Origin: Microbacterium sp. H83
GTDB taxonomy: Bacteria > Actinomycetota > Actinomycetes > Actinomycetales > Microbacteriaceae
NCBI RefSeq assembly: GCF_001650405.1
Contig: NZ_LWCU01000045.1
Span: 1 to 64,000, forward strand
Direction: 5' to 3'
DNA: 64,000 nt
The position numbers and the translations under genes were made by a program. Shown here piece after piece: positions 1 through 64,000 of this stretch (position 1 is its first letter; each line of letters opens with the position of its first letter). Below the pieces are notes generated by a model, which was given only the letters and a program-made list of their open reading frames with translations, was not told the origin of the DNA and made no database searches.

Positions 1-72
1 GGGTATCGGGGGGTCGGGGGTCTCGTCCGATAGGGGATGCGGGCGACGCCGCGGCATCCGCCCGAGAATGCG

Positions 73-107
73 GAGAGGGCCCGGATGCGATGCATCCGGG
101 CCCTCTC
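73..107 (-). terminator. groES transcription terminator
   Basis: A perfect 16-bp inverted repeat (73-88 with 92-107) closes over a 3-nt loop, 13 bp beyond the groES stop codon. It is strong enough to end a monocistronic groES transcript. Nothing coding is visible in bases 1-72. Confidence 0.85.
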
Positions 108-119
108 GAAGACGTTGTC

Positions 120-416
120 TCAGCGGACGACGACCGCCAGGACGTCGCGAGCCGACAGGACGAGGAACTCGTCTGCGCCGAACTTCACCTCGGTGCCGCC
201 GTACTTGCTGTAGAGCACGCGGTCGCCGACGGCGACGTCGAGCGGGACGCGGTTGCCGTTGTCATCGATGCGACCGGGGCCCACGGCCACGACCTCGCCC
301 TCCTGGGGCTTCTCCTTGGCGGTGTCGGGGATGACCAGGCCACTCGCGGTGGTCTGCTCGGCCTCGACCTGCTTGATGACGATGCGGTCCTCGAGCGGCT
401 TGATGGAAACCGACAC
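120..416 (-). CDS. groES: Co-chaperonin GroES (Cpn10)
   Basis: 98 residues, the usual length. GroES forms the heptameric lid on GroEL and helps fold cytosolic proteins. The N-terminus reads [17 protein letters not shown], and [16 protein letters not shown] is the conserved strand and core of the family. The mobile-loop region follows around residues 20-35. Upstream are two CIRCE inverted repeats and a sigma-A-like promoter, so HrcA repression is expected. A strong terminator follows directly, and no groEL is visible in the remaining 72 bp, so groEL is probably encoded elsewhere. Confidence 0.97.
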
Positions 417-455
417 GGTCTACCTCTTCTTTCTTGACGCTGACAGGAAGACTTG

Positions 456-482
456 TTCGCACTCTCAACCCGAGAGTGCTAA
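456..482. promoter_or_regulatory. CIRCE operator 1 (HrcA site)
   Basis: TTCGCACTC, 9 nt, GAGTGCTAA matches the CIRCE consensus TTAGCACTC-N9-GAGTGCTAA at all but one position. It covers the predicted transcription start just downstream of the -10 element of groES. Confidence 0.92.
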
Positions 483-485
483 CCC

Positions 486-515
486 AGTCTAGGGCGTCCG
501 CTGGCACTCACGCAA
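486..515 (-). promoter_or_regulatory. groES promoter
   Basis: On the minus strand, TTGCGT (510-515), an 18-nt spacer and TAGACT (486-491) form a sigma-A-type promoter. It lies between and partly under the two CIRCE elements, the expected geometry for HrcA repression. Confidence 0.75.
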
Positions 516-527
516 TGCGAGTGCCAA
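501..527. promoter_or_regulatory. CIRCE operator 2 (HrcA site)
   Basis: CTGGCACTC, 9 nt, GAGTGCCAA is a second CIRCE-like inverted repeat that overlaps the -35 hexamer of groES. Confidence 0.88.
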
Positions 528-560
528 TGCCCGCCCTCCGTCGACCAAGCGTCGCGCGCC

Positions 561-566
561 TAAGCT
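561..566 (+). promoter_or_regulatory. -10 hexamer TAAGCT, 7 nt before the methyltransferase GTG
   Basis: TAAGCT ends 7 nt before the start codon and no Shine-Dalgarno sequence fits between, so a leaderless transcript is likely. Confidence 0.6.
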
Positions 567-573
567 GACACAC

Positions 574-1779
574 GTGGAGATGTCCGAGCTGCGTGCCCTG
601 CTCACCCCCGAGGGGCTGAGCCTTCTGGATTCCACGGATTCGGTCGACGGCGTCGCCGACGTGGCGAGGACGGTCTCCCGTCTGCGTGCCGCCGGCCACT
701 CCCCCGACCTCGTCTCGGCCGTCGTCGGGCAGGCCCGTCTGCGGGCGAAGGCGACGACGAAGTTCGGCGACTTCGCCGCACGGATGCTGTTCACGCGCGC
801 GGGACTCGAGCAGGCCACGCGGCTCGGAGTCGCCGCTCGCCATGCGCAGCGGATGCGACGTGCCGGCATCCGGTCGGTGGCCGACCTCGGCTGCGGGATC
901 GGCGGCGACGCGCTGGGCTTCGCCGGCGCGGGACTCGGAGTGCTCGCCGTCGACGCGGACGAGGTGACCGCGGCCATCGCGGCGTACAACCTCGCCCCGT
1001 TCGGCGACGACGCGGTGGTGCGCCACGGGACGGCGCAGGAGCATCTCCCGTCGCCCGCCGACGGCCAGGCGGTATGGATGGATCCCGCGCGGCGCACATC
1101 CGGTCATGCCGAGACCACCCGGGTCGGCGCCGAGGAGTACTCGCCACCGCTGGACTGGGCGTTCGCGGTGGCCTCGCGCATGCCGACGGGGATCAAGCTC
1201 GGGCCCGGCCATGATCGCGACGCGCTGCCCGCCGAGGCCGAGGCCCAGTGGGTGAGCGCCGACGGGAGCGTCGTGGAGCTCGTGCTGTGGACCGGTGCGC
1301 TCGCGCGCGAAGGTGTGCGTCGAGCGGCCCTCGTGATCCGCGGTGAGCGCTCGCACGAGCTCACGGCGGGCGCGGACGCGGAGGACGCGCCCGTCCGGGA
1401 GCTCGGCGCCTTCCTGCACGAGCCCGACGGCGCGGTCATCCGCGCGCGCCTGATCGGCGATGTCGCTCGCAGCCTCGACGCCGGGATGCTCGACGAGCGC
1501 ATCGCCTATCTGACCTCGGATGCCGCCGTGACGAGTCCCTTCGTGCAGTCCTTCCGCATCCGCGAGACCATGCCCGCCAATCCGAAGGCGATCAGCGCGG
1601 TGCTCAAGGCGCACGGCATCGGAACTCTCGAGATCAAGAAGCGAGGCATGGATGTGGATCCGGCCGCGTTCCGCAAGAAGCTGACGCTGCGCGGCGACGC
1701 GAGCGCGACCCTGATCCTCACTCGCGTGGGAGAGCAGCGGCGCGCCATCCTGGCCGACCGGGTGCCCGTCGCGGACTGA
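574..1779 (+). CDS. Class I SAM-dependent methyltransferase with THUMP-like C-terminus
   Basis: 401 residues. The SAM-binding motif I, ADLGCGIGGDALG, is at residues 103-115 and is followed by the acidic ribose-binding region LAVDADE. WMDPARR near residue 169 takes the place of the usual motif IV. The C-terminal part (about 330-400) contains LKAHGIGTLEIKKRGMDVD, typical of the actinobacterial THUMP-like domain. The substrate is unknown; RNA methylation is suggested only by the domain pairing. The start is taken at GTG 574 because a -10 hexamer sits 7 nt upstream; ATG 580 is the alternative. It diverges from groES. Confidence 0.85.
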   Translation: MEMSELRALLTPEGLSLLDSTDSVDGVADVARTVSRLRAAGHSPDLVSAVVGQARLRAKATTKFGDFAARMLFTRAGLEQATRLGVAARHAQRMRRAGIRSVADLGCGIGGDALGFAGAGLGVLAVDADEVTAAIAAYNLAPFGDDAVVRHGTAQEHLPSPADGQAVWMDPARRTSGHAETTRVGAEEYSPPLDWAFAVASRMPTGIKLGPGHDRDALPAEAEAQWVSADGSVVELVLWTGALAREGVRRAALVIRGERSHELTAGADAEDAPVRELGAFLHEPDGAVIRARLIGDVARSLDAGMLDERIAYLTSDAAVTSPFVQSFRIRETMPANPKAISAVLKAHGIGTLEIKKRGMDVDPAAFRKKLTLRGDASATLILTRVGEQRRAILADRVPVAD

Positions 1780-1783
1780 CCCG

Positions 1784-3046
1784 TCAGCCGGCCGGATCCG
1801 AAGGCGCCTCGACGCGGATGGGATCCCCGTGCTCCCCGCCGAGCTCGACGAATGCTCCGGTCGTCGAGTCGAGCGAATCCGGGACCTCGCCTCTGATCGT
1901 CAGATACGCGTTGCCCGCGGCCATGACCTCCAGATCGATGCTCCACGGCGTGCCCGCCTCGCCCGATCCCTCATCGACCTCGACGCCGCCGATGCTGAGA
2001 GCGCGGTCGCCGTTCTGCACGAGCACGGCGTCCTCGCACTGCATCAGATCGAGGGCGTCGACGATCATGCACTCCTCCGGCATCCCGTCGTCGATGCGGG
2101 TCCCGCGCCAGATCGCGGAGTCGTTCACGTAGCCGACCACCGAGAACGAGTACTGCTCGAAGCCCAGTTCCAGGAGCTCCTCGGCGCGTTCGCGCTCGCC
2201 GACCGCGAACTGCGCGAGCCAGCCTGCCCGGCTCGACGGCCAGCGCTGGATGAGCGCGACGATGTCGCCCGTCGCCGCGCGCACGGCGGTCGCGGAGATC
2301 TGCATCTCCTCTCCGCCGGGGGCTCCGTCCTCCGCATCGCCACCCGGATCGATCAGGGTCACGCCGACGCCGTCTCCCTGGGAGAGGAGCTGATCGGCGG
2401 GCTGGCACATGTCGCTCGACTCGCCGCCGGCGTCGAGGACGATGCAGGCGAGCTCGCCGTCCTTCTTCGTGCCGTACCAGACCACGGCGTCGTCGTCCGA
2501 CCCGATGGCGCGCACGCTTCCCTCGTCGTACCCGCCGTCGGTCTGCAGCTCCACCCGGCGCTCCTGCTGGGCGCCGGTCAGGGCCACGCGCTCCTCGGCG
2601 CGCCCGAACAGCGCCCATCCGGCCGCGATCCCGATCAGGAGGAGCACGACGGATGCGGCGGCCACGAGCGGCACGCGACCCCGCACGGCGGCCCACAGCC
2701 CCGCCGCGGCCGTCGCGGACGGCGCCCCGCCGTCCCGCTCACGCTGACCCTCCAGCGCGGCGCCGTCGAGCGTTCCGCCGTCGGCATCCGCGCGCGCCGC
2801 TGGCACCGCGACCGCGTCGCCGGCGTCGGCGCCCGCGACTCTCGCGTCGGCGCTCTCACCGGCGGCTGCGCGGCCGTCAGCCGCCTCCTGCTCGTGAGGG
2901 GCGATCTGCGGACTCCTGCCGGCAGCCGCGCGGGCCGCCTCGAGCTCGTGCAGCCGCGCCGCATCCGCCGACGTCAGGACGCCGTCGCGACCGTAGGCGC
3001 GCTGCTGCAGGTCCCGCAGCTCGCTGGTCTCGTCGGCATTCAGCAT
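1784..3046 (-). CDS. Hypothetical single-pass membrane protein
   Basis: 420 residues, family not recognised. The first 120 residues are Ala/Asp/Gly-rich and hydrophilic and begin with a short helical segment (ETSELRDLQQRAYG). One clear transmembrane helix lies at about 126-147 (LVAAASVVLLLIGIAAGWAL). The remaining 270 residues are acidic and contain paired Cys (CIVLDAGG, DMCQPAD, EECMIVD, MQCED), suggesting an extracytoplasmic folded domain. It starts 3 nt after the stop of the preceding gene and ends the tsa-alr chain. No function can be assigned. Confidence 0.8.
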   Translation of the reverse strand: MLNADETSELRDLQQRAYGRDGVLTSADAARLHELEAARAAAGRSPQIAPHEQEAADGRAAAGESADARVAGADAGDAVAVPAARADADGGTLDGAALEGQRERDGGAPSATAAAGLWAAVRGRVPLVAAASVVLLLIGIAAGWALFGRAEERVALTGAQQERRVELQTDGGYDEGSVRAIGSDDDAVVWYGTKKDGELACIVLDAGGESSDMCQPADQLLSQGDGVGVTLIDPGGDAEDGAPGGEEMQISATAVRAATGDIVALIQRWPSSRAGWLAQFAVGERERAEELLELGFEQYSFSVVGYVNDSAIWRGTRIDDGMPEECMIVDALDLMQCEDAVLVQNGDRALSIGGVEVDEGSGEAGTPWSIDLEVMAAGNAYLTIRGEVPDSLDSTTGAFVELGGEHGDPIRVEAPSDPAG

Positions 3047-3049
3047 CCG

Positions 3050-3595
3050 CTAGCCCAGCCTCTCGAACTGCATCCCGGCCCACACCAGCCAGCCGAGGCT
3101 GTAGACGGTGGCGCACAGGCCCAGGACGAGCGCCCACCGGGCGATCGCGCGGCTCTCGACCGGGCGGCGCAGGGACATGATCGAGGCGATCACCGCGACG
3201 ATGGCGATCGGGATCGCCCAGCCGACGAAGAACGACGAGCACAGCGCGACGATCGCCGCCATCAGCGCCCACGGAGCGAGGCGGGTCTCGTCGACGGGCA
3301 CCGTCTGATCGACGGTCGGCTCCCATTCGGCGCCCCGCCCCCGCGCGTCCACGTCAGGGCCGGTCGCGACGACGGGCTCGATGCCCACCGGACCGGTGGG
3401 CAGCTTCGTGTACCGCTCCCGCCGGGCACCGGGTAGCCGTGCCGCTCCCGCGGGCCGCTCGACCTCGTCGCTCGGCCGCTCGACGCGGGGCGGCACGACG
3501 TCACCGCGTCCGGCGCTCGACGGCGACGGCGTGGATCCGCCGAGGGGGGCGCGCTCCTCCCCCGTCCGGTCGGAAGATCGCGGCACGTCGCTCAT
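3050..3595 (-). CDS. Hypothetical small membrane protein (DUF4190-like)
   Basis: 181 residues. The N-terminal 100 residues are charged, Pro/Arg/Glu-rich and probably disordered. The C-terminal part has two to three hydrophobic helices (starting at WALMAAIVALCSSFFVGWAI and ARWALVLGLCATVYSLGWLV) with SIMSLRRPVESRAIARWAL between them, the layout of DUF4190-like proteins. The ATG at 3595 overlaps the tsaD stop codon by one base (TGATG), so translation is coupled. The reading frame is open further upstream, but that extension lies inside tsaD and was discarded. Confidence 0.75.
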   Translation of the reverse strand: MSDVPRSSDRTGEERAPLGGSTPSPSSAGRGDVVPPRVERPSDEVERPAGAARLPGARRERYTKLPTGPVGIEPVVATGPDVDARGRGAEWEPTVDQTVPVDETRLAPWALMAAIVALCSSFFVGWAIPIAIVAVIASIMSLRRPVESRAIARWALVLGLCATVYSLGWLVWAGMQFERLG

Positions 3596-4665
3596 CACGC
3601 CACCGCGACGCGCTCGTCGACCTGGATCTCGGTGACGGGAAGCGTGGAGTCCGCGCCGAAGGCGAGAGTGGACGGGCGCCGACCGGACGTGATGAGCTCG
3701 GCGGCGAGAGCGGCGATCATGGCACCGTTGTCGGTGCAGAGCGACAGCGGCGGGATGCGCACGGTGACCCCGGCCGCCTCGGCTCTGGCCAGCGCCACCT
3801 CGCGCAGGCGACGGTTGGCGATGACGCCCCCGCCGAGCAGCAGTCGCGGGACGCCCAGGTCCTCGCACGCGGCGAGCGCCTTGGTGACGAGCACGTCGAC
3901 CACGGCCTCGCGGAAGCTGGCCGCGACGTCCGCCACCGGCACCGCTGTCCCCTCGGCTTCGCAGCGCTCGACCCAGCGGGCCACGGCCGTCTTGAGTCCG
4001 GAGAACGAGAAGTCGTAGCGGTGCGCGGCCATGTCGGATGCCCGGGAGAGGCCGCGCGGGAAGCGGATCGCCGCGGGGTCGCCCTCGAGCGCCGCGCGAT
4101 CGATCTCCGGACCGCCGGGGTACGGGAGCGACAGCAGGCGCGCGACCTTGTCGAAGGCCTCACCCGCCGCGTCGTCCATGGTCTCGCCGAGCATCTCGAC
4201 ATCGGTCGTGAGGTCGCGCACGTGCAGCAGCGAGGTGTGTCCGCCCGAGACGAGGAGCGCGATGGTCGGGTACTCGAGCGGGTCGGAGTCCGGGGTGAGG
4301 ATGTCGGCGGCGATGTGTCCGACGAGGTGGTTGACCGCGTACAGAGGCTTGTCGAGGGAGACGGCGAGACCCTTCGCCGCACCGACGCCGACCATCAGGG
4401 CGCCCGCGAGACCGGGGCCGCTCGTGACGGCCACCGCGTCGAGGTCGGCGAGCCGGACTCCGGCCTCGGCGAGGGCGGCGTCGATCGACGGCTGCAGCGC
4501 CTCGAGGTGGGCGCGCGCCGCGACCTCGGGGACGACACCGCCGTACCGGGCGTGCTCGTCCATGCTGGACGCGATCGTGTTCGACAGCAGCGTGCGTCCG
4601 CGGACGATCCCGATGCCGGTCTCGTCGCAGCTCGTCTCGATGCCGAGCACCAGGGGCTCGCTCAT
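3595..4665 (-). CDS. tsaD: tRNA N6-threonylcarbamoyladenosine synthase, catalytic subunit TsaD
   Basis: 356 residues. With TsaB and TsaE it moves the threonylcarbamoyl group onto A37 of ANN-decoding tRNAs. The N-terminal ASKHA signature [10 protein letters not shown] is present. The metal-site histidines sit in RAHLEAL and NHLVGHIA, and VSGGHTSLL and CTDNGAMIA mark the nucleotide fold. The start at 4665 has a strong ribosome site (GAAGGAGG) and a 4-nt ATGA overlap with rimI. The frame extends far upstream through rimI, but this is antisense-like noise. The tsaE, tsaB, rimI, tsaD order is typical of Actinobacteria. Confidence 0.97.
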
Positions 4666-5165
4666 GCCGTCGCCTCCTTCTCGGCATCCGCAGAGGTCGC
4701 GTCGCCGTCGCCGCGACGATGCGTGAGCACCAGGCGCATCACGATCGCGTCCACGTCGTCGGGCTGGTAGTAACGGGGGCGTCGCCCGATCTCCTCGAAG
4801 CCCTCCGACCGGTAGAGACCCTCGGCGCTCGGATTGTCCGCGCGCACCTCGAGGAAGACCTCGCGCGCTCCGCGCTCCTCGGCCGCGTCGAGAAGCGCAC
4901 GCAGCAGGGCGCGCCCACGTCCGGATCCGCGGTGCGCGGCGTCCAGCGCGATGGTCTGGATGTCGGCATCCGCACCGCCCTGCAGCGCGCGCACACCGCC
5001 GTAGCCGATGATCGTGCCCTCGAGCTCGTCGACCAGATAGCGTCCGTGGGGGCTCGCGAGCTCGGCCGCCATGAGCTCGGGGCTCCAGGCGTCGGTGGGG
5101 AACGACCGATGCTCGATCGCCATGATGGCGTCGAGGTCGTCGGGGGTGGCGGCGCGCAGAGTCAC
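4662..5165 (-). CDS. rimI: Ribosomal protein S18-alanine N-acetyltransferase-like GNAT protein RimI
   Basis: 167 residues, single GNAT domain. The acetyl-CoA loop [14 protein letters not shown] lies at about 89-102, and the terminal block [20 protein letters not shown] is characteristic of RimI. RimI acetylates the N-terminus of S18 in E. coli; the actinobacterial substrate range is wider. The start is GTG 5165, which overlaps the tsaB stop as GTGA. A short charged tail follows the GNAT domain. It lies between tsaB and tsaD as in many bacteria. Confidence 0.93.
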
Positions 5166-5785
5166 AGGCCCACCTTCTTCGGCGCGCCCGGAAGGCTGAC
5201 ATCCGGATGCCGCAGATACAGCGGCTCGTCTCCGGTGAGCGTGCGCCCGGCGGCGTGCGCGCGAGCGCCCACGCGGGCGAGGGCGACGGCGGACAGCGTC
5301 GCGGCGTCGATGCGGCGGACGCCGTCGAGGTGCGCGTCGGCCTCCGCCGCGGGCACCAGCACCGTGTCGGCGATCACGATCGGGATGCCGTCGGCATCCG
5401 TCCCGTCGAAGACGGTGACCGCGACCTCCCGGCGTCGGGCGTCGGTGACGACGGCGAAGGATCCGGTGACGCCGTCCTCCTCGATGGCGGCGAGGGCGGC
5501 GGCGTGATGGCTCGGGACGGGGAGCACGGGGATGCCGCGGCCGAGCGCGAAGGCCCGCGCGGCGGCGATGCCGATGCGGAGTCCCGTGAAGGGGCCCGGG
5601 CCCATGCCCGCGACGACGTGATGCACCGGATCGGCCCCGCCGTCGTCGAGCACCCGGGCGATCAGGTCGCCGATCACCTCGGCGTGGCCCAGCGGGTCGG
5701 CGGTCGACGCCTCGGCGCGGCTCGCGCCGTCGTCTCCGATGAGAGCGACGGCGGTGCCCAGGGAGGTGTCGACGGCGAGGATCAC
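5162..5785 (-). CDS. tsaB: tRNA threonylcarbamoyladenosine biosynthesis protein TsaB
   Basis: 207 residues. TsaB is the TsaD paralogue that acts as its scaffold partner. The start [16 protein letters not shown] and the [13 protein letters not shown] block near residue 60 are diagnostic, while the metal-binding histidines of TsaD are absent, as expected. It overlaps rimI by 4 nt and follows tsaE after 20 nt, so all three proteins of the complex would be made from one transcript. Confidence 0.96.
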
Positions 5786-5805
5786 CTCTCCAGGGTAGTC
5801 GGCGT

Positions 5806-6303
5806 TCAGGCGGGTGATGCCGAACGGTCCTCTCGCCTGATCGTGACGAATCGCGGAGCATCCGCGTCGAGCTCGGACGGGTCGAGATCGTCATCGCCGC
5901 CGACCGGTCTCTCGAGCTCGATGTCCCACCACGTGTCGGCGAGGTCCTCCGCCATGCCGCGGCCCCACTCGATCACGACGACCGAGCGCGAGAGGTCGAG
6001 GTCGAGGTCGTCGAGCTCCGCCCCCGAGCCGAGGCGGTACGCATCGACGTGCACGAGCGGAGCCCCGCCCACGAGCGACGGGTGGGTGCGGGCGATCACG
6101 AACGTCGGGCTCTGCACCGGCCCGCGGACGCCGAGACCCTCGGCCAGTCCGCGGGTGAAGGTGGTCTTCCCGGCGCCCAGCGGGCCGGTCAGGATCAGCA
6201 GGTCGCCTGCAGCGAGCTGCTGCCCGATGCGTCGACCCAGCTGCTCCATGCCCTCCGAGGTCGCGATCTCCTGGCGACCGAGGAACGCCGGGCCGACGCT
6301 CAT
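5806..6303 (-). CDS. tsaE: tRNA threonylcarbamoyladenosine biosynthesis ATPase TsaE
   Basis: 165 residues. The Walker A loop GPLGAGKTTFTRG is followed by QSPTFVI and HVDAYRL, the standard TsaE series, and VVIEWGRG carries the Walker B-like strand. TsaE hydrolyses ATP to regenerate the TsaB-TsaD complex. The C-terminus after residue 130 is an acidic Asp-rich extension. The ATG at 6303 overlaps the alr stop as ATGA; the reading frame upstream of it runs back into alr and was not used. Confidence 0.95.
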   Translation of the reverse strand: MSVGPAFLGRQEIATSEGMEQLGRRIGQQLAAGDLLILTGPLGAGKTTFTRGLAEGLGVRGPVQSPTFVIARTHPSLVGGAPLVHVDAYRLGSGAELDDLDLDLSRSVVVIEWGRGMAEDLADTWWDIELERPVGGDDDLDPSELDADAPRFVTIRREDRSASPA

Positions 6304-7406
6304 GCCGACCGCCGCGGCACGCGTGCGCCGATGCGCGTGACGATCTCGTAGTTGATGGTCGATGCGACGTTCGCCCACTCCGCGGCGGACGGGACGCCGA
6401 GAGTCGGGTCGCCGAAGAGCACGACCTCGTCGCCGATCGAGACCGGCGCGTCGCCGACGTCCACCACGAACTGGTCCATGGCGATGCGGCCCACGTTCGT
6501 GTACCGGCGTCCGGCGATCGAGACGGGCAGCCGGCCGGACGCGTGACGCGGGATGCCGTCGGCGTAGCCGAGCGGCACGAGCACGAGCGTGGTGTCCCGC
6601 GGCGCGCGGTGGTCGTAGCCGTAGGAGACGCCGGCGCCGGCGGGCACGCGACGCACGGCGGCGACCGCGCCGCGGAGCGTCATCGCGGGGCGCAGGCCCA
6701 GTTGGGCGGAGGACCTGTCCTCGAACGGGGAGAGGCCGTAGATGCCGACGCCGATGCGCACGGCATCCAGCCTCGTCTCCGGCAGATCGATCGCCGCGGC
6801 GGTGGCCGCGATGTGCCGGAGCTCCGGGCGGATGCCGAACGAGGCCGCCGCGGCGACGGCGTCGTCGAAGCGCGCGAGCGCCTCGAGGTCGTCCTGCGGC
6901 GACGTGTTCGACAGGTGGCTGAAGAGGCCGATGATGCGGAGTCGCCCGATGCGCTCGAGACGTGCGGCCTCGGCGAGCACACGACGCCAGTCGGCGGGCG
7001 CGATGCCGTTGCGCGACAGGCCCGTCTCGAACTTCAGGTGCACGCCGACCGGACGGTCGACCGACGCCGCCGCCCCCGCCGCCTCGAGCTGGTCGAACGA
7101 CGAGATCCCGACCTCGATGTCGTGGGCGGCCGCCTGCTCGAAGCGCTCGCCGGGAGCGTGCAGCCAGGCCACGATCGGCGCGGTGATCCCCTGACGGCGC
7201 AGGTCCAGCGCCTCGGGGATCTCGGCGACCCCGAGACGGGTCGCCCCTCCCGCGAGCGCGGCGACCGCCGCCGGGGCCGCGCCGTGCCCGTATGCGTTCG
7301 CCTTGACCACGGCGATGACCTCGACGCCGGTGAGGCGACGGAAGTGCCGGACGTTGTCCGAGATGGCGTCGAGGTCGATGCGGGCTTCGCGGAACGGTGC
7401 GCTCAC
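6300..7406 (-). CDS. alr: Alanine racemase
   Basis: 368 residues, normal length. It interconverts L- and D-alanine for peptidoglycan. The PLP lysine is K35 in VIAVVKANAYGHG, and the second catalytic base, a Tyr, lies in GVSYGYDHRAP near residue 258. GRIAMDQFVVDVGD is the C-terminal domain signature. It overlaps acpS by 4 nt upstream and tsaE by 4 nt downstream, so it belongs to the same transcript, which starts at acpS. Confidence 0.97.
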   Translation of the reverse strand: MSAPFREARIDLDAISDNVRHFRRLTGVEVIAVVKANAYGHGAAPAAVAALAGGATRLGVAEIPEALDLRRQGITAPIVAWLHAPGERFEQAAAHDIEVGISSFDQLEAAGAAASVDRPVGVHLKFETGLSRNGIAPADWRRVLAEAARLERIGRLRIIGLFSHLSNTSPQDDLEALARFDDAVAAAASFGIRPELRHIAATAAAIDLPETRLDAVRIGVGIYGLSPFEDRSSAQLGLRPAMTLRGAVAAVRRVPAGAGVSYGYDHRAPRDTTLVLVPLGYADGIPRHASGRLPVSIAGRRYTNVGRIAMDQFVVDVGDAPVSIGDEVVLFGDPTLGVPSAAEWANVASTINYEIVTRIGARVPRRSA

Positions 7407-7762
7407 AGCGGCTCTCCTTCGGCGACGACGAACGCGGCCGCGAGGCCGGCGTCGTGGGTGAGGGTCAGGTGCAGTCGGGTGATGCCTCGCGCGGCGACGA
7501 CCTCGGCGGTCGTCCCCGACAGCACGAAGTGCGGTCGTCCCGACGCCTCGGAGGCGATCTCGATCTCGATCCAGTGCACGCCGTCGGAGCCGCCGAGCGT
7601 CTTGATCAGCGCCTCCTTCGCCGCGTAGCGCGCAGCGAGCGACGGCAGCCGCATCCCCCGCTCGGCGTGTGCGAACAGACGCTCCCTCAGACGCGGCGTG
7701 CGCTCCAGCGTGCGCTCGAACCTCGGGATGTCCACAAGGTCGATGCCGGTGCCGATGATCAC
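7403..7762 (-). CDS. acpS: Holo-[acyl-carrier-protein] synthase
   Basis: 119 residues. It transfers 4'-phosphopantetheine from CoA to the acyl carrier protein. The metal-binding Asp is in IGTGIDLVDIPRF and the catalytic Glu in RYAAKEALIKTLG. The GTG start at 7762 lies 6 nt after the hexamer TAGGCT with no ribosome site, so it is probably translated from a leaderless mRNA that also carries alr, tsaE, tsaB, rimI and tsaD. Confidence 0.96.
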   Translation of the reverse strand: MIIGTGIDLVDIPRFERTLERTPRLRERLFAHAERGMRLPSLAARYAAKEALIKTLGGSDGVHWIEIEIASEASGRPHFVLSGTTAEVVAARGITRLHLTLTHDAGLAAAFVVAEGEPL

Positions 7763-7768
7763 CTGTTC

Positions 7769-7774
7769 AGCCTA
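7769..7774 (-). promoter_or_regulatory. -10 hexamer TAGGCT, 6 nt before acpS GTG
   Basis: Minus-strand TAGGCT is separated from the start codon by 6 nt; this is the likely promoter of the acpS-alr-tsa chain. Confidence 0.6.
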
Positions 7775-7907
7775 GTCGCGGCGTCGCGGAGCGCCCCGCC
7801 GCGGTGCCGCCCCGCCGCGGTGCCGCCCCGCTCTGCGGCCCGTTCGGGTCCCTGCGTCCCGTCCCGGCCCCCTGCGCCTGTCCGGTCTCCTGTCCCCCGC
7901 CCTCGCG

Positions 7908-7940
7908 TGTGCATGCCGGATCTTCTTGTGCATGCCGGAT
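7908..7940 (-). repeat. Two inverted copies of the ATCCGGCATGCACA motif
   Basis: TGTGCATGCCGGAT occurs at 7908-7921 and 7927-7940. The reverse complement, ATCCGGCATGCACA, occurs three times at 9092-9326 on the other side of the DUF559-type gene. Confidence 0.8.
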
Positions 7941-8083
7941 CAGCGCGTCCGGACATGCATCCGCGATTCGGGCATGCATACCGCACCGCGACTCGGCCTC
8001 CACAACCGCACCGGTGCCCCGACACTCCACGACAGCCGCCCCTGTGCACGACGCGACGTCAGAGGCTGCGGCATCCTCGACGG

Positions 8084-8917
8084 ATGTTCACTCCTGCAGA
8101 CCTCCTCGACCGGCTCGGCGGCATCGCGCGGGCACGATTGCTGCGGGACTTCGGATGCTCTGCGGCACACCTCAGCGCGGCTGCGCGCGTCGGTGCGATC
8201 CGGCGAGTGCGCAAGGGCGTGTATGCGCTTCCGACCCTCGACGTGAAGGTGCTGACGGCGGCCGCTCACGGCGGTGCGCTGACATGCGCGGACGCTCTTC
8301 GGGCTCACGGGGTCTGGGTGCTGCCGGATGTCGACGACATCGTGCATGTATGGATGGGCGGGTCCGGGCGCCGGCATCCCCACGACGGATGCTCGTGCGT
8401 GGCGCACTACTCCCGGGGCACCAGCGGCATCGGTCTCGCCCCGGTCGCGGCGGCGCTCGTCCACGCGTATCGCTGCCTCGGGGACGAGACGTTCTTCGCC
8501 GCGTACGAGTCGGCGTGGAACAAGCGGCTGATCTCCGCCGAGGATCGCCGGAGGATCAGAGGAGAGCTGCCGTCAGCGGCCCACTGGATGCTCGACCTGG
8601 CTCGGCCCGATGCCGAGAGCGGCTTGGAGTCGCTGCTGCGTCTGCGGCTGCGACTGCTCGGGCTGACGCTCGAGTGCCAAGTCGGGATCGACGGCGTGGG
8701 GCGCGTCGACTTCGTGATCGGGGGCCGCCTCATCCTCGAGGCGGACGGACGCGGCAACCACGCCGGTGCGGAGAGGCGTCACACCGACCTGGCGCGCGAC
8801 GCGGCGGCATCCGCACGCGGCTTCGAGACCCTGCGGTTCGACTACGCCATGATCATGCACGACTGGCCCTCGGTGGCATCCGCCATCACTTCGGCGCTCG
8901 ATCGCGCGATGGCCTGA
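8084..8917 (+). CDS. Winged-helix (AbiEi-like) protein with DUF559 nuclease-like C-terminus
   Basis: 277 residues. Residues 1-55 (TPADLLDRLGGIARARLLRD, then VRKGVYALP) resemble the winged-helix domain of AbiEi-type antitoxins. The C-terminal 100 residues (VDFVIGGRLILEADGRGNH, then DLARDAAASARGFETLRF) resemble DUF559, a Vsr/PD-(D/E)XK-like nuclease fold, with Asp and Glu-x-Asp as candidate metal ligands. No toxin gene is adjacent. The start at 8084 has only a weak -10-like CATCCT 6 nt upstream. Motif copies in inverted orientation flank the gene. Function unknown; the nuclease role is inferred from the fold. Confidence 0.75.
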   Translation: MFTPADLLDRLGGIARARLLRDFGCSAAHLSAAARVGAIRRVRKGVYALPTLDVKVLTAAAHGGALTCADALRAHGVWVLPDVDDIVHVWMGGSGRRHPHDGCSCVAHYSRGTSGIGLAPVAAALVHAYRCLGDETFFAAYESAWNKRLISAEDRRRIRGELPSAAHWMLDLARPDAESGLESLLRLRLRLLGLTLECQVGIDGVGRVDFVIGGRLILEADGRGNHAGAERRHTDLARDAAASARGFETLRFDYAMIMHDWPSVASAITSALDRAMA

Positions 8918-9405
8918 CCGCACGCTCACGGCCGTGGCGGGCGTCGGCGCGCGCGAGATCCGATGCCCCATACCCGCGCCGCCGCCTGCGAGCCCGGGAG
9001 ACGGCCGACGGATGCCGGCGGCTGCCCCACCGTGTGCAGGCCCATAATCCGTGCGCAGGCCCGAATACCCGGACCGAACATGCACACGCACATCCGGCAT
9101 GCACACGAACACGGATGCGCACACGGCACGCTCGGAGAACCGGGTCAGGCCCGAGAGACCGCCCACGGATGCCGACGGATGCGCCACCGTGTGCAGGCCC
9201 ATAATCCGTGCGCAGGCCCGAATACCCGAATCGAGCATGCACACGCACATCCGGCATGCACACGACCACGGATGCACACACGGCACACCGAGACAGCCAT
9301 GCACACGCACATCCGGCATGCACACGAACGGCAATACGCACACAGCACGCTCGAAGAACCGGGTCAGGCCCGACAGACGGCCGACGGATGCCGACGCGCG
9401 GCGAC
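8918..9405. other. Intergenic repeat region downstream of the DUF559-type gene
   Basis: 488 bp between convergent genes, almost filled by a degenerate tandem repeat from about 9001 to 9395. No coding sequence is supported here. Confidence 0.8.
9001..9395. repeat. 157-bp tandem repeat, two full units and one truncated
   Basis: A 44-bp block is identical at 9027-9070 and 9184-9227, and a 29-bp block (ATGCACACGCACATCCGGCA and the next 9 nt) is identical at 9080-9108, 9237-9265 and 9299-9327. The first two units are offset by exactly 157 bp. The third lacks about 95 bp of the unit. The flanking block around GAACCGGGTCAGGCCCGA occurs at about 9138 and 9357. Confidence 0.85.
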
Positions 9406-11253
<1,848 letters not shown>

Positions 11254-11260
11254 GGGATAC

Positions 11261-11266
11261 AGAATA
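11261..11266 (-). promoter_or_regulatory. -10 hexamer TATTCT, 7 nt before glmS ATG
   Basis: A near-consensus minus-strand -10 hexamer ending 7 nt before the start codon; no ribosome site is present. Confidence 0.65.
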
Positions 11267-11306
11267 GGTGCGGGATTTTGCGAAGATCCCGAACGAATCT
11301 CGCGGG

Positions 11307-12248
11307 TCAGAGCTTGCGCAGCAGCACGCTCTCCACGTTGTGGTCGGCGCCCTTGTTGAGCACCAGCCGCGCGCGATGTTTTGTCGGCATCACGTTCTCG
11401 ACGAGGTTCGGCATGTTGATCTCGTTCCAGTACCCGAGGGCGGTGGTGACCGCCTCCTCGTCGGTGAGGTGGGCGAAGACGTTGAAGTACGACGACGGGT
11501 TCGAGAAGGCACCCTCCCGGAGGGCGAGGAAGCGGTCGACGTACCACTTCTCGATGTGGGCGGTGTCGGCGTCGACGAAAATCGAGAAGTCGAACAGGTC
11601 GCTCACGGCGACGTCGTTCGGCGCGGGCGGCGGCTGCAGGACGTTGAGGCCCTCGACGATCACGACATCGGGGCGGCGCACGACCACATGCGCGTCCGGC
11701 ACGATGTCGTAGCGCATGTGCGAATAGAAGGGAGCCCGCACCTCGGGGGCGCCGCTCTTCACCTCGGTGAGGAACTGGATCAGCGAGCGCCGGTCGTACG
11801 ACTCGGGAAATCCCTTGCGATCCATGAGCCCCCGACGCTCCAGCTCCGCGTTTGAATGCAGGAAGCCGTCGGTCGTGATGAGCTCGACCCGCGGCGTGCC
11901 GGGCCAGCGGCTCATCAGCTCGCGCAGCAGGCGGGCGATCGTGGACTTGCCGACGGCGACGGATCCGGCGACGCCCACCACGAACGGCGTCGTCGTGTCG
12001 TCCTCGTTGAGGAAGGAGCTGGTCGCCGCTCCGAGTCGCTTCGTCGCGGTGGCGTAGAGGCTGAGCAGTCGGCTCAGAGGCAGGTAGACCTCGCGCACCT
12101 CGGTGAGGTCGAGACGGTCGCCGATGCCGCGGAGCTCGACGACCTCGGTCTCGGTGAGCGGCTGGTCGAGTCCGGCGGCGAGCCGCGCCCACTCCGCGCG
12201 ACCGATCTCTCGGTACGGGGACAGCGGCAGCGTCGGGTCAGCAGTCAC
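11307..12248 (-). CDS. coaA: Type I pantothenate kinase
   Basis: 313 residues from GTG 12248. It phosphorylates pantothenate, the committed step to CoA. The P-loop [31 protein letters not shown] and [10 protein letters not shown] are all typical of the CoaA family. TACGAT lies 7 nt before GTG 12248, favouring this start; ATG 12257 (three residues longer) overlaps that hexamer. It diverges from the first VanZ gene over only 40 bp. Confidence 0.95.
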
Positions 12249-12255
12249 GCGCTCC

Positions 12256-12261
12256 ATCGTA
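12256..12261 (-). promoter_or_regulatory. -10 hexamer TACGAT, 7 nt before coaA GTG
   Basis: Positioned for leaderless initiation at GTG 12248; it would place ATG 12257 upstream of the transcript. Confidence 0.55.
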
Positions 12262-12275
12262 ATGGCGGGGGACGC

Positions 12276-12281
12276 TAGCCT
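12276..12281 (+). promoter_or_regulatory. -10 hexamer TAGCCT, 7 nt before VanZ-1 ATG
   Basis: A plus-strand -10 hexamer divergent from the coaA hexamer; the two promoters lie within 26 bp. Confidence 0.6.
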
Positions 12282-12288
12282 CGTCTCG

Positions 12289-12729
12289 ATGACCACTCCC
12301 CTCACGCGACGGCGTCTGGCGCTCGTCTCGAGAGCGATGCTCGTGCCGTACCTCGCCGCGCTCGCGCTCATCGTCTGGCTTCCCGGACGGGACGCCGAGG
12401 CGGTCACGGGGATCGTCGCCACGACGGCGCGGATGCTGGAGACCTGGGGGCTTCCGTTCGAGATCGGCTATCCGGTGCTCGAGTTCACGGCGAACATCGC
12501 GCTGTTCGTGCCGTTCGGCGTGCTGGTCACGCTGGCATGGCCCGCGCTGCCGTCGTGGGCGGTGATCGTGGCGGGAGCAGCGACGAGTGTGCTGATCGAA
12601 ATCGTGCAGATCGCACTGCCGACCCGCTTCCCGACCGTGTCGGACGTCGTCGCGAACACCCTGGGAGCGGCGGTCGGGGTCGCCGTCGTGTGGATCGGGC
12701 GACGGATGCTGGCCCGCGCCGACACCTGA
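12289..12729 (+). CDS. VanZ family membrane protein 1
   Basis: 146 residues with four predicted transmembrane helices. The VanZ signature is seen in [19 protein letters not shown] and [28 protein letters not shown] (shown from its halves [14 protein letters not shown] and [10 protein letters not shown]). VanZ gives low-level teicoplanin resistance in enterococci; chromosomal members in Actinobacteria have no proven role and may act in cell-envelope glycan handling. A leaderless start at 12289 is likely. A second, diverged VanZ gene follows after 41 bp. Confidence 0.88.
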
Positions 12730-12758
12730 AGCTGGGGATGTCGGCCAGCAGCGCTGGC

Positions 12759-12764
12759 TAGCAT
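12759..12764 (+). promoter_or_regulatory. -10 hexamer TAGCAT, 6 nt before VanZ-2 ATG
   Basis: Suggests that the second VanZ gene has its own leaderless transcript rather than being co-transcribed only. Confidence 0.55.
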
Positions 12765-12770
12765 GACCGC

Positions 12771-13238
12771 ATGCCCTCCCTCGACCGCGCTCACACTCGT
12801 GCGGTCCGAGCGCGGATCGCCCTGATCGCGTATCTCGTCTTCGTGGCCTTCACCGTCTGGTTGCCCGCCGCCATCTCGGGGAAGGTCGTCGGATTAGCGC
12901 TCCTGCCCGCGCGTTGGGCGGCGGAGCACGACCTGGCGTCGTATCAATTCAGCTCCATCGTGCTGGAATTCGTAGCCAACATCGTCTTCCTGATACCCGT
13001 GGGTCTCCTCATCTCCCTCGGTTGGCCGCGGCTGCGGGTGTGGCACATCATGCTGATCGGTGCACTGATGAGCGGGCTCATCGAGGCGGGGCAGAGCCTC
13101 ATCCCCACACGCGCCCCTTCTCTTTCCGACGTAATCGCGAACACGCTGGGCGCGCTGATCGGCGGCGCCATCGCGGCGACGATTCGATGGCGTGCGAGAA
13201 CCTCTGCGGGACCAGCGACACGTGTGCCGAGACAGTAG
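12771..13238 (+). CDS. VanZ family membrane protein 2
   Basis: 155 residues, same fold and motifs as its neighbour: LEFVANIVFLIPVGLLISL, then EAGQSLIPTRAPSLSDVIAN. Four transmembrane helices. It is only moderately similar to VanZ-1, and its codons use more A and T at third positions, as in the DUF4012 gene that follows, so it may have arrived separately rather than by recent duplication. Its exact substrate is unknown. It converges with the DUF4012 gene. Confidence 0.87.
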   Translation: MPSLDRAHTRAVRARIALIAYLVFVAFTVWLPAAISGKVVGLALLPARWAAEHDLASYQFSSIVLEFVANIVFLIPVGLLISLGWPRLRVWHIMLIGALMSGLIEAGQSLIPTRAPSLSDVIANTLGALIGGAIAATIRWRARTSAGPATRVPRQ

Positions 13239-13325
13239 CGGCGGTCGGCGAGGAACCGAGGCTTCTCCAGAGACCATCGCGGCGTCTACCCTCCGGCTGG
13301 TGACACTCGGAGTAGATCACCATCG

Positions 13326-15167
13326 TCAGCCGCAGCCGAGCTTTTCGATAGTGATCGGAGTCTCTCGGACCATAGGTGTCGTCCACACTTCGTACGGGCC
13401 GTACTCTGAACCCGAAACGCCCCCAGCGCCCTTCATGGTCACAGTGATGGTCGCGACGGTCTGCGGCGGAGTCAAGACACTGATGCGAACCGCATTACGG
13501 CCAAGATGAGGGCCCTCCGCCATCAGCGTATAGCTAGCCGCACCTTCGACATTCCAAGATTCGATAGTCGCTCCAACTGGACCATATACAACCACATCCG
13601 TCGCGATATCTCCCGCCCGATAGTGCGGGCCAGTGATGAAGTAAGGCAAGTCGGTGGCCTGCTCGCTTGTGATGTTGTTGGCGAACGTGATGACCTGACT
13701 GAAGGTCGGCTCGCCCGAGGCCGAGCACTGAGCCGTGGACGTGATGCTGGCGTCAGCGTAATAGTCGGTCTTGGCGCCAGTGGTGTCGTTGAAATACACT
13801 CCTGCAATCGTACGAACGTCGTTCGTCGGCGGAAGTGTTCCCGAAAGCCGGCCGTCGCCAATCAGGTTCTGGATGGCAGGGTCGGAGGACCAGAGCTTCA
13901 TCCGACCTTCCTCTGTCGACTGACGTAACACGTCCAGGAAGGTCAACGGATCGCTGGTTCCGCTGGTGAGCGCCGTGAAGATCTTGGCTGCGGCTGCGGC
14001 GAAAAAAAGGTCCTGCTCCGCCCCGCCCGTTCCTTCGCCGTACTTGAAGTAAACCTCGTTCAGAAGCAGCGGAACGGCATTCTCGCTCGTGAGGATCTCT
14101 CCCGTGTCCAAAGGAATCGGCCCCGTTGTTTTGAGCAGGTAACTCAGCGCCACCGGGTCGGTCGAGATGACATCGTCGAACGGCGGAAGCCCCTCGTCCG
14201 CCCACCATGCCCGCATGATCTCCACTGTGGTCGGAAAATCGGGGGTCGCCGTCATGTTGGGGATCCAGCGCCCGATGATGTCCGAGTACAAATTCTCAGT
14301 TTCCGGGTCCAGCGCACTGATGCTCTCTGGGCGCGCGTTATCGAACTGCACGCTCGTAGCTTGCGTGGTCAGCTGTATGCGGCCGGCTGTCGCCGTGACC
14401 AGGGCTAGAGCCGCGGGATTGCCGCCGGAGGCTCGCAGTTCGGAATTGCCTTGAAACATGAGCAGATAGGTGCGCGGTGCGTCCTCGCCCAGGGCTGACG
14501 GAAGGACTTGCAGGAGGGGCGCTAGCGCGCCGAGCGTCTCATCCACGCCGGATACGGCTTCGTCGAGCGTCCCGAGCGCTTCGTCGACCTCGGGCAGCAA
14601 GAACGAACGGTCGGTAGCGTCGAGGCGTTCGTTCACGGAAGTGAACGCGGCGGCACCGCGGGAGACGATCTCCTCTAGACTGTGCACGGCCGCCAGGTCG
14701 ACCGCGCCATCGACAGGCTGGAAAGCGGCGAGGTTGAGTGTCGGAACCGCGGAGACGCCGAAGGTAGCGAGGTCGTCTACACCTTCGGCGGCCGCGCGGA
14801 TCGCGGCCAGATTCTGGCCAAGGACCGGGATCCACTCGGCTATGCCCCACACTCCGTCGCGAGTCTCGGAGACCGCGTCAGCGGCAAACTCCTTGAGCGC
14901 GTCGGCATCGGCCGTCGCGCTCTCCGTGTCGCCAGCGACAATCTTGGACGGGAGAGCGCTCGCGATCGGGATCGCTCCGCTCAGCGAATCCCGCACGATC
15001 AGCGCCTTCGAGACTGCGACCCCAGCGATCACGGCCACGGCGGCAAGCACGAAAACGAGCACTCCAACGACGATCCAGGCGACACGCCGCCGGGCGGAGC
15101 GGTTCGACGAATCGTGGCGCAGTTGGGCGCGACGCTGTGCACGGGTGGTTGGAAGGGAGGAAGACAT
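13326..15167 (-). CDS. DUF4012 domain-containing membrane-anchored protein
   Basis: 613 residues. After an Arg-rich N-terminus comes a single membrane anchor (WIVVGVLVFVLAAVAVIAGV, about 30-50). The remainder is the extracellular DUF4012 region with YLLMFQGNSELRASGGNPAA and DLPYFITGPHYRAGDIATDV. Such proteins accompany exopolysaccharide or cell-wall glycan clusters in Actinobacteria, but no activity is established. GTG 15170 is directly upstream of ATG 15167 and could be the start instead. The base composition is clearly richer in A+T than that of the flanking housekeeping genes. It diverges from the truncated sugar dehydrogenase. Confidence 0.88.
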   Translation of the reverse strand: MSSSLPTTRAQRRAQLRHDSSNRSARRRVAWIVVGVLVFVLAAVAVIAGVAVSKALIVRDSLSGAIPIASALPSKIVAGDTESATADADALKEFAADAVSETRDGVWGIAEWIPVLGQNLAAIRAAAEGVDDLATFGVSAVPTLNLAAFQPVDGAVDLAAVHSLEEIVSRGAAAFTSVNERLDATDRSFLLPEVDEALGTLDEAVSGVDETLGALAPLLQVLPSALGEDAPRTYLLMFQGNSELRASGGNPAALALVTATAGRIQLTTQATSVQFDNARPESISALDPETENLYSDIIGRWIPNMTATPDFPTTVEIMRAWWADEGLPPFDDVISTDPVALSYLLKTTGPIPLDTGEILTSENAVPLLLNEVYFKYGEGTGGAEQDLFFAAAAAKIFTALTSGTSDPLTFLDVLRQSTEEGRMKLWSSDPAIQNLIGDGRLSGTLPPTNDVRTIAGVYFNDTTGAKTDYYADASITSTAQCSASGEPTFSQVITFANNITSEQATDLPYFITGPHYRAGDIATDVVVYGPVGATIESWNVEGAASYTLMAEGPHLGRNAVRISVLTPPQTVATITVTMKGAGGVSGSEYGPYEVWTTPMVRETPITIEKLGCG

Positions 15168-15170
15168 CAC

Positions 15171-15420
15171 GTCCCATTCAAGCGCAACTTCGCTGTGGGG
15201 ATCCCCCTAGGCGGATCGCCCAGGGGGAGGCGGCTCCGAGGCGGCGAGCGCGGAGAATGTGTCCGAGGGGGCGGTGCGAGGCATCTTTCTCGCCTTCTGG
15301 GAACGCAATTCCCCAACCGGGCCCCGTTCCGAGGGGCGGCGTCCGCGACCGCGAACAATGCCTCGTGTGAATAGAATCGTCACGGCGCGCTCGCGCCGCC
15401 ACATCCGAATGGAGTCCTCC
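15171..15420. promoter_or_regulatory. Divergent promoter region
   Basis: 250 bp between DUF4012 and the dehydrogenase remnant, with no gene. TAGAAT at 15372-15377 is a possible -10 for the plus-strand gene, without a convincing -35. Confidence 0.4.
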
Positions 15421-16545
15421 ATGCTCGACCGCTCTCGTTCCGTCGTCGTCATCGGACAGGGGTATGTCGGGCTTCCGCTAGCAATGCGTGCCGTGGACGT
15501 CGGCTACGACGTGGTCGGCCTTGACCTGAACCGCGGGCGCGTCGACGCGCTCGCGGACGGCCGCTCCTTCGTGGAGGACATCGCGGATGCGACCGTGCGT
15601 GCTGCGCTGGACTCGGGACGATATCGCGCCACAGCGGACTACAACGCCGTCCGTGACTTCGGCGTCGCGGTCATCACGGTGCCCACACCCCTGAAGGAGA
15701 CGCTTCCCGATCTCTCGTTCATCGAGTCTGCATCGGCTTCGCTCGCGCCGTTCGTGACCAAAGGCGCAATCGTAGTGCTCGAATCCACCACCTATCCGGG
15801 CACCACGGAGGAGCTCATGGTGCCACTGCTTGAACGGGGGTCGGGACTCAAGGCTGGCAGGGATTTCTTCGTGGGATACAGCCCCGAGCGCATTGATCCG
15901 GGGAACGCACGGTGGAACTTCGTGAACACGCCAAAGGTCGTGTCCGGCATCGACCCCGACTCTCTTGGACGCGTAGAGGCGTTTTACTCCTCGCTAGTAG
16001 AGCGCACGGTCCCGGTGTCTACTCCAAAAGAGGCCGAGCTCACCAAACTGCTCGAGAACACTTTCCGCCATGTCAACATCGCCCTCGTCAACGAGCTGGC
16101 TGTGTTCGCCGACGAGCTGGACGTGAACGTGTGGGAGTCGATCGACGCCGCCGCAACCAAGCCCTTCGGGTTCATGAAGTTCACACCTGGCCCAGGTGTC
16201 GGCGGCCACTGTCTCCCGGTCGATCCCAGTTACCTGTCATGGCAAGTGCGGCGCACGCTGGGCAAGAGTTTCCGCTTCGTCGAGCTCGCGAACGACGTCA
16301 ACGACAACATGCCTGCCTACGTCGTGCAGCGCGTGATCGAGCTGCTCAACGTCGAGCGTAAGTCGCTCAACGGCTCAACGGTGCTGATCGCTGGCGTGGC
16401 CTATAAGAAGAACTCCGGCGATAGCCGCGAGTCGCCCGCGATTCGCATCATCCAGCTACTCGGCGGATATGGGGCGAAGGTGCTGGCCGCCGACCCCTAC
16501 GCCCCGGAAGCGCAATGGCCGCATGGCGCCGAGCGGCGCGAGTTC
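15421..16545 (+). pseudogene. Truncated UDP-glucose/GDP-mannose-type dehydrogenase
   Basis: About 375 residues of a nucleotide-sugar dehydrogenase. The NAD-binding motif VIGQGYVGLPLA opens the protein. EAELTKLLENTFRHVNIALV, GPGVGGHCLPVDPSYL (catalytic Cys) and GVAYKKNSGDSRESPA (start of the C-terminal domain) are intact. After ADPYAPEAQWPHGAERREF the family sequence stops, where another 60-80 residues are expected. The frame then runs, without a stop until 18090, through unrelated genes. A good ribosome site (GGAG, 6 nt) marks the ATG at 15421. The protein is probably inactive or unstable. Confidence 0.8.
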
Positions 16546-16799
16546 TTCACTTCTCCCTCGCCGAGGCGCGCGGCGGTTTCGCCGTGCGGTACGTCCGGGT
16601 GCGCAGCATCCCGCGCCGAGGAGAATCGGCGAGCGGCACGATGTGGGGCAAGGCCGCACGCATCCCGCTGCCGCCCGCACGGCTGCGCGCCTTCGTCCGC
16701 GTCGCCCTCGCCGAGGTCTGGACCTGGTCGCTGCGGCCGGGTGCGCCGCTGCGCGCGGTCAGGCGCCCCGCCGACGCGCGGGAGCGATCCGGATCATGA
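16546..16799 (+). pseudogene. C-terminal fragment of an unidentified gene, probably glycan-related
   Basis: In a different frame from the dehydrogenase, about 85 codons read FSLAEARGGFAVRYVRVRSI and end RPGAPLRAVRR before a TGA at 16797. That TGA overlaps the ATG of the next gene as ATGA, so this is the tail of a real gene once coupled to it. Its 5' part is missing. It could be the end of a glycosyltransferase or methyltransferase; I cannot identify it firmly. Codon use is as G+C-rich as the downstream gene. Confidence 0.6.
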
Positions 16800-18271
16800 G
16801 TCGGCCGGTGCGCACGACCCTGTTCTGGGCGGCCCTCGCGGTGATCATCGCGGCGAACATCGCCGTGGCCCTCCAGAGCCTTCTCGTGCTGCACTTCTGG
16901 GAGGACGAGGCCTTCAACCTCACCGTCCCGCTGAACCTGCTCGAGGGACTCGGCTACGCCAGCGACGGCGCTCTCTCGGGCTCGACCCTCACGCCGTTCG
17001 ACCCCCGCATCTCGACGGGCCCGTCCGTGCTCCTCCCGGCGGCCGCGGTCATCGCCCTCGGCATCGACCCGGTGATCGGCGCCCGCCTCGTGCCGCTCCT
17101 GTACTGGGTGCTGCTCCTCGCCGGTCTGTGGATCCTCGGACGTCGCATCGGCGGACGCTGGGCCGGTCTGCTGGCGGTCGCCGTGCCGCTCGCCTTCGAC
17201 GCGTCCGCGCTCCCCTCCCCCATCCAGGGACCCGCCGACCTCCTCGGGGAGATCCCGGCGGCGGCGCTCCTCGTGTGGGCGCTGGTCGTGCTGCCTCGAC
17301 GCGCCTGGATCGCGGGTCTGCTGGTCGGGCTCGCCGTGCAGGCGAAGCTCATCGCGCTGCTCGCCCTGCCCGCCTTCGCCGTCGCCGTGTGGGCCCTCGC
17401 ACCCGGAACCGGCCGTGCTCGGCTCGTCGCGACGCTGCGCCGCGGATGGCTGCCGCTCGTGCTCGCGGGAGTGCCGACGTTCCTGGTCGAGATCGCCGCG
17501 CTCGTCACGCTCGGTCCCGCCGCGTTCGTCGAGCACCTCCGGGACATCGCGCGCTTCATCCGCTCGGGCGGGCAGAACGAGGCACCCACGACGGTGCCGG
17601 AGAAGCTCGCCCGGTTCGTGGACTCGTGGCACGTCCCCGTCTGGGCCGTCCTCGTCGCCGCTCTCGTCGGAGGGGCGCTGATCGTGACCGCCCTGGTCCG
17701 CTCCCGCGGCATCGACCGCGACCGCCTCGCGCTGCTCCTCGCGGCATCCGTCGGCCTGGTCGCCTTCCTCGGGTGGTGGTCGACCGCCGCGCACACACCG
17801 CTCTGGGTCCGGCATCCTGCCCCCGGCGTCTTCGCCTTCGTGCCCGTGCTCGCGGCCTTCACCGTGTGGGCGGTGCAGGCGCTGCGGGCAGCCCGCGCCG
17901 ACGAGGTCGCACCCCCGTCGCGCAGGGTCCGTGGCATCGCGGTGGCCGCCTCGCTCGCCGTCGCCGTCGTCGCGGGGAGCGCGGCATGGGGCGTGGTGCA
18001 GCACGGAGTGCTCGGCGTCTCGCCGGTGACCGTGGCGACTCTGCCGGCGCAGCAGGAGACCGTCGCGGAACTCGCGGAATGGGCCGATGAGGCCGATCCG
18101 GAGTGGTTGGCCGCGGAACCCTGGGGCTCCGCCGTGCCGATCATCGTGATGCTGGGAGCGCACGTCGGGCTCTACGACGCCCCGGCGATGGAAGACGTCA
18201 CACGCCTCGGCTTCGCGTGCGACGAGCCCCTCGCCCAGAGCGGGCCGTTCATCGTCTGCGCCGCTCCGTAG
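16796..18271 (+). CDS. Multi-spanning GT-C-like glycosyltransferase (putative)
   Basis: 491 residues with about ten predicted transmembrane helices. The first periplasmic loop contains HFWEDEAFNLTVPLNLLEG, resembling the acidic catalytic pair of ArnT/PMT-type GT-C enzymes, followed by ISTGPSVLLPAA. Such enzymes use polyprenyl-phosphate sugars at the outer face of the membrane. The C-terminal 100 residues are a soluble region after the last helix. The start overlaps the preceding remnant (ATGA), showing an older operon. The sugar and acceptor are unknown. Confidence 0.75.
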   Translation: MSRPVRTTLFWAALAVIIAANIAVALQSLLVLHFWEDEAFNLTVPLNLLEGLGYASDGALSGSTLTPFDPRISTGPSVLLPAAAVIALGIDPVIGARLVPLLYWVLLLAGLWILGRRIGGRWAGLLAVAVPLAFDASALPSPIQGPADLLGEIPAAALLVWALVVLPRRAWIAGLLVGLAVQAKLIALLALPAFAVAVWALAPGTGRARLVATLRRGWLPLVLAGVPTFLVEIAALVTLGPAAFVEHLRDIARFIRSGGQNEAPTTVPEKLARFVDSWHVPVWAVLVAALVGGALIVTALVRSRGIDRDRLALLLAASVGLVAFLGWWSTAAHTPLWVRHPAPGVFAFVPVLAAFTVWAVQALRAARADEVAPPSRRVRGIAVAASLAVAVVAGSAAWGVVQHGVLGVSPVTVATLPAQQETVAELAEWADEADPEWLAAEPWGSAVPIIVMLGAHVGLYDAPAMEDVTRLGFACDEPLAQSGPFIVCAAP

Positions 18272-18288
18272 CCGTCGATCGCGTCCGG

Positions 18289-18294
18289 TACGCT
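18289..18294 (+). promoter_or_regulatory. -10 hexamer TACGCT, 6 nt before ppx/gppA GTG
   Basis: The likely own promoter of the Ppx/GppA gene; no ribosome site lies between it and GTG 18301. Confidence 0.6.
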
Positions 18295-18300
18295 TCACCC

Positions 18301-19239
18301 GTGCGTCTCGGAGTGATCGACATCGGTTCCAACACCGTCCACATGCTCGCGGCCGACGTCCGCCCCGGCGGCCGCCCCCTCGCGACCACCAGCGATCGCA
18401 CGGTGCTCCGGCTGATGCGGTATCTCACCGATGACGGAGCCATCTCCGACGAGGGCGTGCGCGCGCTCGAGGAGGCCGTCGTCCGAGCCCGACGGGTGGC
18501 GGAGTCGGAGCGGGTCGACGCGCTGCTCGCGACCGCGACCAGCGCGGTCCGCGACGCGACGAACGGCGCCGAGGTGATCGCGCGCGTGGAAACGGCGCTC
18601 GGCCAGCCGCTGCAGGTGCTCGACGGCGAGACCGAGGCCGAGCTGACCTTCTTGGCCGTGCGGCGCTGGTTCGGCTGGTCGGCCGGCCAGCTGCTGCTGC
18701 TCGACATCGGAGGCGGGTCGCTCGAGATCGCGGCCGGCGACGACGAGGTGCCGGATGCCGCCGCATCCGTCCCCCTGGGCGCGGGGCGGATGACCGTGCA
18801 GTTCCTGCCCCACGACCCTCCGGGAGAGGACGAGGTCGAGCGTCTGCGGGAGCACGCGACGACGACGCTCGCAGAGGTCCTGCCGAGATTCGCCGCGCTC
18901 CCCCGCCCCGACCACACGGTCGGCTCCTCCAAGGCGATCCGCTCTCTCGCCCGGCTGTCCGGCTACCCGGTCCCCGGGTGGTCCGGCATCCAGCGGATGG
19001 TGCTCCCGCGGGCGGCCCTCGGCTCGTGGATCCCGCGGCTCGCACGCATCCCGGCATCCGCTCGACAGGAGCTGCCCGGGATCACGGCGGATCGGACGTT
19101 CCAGATCGTCGCTGCCGCCGTGTCCCTGCACGCGGCGATGACGGCGCTCGAGATCGACGAGCTCGAGGTCTCACCGTGGGCGCTGCGCGAGGGCGTGCTC
19201 CTGCGCTACATCGAGCAGCTGGCGCAGCCCCGCGGCTGA
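18301..19239 (+). CDS. Ppx/GppA family phosphatase
   Basis: 312 residues, the short single-module actinobacterial form. The ASKHA motif LGVIDIGSNTVHMLAADV opens the protein, and LLLLDIGGGSLEIAAG is the second phosphate loop with the typical GGGS and Glu. Family members hydrolyse inorganic polyphosphate or pppGpp; short actinobacterial members are mostly exopolyphosphatases. The GTG start is chosen because TACGCT lies 6 nt upstream. It converges with glmM. Confidence 0.92.
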   Translation: MRLGVIDIGSNTVHMLAADVRPGGRPLATTSDRTVLRLMRYLTDDGAISDEGVRALEEAVVRARRVAESERVDALLATATSAVRDATNGAEVIARVETALGQPLQVLDGETEAELTFLAVRRWFGWSAGQLLLLDIGGGSLEIAAGDDEVPDAAASVPLGAGRMTVQFLPHDPPGEDEVERLREHATTTLAEVLPRFAALPRPDHTVGSSKAIRSLARLSGYPVPGWSGIQRMVLPRAALGSWIPRLARIPASARQELPGITADRTFQIVAAAVSLHAAMTALEIDELEVSPWALREGVLLRYIEQLAQPRG

Positions 19240-19319
19240 GCGCACGACGCTCCCGCCGCTCCTCCGGTCGCCGCGGTATCGGGCGGCGATCGGGGGTGCG
19301 ACGGGAGCGGTGGCGGTCG

Positions 19320-20678
19320 TCAGAGCGCGAGGCGCTCGCGGACGACGTCGACGAGGCGATCGGCGTACGCCTGGGCCGACTCGGCATCGGCGGCTTCGAC
19401 CATGACGCGCACCAGCGGCTCGGTGCCGGACTTGCGCAGCAGCACGCGTCCGGTGTCCCCCAGCTCGGCGGTGACCGCGCGCACGGCGTCCTGCACGACC
19501 GGATCGGCGTCGACGGCGTCCTTGTCGACGTCCCGGACGTTGATCAGCACCTGCGGGTAGACGGTCATGACGCCGGCGAGCTCCGCGATGCTCTTGTTCT
19601 GACGAGCCATCTCGGCGACGAGGTGGAGTCCTGTCAGCAGGCCGTCGCCCGTGGTCGCGTACTCGCTCATGATGACGTGCCCGGACTGCTCGCCGCCGAG
19701 CGCGTATCGGCCCTCGTTCATGTCCTCGAGCACGTAGCGGTCGCCGACGGCCGTCTGCCGCACGGTGATCCCGTGCTCGCGCATGGCGACGTGCAGACCG
19801 AGGTTGCTCATGACCGTGGCGACGAGGGTGTCGTCGGTCAGGTGACCGCGCTCCTTCATCGAGACCGCGAGGATCGCCATGATCTGGTCGCCGTCGATGA
19901 TGTTGCCCTCGGCGTCGACGGCGAGGCAGCGATCGGCGTCGCCGTCATGCGCGATCCCGATGTCAGCGCCGAGACGGACGACCGCCTCCGCGAGGTTGTC
20001 GAGGTGCGTCGACCCGACCCCGTCGTTGATGTTCCATCCGTCGGGGTCCGCGCCGATGACGGTCACGTCGGCACCGGCGTCGCGGAACGTCTCAGGAGAC
20101 ACTCCGGATGCCGCGCCGTGCGCGCAGTCCAGGACGACCTTGATGCCGTTGAGCCGGTTGGGCAGCGAGCCCAGCAGGTGCACGACGTAGCGGTCCTCGG
20201 CGTCCGCGAAGCGGATGACCCGCCCGACGCCCGCGCCGGTCGGACGCAGCTTCTCGCCCGCCATGGCGGCCTCGATGCGCTGCTCGACGACGTCAGGCAG
20301 CTTGACGCCGCCTCGCGCGAAGATCTTGATGCCGTTGTCGGCGGCCGGGTTGTGCGACGCGGAGATCATGACACCGAAGTCGGCGTCGCGATCGGCGACG
20401 AGGAACGCCAGAGCAGGCGTAGGGATGACCCCCGCCTCGAGCACGTCCACGCCCGAGGAGGCGAGTCCGGCGGCGACGGCCGCGGTCAGAAAGTGACCGG
20501 AGACCCGGGGGTCGCGAGCCACGACTGCGGTGAGGCGTTTGCCTTCGGCCTTGCGAGCCTCCGCAGTACGGCCCTGGCCCAGGACGACAGCAGTCGCCTG
20601 GGCCAGGGTGAGCGCCAGGTCGGCGGTGAGGATGCCGTTGGCAAGTCCTCGCACGCCGTCCGTGCCAAAGATCGGCAT
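19320..20678 (-). CDS. glmM: Phosphoglucosamine mutase
   Basis: 452 residues. It converts glucosamine-6-phosphate to glucosamine-1-phosphate for UDP-GlcNAc. The catalytic phosphoserine is Ser108 in [14 protein letters not shown]. The Mg loop [11 protein letters not shown] and the phosphate-binding [14 protein letters not shown] near the C-terminus are intact. It starts 15 nt after rpsI, the rplM-rpsI-glmM order common in Gram-positive bacteria, linking cell-wall precursor synthesis to ribosome synthesis. Confidence 0.98.
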
Positions 20679-20692
20679 CGGAGCGGTGGACC

Positions 20693-21178
20693 TTAACGCT
20701 TGGAGTACTGAGGCGCCTTGCGGGCCTTCTTGAGTCCGGCCTTCTTGCGCTCCTTGACGCGAGCGTCGCGCGACAGGAAGCCGGCCTTCTTCAGGGTCGG
20801 ACGGTTGTTCTCCTCGTCGATGCCGTTGAGGGCACGGGCGATGCCGAGACGCAGCGCGCCGGCCTGACCCGAGGGGCCACCACCGGAGATGCGCGCGATG
20901 ACGTCGTAGCCGCCGGCGAGGTTGAGGACCGTGAACGGGTCGTTGATCAGCTGCTGGTGCAGCTTGTTCGGGAAGTAGTCCTCGAGCGTGCGGCCGTTGA
21001 CCGTGATCGTTCCCGAGCCGGGGACGAGACGCACGCGGGCGATGGCCTGCTTGCGACGGCCGACAGCGGCACCCGGGACGCTGAGCACGGGGCGGGGAGC
21101 CGCCTCGACCGCGTCGGTCTCGGGAGTCGACGTCGAGAAGTTCTGGGGGGTTTCGGTGGTGTCCTGGATGTCAGCCAC
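20693..21178 (-). CDS. rpsI: 30S ribosomal protein S9
   Basis: 161 residues. The C-terminal tail [12 protein letters not shown] reaches the P-site tRNA and is intact. [13 protein letters not shown] marks the start of the conserved core. An N-terminal extension of about 38 residues, acidic and Thr-rich, is usual for actinobacterial S9. The GTG start at 21178 has AAGGA at a good distance. It is transcribed with rplM, 27 nt upstream. Confidence 0.98.
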
Positions 21179-21205
21179 GAGTATGTCCTTAAGTCTGTAC
21201 GGCGC

Positions 21206-21652
21206 TTACTGGGCGACCTGGTCGAGGGTGTACGGCTGGGGCTGCTGAGCGGCGTGCGGGTGCTCGGCACCGACGTACACCTTGAGCTTCGACAGCTGCT
21301 GACGGCCGAGGCTGTTCTTGGGGAGCATGCCACGGATGGCCTTCTCCACAGCGCGGACCGGGTTCTTCTCGAGGAGCTCGGCGTAGGTGACCGACTTGAG
21401 GCCGCCCGGGTAGCCCGAGTGGCGGTAGGCCAGCTTCTTCTGGAGCTTCTGACCCGTGAGCGCGACCTTGTCGGCGTTCACGATGATGACGAAGTCACCC
21501 GAGTCGATGTGGTTGGCGAAGGTGGGCTTGTGCTTGCCACGCAGGAGCGTAGCGGCGTGCGAGGCCAGGCGGCCGAGAACGACGTCGGTGGCGTCGATGA
21601 CGACCCAGTCACGCTGGACCTCGCCGGCCTTCGGGGTGTAAGTGCGCGTCAC
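21206..21652 (-). CDS. rplM: 50S ribosomal protein L13
   Basis: 148 residues, normal length. [20 protein letters not shown] and [20 protein letters not shown] are the L13 signatures, and [18 protein letters not shown] is the C-terminal block. It is the first gene of the rplM-rpsI-glmM transcript, with a leader of about 125 nt downstream of a strong promoter. The start is GTG 21652. Confidence 0.98.
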
Positions 21653-21784
21653 GATAGTGCTGCTTTCTTGTGTCGAACGGAGAAGTTCGTGAATCCCACT
21701 CCGGGGTGGTTCTTCCCTACGGGGAGGAACACGCCAGTGGAGGGCTCACGTTCGCGGCACTCGGCAGTCGAGTACCAAAGAGAC

Positions 21785-21813
21785 AGCTTACGTCATCCAG
21801 CGCCCGATCCCAA
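21785..21813 (-). promoter_or_regulatory. rplM-rpsI promoter
   Basis: Minus-strand TTGGGA (21808-21813), a 17-nt spacer and TAAGCT (21785-21790) form a good sigma-A promoter. It leaves an mRNA leader of about 125 nt before rplM, where L13 autoregulation could act. Confidence 0.7.
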
Positions 21814-21818
21814 ACCGG

Positions 21819-22571
21819 TCACGGGATCGCGACGCGCTCCCCTGGCGTCAGCATCCGCAGACGGTGATCCTGCCCCGCGTGCGCGAACATGCCCGCGAGG
21901 CGCTCCCTCGTCTCGGAGAAGTGGAACCAGCCCTCGGTGTGGACGGGGACGATGACGGCTCCGTCGAGCACCTCGGCCGCCTCGAGCGCGGTGCGCGCGT
22001 TGAGGGTGAGGTCGCTGTCGCCGAACCGTCCGACGTTCGCTGCGCCGGCGAAGAGGACGGCGATGTCGATGTGCGGGAAGCGCTCGGCGATGCCCCGCAC
22101 CCGGTCGACCGACGCGTTGTCGCCGGACACGTACACGGTCGGCTCCCCCTCGGCCTCGAGCACGAAACCCGTCACCGTTCCGCTCAGCTCCTCCGCCCCC
22201 TCGGGACCGTGCAGCGCCGGCACCGCGGTGATCACCACGTCGCCGATGCGATGCTCCTGCCAGGGGTCGAGGCCGGTGATCGAGGGGATCCTCCCCGCGG
22301 ACTCCGGAGTGCCGAGCACCACGGGCACGGAGGGCAGCAGCTCGCGCCCTGCGTCGTCGAGGTTGTCCGCGTGCTGGTCGTGGGAGAGGAGCACGACGTC
22401 GATCGATCCGAGGTCCTCGGGCGACACCGCCGGTCCGGTCAGCTTGTAGAGGGTCGCGCCGCCCGGATACTCGCCGGGCTCGTCGAAGGTGGGATCGGTG
22501 AGGATCGAGAGCCCGGCATAGGCGAGATGCAGCGTCGGCCCGCCGACGAGGAGGGCGGTGAGAGCGGTCAT
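21819..22571 (-). CDS. Metallo-beta-lactamase-fold hydrolase (UlaG-like)
   Basis: 250 residues from ATG 22571 (ATG 22589 is possible). The compact MBL fold is marked by HLAYAGLSILTDP, then LLSHDQHADNLDD where a canonical SHxHxDH would be expected, so the first metal histidine is altered (SHDQHADN). Later ligands appear as VPALHGP, VYVSGDN and VIVPVHTEGW. This pattern matches L-ascorbate-6-phosphate-lactonase-like or NAPE-PLD-like hydrolases of unknown substrate. It shares the region just beyond the rplM promoter and is not an obvious operon member. Confidence 0.85.
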   Translation of the reverse strand: MTALTALLVGGPTLHLAYAGLSILTDPTFDEPGEYPGGATLYKLTGPAVSPEDLGSIDVVLLSHDQHADNLDDAGRELLPSVPVVLGTPESAGRIPSITGLDPWQEHRIGDVVITAVPALHGPEGAEELSGTVTGFVLEAEGEPTVYVSGDNASVDRVRGIAERFPHIDIAVLFAGAANVGRFGDSDLTLNARTALEAAEVLDGAVIVPVHTEGWFHFSETRERLAGMFAHAGQDHRLRMLTPGERVAIP

Positions 22572-22636
22572 GACCTCAGTCTTCGGCATCCTGCCGCGCC
22601 GGTCCAGCCCCGTGGCACGACGCCGATCCCGGCGCC

Positions 22637-23305
22637 TCAGTCGAATCGCGTCGTGACCAGGATCGGGCGGTGGTCGCTCAGCCCCTGCGGCAGCGTCGTG
22701 ACCCGCTGGATCTCGAAGCCCACGGACGTGGCGAAGTCGTAGTGACCGCGGAACACGCGGTACCGGGTGTACGTGTGATCGTCGCTCATCGTCAGCGCGT
22801 ACCCGTGCTCACGGACGTTCTTGCCGAGGTTCTCCTTGAACACCGGGTAGTTGTAGTCGCCCACCATGAGCTGCGGGAGCCCTTCCCCCAGCGTCGCGAG
22901 CTCGGTGAGCGCCGCGCGGATCTGGTGGCGCCGCAGCGAGTTCAGCGCCGTCAGCGGCGCCGCGTGGAACGACGCCGCGATGAAGTCGCGCCCGGCGTCG
23001 ATGTCGCGCAGCCGTGCCCCGAGCACGCGTTCGTGAGCGGGTTTGGCGATGCGATCGTGCAGCGACTTCTTCAGCCCGATGGTGCGGATGCCCTGCAGAT
23101 GGAACTCGCTCGCGCGGTAGAACATCGCGAGCCCGAGCCGGTTGCTCTGCGTGGCGTCCGCGAGGATGAGGTCGCCGATGCGGTCGGGCAGGTCGGCGAC
23201 GTCGCACTCCTGCAGGCACAGGATGTCGGGATCGTGCTCGTCGACGCGCTCGACGAGCTCGCTCGCGGCGCGATGCTTCTGGAGGTTGTACGAGATGACC
23301 TTCAT
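22637..23305 (-). CDS. Endonuclease/exonuclease/phosphatase family protein
   Basis: 222 residues, single EEP domain. MKVISYNLQKH gives the first Asn, ILCLQECDV the metal-binding Glu, LMVGDYNYPV the Asp-x-Asn pair, and LSDHRPILVTTRF the terminal catalytic Asp-His. These are the residues of Mg-dependent phosphodiesterases such as DNase I and exonuclease III. There is no signal peptide, so it is cytosolic. The substrate (DNA, phospholipid or inositol phosphate) cannot be told. A hexamer TAGCGT 10 nt upstream and GAGGGG could both drive initiation. Confidence 0.87.
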   Translation of the reverse strand: MKVISYNLQKHRAASELVERVDEHDPDILCLQECDVADLPDRIGDLILADATQSNRLGLAMFYRASEFHLQGIRTIGLKKSLHDRIAKPAHERVLGARLRDIDAGRDFIAASFHAAPLTALNSLRRHQIRAALTELATLGEGLPQLMVGDYNYPVFKENLGKNVREHGYALTMSDDHTYTRYRVFRGHYDFATSVGFEIQRVTTLPQGLSDHRPILVTTRFD

Positions 23306-23402
23306 GACCCCTCACACGCTACCCGCGCGATCCTCCTTCACCGCCACCCCTCACGGAATCCCCATCTTTTGCCCAGGCCGACCGCGTGGGCGCCTCGCGG
23401 GA

Positions 23403-24689
23403 TCACCGGCGGCGCGCCCTGGCCGCTCGCGCACCGCGGGTCTGCGCTCCGGCCCTCACGACATCGCCCGGTGCCGCCGCCTCCCGGATCGCCTGCCGCT
23501 CCCGGCGACTGCGCGGCGCATCCGACCAGCCGACGACGACACCCAGCACGATCGCGCACGCCGACGCGAGCAGCACCGTCGGCGCGTCCATGTTCCGCCA
23601 TTCCGCCCAGACGGCAGCCGTCCCGACGATGACGCCGCCCGCGCCGAGCGCAGACAGCCCGAGCTGCAGGCGCACCAGCGCACGGTTCTCGGTGAGCAGC
23701 GGGCGGATCCGCTCGGTGTCGACGCGACGAGACCCACCCGCGGCGGCCCAGCGCGCGAGCGCGATCTCGCGGGCGGACTGCAGGAGGACACCGCCGGTCC
23801 AGGCCACCGCGCTGACTCCCGCGCAGACGGCGATGGCGGCACCGCTGCCGAGACTCAGCACGTCGATGCCGTTCTCGATGGGCTCGTTCCAGTACACGGG
23901 ATCGCAGGTGCGGCACTGCTGACGCAGGAAGACGGAGACCATGAACGCGCCGAGGGACACGAACGTCGCAGCCAGCAGCACGACCGCGACGCGGTCGAGG
24001 ACGCGGGCGCTCGGGGTCGAGAGCCATCGCGGAAGCATGCCCTCGGGTGCCGTCCGACGACGGTCGGCATCGGCCGCGGTCGCCCGGATCGCGACCTGCG
24101 CCCACCGCCGGCGCAGCTCTCCGAGAAGGGCCGCCTCCTCCTCCTGTCGACCGACGGCGACGCGGCGGAGCACCTCCGCTCCGGCGGCCAGGGCCGCCAT
24201 GACCGCGAGCACGATCCAGCTGATCGGGTCCTCGCGGAGGTCCTCCGTGAAGAGCACACCGAGCGCGAAGATCCCGCCGAGACCCGCCACCGTCCAGAAC
24301 ACGATGAGACCCGTGAGGCGCAGGTGCGACGACGGCGTCGCTGCGAGCTCGTCCCTGAGCACGTGCTGCGGAACGGCATCGGGATGCTCCGCCATCGCCA
24401 CCTGCACGGCACGGAGGGCGGCCGTCCGCTCGGCGACGAGGACGAGCGGCACGCCGAGCGCGAGCACCGCACCCACGAGCAGGATGACCCCCATGCTCGA
24501 GCGGAACAGCGGATCGAGGTCGATCTGCCAGTACAGCGTCGACAGCGCCTCCTCCCCCACGATGCCGAGCACGACGATGCCCAGGAACGTGTAGAGCGTG
24601 CCGACGACGAGGCCCGTGCCGGTGTCGAGTGCCGCGCGCCAGAACGCCCATCCCGGCGTCAGCACCTCCCGGAAGGACGCCGACGTCAT
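23403..24689 (-). CDS. Hypothetical multi-spanning membrane protein
   Basis: 428 residues, not recognised. About eight predicted transmembrane helices occur in pairs separated by Arg-rich cytoplasmic loops (RRVAVGRQEEEAALLGELRR). An extracytoplasmic loop after the fifth helix carries a Cys pair, RQQCRTCDPVYWNEP, perhaps a disulfide. The C-terminus is Arg/Ala-rich. It overlaps truA by 4 nt and would be translated with it, a pairing seen with several hypothetical genes in Actinobacteria. No function can be proposed. Confidence 0.8.
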   Translation of the reverse strand: MTSASFREVLTPGWAFWRAALDTGTGLVVGTLYTFLGIVVLGIVGEEALSTLYWQIDLDPLFRSSMGVILLVGAVLALGVPLVLVAERTAALRAVQVAMAEHPDAVPQHVLRDELAATPSSHLRLTGLIVFWTVAGLGGIFALGVLFTEDLREDPISWIVLAVMAALAAGAEVLRRVAVGRQEEEAALLGELRRRWAQVAIRATAADADRRRTAPEGMLPRWLSTPSARVLDRVAVVLLAATFVSLGAFMVSVFLRQQCRTCDPVYWNEPIENGIDVLSLGSGAAIAVCAGVSAVAWTGGVLLQSAREIALARWAAAGGSRRVDTERIRPLLTENRALVRLQLGLSALGAGGVIVGTAAVWAEWRNMDAPTVLLASACAIVLGVVVGWSDAPRSRRERQAIREAAAPGDVVRAGAQTRGARAARARRR

Positions 24690-25534
24690 GCGTCGGTGCC
24701 CTCGCGGCGCGCGCGGGTCTGCTCGGCTCGGGTCGCCAGCAGGTCGTCGGCCGGGTATCCGACCTCCGTGAGCGTCAGCCCGCGCGCGGCGAGCACCTTG
24801 AACTCGCTCGTCCTCGTGAGGGCGTCGCGCAGCACCACCAGATCCTCCACGTCGAGACGCCCCTCACCCACCGCCGTGCACGCCCCGACCAGCGCGCGGA
24901 CCATGCTGTGGCAGAAGGCGTCGGCCTTCACCTCGGCGACGAGCACGCCGTCGGCATCGCGTGACCAGCGGTAGTCGAGGAGCGTGCGGATGGTCGTCGC
25001 CTCCTCGCGCGGCTTGCAGTACGCCGCGAAGTCGTGGAGGCCGATGAGGGTGCGGGCCGCCGCATCCATGGCGTCGGCGTCGAGGCGTCCGCGATGCGCA
25101 GTGGTGTCGAGGCGCCGCAGCGGGTCGTAGCCGGCCGCCTCGTCGGCGAGCCGGTAGCGGTAGCGCCGCCACACTGCCGAGAAGCGCGCGTCGAAGCCCT
25201 CGGGGGCGAGGGACGTGCGGTGCACGGTCACGTCGGGGTAGGCCCCGAGCACGCCGCGCATGCGCCGGGCGATCGAGGCCGCGGGATCCTGCGGGGCGCG
25301 CCCCTGGCGCGACTCGATGCGCAACCACTGCGCGTCGTCGAGATCGACGTGCGCGACCTGACCCGAGGCGTGGACACCGGCATCCGTGCGTCCCGCGACG
25401 ACGAGCTGCACGTCGGAGCCGACGATGCGCGCGAGTGCCCCCTCGAGCGTCCCCTGCACGGTGCGCAGCGTCGGCTGCTTCGCCCAGCCGCGGAAGTGGG
25501 TGCCGTCGTAGGCGATGTCGAGACGGATGCGCAC
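24686..25534 (-). CDS. truA: tRNA pseudouridine(38-40) synthase
   Basis: 282 residues. It isomerises U38-U40 in the anticodon arm. The catalytic Asp is in VVAGRTDAGVHASGQVAHVD. YDGTHFRGWAKQP opens the domain and FCHSMVRALVGACTAVG is the C-terminal signature. GTG 25534 is chosen as the start because TAGGGT ends 7 nt upstream; the frame could begin three codons earlier, but that GTG lies within the hexamer. A typical C-terminal Arg-rich tail is present. Confidence 0.96.
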   Translation of the reverse strand: MRIRLDIAYDGTHFRGWAKQPTLRTVQGTLEGALARIVGSDVQLVVAGRTDAGVHASGQVAHVDLDDAQWLRIESRQGRAPQDPAASIARRMRGVLGAYPDVTVHRTSLAPEGFDARFSAVWRRYRYRLADEAAGYDPLRRLDTTAHRGRLDADAMDAAARTLIGLHDFAAYCKPREEATTIRTLLDYRWSRDADGVLVAEVKADAFCHSMVRALVGACTAVGEGRLDVEDLVVLRDALTRTSEFKVLAARGLTLTEVGYPADDLLATRAEQTRARREGTDA

Positions 25535-25541
25535 GGGATCC

Positions 25542-25547
25542 ACCCTA
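25542..25547 (-). promoter_or_regulatory. -10 hexamer TAGGGT, 7 nt before truA GTG
   Basis: A minus-strand hexamer placed for leaderless transcription of truA and the downstream membrane protein. Confidence 0.55.
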
Positions 25548-25576
25548 GGGCGTGCGTCGCCCCGTCCCCGGCCCGA

Positions 25577-27118
25577 TCAGATGCCGCCGTCGATCGAGCG
25601 GATGACGTCGCCCGGCTCGTCCGGCACCATCACCTGCGTGTCGCGGTTGAGGCTCTCGCCGCGGAAGAACCGCTTCGACCGCGGGAACAGGTACCAGACG
25701 AACATCAGCACGAGTCCGAACGCGAGGGAGCCGATGCCGATCACGAAGGTGCCGCCGATGCCGAACAGCACGGTGTAGCCGTAGTCGACGTCCCACATGT
25801 CGATCGCCGACTGCACGAACGCTCCGGTCAGCATCAGGCCGCCCAGCAGGGGGAACAGCCCCTTGAAGAAGAAGTCCCGCGCCGAGCTCGTGAGGTCCTT
25901 GCGGAAGTACCAGACGCACGCGAAGCCGGTGATGGCGTAGTAGAACGCGATCGCGAGACCGAGCGACAGGATCGAGTCCTGCAGGATGTTGTCGCTGATG
26001 AGCGTCATGCCCACGTAGTAGGCGGATGCCACCACGCCCATGACGATCGTCGAGAACGACGGCGTCTTGTAGACCGGGTGGACGTCCTTGAACTTCGCAG
26101 GCAGCGCGCGGTACACGCCCATCGCGAGGGTGCCGCGCGCCGTCGGCAGGATCGTCGTCTGAGTCGACGAGACGGCGGAGATGATGACCGACACGACGAG
26201 CACCCAGCCGAACGGGCCGAGCAGGCCGTCCTTGATCGCGAGGAAGAAGTCGTCGGCGTTCGCCTCGTTGCCGAGCCCGGTGCCCTCCGAGCCGAGGCCG
26301 GCGTACATCATCGCGGCGATCGTGACGGCGACGTAGGTGAACAGCAGGATGACGGTGGTGAGCAGAGCAGCGCGGCCGGGGATGCGCTTCGGGTCCTTCG
26401 TCTCCTCGTTGAGCGCCAGGCACGTGTCCCATCCCCAGTAGATGAACAGGGCCAGCAGGATCGCCTCGGTGAAGCCCGACCAGTCCGTGAAGCCGAACGG
26501 GTTCAGCCACTCGAGGTCGAACGGCGTCGGATTCGGCGCGGTGCCGGCGAAGAACTGCCACAGCGCCGCGACCACGAAGATCGCGAGGGCGAGGTACTGG
26601 ATGCCGAGCAGGATGTTCTGGATGCGCTCGCCGATCTCGACGCCGCGCCAGCTGACCCACGTCATCGCGGCGATGAAGATCACGGCGACCACGACGATCC
26701 GCCAGTCGTTGTTCTCCAGGTCGAAGCCGATCAGCGACCAGAAGTAGACGGAGGCGATCTGGGCGAGGTTCGCGAGGACGACCATGCCCGCGACCGCCAC
26801 GCCCCAGCCGCCCATCCAGCCGACCCCCGGCCCGAAGGCCTTGGTGCCCCACGTGAACGTGGTGCCGCAGTCGGGCACCGCGTTGTTGAGCTCTCGGTAT
26901 GCGAAGGCGATCAGCAGCATGGGGATGAACGCGATGATGAAGGCGATCGGAGCCTGCGCACCGACCGCGAGCACGACGAAGCCGAGAGTCGCGACGAGGG
27001 AGTACACGGGGGCGGTGGAGGCGAGCCCGATGACGGTGGATCCCCACAGTCCCAGGGAGCCGCTGGCGAGTCCCTTGCCGCCGGGACGTTCGAGATGGAT
27101 GGGCGTCGTTGCTGCCAT
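25577..27118 (-). CDS. APC superfamily amino acid permease
   Basis: 513 residues with 12 or more transmembrane helices. The N-terminal helix GLWGSTVIGLASTAPVYSL has the unwound Gly-rich substrate segment of APC transporters. Helix 6, IYWGWDTCLALNEETKDPKR, carries the conserved acidic block of the family. The substrate is not predictable; amino acid or polyamine is likely. A consensus-like promoter ends 6 nt before ATG 27118, so the start there is firm and an upstream in-frame start at 27154 is rejected. Expression is probably constitutive. Confidence 0.9.
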   Translation of the reverse strand: MAATTPIHLERPGGKGLASGSLGLWGSTVIGLASTAPVYSLVATLGFVVLAVGAQAPIAFIIAFIPMLLIAFAYRELNNAVPDCGTTFTWGTKAFGPGVGWMGGWGVAVAGMVVLANLAQIASVYFWSLIGFDLENNDWRIVVVAVIFIAAMTWVSWRGVEIGERIQNILLGIQYLALAIFVVAALWQFFAGTAPNPTPFDLEWLNPFGFTDWSGFTEAILLALFIYWGWDTCLALNEETKDPKRIPGRAALLTTVILLFTYVAVTIAAMMYAGLGSEGTGLGNEANADDFFLAIKDGLLGPFGWVLVVSVIISAVSSTQTTILPTARGTLAMGVYRALPAKFKDVHPVYKTPSFSTIVMGVVASAYYVGMTLISDNILQDSILSLGLAIAFYYAITGFACVWYFRKDLTSSARDFFFKGLFPLLGGLMLTGAFVQSAIDMWDVDYGYTVLFGIGGTFVIGIGSLAFGLVLMFVWYLFPRSKRFFRGESLNRDTQVMVPDEPGDVIRSIDGGI

Positions 27119-27124
27119 GTTCAG

Positions 27125-27154
27125 AACATACGGCTCGTGCGTATATCGCGTCAA
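27125..27154 (-). promoter_or_regulatory. APC permease promoter, leaderless
   Basis: TTGACG (27149-27154), an 18-nt spacer and TATGTT (27125-27130), then 6 nt to the ATG. Both hexamers are close to consensus. Confidence 0.75.
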
Positions 27155-27221
27155 TCGTTTTGTGTTGCCGACTGATTACGATGGTGTTTCGCCGAACTGG
27201 CGACGGATTCCGTCGATCGGG

Positions 27222-27584
27222 CTAGCGATCGAGCATGCTGTCCGCGTGATCCGCGACCCACTCGACGAGGGGCAGCATCCTGGTCATCAGGTCGCGCCCG
27301 AGGGGCGTCAGGCTGTACTCCACGTGCGGGGGCACGGAGGGGAACGACTCCCGGTGCACGAGCCCGTCGTCGGCGAGCGTGCGCAGGGTCGACGCCAGCA
27401 TCTTCTCGCTGATGCCCCCGACCTGCCGACGCAGCTCGCCCCAGCGCAGAGTCCCGTCGGACAGCGCGGCCAGCACGAGCACGCCCCACTTGCTCATGAC
27501 GTGATCGAGGATCACCCGCGTGCTGCACCCCGGCTCGAAGACCTGGGGCGTGGACTCCTTGATCTGCGCGAAACTCACCACCAT
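27222..27584 (-). CDS. HxlR family transcriptional regulator
   Basis: 120 residues, single winged helix-turn-helix. The family pattern is clear: CSTRVILDHVMSKWGVLVLA, then LRRQVGGISEKMLASTLRTL as recognition region, then VEYSLTPLGRDLM. The Cys in PGCSTR resembles the redox- or aldehyde-sensing Cys of HxlR/HypR-like proteins. It diverges from an NmrA-like oxidoreductase, its likely target, as in the YtfH-QorB pair. Its leaderless start would be covered by the GGTACC operator. Confidence 0.92.
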   Translation of the reverse strand: MVVSFAQIKESTPQVFEPGCSTRVILDHVMSKWGVLVLAALSDGTLRWGELRRQVGGISEKMLASTLRTLADDGLVHRESFPSVPPHVEYSLTPLGRDLMTRMLPLVEWVADHADSMLDR

Positions 27585-27587
27585 GTA

Positions 27588-27612
27588 GGTACCTTACCTG
27601 AAAGTGGGTACC
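27588..27612. promoter_or_regulatory. Putative HxlR operator
   Basis: Two GGTACC palindromes (27588-27593, 27607-27612) form a larger inverted repeat around GTACCTTAC and GTGGGTAC. The left half overlaps the -10 hexamer TAAGGT (27591-27596), which lies 6 nt before the regulator's ATG, so autorepression is likely. Confidence 0.65.
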
Positions 27613-27679
27613 CGACATCTGGAATGCGAGTCGCGGTGATCCTGGTTGTCCGAGGTGTCGTCAACGAAAGGACACTCCC

Positions 27680-28525
27680 ATGACCACCCTCATCACCGGC
27701 GCGACCGGCAACCTCGGCCGCCTCGTCATCCAGAGCCTGCTCGAGCGGGGCGCGGAGCCCGGCTCGATCGTCGCGGGGGCGCGCGACCTCTCCAAGGCGA
27801 GCGATCTGGGAGTCCGCAGCGTCCGCGTCGACTACACCGACCCCGCCTCGCTCGCCGCAGCCCTCGTCGACGTCGACAGCGTCCTGCTGATCTCCGGCTC
27901 CGAGGTCGGACAGCGCGCCGCACAGCACCAGGCCGTGATCGACGCCGCGAAGGCCGCCGGGGTCACCAAGTTCGTCTACACCAGCGCGCCCAAGGCGACG
28001 ACGAGCGATCTCGTCCTCGCCCCCGAGCACAAGGCGACCGAGGAGGCGATCGCGGCGGCAGGCCTTCCGGCCGTGATCCTGCGGAACAACTGGTACACGG
28101 AGAACTACGCGGCCGACGTCGCCCGCGGCGCCGAGACCGGCGTGCTGGCGGCGGGTGCCGGCGACGGCCGCGTCGCCTCGGCCAGTCGCAAGGACTTCGC
28201 CGAGGCCGCGGCGGTCGTGCTGCTCGAGGACGGCCACATCGGACAGGTCTACGAGCTCGGCGGAGACGTGGCCTGGACCTACGACGACCTCGCCGCGGCC
28301 ATCGGCGAGGTCTCCGGCCGCGACGTCGACTACCGTCGCCTGACGGCGGACGAGCAGCTGGCCGCACTGCAGTCCGCGGGCCTGGACGAGGGCACGGCCG
28401 GCTTCGTGGTGGCGCTCGACGCGGGGATCGCCGCGGGCGCGCTCGCCGATACCGACGGCACTCTCGCGCGGCTCATCGGGCGCCCGACCACTCCTCTCGT
28501 GGAGGGGCTGCGCGCGATCGCGTGA
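27680..28525 (+). CDS. NmrA-like NAD(P)H-binding oxidoreductase (QorB-type)
   Basis: 281 residues. An atypical short-chain dehydrogenase with the dinucleotide motif TLITGATGNLGRLVIQSLL at the N-terminus, KFVYTSAPKA in place of the Ser-x3-Tyr-Lys triad region and a C-terminal half like QorB (quinone oxidoreductase 2). It probably reduces quinones or senses NAD(P)H. The ribosome site AAAGGA lies 7 nt upstream. It is divergent from the HxlR gene, suggesting induction by an electrophile or quinone. Confidence 0.9.
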   Translation: MTTLITGATGNLGRLVIQSLLERGAEPGSIVAGARDLSKASDLGVRSVRVDYTDPASLAAALVDVDSVLLISGSEVGQRAAQHQAVIDAAKAAGVTKFVYTSAPKATTSDLVLAPEHKATEEAIAAAGLPAVILRNNWYTENYAADVARGAETGVLAAGAGDGRVASASRKDFAEAAAVVLLEDGHIGQVYELGGDVAWTYDDLAAAIGEVSGRDVDYRRLTADEQLAALQSAGLDEGTAGFVVALDAGIAAGALADTDGTLARLIGRPTTPLVEGLRAIA

Positions 28526-28532
28526 CGCTCGT

Positions 28533-28565
28533 CGAGGGGTCGCCCGTCATGCGGGCGGCCCCTCG
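28533..28565. terminator. Bidirectional terminator between convergent genes
   Basis: A 14-bp stem with one G-U pair (28533-28546 with 28552-28565) and a 5-nt loop sits between the NmrA-like gene and the 112-residue Asp23-like gene. Confidence 0.7.
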
Positions 28566-28576
28566 TCGCGATGCGG

Positions 28577-28915
28577 TCAGGAGGATTCCCGCGCCTGGAC
28601 GTGCGCGACGGTGAGCAGAAGCCGCTCCGCCCGCACGCCCGCGTCGGCCAGCACCCGCTCGACGGCGAGACGCACCTCGCCGAGCACGACCTGCGCCGGA
28701 CGGGAGTCGTCGACGCCGACCGAGGCCTCGACGATCACCGACCCGTCGACCTCGGTCACGGCGACCACGGGGGCGGAGTCGGGGCGGATGCCGAGCGCTG
28801 TCGCGCCGGCATCCACCAGGTTCCCGACGAGCGAGCCGGGCCGGTACACCGCCCGCACCCCGCTCGTCCCGAGGACGACGTCCTCCACGCGCCGCGCGAG
28901 ATCCGCATCCGTCAT
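28577..28915 (-). CDS. Short Asp23/Gls24-like protein
   Basis: 112 residues. VEVVLG-like strands ([18 protein letters not shown], then VVAVTEVDGSVIVEASVGVD) and the terminal RLLLTVAHVQ repeat the beta-alpha-beta pattern of the Asp23 envelope-stress family without its N-terminal part. The ATG overlaps the upstream stop as ATGA. As the last gene of the sigma-factor operon it is probably co-regulated with the cluster at 30467-32622. Exact role unknown. Confidence 0.75.
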   Translation of the reverse strand: MTDADLARRVEDVVLGTSGVRAVYRPGSLVGNLVDAGATALGIRPDSAPVVAVTEVDGSVIVEASVGVDDSRPAQVVLGEVRLAVERVLADAGVRAERLLLTVAHVQARESS

Positions 28916-29535
28916 CGTTCCCTCTCCGTCCATGTCTCGATCCGCTGGATGTCGCGCACGGTGATGTCGATCGCCGCGACGGACAGGTCGGTGTGCCGCC
29001 CGACGCGCGCGGCGACCTCCGCCCGCAGTCGGTCGACGGCAGCGGGGATCGCCGTCCCGTACAGCGCGCTGACCTCGAGCGTGATCGTGATCGGCGCACC
29101 GACGACATCGGCGTCGCCGTCGAGCACGCAGCGTCCGACGAGCAGTCCGGCCACGGCGTTCTCGGCCGACCTGACGAGCCCGCGCACCGCTCCCTCCGTG
29201 ATCGCGAGGTCGGCTCCCGGAGCCTGCTCGGCGAAGGGGATCCGCCGCCCCGCCCGCGCGTCCAGGGCGATGCCGCCGAGGATGCGGTCGACCCAGCTCT
29301 CGTCGACCTCCGGCATGGCTGCGGCATCCGCGTCGATGAGCTGACCGCTCAGCCCCCTCAGCCGCTCCAGCGCGTCGAGGGCCAGCTGACATCCTGCGGA
29401 CGCCTCGATCGAGGGGTCGACGGGCTGCCGACCGGCCTCCAGGTAGTCCGTGAGCTCGTCGAGCGTGTGGCCGTCGAGGTCGTCGGGCTCGAGCCCGAGC
29501 CGTCGCACCTCGTGCTGCTCCTGTTCCTCGGTCAT
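28912..29535 (-). CDS. Asp23/Gls24-like protein coupled to a sigma factor
   Basis: 207 residues. The C-terminal 110 residues (VSALYGTAIPAAVDRLRAEV, then DLSVAAIDITVRDIQ) are Asp23/Gls24-like. The N-terminal 70 residues (LDELTDYLEAGRQPVDPSIE, then CQLALDALERLR) are a separate helical segment resembling the start of ECF anti-sigma factors. The ATG at 29535 overlaps the sigma-factor stop as ATGA, the arrangement usual for sigma/anti-sigma pairs. I infer a regulatory role towards the sigma factor, but this is unproven. A GTG at 29541 is an alternative start. Confidence 0.8.
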   Translation of the reverse strand: MTEEQEQHEVRRLGLEPDDLDGHTLDELTDYLEAGRQPVDPSIEASAGCQLALDALERLRGLSGQLIDADAAAMPEVDESWVDRILGGIALDARAGRRIPFAEQAPGADLAITEGAVRGLVRSAENAVAGLLVGRCVLDGDADVVGAPITITLEVSALYGTAIPAAVDRLRAEVAARVGRHTDLSVAAIDITVRDIQRIETWTERER

Positions 29536-30098
29536 CGCCACGCCTCCATCCGCACGATCATGTATTTCCTCGCCCGCGCGAGCAGACCGCGGGCGGTCGA
29601 GACCGAGATCCCGAGCTCATCGGCGATCTCGTCATAGGAATAGCCGCCCATCTCCCGCAGCACCCAGCATTCGCGCTGCGCGGCGGGGAGCTCCTGCAGC
29701 GCTGCCCCGAGCGCTTCGATGCCGGCACGGGCCTCCGCCACACGCTCCGGAGAGGAGCGCGGCGGGGCCGGCTCGTCGACGTCGTCGATGTCGACCGAGG
29801 GACGCAGCGCACGTATCCGGTCGACCGCCTTCCTGCTGACGATGCGCATGAGCCAGCTCTTGACCTTCGACGGATCGTCGAGCTCGGCGAAGCGCTGCCA
29901 GGCCGTCACGAAGGTCTCCTGCACGATGTCGTCGACCTCGGCCGAGGCGTTCAGCATCCGCTGGGTGTACGCGCGCATCATCGGCGTGTACCTCCGCACC
30001 AATACCGCGAAGGCGGCGACGTCGCCGTCCATCGCGCGGCCGGCCACGATGCGGTCATCGGCATGCTCGAGAGCGCTGCGGAAGCGATCCCCTGCCAT
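29532..30098 (-). CDS. ECF-type RNA polymerase sigma factor
   Basis: 188 residues. Region 2 contains DIVQETFVTAWQRFAELDDP, with VKSWLMRIVSRKAVDRIR after it. Region 4 contains LPAAQRECWVLREMGGYSYD and EIADELGISVSTARGLLARA, the -35-binding helix-turn-helix. A strong ribosome site (GAGGAGG) precedes the ATG. There is no transmembrane anti-sigma gene next to it; the coupled downstream gene is Asp23-like instead. The likely regulon includes this envelope cluster. Confidence 0.93.
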   Translation of the reverse strand: MAGDRFRSALEHADDRIVAGRAMDGDVAAFAVLVRRYTPMMRAYTQRMLNASAEVDDIVQETFVTAWQRFAELDDPSKVKSWLMRIVSRKAVDRIRALRPSVDIDDVDEPAPPRSSPERVAEARAGIEALGAALQELPAAQRECWVLREMGGYSYDEIADELGISVSTARGLLARARKYMIVRMEAWR

Positions 30099-30242
30099 CT
30101 GGCCTCCTCTTCGTCATCCATCGGTGGGTTCGGAGCCGAGCCGTCATCGGATCGGCGCCCCCCGCCGATCTCGCGCTCGGACGCCGGACCCGCACCGGGG
30201 TGCGCGGAGGGAGGGAGCGACCGCGCCCCCTCCCCCCGCAGC

Positions 30243-30416
30243 TCACTTCTTGAAGGCATCCTTGACGTTCTCGGCGGCGTCACGGACGTCGCCCTTCGCC
30301 TTCTCGGCCTTGCCCTCGGCGACCAGCTCGTCGTTCCCGGTGACCTTTCCGACGGTCTCCTTGGCGGTTCCGGCGATCTTCTCGGCCGCGGCCTTGATCT
30401 TGTCCTCAGCACTCAT
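30243..30416 (-). CDS. CsbD family stress protein
   Basis: 57 residues, highly charged and helical: MSAEDKIKAAAEKIAGTAKE, then GNDELVAEGKAEKAKGDVRD. CsbD proteins are small general-stress proteins, sigma-B-dependent in Bacillus, of unknown activity. A clear ribosome site (AAGGAG, 7 nt) supports the start at 30416; the frame extends upstream but without family similarity. It lies between the DUF6286 gene and the sigma-factor gene on the same strand. Confidence 0.93.
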   Translation of the reverse strand: MSAEDKIKAAAEKIAGTAKETVGKVTGNDELVAEGKAEKAKGDVRDAAENVKDAFKK

Positions 30417-30466
30417 GGGTGTCTCCTTTCTTCGGTCGCCCCCGGCTCTCGGGAGCGAGGTCTTCG

Positions 30467-31084
30467 TCAACTCACCCGCGTGCGCGGGCGGAACGCATCG
30501 CGCCAGCTGCGATCGGACAGGTGCAGCACCACCGGCGTCCGCGCATCGAGCAGGCCGTCCCACACGTCCACCGCCTGCTCCGCCGCGGCGACGACGGCAT
30601 CGAGCCGTGCGGTGGGCTGCACGCGCACCGAGAGCTCGAGCGCCCGTCGGCCCCTGATCATCCAGGCCGAGACCTGCGCCGACACGACATCAGGCCGAGC
30701 GCGGAGCGGCGCGCCGAGAACCGCATCGGCGACGCTCCGATCGACCGCGATGCGGCCGTCGGCACCGTCGGCGCTCCACACGTCGGCCGTGCGGCCTCCA
30801 CCGCGGGTCGAGAGGAAGACGATCAGCAGCACGAGCACCACGACGACGACCGCCGCCGCGATGACCGCTGCGACCGGCACGACGCCGATGCCGGCGACAT
30901 CGATCGTGGGCCGCGTCGCGATGCTCCAGACGTCCGTCATCGCGCGGGACAGTCCCGAGATCCAGTCGGCGCGGATGCCGTTCTGCACGGCGCCGATCAC
31001 GAAGAGCGCCGCACCCGCGACGACCAGCACGACGGCGGCGATGAAGAGGACGATCCTGTTCGCGAAGCGATTCGTGGCGTTCAT
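30467..31084 (-). CDS. AmaP-like DUF6286 membrane protein 2
   Basis: 205 residues. Two transmembrane helices (IVLFIAAVVLVVAGAALFVI near residue 20, VPVAAVIAAAVVVVVLVLLI near 75) form an N-terminal hairpin like that of AmaP, the membrane anchor of Asp23. The cytoplasmic C-terminal half (AWMIRGRRALELSVRVQPTA) has Asp23-like strand-helix spacing. ATG 31084 overlaps the upstream gene's stop. It probably helps tether Asp23 proteins to the membrane. Confidence 0.8.
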   Translation of the reverse strand: MNATNRFANRIVLFIAAVVLVVAGAALFVIGAVQNGIRADWISGLSRAMTDVWSIATRPTIDVAGIGVVPVAAVIAAAVVVVVLVLLIVFLSTRGGGRTADVWSADGADGRIAVDRSVADAVLGAPLRARPDVVSAQVSAWMIRGRRALELSVRVQPTARLDAVVAAAEQAVDVWDGLLDARTPVVLHLSDRSWRDAFRPRTRVS

Positions 31085-31647
31085 GCGATGACCCCCTCCG
31101 AGGCGATGATGACGCGCGAGCGGGCGTCGAGCCCGATGCGCGAGAGCGTGTCGTCGGAGGCGGATGCGACCGCTCCCTGATCGACGGCGGTACCGCTGAT
31201 CGGTGTCACGCGGATCGTCGCGCCTCTGCGGGCGAGCGTGACGGCGATGTGCCGCCGGGCGATGCCGAGACGCCGCGCCACGGCATCCGCGATCGCGTCG
31301 GCCACGACGCCGTCGTCCACGAGCAGAGCCAGCCGGTCTCCCGTGCGCGCTCGCCGTGCCCGGCGCCCCGGCGACACGGCGAGGACGAGGAGGACCACGG
31401 CCACGAGCACCAGCAGGCCGCCGAGCACCATCGCCGCGGTGCCCGGCTGGAGCGACGCGAGCGCGGATTCCGTCGTCGCCGTCAGGCGATCGCGGAAGTC
31501 GGGATCGACCAGCCACCAGATCGCGGCGACGACCACGCCGAGGAGCAGGACCGAGAAGAGCGCGGCGACGACCGCAGCGGCGGGCGTCCGCGACGCATGC
31601 ACCCCCCGGCGCAGCGCGCGGCGGTACAGCACCTGTTCGTCGGTCAT
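31081..31647 (-). CDS. AmaP-like DUF6286 membrane protein 1
   Basis: 188 residues. Two transmembrane helices (VVAALFSVLLLGVVVAAIWW near 30, AAMVLGGLLVLVAVVLLVLA near 80) precede a soluble domain with RRHIAVTLARRGATIRVTPI. The N-terminus MTDEQVLYRRALRRGVH is cytoplasmic. It is clearly paralogous in layout to the next gene but diverged. It overlaps its neighbours by 4 nt on both sides, so all are made together. Confidence 0.78.
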   Translation of the reverse strand: MTDEQVLYRRALRRGVHASRTPAAAVVAALFSVLLLGVVVAAIWWLVDPDFRDRLTATTESALASLQPGTAAMVLGGLLVLVAVVLLVLAVSPGRRARRARTGDRLALLVDDGVVADAIADAVARRLGIARRHIAVTLARRGATIRVTPISGTAVDQGAVASASDDTLSRIGLDARSRVIIASEGVIA

Positions 31648-31991
31648 CGCACTCGCCTCTCCGTCACTGTCCGCACCCCGGCGTATCGGATGTCCACCGC
31701 ATCCACAGCGCGCCCGGAGAGATCGCGCATCCCCTCGACCAGCCGTCGCCGCAACTCCTCGCCGTCCTCGCGGACGGAGACGTCTCGCCCCGGAGTGAGC
31801 GCGAGGGGAACGGTCACCGAGACCCGCAGCCTGCCGCGCTCGTCGGCGAGCGCCACCGAGACGTCGTCGACGGGGACCCGCGCGGCATCGCGGGCGATGC
31901 CGGTGGCCATGTGCTGCAGAGCCTTCGCGCTGAGGGTCGTCGTCCCCACGACGACCCTCAGCTCCGGCTCTGCCACGAGCTGGTCCGTCAT
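31644..31991 (-). CDS. Asp23/Gls24-like protein, short
   Basis: 115 residues. Asp23-like strands are seen in ELRVVVGTTTLSAKALQHMA, then GRLRVSVTVPLAL and the C-terminal VDAVDIRYAGVRTVTERRV. Like the other short member at 28577 it lacks the usual N-terminal flexible region. ATGA overlaps join it to both neighbours. It may form mixed assemblies with the full-length Asp23. Confidence 0.72.
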   Translation of the reverse strand: MTDQLVAEPELRVVVGTTTLSAKALQHMATGIARDAARVPVDDVSVALADERGRLRVSVTVPLALTPGRDVSVREDGEELRRRLVEGMRDLSGRAVDAVDIRYAGVRTVTERRVR

Positions 31992-32179
31992 GATGACGAA
32001 CGCCGCCCGCGGAACACGTCCGCGAGGGCGCGGACGTCGAGCCGGCCATCGATGATCCGGCCGACGGCCACTCCGACGAGCATCGCCAGGGCGACGAGCA
32101 CGAACGCCCAGAAGCCGAAGGCGATCCAGGTGAGGGCCAGCACGGCGGCGACCGCCGCCCCGATCATCGAGCCGTTCAC
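31988..32179 (-). CDS. Small DUF2273-like membrane protein
   Basis: 63 residues with two hydrophobic helices (GAAVAAVLALTWIAFGFWAF, then VLVALAMLVGVAVGRIID) and a basic tail. DUF2273-type small membrane proteins sit beside Asp23 and AmaP in Firmicutes, matching this context. The start is GTG 32179, which overlaps the Asp23 stop as GTGA. Confidence 0.75.
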   Translation of the reverse strand: MNGSMIGAAVAAVLALTWIAFGFWAFVLVALAMLVGVAVGRIIDGRLDVRALADVFRGRRSSS

Positions 32180-32622
32180 AGGACTCGAGCCTCCTGCTGC
32201 TCGTCCTCGTCGTCATCCGACGGGATGTGCACGTCGTTGACCGTCACGTTGACCTCGGCGACCTCCATGCCGACGAGCTCGACCATCGCACGCGCGATGG
32301 CGGCACGGACCTCGTCCGCGACCTTCTGCAGCGAGACGGGGTACTCCGCGACGATGGTCGCGTCGACGGCGACCTGCGTCTCGCCGACCTCGACGCTGAT
32401 GCCCTGGGAGAGATCGGTCGTGTTGAGGGCGTCCCTGATCGCGCCGACCATGCGCGCCGCTCCGCCGCCGAGCGCGTAGACGCCGGGGACCTCGCGTGCG
32501 GCGATGCCCGCGATCTTCGCGACGACGCCGTCGCCGATCGTCGTCTTCCCCACCGTCGTCGCGCCGGTCGACGCCGTGACGACCTGAGCCTTGGGCTGGG
32601 TGCCACCAGTCACGTTTGCCAT
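32176..32622 (-). CDS. Asp23/Gls24 family envelope stress response protein
   Basis: 148 residues, full-length family member and first gene of the cluster. IGDGVVAKIAGIAAREVPGV is the family's helix, followed by SVEVGETQVAVDATIVAEYP and VEVAEVNVTV-type strands (MEVAEVNVTVNDVHIP). Asp23 polymers coat the inner membrane face in staphylococci and respond to envelope stress. A strong ribosome site (GAAGGAG) supports ATG 32622. An acidic tail (DDDEDEQQEARVL) ends the protein. Confidence 0.9.
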   Translation of the reverse strand: MANVTGGTQPKAQVVTASTGATTVGKTTIGDGVVAKIAGIAAREVPGVYALGGGAARMVGAIRDALNTTDLSQGISVEVGETQVAVDATIVAEYPVSLQKVADEVRAAIARAMVELVGMEVAEVNVTVNDVHIPSDDDEDEQQEARVL

Positions 32623-32750
32623 CTTGAGCTCCTTCATCCGAGTGTCCGCATCCGTCCGGGACACGGGCCGCAGTGCCGCGACACTCCTAAGACGGATCCC
32701 GGAGGGGAATCGTCACAGATCCGTCCGAGATTCCTCTGACCGGGCCTCTC

Positions 32751-32802
32751 AGTGCACTCCTAGGTAGAGAGTGCAGAATTGCACACTATGACCGACAGTG
32801 CA
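32751..32802. promoter_or_regulatory. Putative TetR operator region with AGTGCA half-sites
   Basis: AGTGCACT (32751-32758), the inverted repeat GTGCA-gaat-TGCAC (32771-32784) and AGTGCA (32797-32802) surround the start of the TetR gene. The central palindrome covers the likely -10 (CAGAAT, 32774-32779), so autorepression fits. Confidence 0.6.
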
Positions 32803-33399
32803 GATTCTCTGCGGGAGAAGCGCAAGCGCGAGACGACCCGGGCGTTGACCGAGACCGCGCGTCGCCTGACCACCGACCGCGGTTTCGCGGGCTTCACCGT
32901 CGAGGAGCTCTGCGCCGAGGTCGGGGTCTCCCGGCGCACGTTCTTCAACTACTTCGAGAGCAAGGAGAACGCGGTCTTCGGCTTCGCCGCGATCGACTCC
33001 CGCCAGGAGGCGCTGGAGGCGGAGTTCGCCGCCAGGGACGGCGCGCTGCTCGACGACTTCATCGACCTCACGATCGCGCGCTTCGAGCTCTTCAACCCGC
33101 TCGACGACGCGCCCGCGCTGTTCGCGATCATCGAGCAGGAACCGCGATTGCTCAAGGCGGCCTTCGCGCAGCTCGCAGAGAACGAACGCCGGGACATGGC
33201 GCTGATCGTGCAGCGCACCGGCGAGAGCGCGGATGCCGAGCTCCGCGCCGAGGTCATGGTCCACACCGTCGGCGCGCTGGTGCGCCTGAGCATGGACCAG
33301 CTGCTGCACCACCACTCGACCATCCCCTTCGCCGACCTCGTCAGCCGACGGCTCGACGTCGCCCGCTCCGTGTACGCACCATCACAGAAAGCCGACTGA
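32788..33399 (+). CDS. TetR family transcriptional repressor
   Basis: 203 residues. The N-terminal helix-turn-helix is TVEELCAEVGVSRRTFFNYF followed by ESKENAVFGF, a textbook TetR DNA-binding domain. The C-terminal ligand domain is unlike any I can name. ATG 32788 is the start; TTG 32779 is in frame but less likely. It ends directly against the ATG of the DHA2 efflux gene (TGAATG), so the two are an operon and the repressor probably senses a pump substrate. Confidence 0.93.
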   Translation: MTDSADSLREKRKRETTRALTETARRLTTDRGFAGFTVEELCAEVGVSRRTFFNYFESKENAVFGFAAIDSRQEALEAEFAARDGALLDDFIDLTIARFELFNPLDDAPALFAIIEQEPRLLKAAFAQLAENERRDMALIVQRTGESADAELRAEVMVHTVGALVRLSMDQLLHHHSTIPFADLVSRRLDVARSVYAPSQKAD

Positions 33400-35046
<1,647 letters not shown>

Positions 35047-35062
35047 CGTCTGCTCACGAAGG

Positions 35063-35097
35063 AAGGGCCCGCTCCTCAGTCCGAGGAGCGGGCCCTT
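35063..35097. terminator. Bidirectional terminator after the DHA2 gene
   Basis: A perfect 15-bp stem (35063-35077 with 35083-35097) with a 5-nt loop, between the DHA2 gene and the convergent 57-residue gene. Confidence 0.85.
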
Positions 35098-35113
35098 CTG
35101 TCATCCGGAGACG

Positions 35114-35287
35114 TCAGGGGAGGTCGGCGACGTCGACCTCGTCGTCGTCACCGTCCGTGGCCTTCTGACCCTCACCCGGGGTGGCCGGGTCGATCTCCGG
35201 CTCGGAGTCGTTGGTCACGAAGTCGGCGTCGACGCCCGTGGCGTCGACCTCGGCTCCGTCGCTCGGTGGCTGCTGCGGATCTGACAT
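35114..35287 (-). CDS. Small acidic protein of unknown function
   Basis: 57 residues, beginning MSDPQQPPSDGAEVDATGVD and ending DGDDDEVDVADLP. It holds 18 Asp/Glu and a single Lys, so the net charge is about -17; it is probably disordered. A good ribosome site (GGAG, 5 nt before ATG) and the conserved third-position G+C bias support translation. It lies between a terminator and tRNA-Met. Not recognised. Possible roles are metal or cation binding or a protein decoy, all speculative. Confidence 0.65.
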   Translation of the reverse strand: MSDPQQPPSDGAEVDATGVDADFVTNDSEPEIDPATPGEGQKATDGDDDEVDVADLP

Positions 35288-35398
35288 GTTCGCTCCGATC
35301 GTCGATGGACAGGACGATCAGTCTCGCGGCCGCCGCCGCCGTCGGGCATCCCCTTGACAGGAACCCCTGCCGCGGCACGCGCAGCCCCGGATACGACA

Positions 35399-35422
35399 AA
35401 ACCCCCGGAATCCCGGGGGTTT
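35399..35422 (-). terminator. Terminator after tRNA-Met
   Basis: A 10-bp stem AAACCCCCGG/CCGGGGGTTT with a 4-nt loop, followed on the minus strand by T residues, 8 nt after the tRNA. Confidence 0.8.
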
Positions 35423-35429
35423 CATTATG

Positions 35430-35503
35430 TAGCAGGAGCGGGGCTTGAACCCGCGACCTCACGATTATGAGTCGTGCGCTCTGACCAGCTGAGCTACCCT
35501 GCC
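35430..35503 (-). tRNA. tRNA-Met (CAT), elongator
   Basis: The minus strand folds into a cloverleaf: acceptor GGCAGGG/TCCTGCT with G-U ends, D-arm, anticodon stem CGACT/AATCG-type around CTCATAA, and T-arm GCGGG-TTCAAGC-CCCGC. The anticodon is CAT. Position 1-72 is a G-U pair rather than the C-A mismatch of initiator tRNA, so it is elongator Met; a lysidine tRNA-Ile is less likely. CCA is not encoded. Confidence 0.92.
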
Positions 35504-35537
35504 GCAACGCATCCGCATCGCAGATGCGAACACCGTG

Positions 35538-35609
35538 AGCCCCGAGTCAGGATTGAACTGACGACCCCTTCCTTACCATGGAAGTGCTCTGCCACTGAGC
35601 TATCGGGGC
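35538..35609 (-). tRNA. tRNA-Thr (GGT)
   Basis: Acceptor GCCCCGA pairs perfectly with TCGGGGC. The anticodon stem CTTCC/GGAAG encloses ATGGTAA, anticodon GGT. The T-arm TCAG-TTCAATC-CTGA follows. CCA is not encoded. It lies 34 nt upstream of tRNA-Met on the same strand; the two are probably co-transcribed. Confidence 0.95.
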
Positions 35610-35677
35610 GCGCTGCCCCTCGCGGGGCAACCACACGAGAATACCATCTCCATGGCGTCCTCATGAAATCGAGCCGA

Positions 35678-36919
35678 TCAGTACGAGTACCGACCTGCGT
35701 TCTCGCGGAGCCACGGCAGCGGGTCGATCTTGCTGCCGTTGATGATGAGCTCGAGATGCAGGTGAGCTCCGTACGAGCGGCCGGTGTTGCCGGTGCGGCC
35801 GATGATGTCGCCGACCTTGACGGTGTCGCCGGTCTTGACCTGGAGCGAGCCGTACTGCATGTGCGAGTAGTGGCTGGTGACGACCTGTCCGTCGATGACA
35901 TGGTCGATGTACACGGTGACGCCGTACGCGCCGCCCTGCTCGGTCGCGATGCGCACCGTGCCGTCGGCGATCGCCTGGATCGGAGCGCCCTCGCCGGGCA
36001 CGAAGTCGGTGCCCTCGTGCAGGCGCCCCCAGCGCATCCCGTATCCGGAGCTCATGTTCACGCCGACCTTGAAGGGCCACTGGATCGCAGCCTCGGGGTC
36101 GTTCGTGAAGATCTCGTCGGAGTAGTTGATGCCCTCTTCGGAGGCGACCTGGATCATCGACACGGTCGAGAAGCTGTCGGAGCGGGCGAGCGATTCGTTC
36201 TGCACGTCGGAGGACGTGACGAACGCCTGGATCTCGTCGTCATCATCGGAGGCGCCAGAGCCGGATGCGGCGACCAGCGACGACGATGACAGCGCCTGTC
36301 CGCCCTGGACGGCCGCGACGGCCTCGGCGGGCAGCGTCATGCCGACTGCGAGCAGGCCGGCGAGGCTCATCACACCGACGGTCGCGCCGACCGCGAGGAA
36401 CCTGCGCACCGGCGGGCGACGACGCCCGACGTGCTGCGTGGCTTCCGCCGGGACGGCGCTCGGAGCGGCGTCGGCCTCGGGAGCCTGCGCGCTCTCGGCC
36501 TCGGGCGCCGCCGTGCGGAAGGCCCGCGCGGCGGATTCGAAGGCGTCGACCCGGGGCTCGTCGGCCGGCGCGTCAGCGGCAGGCGCGTCCGCGGCAGGCG
36601 CGTCCGTCTGGACGGTCGACTCGGAGACGATCGACGGCTCGGCGGCCGTCTCGACGGCGGCGCCGTCTTCAGCCGGCACGACGGCCTGGTGATCGGATGC
36701 GGCGGATGCGGCGGCGACGGCCGAGGCCGCGACGAAGATCTCTGCGGTGCTCAGTCGCTGGCGCGCGGCGCGGCGGGAGAGCGGGGCTTCGGAGACCTCG
36801 CGAGCGTCGTCGACGACGACATCCGCTGCTTCTGCCGCGATGGCCTGGACAGGCTCGGTGCGGGGGCGGCTGGAGCGGCGTGTGGGCGCAGCAGCAGCCG
36901 GGGAATTCTCGAAGGGCAA
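35678..36919 (-). CDS. M23 family (LytM) metallopeptidase
   Basis: 413 residues from TTG 36919 (TTG 36946 is equally open). A 170-residue Ala/Pro/Asp-rich cytoplasmic region precedes a single membrane anchor (FLAVGATVGVMSLAGLLAVG). The C-terminal LytM domain has RLHEGTDFVPGEG and AHLHLELIING, the His-x3-Asp and His-x-His zinc ligands. It would cleave peptidoglycan cross-bridges or activate another hydrolase outside the membrane. The last gene before the tRNA-Thr on this strand. Confidence 0.9.
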   Translation of the reverse strand: MPFENSPAAAAPTRRSSRPRTEPVQAIAAEAADVVVDDAREVSEAPLSRRAARQRLSTAEIFVAASAVAAASAASDHQAVVPAEDGAAVETAAEPSIVSESTVQTDAPAADAPAADAPADEPRVDAFESAARAFRTAAPEAESAQAPEADAAPSAVPAEATQHVGRRRPPVRRFLAVGATVGVMSLAGLLAVGMTLPAEAVAAVQGGQALSSSSLVAASGSGASDDDDEIQAFVTSSDVQNESLARSDSFSTVSMIQVASEEGINYSDEIFTNDPEAAIQWPFKVGVNMSSGYGMRWGRLHEGTDFVPGEGAPIQAIADGTVRIATEQGGAYGVTVYIDHVIDGQVVTSHYSHMQYGSLQVKTGDTVKVGDIIGRTGNTGRSYGAHLHLELIINGSKIDPLPWLRENAGRYSY

Positions 36920-37040
36920 AACAGATTCTCTCGGGTTAAACGTCAAGCTCGGGGGCGCTTACAGCAGTCATCGTTCGGGCCGATGAAAGTAACGATCGGA
37001 TAAACCCTAGCCTGCTCAGCCTGGGAATGCCATGAGCGGA

Positions 37041-37829
37041 TCAGGGACTCGCCGTGAGCAGCGCGAGAAGTCGCCCGTGAACCTCGGTTCCTGCGGCGAT
37101 GAGCATGGGTCTCAGCGACTCGGTGTCGACGAGACTCACCGCTCCCCCGGCCTCCGACACCAGCAGCGACCCCGCCGCGAAGTCCCAGGGCTTGAGGCCA
37201 CGCTCGAAGTAGCCGTCGAGTCTGCCCGCCGCGACGTAGGCGAGATCGAGCGAGGCCGCGCCCGCTCGGCGCAGGTCACGAGCGATCGTCATGACGGTGC
37301 GCACCGTCGTCAGATCCCCGTCGTGCGTGGCCGGGTCATAGCCGAATCCGGTCGCCAGCAGAGCCCCTGCCGGAGTCTCGTCCGTGACCGCGAGGCGCTG
37401 ATCTCCGAGCCACGCGCCGCCCCCGCGCACGGCGCGGAACAGCTCGTCGGTGGCCGGGGCGTACACGGCCCCCGCGAGCGCCTCCCATTCGCCGGGTGCC
37501 GCGACGCCGCGGACCGCAGCGATGCTGACCGCGTAGGACGGGATGCCGTACGCGTAGTTGACGGTGCCGTCGATCGGGTCGACGACCCAGGTGATGCCCG
37601 TCTCGCCGGGCTCCGGGTCGGTCTCCTCGCCCAGGAATCCGTCGCCCGGCCGCTCTTCGCGGAGCCGGGTGCGGATGAGCGCTTCGACCTCGCGGTCGGC
37701 GTCGGTCACGATGTCGGCCACCGACGACTTCGTCGCCGCCAGTCGCACGCCCTCGGCGCGTCGTGTGCGCGCCAGCGCTCCCGCCTCGCGCGCGATCCGC
37801 GCCGCGAGCTCTCCGAGTGCAGTCTCCAC
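37041..37829 (-). CDS. Inositol monophosphatase family protein
   Basis: 262 residues. The metal-binding motifs are complete: GFLGEETD, then WVVDPIDGTVNYAYGIPSYA, and KPWDFAAGSLLVSEAGG near the C-terminus. Family members hydrolyse inositol phosphates, histidinol phosphate, PAP or sugar phosphates; this sequence does not settle which. GTG 37829 is chosen because GGGGAGGT sits 7 nt upstream; GTG 37850 overlaps the previous gene's stop but lacks a ribosome site. Confidence 0.92.
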   Translation of the reverse strand: METALGELAARIAREAGALARTRRAEGVRLAATKSSVADIVTDADREVEALIRTRLREERPGDGFLGEETDPEPGETGITWVVDPIDGTVNYAYGIPSYAVSIAAVRGVAAPGEWEALAGAVYAPATDELFRAVRGGGAWLGDQRLAVTDETPAGALLATGFGYDPATHDGDLTTVRTVMTIARDLRRAGAASLDLAYVAAGRLDGYFERGLKPWDFAAGSLLVSEAGGAVSLVDTESLRPMLIAAGTEVHGRLLALLTASP

Positions 37830-37846
37830 GGTCGCTACCTCCCCGA

Positions 37847-38917
37847 TCACTGCGGCGGCAGCGGCGGAGCGGGCGGGTACGACTGCGGAGCAGGCGGCAC
37901 AGGTGGCTGCGTCGGCTGCCCTGCCGGGGCGGCGGTGTGTGGAGCGGGCGGCGCGGGAACCGCGGTCGCAGGGTCCGGCGCGACCGGGAACGCGGGCGTC
38001 GGCGGCGCGGGGAACTGCGGAGTCGGGAAGGCCTGCACGGGCTGCGCCTCGCGCGGCTGCGCGGGGTACGGCGCCGTGGCGTACTCCTGGCCTGCCTGCT
38101 GCGGAAGCGCGAGCGGAGCCCCGTGCTGCGGCGCCGGAACCGACGGGTGCCCCGTGTAGTAGGCGTTCCAGTCGGGTGAGCCGTCGGGCAGCACCGGCAG
38201 CGGCGTGACGCCGTCGGCGTAGGTGGGCCACGCGGGGGCTCCGCTGACGCCGCCGTGCGCGTGCGCGGGCGCCGGCTTCTTCGGGGCGAACAGGGCGTTC
38301 AGCAGCGGGATGAGGGTCGTGCCGACCGCCGCGAGGATCGTGAGCGCCACCACGATGCGCCAGTACAGCTCGCCGTAGTCGAACGTGTGCGGGAACGTGA
38401 GGAAGAACACCAGCATGCCGACGAGCCCGCCGAGGAACACCAGTGTGGCGATGTAGATGACGCGCGTGAAGGTCGTCACGTGCCGCTGCGCCGCGGGAGT
38501 GAAGAGCCGCACGTGCAGCAGCGCGAGCTGGAGGATGCCGACCACCAGCAGCAGCTGGAAGAAGCGCTCGGCTCCCGAGAAGAAGGGGTCGTTGTCGGGC
38601 AGCCAGATCTTGACCGCCCCGACGAGCAGGGCGACGATCCAGCTCACCATGCTCGACAGCGCGAGCCAGTCGGGACGGTTCGGCGCGAGCCCCGCCTCGA
38701 GGATGGCGATCCCCGCGAATGCGGCGAGCAGGAGGATGGTCAGGAACGCTCGGCCGATCAGACCGTCCTGGTCGCCGATGAGCACCCAGACGACGCACAC
38801 GAGCGCCGCCGCGATGAGGGCCCCGATGGCGATCCAGAGGGCACCTCTGATGAGGAGGGACAGATTCTTCTTCTCGACCAGAGCGGCGGGCTGCTGGGCG
38901 ATCTCCGGCTGGGACAT
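37847..38917 (-). CDS. Hypothetical membrane protein with Pro-rich tail
   Basis: 356 residues. About six predicted transmembrane helices lie within residues 20-205, in conserved-looking paired segments (GALWIAIGALIAAALVCVVW, then FQLLLVVGILQLALLHVRLF). The C-terminal 130 residues are Pro/Ala/Gln-rich and low complexity. It overlaps or abuts the inositol-phosphatase gene downstream. Family not recognised. Confidence 0.8.
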   Translation of the reverse strand: MSQPEIAQQPAALVEKKNLSLLIRGALWIAIGALIAAALVCVVWVLIGDQDGLIGRAFLTILLLAAFAGIAILEAGLAPNRPDWLALSSMVSWIVALLVGAVKIWLPDNDPFFSGAERFFQLLLVVGILQLALLHVRLFTPAAQRHVTTFTRVIYIATLVFLGGLVGMLVFFLTFPHTFDYGELYWRIVVALTILAAVGTTLIPLLNALFAPKKPAPAHAHGGVSGAPAWPTYADGVTPLPVLPDGSPDWNAYYTGHPSVPAPQHGAPLALPQQAGQEYATAPYPAQPREAQPVQAFPTPQFPAPPTPAFPVAPDPATAVPAPPAPHTAAPAGQPTQPPVPPAPQSYPPAPPLPPQ

Positions 38918-39025
38918 CGCATTCCTCTCGTTGAGCGGCATCGGGATCATCCTCGCATGCGGGACGCCGACGCCGTGGTCATGCGCGCCATCCGCACGGG
39001 ACCGATGCCGCCGCGTGCGGGAGGG

Positions 39026-39823
39026 TCAGCCGGCCTTGCCCGCCGACGCGGCGGCGAACGCCGCGATCCGACGCTGCGCCTCGTCCGTCTCGAGCGACGC
39101 GCCGATCGACCGCGCCTCCTCGCTCAGCTGCTCGGCGAACGAGCGCTCCGGCTGGGAGCGCACGAGTCGCTTGGCCTGGCCGTAGGCCTCCGCCGCACCC
39201 GCGAGCCAGAACCGGGCGACCTCTTCGGCGCGGGAGCGCACGGCATCCGCCTCGGCTGCCGCATCCTCGGCCGCGACCACCTCGGCGACCAGGCCCCACT
39301 CGAGAGCCTCCGATGCCGTGAGAAGGCGATCCTGCAGCACCAGCTGCAGAGCGCGGCGCTGGCCGACGGCGCGCGACAGCTGCGCCGAGACCGAGAGGTC
39401 CGGAGTGAGACCGATGTTCGCGTAGAGACTGCCGAGCCGAGAGCGGGACCCCACGACCGCGTAATCGCTGCTCAGCAGGATGCCGAGACCGCCGCCTGCC
39501 GTGGTGCCGTGCGCGGCGGCCACGACCGGGACCGAGGACTCGGTGAGGGCGCGGATGCCGGAGTTGATGACCTCCGCCAGAGCGGTGATCTCCGCTCCCG
39601 AGCCCATCGTCGTCGCCATGTCCACCACGTCGCCGCCGGCGCAGAAGGCGGGCCCCGTCGCATCGACGAGGATCGCGCCGACGTCCGACCGCGAGGTCGC
39701 CGCCGCGGTCGCGTCGCGCCACGCGTGCGCGAGCTCGGCGTTGAAGGCGTTGAGCCGCGACGGCCTGTTGAGCGTGAGCCGCGCGAGACCCTCTTCGACG
39801 GCGAACAGGATGACATCACTCAT
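39026..39823 (-). CDS. Enoyl-CoA hydratase/isomerase family protein
   Basis: 265 residues, crotonase fold. LTLNRPSRLNAFNAEL, GPAFCAGGDVVDM (oxyanion hole) and AHGTTAGGGLGILLSSDYAV are typical. The second catalytic acid position reads IGLTPDLSVSAQLSR, a PaaG-like pattern, so isomerase or another activity is possible rather than hydratase. A strong ribosome site (AAGGAG) precedes ATG 39823. No other beta-oxidation gene is adjacent. Confidence 0.9.
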   Translation of the reverse strand: MSDVILFAVEEGLARLTLNRPSRLNAFNAELAHAWRDATAAATSRSDVGAILVDATGPAFCAGGDVVDMATTMGSGAEITALAEVINSGIRALTESSVPVVAAAHGTTAGGGLGILLSSDYAVVGSRSRLGSLYANIGLTPDLSVSAQLSRAVGQRRALQLVLQDRLLTASEALEWGLVAEVVAAEDAAAEADAVRSRAEEVARFWLAGAAEAYGQAKRLVRSQPERSFAEQLSEEARSIGASLETDEAQRRIAAFAAASAGKAG

Positions 39824-39868
39824 GGCTTCTCCTTCGAGCACAGGGCAGTGCGATCCAGGCTAGTCGGG

Positions 39869-40360
39869 TCAGGACTCGTCGCGCGTCCGCGCGACGAAGG
39901 CCTCCATGCGCCGTCGAGTGCCGTCGAGTCGCATGTCCACCTGACCGGGGGCGAGGACCTCGTTGGGCGCGAGCGGGTGGGCGAGACGGACGTTCTCGTG
40001 GCACGACAGATCCGCGCAGATGTAGGTGCCGACCGAGTCGCCGCGCTCCCCCGCCGCTCCGGCGCGACGTGCGGAGAAGAGGGCCACCTGGTTGCCCGGC
40101 TGCATCGTGTGGCAGATGTTGCACATGCCCGACCGGCCGCGGCCCGGGTCGGACACGCGCAGGACGGTTCCGGTGATCGCGCCCTCGTGCTGCGTCAGCA
40201 CGTATCCGCGCCGCCCGGCGCTCGGGTCCCGCCACGCGTAGAAGTCGAGGTAGTCCCAGTCGACGAGCACCAGATCATGCGGCATCTCCATGACCCGCAG
40301 CTCGTCGGCATCCGCGTTCGCGAAGGACGCACGGATCTCTGCTTCGGTGAGCGCTCGCAT
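39869..40360 (-). CDS. FBP-type (EF-G-binding-like) zinc-finger protein
   Basis: 163 residues. The C-terminal treble-clef zinc finger has ligands MCNICH and YICADLSCHEN, as in the FBP/FusB C-terminal family that binds elongation factor G. FusB proteins rescue EF-G from fusidic acid; actinobacterial members are not tested, so resistance is only inferred. The N-terminal helix is MRALTEAEIRASFANADADE. TAGACT lies 6 nt before the ATG. Confidence 0.85.
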   Translation of the reverse strand: MRALTEAEIRASFANADADELRVMEMPHDLVLVDWDYLDFYAWRDPSAGRRGYVLTQHEGAITGTVLRVSDPGRGRSGMCNICHTMQPGNQVALFSARRAGAAGERGDSVGTYICADLSCHENVRLAHPLAPNEVLAPGQVDMRLDGTRRRMEAFVARTRDES

Positions 40361-40366
40361 CCGCCC

Positions 40367-40372
40367 AGTCTA
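40367..40372 (-). promoter_or_regulatory. -10 hexamer TAGACT, 6 nt before the FBP-type gene ATG
   Basis: A consensus-like -10 placed for leaderless initiation at 40360. Confidence 0.6.
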
Positions 40373-40400
40373 TGAAGACTCCGACGCGACGGCGAGCCGT

Positions 40401-40433
40401 CGCGGAGCCGGCGCGGAGCCGGCGCGGAGCCGG
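40401..40433. repeat. Three tandem copies of an 11-bp unit
   Basis: CGCGGAGCCGG repeats three times without change, directly upstream of the FBP-type gene. The rest of the gap up to 40614 shows no gene. Confidence 0.8.
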
Positions 40434-40614
40434 CGGACCGCGGCCCGGGGGTGAGTCCCGGGGTGAAAAAACGACCACCGCTGCTCGCCGACGATCACGC
40501 GACATCCGACGCTCCCTACCGTGGTCTCAGGTCGCCGAGCACACGGATCCCCGGTCCGTCCCCGGGCTCGCGGCCGCGAGGCGCATCGGGCGACCCCCAG
40601 GCGCTCGATGCGCC

Positions 40615-43308
40615 TCATTCCATCGCAGGGCCGCGGGACGCGGGAGGGGCAGGAGGATCGTCATCGCCGAACAGACCGAGCTCTGCGCCGCGCAGCAGCG
40701 CCTGCTCCCGCGTGGCGGCACCCAGCTTGCGGTACGCACTGCGGCGCTGCACCTTCACGGTGTTCGGCGAGACGAACAGGGCCTCGGCGATGGATGCCGT
40801 CGACGAAGTCCTGCGGAGTTGTCGCATCACGGCGAGCTCCCTCGTCGTCAGAGTCACGGGAGGCGGCATCGGTGGGAACGGACGGGTTCCGGCGGACCGG
40901 GCGACGTGTCGATCGATCTCGTCACGGACCGACGGATCCGAGATCTGCCGCGCGGCCGTCAGCGCGTCGGGGTCGAACAGCGCGATCGGCGCCGAGGTGT
41001 CCTCCTCGCGCATGATCGCCGCGGCGAAGGACATGGCCTGCGCGCCGATGCGATCCCTGCCGAGCCGGGCCGCCGCGACGCCGACGGTCAGAAGGGACAG
41101 CCCGAGCCACTGCGTGTCGCCGGAGTCCTCGGCCTCTCGTCGCGCCGCCTCGCCGTCGGCGAAGGCTCGCGCGTCGTCGCCCGTCAGCAGAGCGCGAAAC
41201 GCATCCACCGCATGGGCGCCGGGAGAGCGGACGCGCACTGTCGCCAGCACGCGCTCCGCCGCCCTGGGGTCGCCGAGCGCCAGCAGAGCGAGGCCGTGCG
41301 CGACGGTCAGCCGAGCCGCCGCGGCCTCGGAGGTCGCCGAGTTCGCTCCCCTCTCGAGGGCGCGCTCGACAGCCAGGAGGGCCTCCGGCCCACGCCCCGC
41401 GCGCACCTCGATCTCGCTCTGCACCGACACGATGTAGGGCCAGAGCTCGGTGGTGCCGAGATGATGCGCCACCGCGGCCACCCGGCTCCGCGCGCCGTCG
41501 AGATCGTGCGCCGCGACGGCGATGTGGGCGCGGGCGAGCTGCTCCATGATCCCGAAGTGGTCGAATCGCCAGGCGAGCGGAGGATCGGCCTCCGCGATCT
41601 CCTCGAGGATGCGACGGGCCTCCGCGAGTCGTCCGCGCATCGCGTGGATCCCGGCGAGGACGGCGGCGCAGTGGTACCAGCCGCCGTCGTCATCCGGCAT
41701 CCGCAGGACGACGCCGTCTTCGAGGAACGTCACGTTCTCCGAGACGCGGATCGCCATGCCCTGCTCGAGCACCGCCACGGCATCCTCCAGCCGTCCCGCG
41801 AAGAGATGGCTCAGGCCGCAGTTGCTGAGGAGGAGGGCGGTGACGCCGATGCAGTCCGCACGCTGCGCGGGCGTCAGGGCGTCGTAGGTCTCGGCGACGC
41901 GATCGGCCGTGACATCGGAGCGTCGGAACTGGCCGGCGAGGCGCTCGGCGAGCACGGCGATGCTCAGCATCCAGAACCGCTCGACGCGGTCGTCGTCCGC
42001 GCCCTGACGTCGGAGCGTCGATGCGGCGCTCTGGAAGTAGGCGAACGCCCGGAGGCGATGCCCGAGGCGCATGAGGACGAGCGCCATGACGGTCGCCAGC
42101 ACGGGGTGGCGGACGAGGACAAGCGGGCTCTCCCGCTGCAGCAGCACCTCGACATCGCGCGGGCAGGTCCGCGAGAGGAGGAACCACGACTCCCGTCCGA
42201 ATCGGGAGGCGAGCGCGTAGTCTCGCGCGCGGAGGGCGTTCGACAGCGCCTCCAGATGTCGACCGTGCTCGAACGCCCACGCTGCGACGATCCGACGGAT
42301 CGGCGCGGTCGCCTCGACCGGACGCCGATCGAGGCGACGGATCAAAGCTTCGCGCAGAGCCGGGGTGTAGACGAAGGCCGGCCCGCCGTCCGCCGCCTCC
42401 CACATGCCGAGCCCGGAGAGCTCCGCACGCTCCAGGTGCCGACCGGCCACGCCCTCCCATCCGAGCCGGGCCACCACGTCCGACGTCACGATGCCGGGGA
42501 CCGCGGTCTGCAGCAGGAACTCCTGGAAGTCCGCCGGGTCATCCGAGCGGAGGAGACCCGCCAGCATCGCGTCCGCGACCTGCTGCACGTCCGCGGTCGC
42601 GGCGTCCAGCGGGCCGCCGTGCGTCACGGCGGCGATGCCCAGCATCCGTGCCCCGAGCGGCAGCGCGGCGACGCCGTCCATGGCGAGCTGCGGTTGTGGC
42701 CGACCGCTCGCCCGCTCGATCACGGTGCGCGCCTCGTCCGCGGTGAACAGCAGCTGCGCCGGGCCGATGACGCCCGCGTCGGTCGCGGCGAGAGCCCTCA
42801 GCGTCCTCGGCACGATCGACCGCCGGGTGGCGACCGCGATGCGGAGGCGCGGAGAGGCGGCGAGGAGCTCTGCCGTGAGATCGAGGAGCGGCATGTCCCC
42901 CGCCTGTTCGGCGTTGTCGATGAGGATGACGCACGGCTCGGTGATGTCCGCCACCGCCGCACGGATCCGAGCGACCGGGTCGCGCACGCTGTCGAACCCG
43001 CGCAGCACCGCGTGCGTGGTCTCGACATCCGTGACGAGATGGCGCTCGAGCAGCCGGGCGAGCAGCTCTCGCAGAAGCAGGTGGATGTTCGTGACCCGCT
43101 CGTCGAGAGCCAGCCGGACGACGGCCACCCCGGATTCTCGGAGGCTCCACGCCCACTGGCTGAGGAGCACCGACTTCCCCGCGCCGGCCGGGCCGCTGAT
43201 CAGCGTGAACGCGTGCCCTCGATCGAGGATCTCGGTCAGCCGCGGGCGATCGATCGCAGCGGCGGGAGGACGTGCCGCTCCGGCATCCCGTCGACGGTCA
43301 TCGTCCAT
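40615..43308 (-). CDS. MalT-like LuxR family transcriptional regulator with NTPase domain
   Basis: 897 residues, a LAL/STAND regulator. The Walker A FTLISGPAGAGKSVLLSQWA is near residue 40, and CVILIDNAEQAGDMP is the Walker B strand. A long helical-repeat region (400-800) follows. The C-terminal LuxR helix-turn-helix is LTTRELAVMRQLRRTSSTAS, then IAEALFVSPNTVKVQRRSAY. Such proteins are ATP- and ligand-gated activators. The target may be a nearby gene or remote. The start is at ATG 43308; the longer frame upstream overlaps the GntR gene and is not used. Confidence 0.9.
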   Translation of the reverse strand: MDDDRRRDAGAARPPAAAIDRPRLTEILDRGHAFTLISGPAGAGKSVLLSQWAWSLRESGVAVVRLALDERVTNIHLLLRELLARLLERHLVTDVETTHAVLRGFDSVRDPVARIRAAVADITEPCVILIDNAEQAGDMPLLDLTAELLAASPRLRIAVATRRSIVPRTLRALAATDAGVIGPAQLLFTADEARTVIERASGRPQPQLAMDGVAALPLGARMLGIAAVTHGGPLDAATADVQQVADAMLAGLLRSDDPADFQEFLLQTAVPGIVTSDVVARLGWEGVAGRHLERAELSGLGMWEAADGGPAFVYTPALREALIRRLDRRPVEATAPIRRIVAAWAFEHGRHLEALSNALRARDYALASRFGRESWFLLSRTCPRDVEVLLQRESPLVLVRHPVLATVMALVLMRLGHRLRAFAYFQSAASTLRRQGADDDRVERFWMLSIAVLAERLAGQFRRSDVTADRVAETYDALTPAQRADCIGVTALLLSNCGLSHLFAGRLEDAVAVLEQGMAIRVSENVTFLEDGVVLRMPDDDGGWYHCAAVLAGIHAMRGRLAEARRILEEIAEADPPLAWRFDHFGIMEQLARAHIAVAAHDLDGARSRVAAVAHHLGTTELWPYIVSVQSEIEVRAGRGPEALLAVERALERGANSATSEAAAARLTVAHGLALLALGDPRAAERVLATVRVRSPGAHAVDAFRALLTGDDARAFADGEAARREAEDSGDTQWLGLSLLTVGVAAARLGRDRIGAQAMSFAAAIMREEDTSAPIALFDPDALTAARQISDPSVRDEIDRHVARSAGTRPFPPMPPPVTLTTRELAVMRQLRRTSSTASIAEALFVSPNTVKVQRRSAYRKLGAATREQALLRGAELGLFGDDDPPAPPASRGPAME

Positions 43309-43457
43309 GCACAGCCCCCAGAGATCGCGGACTCCCCCTTCCGCGTCACCGATCGTACGGCGACGTGGCCCGCGGAGGGCACCGCGAGGACGCAGCCATA
43401 TCGAGATATCGGTATCGCTTCCTCGTCTCCCCGTGCGGCCATGCCCGCGGGTCGGGA

Positions 43458-44165
43458 CTACTCGGCCGCCCGCTGCATCGCCTGATCGGCCTCCGAGACG
43501 ATGTTCCGCATCGCGGCGGCGGCGACATCGCCCGCTCCGCTCGCGACCGCGAACGCGACATCGCGATGCCATTGCACGGCATCCGAGTCGGCGACGTGCG
43601 GCATGAGATCGTGCGCGGTGCGCCCACGGAGGACCGCCTCCACCGTGCCGCCCAGCGCCGCGAGCATCCCGTTGCCGGACGCCTCGAGAAGGAGCCTGTG
43701 GAAGCGGATGTCCGCGGTCAGGTAGCGGTCGCGGTCGGCCTCGTGGTCCTCCTCCCCCATCTGCACGACGAGGGAGACGAGATCCACCTTCTGCTCCGGA
43801 GTCGCGTTCGCCGCCGCCAGCTGTGCGGCCAGCGGCTCCACCACGGATCGCAGCTGGCTGAGCTCCCGCAGCTGCTCGGCCCGTCCCGGCCCCGCGAGAC
43901 GCCACGCGATCACCTCGGGGGCGTAGACGTTCCAGTCGGAGCGAGGCCGCACCTCGACCCCGGACTTCCGTCGCACCCAGACGAGACCGAAGGACTCGAG
44001 CACGCGCACCGCCTCGCGGGCGGCCGACCGCGAGACGCCGCGTCGCACGGCGATCTCGACCGTCAGCATCCGCGAGCCCGGCGCATGGACGCCGTCGACG
44101 ATGGCGCGGCCGAGCTCGTCGACGAGCGACTCGTGCACGGTGTTCGCCGGAGCGGAGGAGGTCAT
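43458..44165 (-). CDS. GntR family (FCD domain) transcriptional regulator, gluconate
   Basis: 235 residues. The N-terminal winged helix (TVEIAVRRGVSRSAAREAVR) is followed by an FCD ligand domain with the metal-binding His in ADIRFHRLLLEASGN and later HRDVAF. It diverges from gntP, with gntK behind, so gluconate control is likely. A weak -10-like CATACT ends 6 nt before ATG 44165. It would bind the 15-bp inverted repeat in the intergenic region. Confidence 0.9.
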   Translation of the reverse strand: MTSSAPANTVHESLVDELGRAIVDGVHAPGSRMLTVEIAVRRGVSRSAAREAVRVLESFGLVWVRRKSGVEVRPRSDWNVYAPEVIAWRLAGPGRAEQLRELSQLRSVVEPLAAQLAAANATPEQKVDLVSLVVQMGEEDHEADRDRYLTADIRFHRLLLEASGNGMLAALGGTVEAVLRGRTAHDLMPHVADSDAVQWHRDVAFAVASGAGDVAAAAMRNIVSEADQAMQRAAE

Positions 44166-44256
44166 AGCTCGAGTATGCCTCGGGATAGCGCGGCTGATCG
44201 AACAAGTAGGAGCCGGCGCAGTCTTTATGTTGCGCATCTCTCATCGACCGTGCTTA

Positions 44257-44271
44257 TTATGTACGGCATAA
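44257..44271. promoter_or_regulatory. Putative gluconate repressor operator
   Basis: TTATG-tacgg-CATAA, a perfect 5-bp inverted repeat in the gntR-gntP intergenic space. Confidence 0.5.
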
Positions 44272-44304
44272 GGTCGAATCTTCTCGCCCGGATCAAGGAA
44301 GCTC

Positions 44305-45714
44305 ATGGCACTCATCACCCCCGCCGCGTCCGCATTCGTGACCGCAGCCACAGACACCACCGTCACCGACCGCCCGGCGGGCCAGCTCATCGCCGCCGCG
44401 GTGATCGGGATCGCGATCATCATCGTGCTCATCACGTGGGTGAAACTGCACCCGTTCCTGTCGCTCACGATCGGTGCGCTCGCGACCGGCGCGATCGCCG
44501 GCATGGACATCGCCGACTCGGTCACGAGCTTCTCCACCGGCTTCGGCTCGACCATGGGCGGCGTCGGCATCCTCATCGCGCTCGGCGCCATCTACGGAAA
44601 GCTGCTGGCCGACTCCGGCGGAGCCGACCGCATCGTCGACACCCTCGTCGCGCGAGCGAGCGCGCGCTCCCTCCCCTGGGTCATGGGACTCATCGGCGCG
44701 GTCATCGGCCTGCCCATGTTCTTCGAGGTCGGGCTCGTGCTGCTCGTTCCCGTCATCATCCTCGTCGCCCGCCGGTCGGGTCAGCCCCTGATGCGCATCG
44801 CGATCCCCACCCTCGCGGGCCTCTCGGCGATGCACGGTCTGGTGCCGCCCCACCCGGGTCCCCTCGCCGCGATCGACGCGCTCGGCGCCAACCTCGGCCT
44901 CACTCTGGCCTTCGGCGTCATCGTCGCGATCCCGGCCGTGATCGTCTCCGGTCCGCTGTTCGCGCGCTTCGCGGCCCGCTGGGTCGACGTCCCGGTCCCC
45001 GAGCTGTTCACCACGTCCGAGGATGAGGGCGAGGCGCAGCGCCGCCGTCCGTCGTTCGGCGCCACGCTCTTCAGCATCCTGCTGCCTGTCTTCCTCATGC
45101 TCGCGAAGGCGATCGCCGACATCTCGGCGGCGGGCTCCGACGCCCCCTGGAAGGTCGCCCTCGACTTCCTCGGGACCCCCGTCATCGCCCTCCTCATCGC
45201 CGTGCTGGCCGGATTCTTCATCCTCGGTCGCGGCGCGGGCTTCGACCGCACGAAGGTCAACGACATCGTCGGCTCTTCGCTCGGCCCGATCGCCGGCATC
45301 CTGCTGATCGTGGGCGCGGGCGGCGGCTTCAAGCAGGTGCTGGTCGACACCGGCATCGGCGGCGTCATCGCGGAGTTCGTCTCCGGATCCTCCGTGTCGG
45401 TGCTCATCCTCGCGTGGCTCGTCGCGGTCGTCATCCGCATCGCCACCGGGTCGGCGACGGTCGCCACGATCACCGCGGCCGGCATCCTGCAGCCGCTGAC
45501 CGAGACTCTCGACTCCCCCATGGTCGCGCTGCTCGTGCTCGCGATCGGCTCGGGATCGGTCTTCCTGTCGCACGTGAACGATGCGGGCTTCTGGCTGATC
45601 AAGGAGTACTTCGGTCTCAGCATCCCCCAGACGCTGAAGTCGTGGACCGTGCTGGAGTGCCTGATCTCGGTCACCGGCCTCGCCGGCGTCCTCGTCCTGA
45701 GCATCTTCGTGTGA
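44305..45714 (+). CDS. gntP: Gluconate:H+ symporter GntP family
   Basis: 469 residues, 12 or more transmembrane helices. The conserved GntP features GMDIADSVTSFSTGFGSTMG and LGALYGK-like IALGAIYGKLLADSGGADRI are clear, as is HVNDAGFWLIKEYFGLS near the C-terminus. It imports gluconate or a related aldonate. The ribosome site AAGGAAG supports the start. The kinase gene follows after 7 nt. Confidence 0.95.
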   Translation: MALITPAASAFVTAATDTTVTDRPAGQLIAAAVIGIAIIIVLITWVKLHPFLSLTIGALATGAIAGMDIADSVTSFSTGFGSTMGGVGILIALGAIYGKLLADSGGADRIVDTLVARASARSLPWVMGLIGAVIGLPMFFEVGLVLLVPVIILVARRSGQPLMRIAIPTLAGLSAMHGLVPPHPGPLAAIDALGANLGLTLAFGVIVAIPAVIVSGPLFARFAARWVDVPVPELFTTSEDEGEAQRRRPSFGATLFSILLPVFLMLAKAIADISAAGSDAPWKVALDFLGTPVIALLIAVLAGFFILGRGAGFDRTKVNDIVGSSLGPIAGILLIVGAGGGFKQVLVDTGIGGVIAEFVSGSSVSVLILAWLVAVVIRIATGSATVATITAAGILQPLTETLDSPMVALLVLAIGSGSVFLSHVNDAGFWLIKEYFGLSIPQTLKSWTVLECLISVTGLAGVLVLSIFV

Positions 45715-45721
45715 GGCTGGG

Positions 45722-46240
45722 ATGATGACGACCACCGCTCCCGTCCTCGTGTTCATGGGCGTCGCCAGCACGGGCAAGTCGACCGTCGCCGCCATGCTGT
45801 CGGGACGCCTCGGCTGGGCCTTCGAAGAGGGCGACGATCTCCATCCCGAGGCGAACGTGGCGAAGATGGCCGCCGGTCACGCCTTGAACGACGACGACCG
45901 CTGGCCGTGGCTCGACCGCATCGCGGAGTGGATCGACGAGCGCATCGCCGCGGGCGAGCCGGGGATCGTGACGTGCTCGGCTCTGCGCCGCAGCTATCGC
46001 GACGTCCTGCGCCGGGACGCGGTGACGTTCGTGCACTTCGCCGGCGAGCGTCAGCTCATCCTCGACCGGATGCTGCGCAGGCAGGGGCACTTCATGCCCC
46101 CCACGCTGCTCGACTCGCAGTTCGCGACGCTCGAGCCGCTCGGCGCGGACGAGAAGTCGATCGAGATCGACATCTCCCTCACACCCGCCGAGCAGGCCGC
46201 CGAGATCGCGACGCGTCTGCGCCTGCAGGCCGACATCTGA
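45722..46240 (+). CDS. gntK: Gluconokinase
   Basis: 172 residues. The P-loop MGVASTGKSTVA, GDDLHPEANVAKMAAGHALN and CSALRRSYRDVLR are the family markers. It phosphorylates gluconate to 6-phosphogluconate for the pentose phosphate pathway. The start is ATG 45722 or 45725. Together with GntP and the GntR gene it is a complete gluconate module. Confidence 0.95.
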   Translation: MMTTTAPVLVFMGVASTGKSTVAAMLSGRLGWAFEEGDDLHPEANVAKMAAGHALNDDDRWPWLDRIAEWIDERIAAGEPGIVTCSALRRSYRDVLRRDAVTFVHFAGERQLILDRMLRRQGHFMPPTLLDSQFATLEPLGADEKSIEIDISLTPAEQAAEIATRLRLQADI

Positions 46241-46272
46241 CGACGGCGGGAACTCCGGGTCCTGCGTCGTCA
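46238..46272. terminator. Possible bidirectional terminator between gntK and lacI-type gene
   Basis: TGACGACG (46238-46245) and CGTCGTCA (46265-46272) form perfect 8-bp arms around a 19-nt loop between convergent genes. Confidence 0.4.
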
Positions 46273-46273
46273 C

Positions 46274-47359
46274 TCATCGGAGCCGACGCACGGACCGGCG
46301 ATCGATGAACTCGGAGGCGAGATGGCTGACGATCACGCGGTCCCCTCCGCCCTCGAGCCGGGACAGCAGTCGCCCTGCCGCCCTCTCCCCCAGCGCGTGC
46401 AGCGGCTGACGGACGGTGGTGATCGGCGGATCGTGCACCTCCGCCCAGGGCGAGTCGTCGAAGGCGACGAGCGAGAGGTCCTGAGGGATGCGGCGCCCAT
46501 GGTCGCGTGCCGCTGACAGCGCCGCGATGACCGAGTCCTGCTCGGTGGCGATGATGGCGGTGACGTCCCCGTCGGTGAGCGTGCGGGCGAGGAACTCCTC
46601 GACGCCCGCGATGTTCTGCGCGCCCGTCATGACGAGTTCAGGGCGCAGCGGCACGCCTGCATCGGCGAACGCGTCCACGTATCCCAGGAATCGCTCCCCG
46701 GTACTCGTGATCTCCGAGGTCAGGGCGGCAGAGGTGAGTGCGGCGAGGTCCGCGTCCGCTCCGGCCGGCAGCGCCGGGCCCCAGGCCAGCGCGATCCTCC
46801 GGTGCCCGGCTGCGAGCAGGTAGTCGGTCGCTTCGCGCGCCGCGTCCCTGTTGTCCAGGACGACGGCATCCGCATCGAGCCCACGCAGGGTGCGGTCGAT
46901 CTGGACCACCGGGATCCCCCGCTCCGCAGCACTGCGCAGCGCGGAGGCGGACGCGTCACGGCCTCCGGCGGGCGCGACGATGATGCCGTCCACCTGCTTC
47001 GCCGTCAGAAGGCGCACGGCATCCGCCTCGAGGCCCTCGTCCTCGTCGCTGCTGATGACGATGGTGCCGTACCCGGCGCGGCGGGTCGCGTCGGCGATGC
47101 CGCGCAGCACCCCGGCGAAGAACGGGTTGGAGAGGTCGGCGAGGATCACGCCGATCGTGCGCGTGACACCGGTGTTCATGCTCCGCGCGAGCTCGTTGGT
47201 CTCATAGCCGAGCTCCGCCGCAGCGGCGAGAACCCGTTCGCGGGTGCGCGCGCTCACGGATCCGTATCCGCCGAGCACGCGCGCAGCGGAGGACCGGCCG
47301 ACACCGGCTCTCTCGGAGACCTCCGAAAGAGTGGGTTTGGCGGGTTCGTGAGAAGGCAC
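46274..47359 (-). CDS. LacI family repressor of the frl-like operon
   Basis: 361 residues. The N-terminal helix-turn-helix is PTLSEVSERAGVGRSSAARV, then LGGYGSVSARTRERVLAAA. The periplasmic-binding-protein-like effector domain follows (GVILADLSNPFFAGVLRGIA). GTG 47359 is chosen because TAGAGT lies 7 nt upstream; the ORF could start 3 codons earlier. It is the last gene behind the frl-like operon but has its own promoter, allowing repression in the uninduced state. The palindromes at 52243-52274 are the likely target. Confidence 0.92.
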   Translation of the reverse strand: MPSHEPAKPTLSEVSERAGVGRSSAARVLGGYGSVSARTRERVLAAAAELGYETNELARSMNTGVTRTIGVILADLSNPFFAGVLRGIADATRRAGYGTIVISSDEDEGLEADAVRLLTAKQVDGIIVAPAGGRDASASALRSAAERGIPVVQIDRTLRGLDADAVVLDNRDAAREATDYLLAAGHRRIALAWGPALPAGADADLAALTSAALTSEITSTGERFLGYVDAFADAGVPLRPELVMTGAQNIAGVEEFLARTLTDGDVTAIIATEQDSVIAALSAARDHGRRIPQDLSLVAFDDSPWAEVHDPPITTVRQPLHALGERAAGRLLSRLEGGGDRVIVSHLASEFIDRRSVRRLR

Positions 47360-47366
47360 GGACTTC

Positions 47367-47372
47367 ACTCTA
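47367..47372 (-). promoter_or_regulatory. -10 hexamer TAGAGT, 7 nt before the LacI gene GTG
   Basis: Located just past the amidohydrolase stop; an independent promoter for the repressor gene. Confidence 0.55.
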
Positions 47373-47392
47373 CGGCTCCGCCGCGGCCCGGC

Positions 47393-48880
47393 TCATCCGC
47401 CGAGCACGAGCTCTCCGGAGGCGAGCACGAGCCGCGGCGACGCGCCGATCAGCTCGTCCTCGGTGACCGAGAGGAGATCCCGGTCGAAGACGACGACATC
47501 GGCCGCGGCTCCGGCCACGAGCCCTCGACGGCCCCGATCGGACCCCAACGCGCCGCGCTCGTCGGTCCAGATCGAGATGACATCATCCCGCGGGACGGCT
47601 GCCCCATGCGGCCAGCGCTCGCTCGCCCCTTCGCGCCCCAGGACTCGGCCGGACGACGACAGGAGCGCCTCGGGCAGGCTCGGGTCGAAGAGGGGGAAGT
47701 CCGAGCCCGAAGCCACGGCGACTCCGGATCGGAGCAGCGCCGAGAGGTTCGCGAGACGATGCCGCTGCGACCCGTCCAGCCACCCCTCGACGGAGCTCGT
47801 GGTGTATCCGGGATACCGAAGGATCTGGGTGTAGTACTCCACGCCGAGACCGAGGTCCGCCAGACGCGCCACGTCGTCATCGTCGAGCATCGAGGCGTCC
47901 GAGACGGTGCACCCGCCAGGCAGCGGACCGCGATGCGCGGCGTAGATGTCGAGGCAGGCGCGGACAGCGGCGTCCCCGTCGGCGTTCAACGCCAGCCGGA
48001 AGCCCGCGTCGAGAATGCGCGCGGCCTCGCGCGCGAGAGCCCGTCGGTCGAACGACAGCCGTTCGTCTTCCGGATCGGAGCATCGGAGGTCGGCGGTCCC
48101 CTCGTCGAAGGAGCCGTCGGTCATGAGCTTGAACCCGTGGAACCGCGCACCGCCGTCCGGCCGGTCGTCGAGGGCTCCGGCCCAGTCGAGATCCGCCGGC
48201 TCCCGCACCGGCTGCGAGGCGAACGAGTACGAGAGCCGAAGCCGAGCCGATCTCGACAGCTCGTCGATGACCGGCAGCATCCCGAGGTGGTCATCGAACC
48301 CGATGTCCTTGACCGACGTCACGCCGCCCCGATGCATCCGCGCGGCGGCGGCCAGGAACGCCCGCTCGACGGCGGAGTCGTCGAGCGCCAGGCGCGCGTA
48401 GAGCGGCGCGAGTTGCTCGTTGGATGCGGGGTCGGGGTCGCCGAGCTGTGCGCGCGCCGCTGGGGTGAGCAGGATGCCGTCACGGTCGGCGCTCAGCAGC
48501 ACGGCGTCGCCGACTCCTTCGCCGCCGAAGGTCTCCCGCAGACGCGTCACCTGTGCGGCGGTGGCGTTGCGCAGGAACACGGCCCCCTCCGAAGCCGAGA
48601 TCAGGCGACCGATGTCGTCGTCGGAGACGTGGCGTGCGTCCGTGCCCGCCACTTCCAGGAGCTGCGACGTGAAGAACGTGTGGTCATCGTGGAACCCGGA
48701 GGTCACGAGCCCCGCGCCGGCGTCGTGCACGGCGGTCCCGTCGCCGATCCACGGGGCGGCCTCGTCCGCGCGCCGCCCGGTGGCCACGATCCGATCCCCC
48801 GCGACGGCGAGGAACCCGGGTCCGACATCTCCGGCACGCCGCCGGATGCTGTCGCCGACGATCACATGGTCCGCGATCAC
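47393..48880 (-). CDS. YtcJ-like amidohydrolase
   Basis: 495 residues, amidohydrolase superfamily. The N-terminal composite beta-domain starts VIADHVIVGDSIRR. SGFHDDHTFF carries the first His pair. VTSVKDIGFDDHLGML, RFHGFKLMTDGSFDEGTADL (carboxylated-Lys region) and LALNADGDAAVRA complete the YtcJ layout, and the terminal Asp is in VAVASGSDFPLFDP. Related enzymes hydrolyse N-formyl or N-acyl bonds and imides. The GTG at 48880 overlaps the transporter stop. Its place in the frl-like operon suggests deacylation of the substrate. Confidence 0.88.
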   Translation of the reverse strand: MIADHVIVGDSIRRRAGDVGPGFLAVAGDRIVATGRRADEAAPWIGDGTAVHDAGAGLVTSGFHDDHTFFTSQLLEVAGTDARHVSDDDIGRLISASEGAVFLRNATAAQVTRLRETFGGEGVGDAVLLSADRDGILLTPAARAQLGDPDPASNEQLAPLYARLALDDSAVERAFLAAAARMHRGGVTSVKDIGFDDHLGMLPVIDELSRSARLRLSYSFASQPVREPADLDWAGALDDRPDGGARFHGFKLMTDGSFDEGTADLRCSDPEDERLSFDRRALAREAARILDAGFRLALNADGDAAVRACLDIYAAHRGPLPGGCTVSDASMLDDDDVARLADLGLGVEYYTQILRYPGYTTSSVEGWLDGSQRHRLANLSALLRSGVAVASGSDFPLFDPSLPEALLSSSGRVLGREGASERWPHGAAVPRDDVISIWTDERGALGSDRGRRGLVAGAAADVVVFDRDLLSVTEDELIGASPRLVLASGELVLGG

Positions 48881-50349
48881 GCCGTGATCCCGAAGACACC
48901 CACCAGTGCGAAGCCGACGACGGCGACGACCGCGGCGATGATCTGATAGGGCAGGTTGGTGATCCAGTGGCGGTACAGCGGGACGCGAGTCGCGCTGGAC
49001 GTGAGAAGCCCCACGTCCGACGAGATCGCCGCCGCGACGCCGAACGTCCCCGCCGACAGCAGAGCAGCCACCGTCGCGGGGACGCTCGCCCCGGTCTGCC
49101 CCGCCAGCTGCACCAGCACCGGCACGAGCAGGATGTACAGCGACCAGTTCAGGGTGACCAGCATCTCCGTGAGACCGAACACGAGGAAGATGATCAGCGG
49201 CAGCCACTGGGGTGCGAGCACGCCCGAGACGTTGTCGATCACGAAGTCCGTGAACCCCAGCGTGGAGATGCCGTGCACGAGCACGAAGGCCAGCGCCATG
49301 AGCAGCACCAGCGAGAAGATGTCCTTCATCCCGTCGATCACCGCGTCGACATACGCGGCGATGGTCGTGAACCGCTGCGCGACGAGAAGCACCCCGGTCA
49401 CGAGGATCGCCAGGATGAAACCGAGCTGGATCTGACCGAACACCAGCGTCGTGACGATGACGACGGCGATCGGCACGAGGAAATTGAGGAAGTGCGGGAG
49501 GGAACCCGTGTCTTCGGCCTCTTCGACCTCGTCGCTCTGCGCAGCCGCGGCGAACTCGGCACGCATCGGTCCGATGATCGGGAGGATCCGGGCCGAGAGC
49601 AGGATGCCGATGACGACCGCCGCCATCGAGTAGAAGAGGAACGGGATGACGTCCAGATATGCGCCCAGCTGATCCGCTCCATAGCCGGCCGCGACAAGGA
49701 GTCCGGCGATGAGCGCCGACGTCGATCCGATGGGATTGAGAGTCGTGCCGGGCTCACCCGTCGATCGGATGACGCCCGCGCTGAACGCCCGCGGCAGCCC
49801 ATAGCGGCGATTCAGCGGCGTGAGACTGACGCCGACTCCGGACGCGGAGAGGTAGCTGTCGTTAGAGAGCAGCAGACTCGAGACGGACGTGACGAGACCC
49901 GCCGCGCGCGGGCCGCGGGCGAGCCGGGAGGCGGCGCGGGCGAAAGACGCCGCGAGCCCCATCTTCTCGAACACTCCGAGCAGTCCGCCGATCGCAACGA
50001 GGAGGACGAGGAGCGAGACATTGTCGGGATCGGTGATCTGGCCGTACAGGGAATCCATCCACGCTGTCGGCGCCTCCGCTCGGTGGATCATCACGACGGC
50101 CAGCAGGCCGCTCCAGAAGAACCCTTCGACGACCCGATGCGTGACGAGGATGAATCCGAACAGCGTGACGGCCGGCAGGAGACTCCACCAGCCGTAGAAC
50201 GACTCCTCGCCTGATGGCGCCAAGAGCGACACCAGCGCGATCACGGCGAGCCCGGCGTATCCGGTCATCGTCCGGGCTCGGTGACTGAAGCGGCCGCTCG
50301 GCTGAGCGAGTGAAGCGGAGTCGACCTTCGATGCGGTCTGCTGCGTCAT
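48877..50349 (-). CDS. NhaC family-like transporter
   Basis: 490 residues with about 12 transmembrane helices. SLLPAVTLFGFILVTHRVVE, LLVLLVAIGGLLGVFEKMGL and SSLLLSNDSYLSASGVGVSL match the NhaC family, but the usual acidic cation-site motif (FFDDYANT-like) is replaced by LLSNDSYLSAS. It is therefore likelier to carry an organic solute with cations than to be a Na+/H+ antiporter. The overlap with the kinase gene (ATGA) and the amidohydrolase gene (GTGA) ties it to the operon. Confidence 0.85.
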   Translation of the reverse strand: MTQQTASKVDSASLAQPSGRFSHRARTMTGYAGLAVIALVSLLAPSGEESFYGWWSLLPAVTLFGFILVTHRVVEGFFWSGLLAVVMIHRAEAPTAWMDSLYGQITDPDNVSLLVLLVAIGGLLGVFEKMGLAASFARAASRLARGPRAAGLVTSVSSLLLSNDSYLSASGVGVSLTPLNRRYGLPRAFSAGVIRSTGEPGTTLNPIGSTSALIAGLLVAAGYGADQLGAYLDVIPFLFYSMAAVVIGILLSARILPIIGPMRAEFAAAAQSDEVEEAEDTGSLPHFLNFLVPIAVVIVTTLVFGQIQLGFILAILVTGVLLVAQRFTTIAAYVDAVIDGMKDIFSLVLLMALAFVLVHGISTLGFTDFVIDNVSGVLAPQWLPLIIFLVFGLTEMLVTLNWSLYILLVPVLVQLAGQTGASVPATVAALLSAGTFGVAAAISSDVGLLTSSATRVPLYRHWITNLPYQIIAAVVAVVGFALVGVFGITA

Positions 50350-51218
50350 TGCTGATACTCCTTCGGGTACCCGAATGCTCCCTCGATGGAGCATTGCTCT
50401 GCGGCGAAGCCCGCCGCGCGCATCATGGCCGCGCGCAGATGCTGCGCCTCGACCGGAGTCTCGCGACCCCACCCCGCTTCCAGGAGGGACAGCGAGAAGG
50501 CCGTGAGGAACGCATCGCCGGCGCCCATCGTGTCGACCGGGTCCACCTCGATCGCGGGAGCGCGGAGGAACGACTCACCGTCGAACAGCCCGGAGCCGTC
50601 CATGCCGCGGGTCACGAGGCAGAGCCGCGCTCCGCGCTCGTGCACCGACCGCGCGAACTCCTCCGCCTCGGTCCAGTCGAGGTCCGCGACGGAGAACGCC
50701 GCGAGGTCGACGAGCGGGGCGACCGCATCGAGATGATGCGACTCGCGGTGCTCGACGTCGTCGGAGAAGTCGTAGGACACCAGACGCGCGGCCGCACGCA
50801 CGGATGCCATGTGCGGCTCGAGCGCGGCATAGGCGCCGACGTGGACGAGGTCGAATCCGGCGAGGTACGCGAGGTCGTCATCGGTCGGCACGAACGGGCT
50901 GTCGAGCACGATTCCCCCGTCCCATTCGCCGAACACGCGGTCGCCGTCGACGACGCGGACGTCGCACCACCCGGTGGCGCCGGGCTTGACGACACATCGG
51001 CTGGTGTCGACACCGAGCTCCGTGAGCGCCATACGGATGTGCGTCGCGGCGTCGTCATCGCCCAGGACGCCGACGTAGGACGCCTGCGCGCCCAGCCTGG
51101 CGGCGAAGACGGCGAAGTTCACGCAGTTGCCGCCCGGGTAGAGCACGCCCCGATCCACGAAGCGGTCGACGACGTTGTCGCCGAGCCCCGCGACCCGGAG
51201 CCCGCTCATCTCCGGCAT
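50346..51218 (-). CDS. PfkB family kinase, FrlD-like (fructoselysine 6-kinase)
   Basis: 290 residues. Specific FrlD-like features: GLGDNVVDRF at the start, YPGGNCVNFAVFAARLG, GDRVFGEWDGGI, ARLVSYDFSDDVEHR and VDTMGAGDAFLTAFS. The catalytic base is Asp235 in GAGD. These blocks match E. coli FrlD in order and spacing, so phosphorylation of an Amadori compound at C6 is likely. ATG 51218 overlaps the deglycase stop (TGATG), translationally coupling the two. Confidence 0.88.
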   Translation of the reverse strand: MPEMSGLRVAGLGDNVVDRFVDRGVLYPGGNCVNFAVFAARLGAQASYVGVLGDDDAATHIRMALTELGVDTSRCVVKPGATGWCDVRVVDGDRVFGEWDGGIVLDSPFVPTDDDLAYLAGFDLVHVGAYAALEPHMASVRAAARLVSYDFSDDVEHRESHHLDAVAPLVDLAAFSVADLDWTEAEEFARSVHERGARLCLVTRGMDGSGLFDGESFLRAPAIEVDPVDTMGAGDAFLTAFSLSLLEAGWGRETPVEAQHLRAAMMRAAGFAAEQCSIEGAFGYPKEYQQ

Positions 51219-52228
51219 CAGTACTCGACCGTGCGGTAGTACCGGCGCGTCGTGAGCGCGTGACCGCGTGCAGCCTCGAGGTGCTTGCTGAACCGGATGG
51301 TGATCGCGTCGACGACGATCGGAGCGATCAGTCCGCGGAACTCGGGGCTGATGCCGTCCAGGGGGTACGCGCTCGTGTCGATCACGGTCGTCTCGTCGTT
51401 GTACGTGTCGGTGAACCGCTGCACGCGCTCCATGAGCGGGCGCGACTCGTCCTCGCCCACGAAGAGGAGGACGCTCGTGTCCTTCTCGATGAGCTCGAGC
51501 GATCCGTGGAAGAACTCGGCGCCGTGCACGCGAGTGGTCCGCAGCCACTGCATCTCCTCGAGGATGCACATCGAGTAGTTGTACGTGAATCCCCACAGAT
51601 TGCCCGCCCCGACGAGGAAATGATAATCGGTGTCCGCGTGCCGCTTCGCGAAGGCGGCGGCCTGAGGGTCAGCCTGCTCCTGCACCGCGGTGAGGACGCC
51701 GGTGAGGTCGGCGAGCTCGTCTGCGAGGCGGGGATACGCGTCGAACTCACCGCGTCGGTGCAGCAGCGCGGTGGTCAGGAGCAGGAGCTGGATGTCGACG
51801 GACTCGCCGGCGGTCTCGTCGTCGGCCCAGTTGACGACGATGTGATCCGCTGCCGCGATGGGGCTGTCCGCGTAGCCGGTGAGCGCGATGGTCGTGACGC
51901 CCTTCGCCTTGCAGTACTCGAGCGCGGCGACCGTCTCCTTCGTCGTCCCGGAGAGCGAGGAGAAGACGGCGAGGGAGCGCTCGGTGAGGCGCGGATCGCC
52001 GGCCGTCACGAGCTCGGCCGCGATGACGGAGCGCACAGCGAGGGTGGACGACCGCGTGATCAGGTGCTCATAGGGCCACATCGCGGCGTACGATCCCCCG
52101 GATCCGATCAGGAACAGGTTGTCGTAGCCCGCCTCCGTCGCGGCGTCGGCGATCCGCTCGATGTCCGCACGGCGGGCGCCGGCTCCCCCGACGACCGAGG
52201 CGTAAGTGTCCGAATCGAATCCCAGCAT
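51218..52228 (-). CDS. SIS-domain phosphosugar deglycase, FrlB-like
   Basis: 336 residues, two SIS domains. LIGSGGSYAAMWPYEHLI and FSSLSGTTKETVAALEY bind the phosphosugar. MCILEEMQWL (Glu224 or 225) and EFFHGSLELIEKD (His241) align with the catalytic Glu and His of FraB/FrlB. The C-terminal GEDESRPLMERVQRF and RRYYRTVEY closely echo E. coli FrlB. It would split a 6-phosphorylated Amadori compound into glucose-6-phosphate and amine. The first gene of the operon, with a strong GGGAG ribosome site. Confidence 0.9.
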   Translation of the reverse strand: MLGFDSDTYASVVGGAGARRADIERIADAATEAGYDNLFLIGSGGSYAAMWPYEHLITRSSTLAVRSVIAAELVTAGDPRLTERSLAVFSSLSGTTKETVAALEYCKAKGVTTIALTGYADSPIAAADHIVVNWADDETAGESVDIQLLLLTTALLHRRGEFDAYPRLADELADLTGVLTAVQEQADPQAAAFAKRHADTDYHFLVGAGNLWGFTYNYSMCILEEMQWLRTTRVHGAEFFHGSLELIEKDTSVLLFVGEDESRPLMERVQRFTDTYNDETTVIDTSAYPLDGISPEFRGLIAPIVVDAITIRFSKHLEAARGHALTTRRYYRTVEY

Positions 52229-52242
52229 GTGTGTCTCCCATT

Positions 52243-52274
52243 TTGGTACCGGTACCAATTGGTACCGGTACCAA
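52243..52274. promoter_or_regulatory. Double palindromic operator of the frl-like operon
   Basis: Two abutting perfect 16-bp palindromes, TTGGTACCGGTACCAA, at 52243-52258 and 52259-52274. The even palindrome with central CG is the LacI-family type. They cover the predicted -10 and transcription start, giving a tight repression switch. Confidence 0.85.
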
Positions 52275-52301
52275 TCTGACACATGCTTCTCGCAGGCGCA
52301 A
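52273..52301 (-). promoter_or_regulatory. frl-like operon promoter
   Basis: TTGCGC (52296-52301), 17-nt spacer, CAGATT (52273-52278). The operator follows immediately, so RNA polymerase and repressor would compete. Confidence 0.55.
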
Positions 52302-52319
52302 CCTCAGAGAGACTGGCGG

Positions 52320-52793
52320 TCAGACCGTCCGACGCTGCAGCGTCCGGATGCCGTCTGCCACCGCGTCGTGGTCGTCGGCCGACGCGAGTCCTGACATCGT
52401 GGCGACGGCGACGACACCGACTCCTTCCACCCGGACCGGAACGGCCCCGCCGGCGACGGCATATGTGTCGTGGTCGAGCCAGCCGGGTTCATGCATGTCG
52501 CGGCCGCCGAGAGCGATCCGCAGCTCCAGCAGCGCCGTGCTCACCTCGAACCGCAGTGCCGTCGCGGCCTTCTTCGCGACCCAGACGTCGTTGTCGGCGG
52601 TCGCGCCCGGCAGGGACGCGTGGAACAGGACACCCGCGGCCGTGCGAACGTCGACCGCGACCGGATGCGCCGCCGCGAGGGCGCGCTCGGAGATCGCACG
52701 GCCGAGCTCCCACGCATCCGCGCGATCGAACCGCCGCAGCACGAGCGCCTCGTGCTCCTCCTCCAGCTGGTCGAGCCTCGCGTGATCACTCAT
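52320..52793 (-). CDS. UPF0303 / heme-degrading-domain-like protein
   Basis: 157 residues. The family pattern is FDRADAWELGRAISERALA, WVAKKAATALRFEVSTALLE, then YAVAGGAVPVRVEGVGVVA. Members resemble GlcG/HbpS and YjgB-like proteins, with heme binding shown for some; no substrate is certain. GGAG lies 6 nt before ATG 52793. Its stop is only 19 bp before the frl-like -35 element, and no terminator is seen, so read-through into the operon is possible. Confidence 0.85.
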   Translation of the reverse strand: MSDHARLDQLEEEHEALVLRRFDRADAWELGRAISERALAAAHPVAVDVRTAAGVLFHASLPGATADNDVWVAKKAATALRFEVSTALLELRIALGGRDMHEPGWLDHDTYAVAGGAVPVRVEGVGVVAVATMSGLASADDHDAVADGIRTLQRRTV

Positions 52794-52862
52794 CGTCATC
52801 TCCTGTCCTCGCGACGAACCGGCGGGGCGGTGTGCGGGCCACCGGTCATCCTCGCGTCCACG

Positions 52863-53996
52863 CTATGCCACCGATGCCGCTCCCCCGTCGAGCGAGGCGG
52901 CGAACGCGCGGAACCTCTCGGCCATGGCCCGGGGCTGCTCGGCGATCGTGAAGTGCCCGCCCCGCTCGAGGCGCTCGAACACCCGCAGGTCGCGGTAGAA
53001 GCCGCGCGCCAGCGCCTCGGGATAGTCGTGCTCGTGGCGCTGGATGAAGACGGCTGCGGGGACGGTGACCTGAGGGATCACATCCGGGGTATCGGCACCC
53101 TCGTAGTACGGGCGGAACGACGACGCGATGCTCTGCGTGACCCAGTAGATCATCGCCTCCGTCAGGATTCGGTCGCGAGAGATGGTCGTTTCGACCGACG
53201 CCGGGTCGCCATCGTCGGTGTCGGCCCATTCGGACAGCTTCTCGGCGATCCAGGCGAGGAGTCCAGCCGGCGAGTCGTTGAGCGCGGCTGCCAGCGTGTC
53301 CGGCCGCGCCCACTGCACGTGCCCGTACGAGCCGTTGGGGCCGTGCTCGGCGTCGAGCCGCGCGAAGAACGCATGCACCTCGGGATCGTCGCTCGCCGCG
53401 CGCTCCTCCGGGGTGCCGAAATGCGCGTGGGTGGCGACGATACCCGCCACATTCTCCGGATAGGACGCCGCGATGAGATCGCTGACGTTCGCGGAGACGT
53501 CCTCGCCGTAGGTGAGATAGCGGTCGTAGCCCAGCACCTCCGTCATGAGGCGGTGCATGGTGTCGGCGAAGCGCCGCTCGTTCGCGGGACCGTCGGCATA
53601 GGGCGCGGAGAAGGCGAAACCGGGAAGGCTCGCGACCACCACGTGGAAGTCGGGCAGCAGCGCCGCTGCATCGAGCTGCAGGGCGAACGAGTGGGGCCAC
53701 CCATGCATGATGAGGAGCGTCGGTGCCTCGCTGCGCTCCGAACGGAGATGGGCGAAGTGGACGTCGGCGCCGTCGATCTCGACGAGGAACTGCGGGAACT
53801 GCGCAAGCCATTCCTCGCGCTCGCGCCAGTCCCACTCGGACCACGTCGTGACCAGGTCGCGCAGCCACCCCGCGTTCATGCCCGACGGCATCCGACGAGG
53901 TGAATCGTCGAGGACGCGGGTGCGCCGGAGGCGGTCGCGCAGGTCCGCGAGCGTCTCGTCGGGGACGTGCAGCCGGAACGGTCGGATCTCGCTCAT
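52863..53996 (-). CDS. Epoxide hydrolase, alpha/beta-hydrolase fold
   Basis: 377 residues. The N-terminal cap typical of microsomal-type epoxide hydrolases (FRLHVPDETLADLRDRLRRT) precedes the core. LLIMHGWPHS supplies the oxyanion hole, the nucleophile Asp sits in RYLTYGEDVSANV, and the base His is in RGGHFTIAEQP. It adds water to an epoxide through a covalent intermediate. The start lies 6 nt after TACCGT. No pathway neighbours. Confidence 0.92.
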   Translation of the reverse strand: MSEIRPFRLHVPDETLADLRDRLRRTRVLDDSPRRMPSGMNAGWLRDLVTTWSEWDWREREEWLAQFPQFLVEIDGADVHFAHLRSERSEAPTLLIMHGWPHSFALQLDAAALLPDFHVVVASLPGFAFSAPYADGPANERRFADTMHRLMTEVLGYDRYLTYGEDVSANVSDLIAASYPENVAGIVATHAHFGTPEERAASDDPEVHAFFARLDAEHGPNGSYGHVQWARPDTLAAALNDSPAGLLAWIAEKLSEWADTDDGDPASVETTISRDRILTEAMIYWVTQSIASSFRPYYEGADTPDVIPQVTVPAAVFIQRHEHDYPEALARGFYRDLRVFERLERGGHFTIAEQPRAMAERFRAFAASLDGGAASVA

Positions 53997-54002
53997 GACG
54001 AG

Positions 54003-54008
54003 ACGGTA
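54003..54008 (-). promoter_or_regulatory. -10 hexamer TACCGT, 6 nt before the epoxide hydrolase ATG
   Basis: Identical hexamer to the one before the lipoprotein gene at 55262; placed for leaderless initiation. Confidence 0.55.
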
Positions 54009-54030
54009 CTGCGACCCTCCGACATCACGA

Positions 54031-54070
54031 GAAGCCCGGATCCCGCTTCTGCAGCGGGCTTCCGGGCTTC
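54031..54070 (-). terminator. tRNA-Tyr terminator
   Basis: A 10-bp outer stem (54031-54040 with 54061-54070) encloses a second 6-bp stem, 4 nt downstream of the tRNA. Confidence 0.75.
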
Positions 54071-54074
54071 TTCG

Positions 54075-54159
54075 TGGTGGCGAGTGAGGGATTCGAACCC
54101 CCGAAGTCTAAGACGGCTGATTTACAGTCAGATCCCTTTGGCCGCTTGGGTAACTCGCC
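54075..54159 (-). tRNA. tRNA-Tyr (GTA)
   Basis: Acceptor GGCGAGT pairs with ACTCGCC, the anticodon loop CTGTAAA gives GTA, a long variable arm (GTCTTAGACTTC region) marks the bacterial tyrosine class, and the 3' CCA is encoded (54075-54077). The T-arm GGGGG-TTCGAAT-CCCTC-type is intact. Confidence 0.96.
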
Positions 54160-54245
54160 AGAGCGCACCCGTCCGACTTCGACAGCCAACCGGGGGCACG
54201 AGAGTCAATCATACCCGCCGGAGGCAGGCACGAGAAATCGAGGCG

Positions 54246-55175
54246 TCAGCTGCCGAAGACGCCGCGATCGGCATCCGCCAGCGACTCGGGTGTGCGCAGC
54301 AGACCGCCCTCGGCCCGGCACGTCGCCGCCGCCACGTCCATGGCGCGGTCCAGGAGCTGCTGCCAGCTCGCCGCGTCCTCGGGGTCGCTCACGGCGAGCC
54401 CGGCGGCGACCGCTGCGAGCGTGGCATCGCCGGCGCCGACCGTGTCGACGACACGTCCCGGAAGCGCGGAGATGGGCGCGGTCACGACACCGGCATCCGA
54501 CTCCAGCGTCGCGCCCGCCGCGCCCGCGGTGGCCAGGACGGCTGCCACCCCGAGGCTGCGCAGGCGTGCGCGGAGCGCGTCGAGATCGCCGTCGTAGAGG
54601 AGCGCGGCGTCGTCGGCGCCGACCTTCACGATCGACGCCCGGTCGGCGACCCGCTCGAAGCCGCGCACGAACTCCTCACGATCGCTGAGCATGCCCGACC
54701 GGGGATTGGGGTCGAGCGCGAGGCGGGTCTCCCCCAGCGCCTCGATGAGCGCGTCGACCTCGGCAGGCACATCGAACGGGAAGCAGCTCACCGCGACGAG
54801 CCCCGCCGTGCGGATCGCGTCCACGGCCTCGCCGGAGTAGCGGATGCTGCGCCGCTGCGCCGCCTCGTTGAACAGGTACACGGGCTCGCCGTCGGAGCCG
54901 CGCTGCACGATCGCGCGCGACGAGCCGTGCGGCGCCACGCTGTCGATGAGTCGCACGTCGTGATCGGCGAGGTACTCGCGGATGTGAGCGCCGGCCTCGT
55001 CGTCGCCGACCATGGCGATGAGCGTGGTCGGGACCCCGAGCCTGCGGAGCCCCACCGCGACGTTCAGGGCGGCGCCGCCGACGAGCTCGCGCACGCCGCC
55101 GGCGTCTCGGATCTCGTCGATCAGCGCGTCTCCGATGACGACGGCTTCGGGGGCACGGGAGTGATCAGCGCTCAT
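54246..55175 (-). CDS. PfkB family carbohydrate kinase
   Basis: 309 residues. VGGAALNVAVGLRRLGVP is the substrate-binding region and [20 protein letters not shown] holds the anion hole and catalytic Asp. DPNPRSGML suits a fructokinase or related sugar kinase. It is not close to the FrlD-like kinase. TAGTGT ends 7 nt before the ATG. It stands alone beside the lipoprotein gene, so its sugar is unknown. Confidence 0.88.
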   Translation of the reverse strand: MSADHSRAPEAVVIGDALIDEIRDAGGVRELVGGAALNVAVGLRRLGVPTTLIAMVGDDEAGAHIREYLADHDVRLIDSVAPHGSSRAIVQRGSDGEPVYLFNEAAQRRSIRYSGEAVDAIRTAGLVAVSCFPFDVPAEVDALIEALGETRLALDPNPRSGMLSDREEFVRGFERVADRASIVKVGADDAALLYDGDLDALRARLRSLGVAAVLATAGAAGATLESDAGVVTAPISALPGRVVDTVGAGDATLAAVAAGLAVSDPEDAASWQQLLDRAMDVAAATCRAEGGLLRTPESLADADRGVFGS

Positions 55176-55182
55176 CCAGCCG

Positions 55183-55188
55183 ACACTA
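55183..55188 (-). promoter_or_regulatory. -10 hexamer TAGTGT, 7 nt before the PfkB kinase ATG
   Basis: Minus-strand hexamer placed for leaderless initiation. Confidence 0.55.
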
Positions 55189-55249
55189 CCGTTCCGACGC
55201 GATGCATGGTGGAGCGGTCAGCCTCCGTCGCCGGCGACGCGCCGAGCGC

Positions 55250-55255
55250 TACCGT
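55250..55255 (+). promoter_or_regulatory. -10 hexamer TACCGT, 6 nt before the lipoprotein ATG
   Basis: Plus-strand hexamer placed for leaderless initiation at 55262. Confidence 0.55.
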
Positions 55256-55261
55256 GTGCGC

Positions 55262-55858
55262 ATGGACACTCGTCGTCTCGCCGCAGCGGCTGCCACCATC
55301 GTGCTGATCGCGGTGCTCGCCGGCTGCTCGGGCTCCGCCCCCGACGGCGGCGGCGGATCGAGCGCCTCCGCCGAGCCGTCCGCGAGCGCGTCGCCCGAGG
55401 CGTCCTCGTCTCCGACCCCGTCCCCCACTCCGACGTCTCCGGCCGTCGCACTGCCCACCGACTGCCGCGCCATCCTCTCCGAGGACGTGCTGTCCCAGTT
55501 GGGCGAGACGCCCCTCAACGACGCGGCGATGGGACCGTCCGGCGTGGGCGACGACGGAACCCTGACCTGCATCTGGCGGGACCCCCGCGCCGACACGACC
55601 GGCCTCGTCACCACCATCGCGAGGATGAACCGCGGTCCGGCGCTCGACCTGCTCAACGGACTCGTCGCGACGGAGGGCTTCACCTGCTTCACGCCCGACG
55701 AGGGCACCCGCTGCGAGAAGACCTGGCCGAACCCGCAATACCCGGTCACCGACGGCCGCACGCTCTTCTGGCGCGACGACATCCTCATCGACACGGTGTA
55801 CTCGAACCTCGCCCCGACCGGCTACACGTCGAGCATCATCGCGCACCTGTTCGACTGA
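55262..55858 (+). CDS. Putative secreted lipoprotein
   Basis: 198 residues. A lipoprotein signal peptide (IVLIAVLAGCSGS, lipid-attached Cys about residue 22) is followed by a Ser/Pro/Ala-rich linker of about 40 residues and a folded domain with four Cys (TDCRAI, LTCIW, FTCFTP, TRCEKTW), suggesting two disulfides. It is exported and anchored to the outer leaflet of the membrane. Domain family not recognised. Confidence 0.82.
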   Translation: MDTRRLAAAAATIVLIAVLAGCSGSAPDGGGGSSASAEPSASASPEASSSPTPSPTPTSPAVALPTDCRAILSEDVLSQLGETPLNDAAMGPSGVGDDGTLTCIWRDPRADTTGLVTTIARMNRGPALDLLNGLVATEGFTCFTPDEGTRCEKTWPNPQYPVTDGRTLFWRDDILIDTVYSNLAPTGYTSSIIAHLFD

Positions 55859-55864
55859 CCCTCG

Positions 55865-55940
55865 CTCCCCTCGCGTGCTCTCCCCTCGCGTGCTCTCCCC
55901 TCGCATGCCCTCCCCTGGACGTGCTCTCCCCTCGCGTGCT
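55865..55940. repeat. Five tandem copies of a 15-bp unit
   Basis: CTCCCCTCGCGTGCT repeats five times, three copies identical, one with two changes and one with an inserted base. Confidence 0.85.
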
Positions 55941-56035
55941 CTTCGCTCGGGCACGGCTTCGGATGCCGTGGGGCGGCGCGCCGGCGCAGCATCCGATCCC
56001 CCGGCGTGTCGACGCCCGGATCCGACGCTGTGCTC

Positions 56036-56160
56036 ACCCGACCGACCGACCGACAGACCACCACCGACCGACGGGCCCACCGACCGACAGACCCGCCGAC
56101 CGAACGGCCCACCGACGGACCCGCCGACGGACCCACCGACCGACGGGCCCTCCAACCGAC
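56036..56160. repeat. Degenerate CCGA-type microsatellite
   Basis: About 125 bp dominated by ACCG/GACC tetranucleotides with single-base variants. Confidence 0.7.
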
Positions 56161-56174
56161 AGCCGCGGACACGA

Positions 56175-56206
56175 AGAAGGCCCCGAGCGGATGCCCGGGG
56201 CCTTCT
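56175..56206 (-). terminator. rpoBC terminator
   Basis: An 11-bp stem AGAAGGCCCCG/CGGGGCCTTCT with a 10-nt loop, 16 nt after the rpoC stop codon. Confidence 0.8.
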
Positions 56207-56221
56207 CATTCACTCAGAACC

Positions 56222-60097
<3,876 letters not shown>

Positions 60098-60141
60098 AAA
60101 TTCTCCTGTGTAGGAATTCTTCTGAAGAAATCGGGGAGGTG

Positions 60142-60175
60142 GGCCGCCGCCGGAGCGGACGCTCAGGCGGCGGCC
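60142..60175 (-). other. Hairpin in the rpoB-rpoC intergenic region
   Basis: GGCCGCCGCC pairs perfectly with GGCGGCGGCC (60142-60151, 60166-60175) around an inner 4-bp stem. No T-tract follows, so processing or stability is likelier than termination. Confidence 0.55.
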
Positions 60176-60181
60176 TGGACC

Positions 60182-63682
<3,501 letters not shown>

Positions 63683-63808
63683 GGGAATAACCTCCGTGAG
63701 CCCCGCAGGGCTTCTCGATTCCTTTGTCGTCAGGTGGAGTGCGCGCTCGGATGCTCAACAGAATGCCGACCACCATATGAGGGCAGGGAGAAGCGAGCGC
63801 AACTACCA

Positions 63809-63837
63809 ACTATAGACGCGATCTTGCGACATGGCAA
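63809..63837 (-). promoter_or_regulatory. rpoB-rpoC promoter
   Basis: TTGCCA (63832-63837), 17-nt spacer and TATAGT (63809-63814), near-consensus. The mRNA leader is about 120 nt. Confidence 0.85.
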
Positions 63838-63879
63838 GTTCAATCCTTGACCTTCGTCGGATGCTGCGGTAAAAGCCTC

Positions 63880-63920
63880 GCGCGCGCCCCGCTCCTGTGG
63901 TCTCGGAGCGGGGCGCGCGC
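63880..63920 (-). terminator. Terminator after the ABC ATPase gene
   Basis: A perfect 16-bp stem (63880-63895 with 63905-63920), 9-nt loop, then CTTTT on the minus strand. Confidence 0.9.
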
Positions 63921-63923
63921 GGA

Positions 63924-64000
63924 TCAGGAGGCGATGTTCAGCTCGTTGCCCGGGATGGAGGCGAGCAGGCGTCGGGTGTACGGATCGCGCGGATTCGTGA
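63924..64000 (-). CDS. Oligopeptide/dipeptide ABC transporter ATP-binding protein, C-terminal end (partial)
   Basis: Only the last 25 codons are in the window. They read NPRDPYTRRLLASIPGNELN and end with Ser-stop. The HPYTRALLASIP-like pattern is diagnostic of the C-terminal region of DppD/DppF/OppF-type ATPases, which energise peptide import. The start and all ATPase motifs lie beyond the window end, so the family assignment rests on this one motif. Confidence 0.75.
   Translation of the reverse strand, partial: TNPRDPYTRRLLASIPGNELNIAS

Follow-up and report, generated by a model that had tools for sequence, protein, structure and literature searches.

Two exact copies of the palindrome TTGGTACCGGTACCAA touch each other at 52243-52258 and 52259-52274 of the window, that is, the whole 64-kb stretch of DNA analysed here, and they lie directly ahead of an operon that ends in a gene for a LacI-family regulator. 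The pair is real, conserved and unusually tight, and a comparison of related loci suggests that its two halves are most likely operators of the local LacI repressor. In our preferred interpretation, to which we give a probability of about 80%, the 32 bp comprise two operators of the repressor encoded at 46274-47368, from which the operon would be repressed. A reading of this DNA made from its letters alone (hereafter the sequence-only reading) had reported two perfect 16-bp palindromes that abut without a mismatch, which is borne out.

The tandem palindromes and the operon behind them

A lone perfect 16-bp palindrome is unremarkable in this DNA; the window holds five of them, three within the 32-bp element, and shuffles hold 3.0 on average and at most 8. 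The non-random features are the exact abutment of two copies and its conservation. For the abutting TTGGTACCGGTACCAA pair, searched in the window with up to 3 mismatches, the shuffle mean is 0.02 sites, and none of 100 shuffles reaches two. No further TTGGTACCGGTACCAA site with up to 3 mismatches occurs elsewhere within the window. The search for more copies that the sequence-only reading had proposed yields just one extra site under the same threshold in the source genome (3.53 Mb in 56 contigs), namely C5:75786 with 2 mismatches, located directly upstream of a PadR-family gene amid other repeats. A second touching pair is absent from this genome, and a TTGGTACCGGTACCAA regulon reaching beyond the operon was not found, the sole other site being the one that adjoins the PadR-family gene.

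With its 16 nt and CCGG centre, TTGGTACCGGTACCAA has the form of a LacI-family operator as described in the available text of a survey of LacI regulons, an even palindrome of 16-22 nt with a central CG (PMC4052901). The 32-mer also contains a second register, the AATT-centred GGTACCAATTGGTACC at 52251-52266. This register was dropped as the binding unit, because the gap and the inner half-sites vary among the relatives whereas the CCGG centres are constant.

The operon lies on the minus strand after the pair and comprises genes for an SIS protein, a PfkB kinase, a transporter, an amidohydrolase and the LacI regulator. Its first gene (51218-52228) encodes an FrlB-like SIS-domain protein (Pfam SIS, 5.3e-16), a probable sugar-amine phosphate deglycase, which PDB chains 8glr and 2a3n match over residues 1-336, its full length. 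The FrlD-like PfkB-family kinase (50346-51239) gave no PDB chain match at E ≤ 1e-15. Both proteins miss the NCBIfam equivalog cut-offs, with 92 bits against 430 for FrlB and 177 bits against 247 for FrlD. The remaining genes, likewise on the minus strand, encode a transporter of the Na+/H+-antiporter family (48877-50349; PF03553, 1.3e-12), probably acting as an importer, an Amidohydro_3 amidohydrolase (47393-48955; PF07969, 1.4e-23) with a provisional start codon, and a LacI-family regulator of 364 aa (46274-47368), the predicted repressor for the two palindromes. Assignment of the latter to the LacI family follows from PF00356 (41.7 bits, cut-off 27) and PF00532 (5e-32). Given the likeness to FrlB and FrlD together with the 8glr and 2a3n matches, the operon likely acts on a glycated amino acid or a comparable sugar-amine. 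The fructosamine (frl) operons with FrlB and FrlD share the combination of an SIS protein and a PfkB kinase with the window operon, but the proteins of the latter fall below the equivalog cut-offs, and it contains a LacI regulator and an antiporter-family transporter.

A link to the neighbouring gluconate genes gntP and gntK was considered and dropped, as these genes are convergent with the lacI gene, lack the palindrome and have an FCD/GntR regulator of their own, encoded divergently at 43458-44237. In nine related loci (L008, L013, L025, L027, L114, L116, L124, L125 and L128), an additional SIS gene with 41-44% identity to that of the window occurs near the main operon, and in eight of these nine it is adjoined by a PfkB gene, so that two such operons are neighbours.

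The best promoter fit ahead of the operon consists of a predicted -35 hexamer TTGCGC (52296-52301) and a predicted -10 hexamer CAGATT (52273-52278), both on the minus strand and separated by 17 nt. This promoter fits but is weak, its score being modest relative to shuffles, and generic scans for sigma-70 promoters and for terminators returned 0 and 0 matches. The promoter-proximal palindrome, predicted operator O1 (52259-52274, no strand assigned), covers the final 2 bp of the predicted -10 hexamer and the probable transcription start. The second, identical palindrome, predicted operator O2 (52243-52258, likewise without strand), lies between that start and a Shine-Dalgarno-like GGGAG (52235-52239, minus strand), which a direct reading of the sequence places 6 nt ahead of the ATG at 52226-52228. 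This first ATG of the operon is 14 nt past the second palindrome. The 17-nt spacer had been described by the sequence-only reading as part of a promoter immediately upstream of the palindromes; the spacer agrees with the fit, but the promoter is not wholly upstream, as its -10 hexamer shares 2 bp with the first palindrome.

On this arrangement, a repressor dimer bound to O1 would block RNA polymerase at the -10 end and the transcription start, and O2 directly downstream would add a second block. With no inducer present, one dimer per palindrome would keep the operon off, including the gene of the repressor itself, which would be co-transcribed and hence autoregulated. The inducer, probably the sugar-amine degraded by the operon or its phosphate, would then release the repressor.

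Conservation of the site and its linkage to the LacI gene

Relatives of the operon were collected by way of the SIS protein. A scan gave 28 loci, 24 of them with at least 57% identity, and whole-genome SIS searches (E up to 1e-60) gave matches in 28 of 398 genomes of the family, 15 of 366 of the genus, 15 of 396 of the order and 19 of 394 of the class, samples that overlap. From the whole-genome matches 40 stretches were taken, with most SIS matches of 40-46% left out. Before counting, L105, L106, L115 and L117 were dropped as repeats of L004, L007, L027 and L024, respectively, as were L144 (SIS 43%, no site, no LacI) and L028-L031 (SIS 24-30%). The final comparison set consists of 59 loci and the window, in which near-copies, e.g., L139 and L142, were kept, so that locus counts are not independent.

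A CCGG-centred palindrome lies within 260 bp of the SIS start in 59 of the 60 loci, as judged by a motif expression composed after the sequences had been seen, with an extra form for L026 and with the window sites and the first L009 site entered by hand. The one exception, L018, carries the variant CAGATACCGGTATCAG. Wherever a downstream LacI gene could be read (53 loci and the window), the site is present at this distance, giving 54 of 54 loci, which are related to one another. The proposal that the palindromes are the operator of the regulator encoded at the operon's end is thereby supported, as the predicted site travels with the regulator across Actinobacteria, and the comparison with orthologous promoters that accompanied it gives the palindrome in every LacI-linked locus and the pair in all seven loci of the clade described below. 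The comparison further yields a motif that characterises a family of probable sugar-amine operons in Actinobacteria.

Six loci are without a readable LacI gene: L008, L010, L017 and L143, at contig ends, together with L020 and L018. In L020 the sites are present and no LacI gene occurs within the 16-kb stretch, while L018, from Curtobacterium, shares the operon genes but lacks both a close pair and a local LacI gene. The closest LacI homologue in the L018 genome (41% identical) is encoded elsewhere, at G1472:C11:2461-3474 (L145), with the helix ARATAAR; it is a possible trans-acting regulator for the L018 locus.

Of the 366 genomes of the genus, 7 carry a TTGGTACCGGTACCAA site with at most 1 mismatch, and 4 of the 7 have this operon. 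Among the operon genomes, G000 and G553 have two such sites, and G513 and G514 have one, their second site carrying 2 mismatches; in G451, G539 and G648 a single site (1 mismatch) is located elsewhere. A palindrome found mainly upstream of unrelated genes had been named in the sequence-only reading as an outcome that would tell against its proposal, and the occurrence of the operon in four of the seven genomes is not of that kind.

The LacI proteins of seven loci, i.e., the window, L004, L005, L006, L007, L009 and L107, group as one clade (support 100/99) in a tree built from 53 of the 54 rows, one short LacI having been omitted. All seven have the touching pair, with centre distances of 16 bp in the window and L006, 17 bp in L004, L005 and L009, and 15 bp in L007 and L107. 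L026 from Geodermatophilus, the next to join the clade under midpoint rooting, has a pair at 21 bp. The clade pairs span Microbacterium, Agromyces and Leucobacter, with differing spacings and inner bases. Close pairs are absent from the other 51 scored loci; 37 of these 51 have a second site 75-200 bp farther upstream, still no more than 260 bp ahead of the SIS start, and in L017 and L025 it lies just beyond 260 bp. Genes for the SIS protein, the PfkB kinase, an antiporter-type transporter and LacI occur in all eight close-pair loci; the amidohydrolase gave no match in L005 and is present in the other seven. A divergent gene for an ABC solute-binding protein is located upstream in the six others that were inspected (L012, L013, L014, L021, L024 and L135). 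A third half-site, GTAYCA, follows the right half of the operator by exactly 10 bp, or one turn, in L127, L131 and L132 (3 of the 51 loci), and no exact GTAYCA copy was found in the 51 loci at other offsets of 7-30 or on the opposite side.

The place of the site relative to the fitted promoter differs between the two groups. In all seven clade loci the spacer is 17 nt and O1 or its counterpart overlaps the predicted -10 hexamer by 1-2 bp (2 bp in the window), and in L026 the first site begins 12 bp after the fitted -10 hexamer. The centre of the site lies 17 bp after the -10 hexamer in 37 of the 51 other loci, only L127 among them having a site that overlaps it. Promoter scores average 13.6 in the 51 loci, whose base shuffles average 9.5 (sd 1.1). 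The eight close-pair loci average 11.5 and their shuffles 9.4 (sd 1.1), with 5.5% of the shuffles attaining the mean of the real loci. Because of this modest margin, the close-pair promoters are the less certain group, although their constant geometry helps; among the shuffles, 17.5% place the -10 hexamer at the O1-type overlap and 30% select a 17-nt spacer.

Spacing, cooperativity and other readings of the pair

That the operon-end LacI protein binds the two palindromes cooperatively was a further claim of the sequence-only reading, of which the operator role is supported and the cooperativity is less likely, since the 16-bp spacing and the apparent lack of a tetramerisation helix speak against the customary contact between adjoining dimers. 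A centre distance of 16 bp is about 1.5 helical turns, so two bound dimers would occupy opposite sides of the DNA and make no contact, and the pair would raise occupancy and perhaps steepen the response via DNA shape and not via a protein bridge. Such a geometry has a counterpart in QacR of the TetR family, two dimers of which bind opposite DNA faces of one overlapping site. The likeness would lie in two dimers with little or no direct contact; in contrast to QacR, the predicted repressor is of the LacI family and has two abutting sites. The match of the window regulator to the PurR-like core stops at residue 360, leaving 4 of its 364 residues, and by these alignment ends no C-terminal tetramerisation helix was found in the protein. 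A tetramer bridge is not expected, because the protein ends about where PurR ends. The spacing of about 1.5 turns and a protein apparently too short for the helix make cooperativity by contact less likely than independent or DNA-mediated binding.

Among the alternatives, true cooperativity of the dimers on O1 and O2 through direct protein contact survives best, though we consider it improbable. It would agree with the conservation of the pair in all seven clade loci and with the spacings of 22 and 32 bp that the available text of the survey reads as cooperative in LacI regulons (PMC4052901), to which the 21 bp of L026 comes close. However, 15-17 bp corresponds to about 1.4-1.6 turns and thus to opposite faces, the spacing differs among species by 1 bp in either direction, and the 4 residues past the PurR-like core make a LacI-type tetramerisation helix unlikely.

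The available text of the same survey puts the share of LacI-regulated operons with multiple sites at about 20% and names 13, 22 and 32 bp as peaks of the spacing (PMC4052901). The remark in the sequence-only reading that exact tandem duplication of an operator is uncommon therefore needs a qualifier. The touching pairs share with these tandem-operator regulons the 16-bp even palindrome with a central CG, the presence of more than one site, and a local sugar operon with the regulator gene inside. They differ in spacing, as none of the seven centre distances (15-17 bp) falls on a peak named in that text, so that 15-17 bp appears to be a new spacing variant, whereas the 21 bp of L026 is near one and agrees with the survey, in which the double sites of RafR and ScrR are 21-22 bp apart (PMC4052901). 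Overlapping operators of the E. coli GntR at gntKU, about 13 bp apart, are cited in the same text (PMC4052901). E. coli GntR at gntKU is likewise a LacI-family repressor with two close operators; its operators overlap whereas those of the window abut, and the subfamily differs, as the window protein scores 105.9 bits with the GntR model against a cut-off of 433. The motif of E. coli GntR has an ACCGGT-type centre, as do the window sites. No title or abstract opening among the literature matches listed concerned this motif or this sugar-amine operon family, and no title among the listed matches to the motif letters concerned this regulon.

The half-sites of the seven pairs are unequally conserved. 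The core TGGTACC is intact in 14 of 14 outer and 6 of 14 inner half-sites (Fisher 0.002, or 0.014 without the near-copy L107), the inner half-sites deviating at position 4 and, in L009, once also at position 2. Nevertheless, the whole 31-33 bp unit is a mismatch-free dyad in five of the seven loci, one of them with a G-U pair, and has 1 mismatch in L004, beside the loop, and 2 in L009. That the deviating inner halves mostly remain complementary fits a symmetrically read unit, and it also lends some weight to a hairpin in the RNA. It is quite unlikely that the exact repeat is an accidental operator duplication devoid of function: the identity of the two window copies and the weaker conservation of the relatives' inner half-sites would fit such an accident, but pairs with different spacing and inner bases have been kept in all seven loci across Microbacterium, Agromyces and Leucobacter.

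Returning to paired operators as the preferred reading, we suggest, as a tentative extension that we would not bet on, that this LacI clade uses touching opposite-face operators as one symmetric 31-33 bp unit around the transcription start, with invariant outer and relaxed but matching inner half-sites and with cooperativity via DNA shape alone. Such a unit may have replaced the one-operator-per-promoter divergon of the relatives when the divergent ABC importer gave way to the in-operon transporter. The regulator family offers a natural series of spacings, i.e., a single operator, an added half-site at 10 bp, and pairs at 15, 16 or 17, at 21 and at 75-200 bp, with which one can measure how spacing sets repression and cooperativity in the LacI family.

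The identity of the regulator can be approached through its recognition helix. In classical work on the lac repressor, residues 17 and 18 read operator positions 4 and 5. At E. coli LacI positions 17-19, our own alignment places R-S-S in the window protein and its clade, R-A-T in most other loci, and K-A-T in L026, L114 and L125. Of the 54 loci, 39 carry Ala18 and 15 Ser18. Position 5 is A in every primary half-site in 26 of the 39 Ala18 loci and in 0 of the 15 Ser18 loci, by a Fisher test that ignores kinship; for any A at position 5 the counts are 38 of 39 versus 6 of 15, again uncorrected for kinship. A ranking by mutual information, likewise uncorrected for kinship, leaves residue 18 outside the best six columns for position 5 and residue 17 likewise for position 4, with many-state linker columns scoring higher than either. 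Among the Lys17 loci, L026 has G and not T at position 4, while L114 and L125 retain T. L127 (R-A-T) is an exception with G at both position-5 halves, and the R-S-T loci are mixed. That the palindromes are bound by another regulator, e.g., of the GntR, TetR or PadR family, with the LacI gene as a passenger, has a slim chance; the single extra genomic site adjoining a PadR-family gene and the sites without a local LacI gene in L018 and L020 would suit it, but the co-occurrence with LacI in 54 of 54 loci and the link between residue 18 and position 5 argue against it, as does the ARATAAR helix of the closest LacI in the L018 genome, which resembles that of loci with A at position 5.

Equally slim is the chance that the element works as RNA, with the operon mRNA folding into a long hairpin in its 5' leader. 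The 32 nt would form a 14-bp hairpin (-29.8 kcal/mol with the leader, z -5.25) whose deviating inner half-sites mostly stay complementary, mismatch-free from end to end in five of seven loci. However, any such DNA dyad folds likewise, a symmetric operator pair predicts equal symmetry, and the 51 other loci retain the palindrome without a close partner. With the fitted start inside O1, the hairpin would also be shortened, to between -14 and -16 kcal/mol in six loci and to almost nothing (-3.9) in L009.

Other repeats in the window and near the PadR-family gene

The promoter of the PadR-family gene in G000 (L003, about 1480-1545) contains several GTACCGGTAC-type repeats, and the promoter of a look-alike in G451 (L155), read by eye, also has several; these repeats are perhaps a PadR operator array. 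The two perfect 16-bp palindromes of the window outside the 32-bp element are TCGGGCTCGAGCCCGA and GACGGTGCGCACCGTC, at 29483-29498 and 37293-37308, respectively, a count that chance predicts. Tandem arrays are also present between two genes of the window, at 55865-55942, where a 15-bp unit is repeated 5.1 times, and at 56038-56160, where a CCGA-rich array has periods of 4, 16 and 32 bp.
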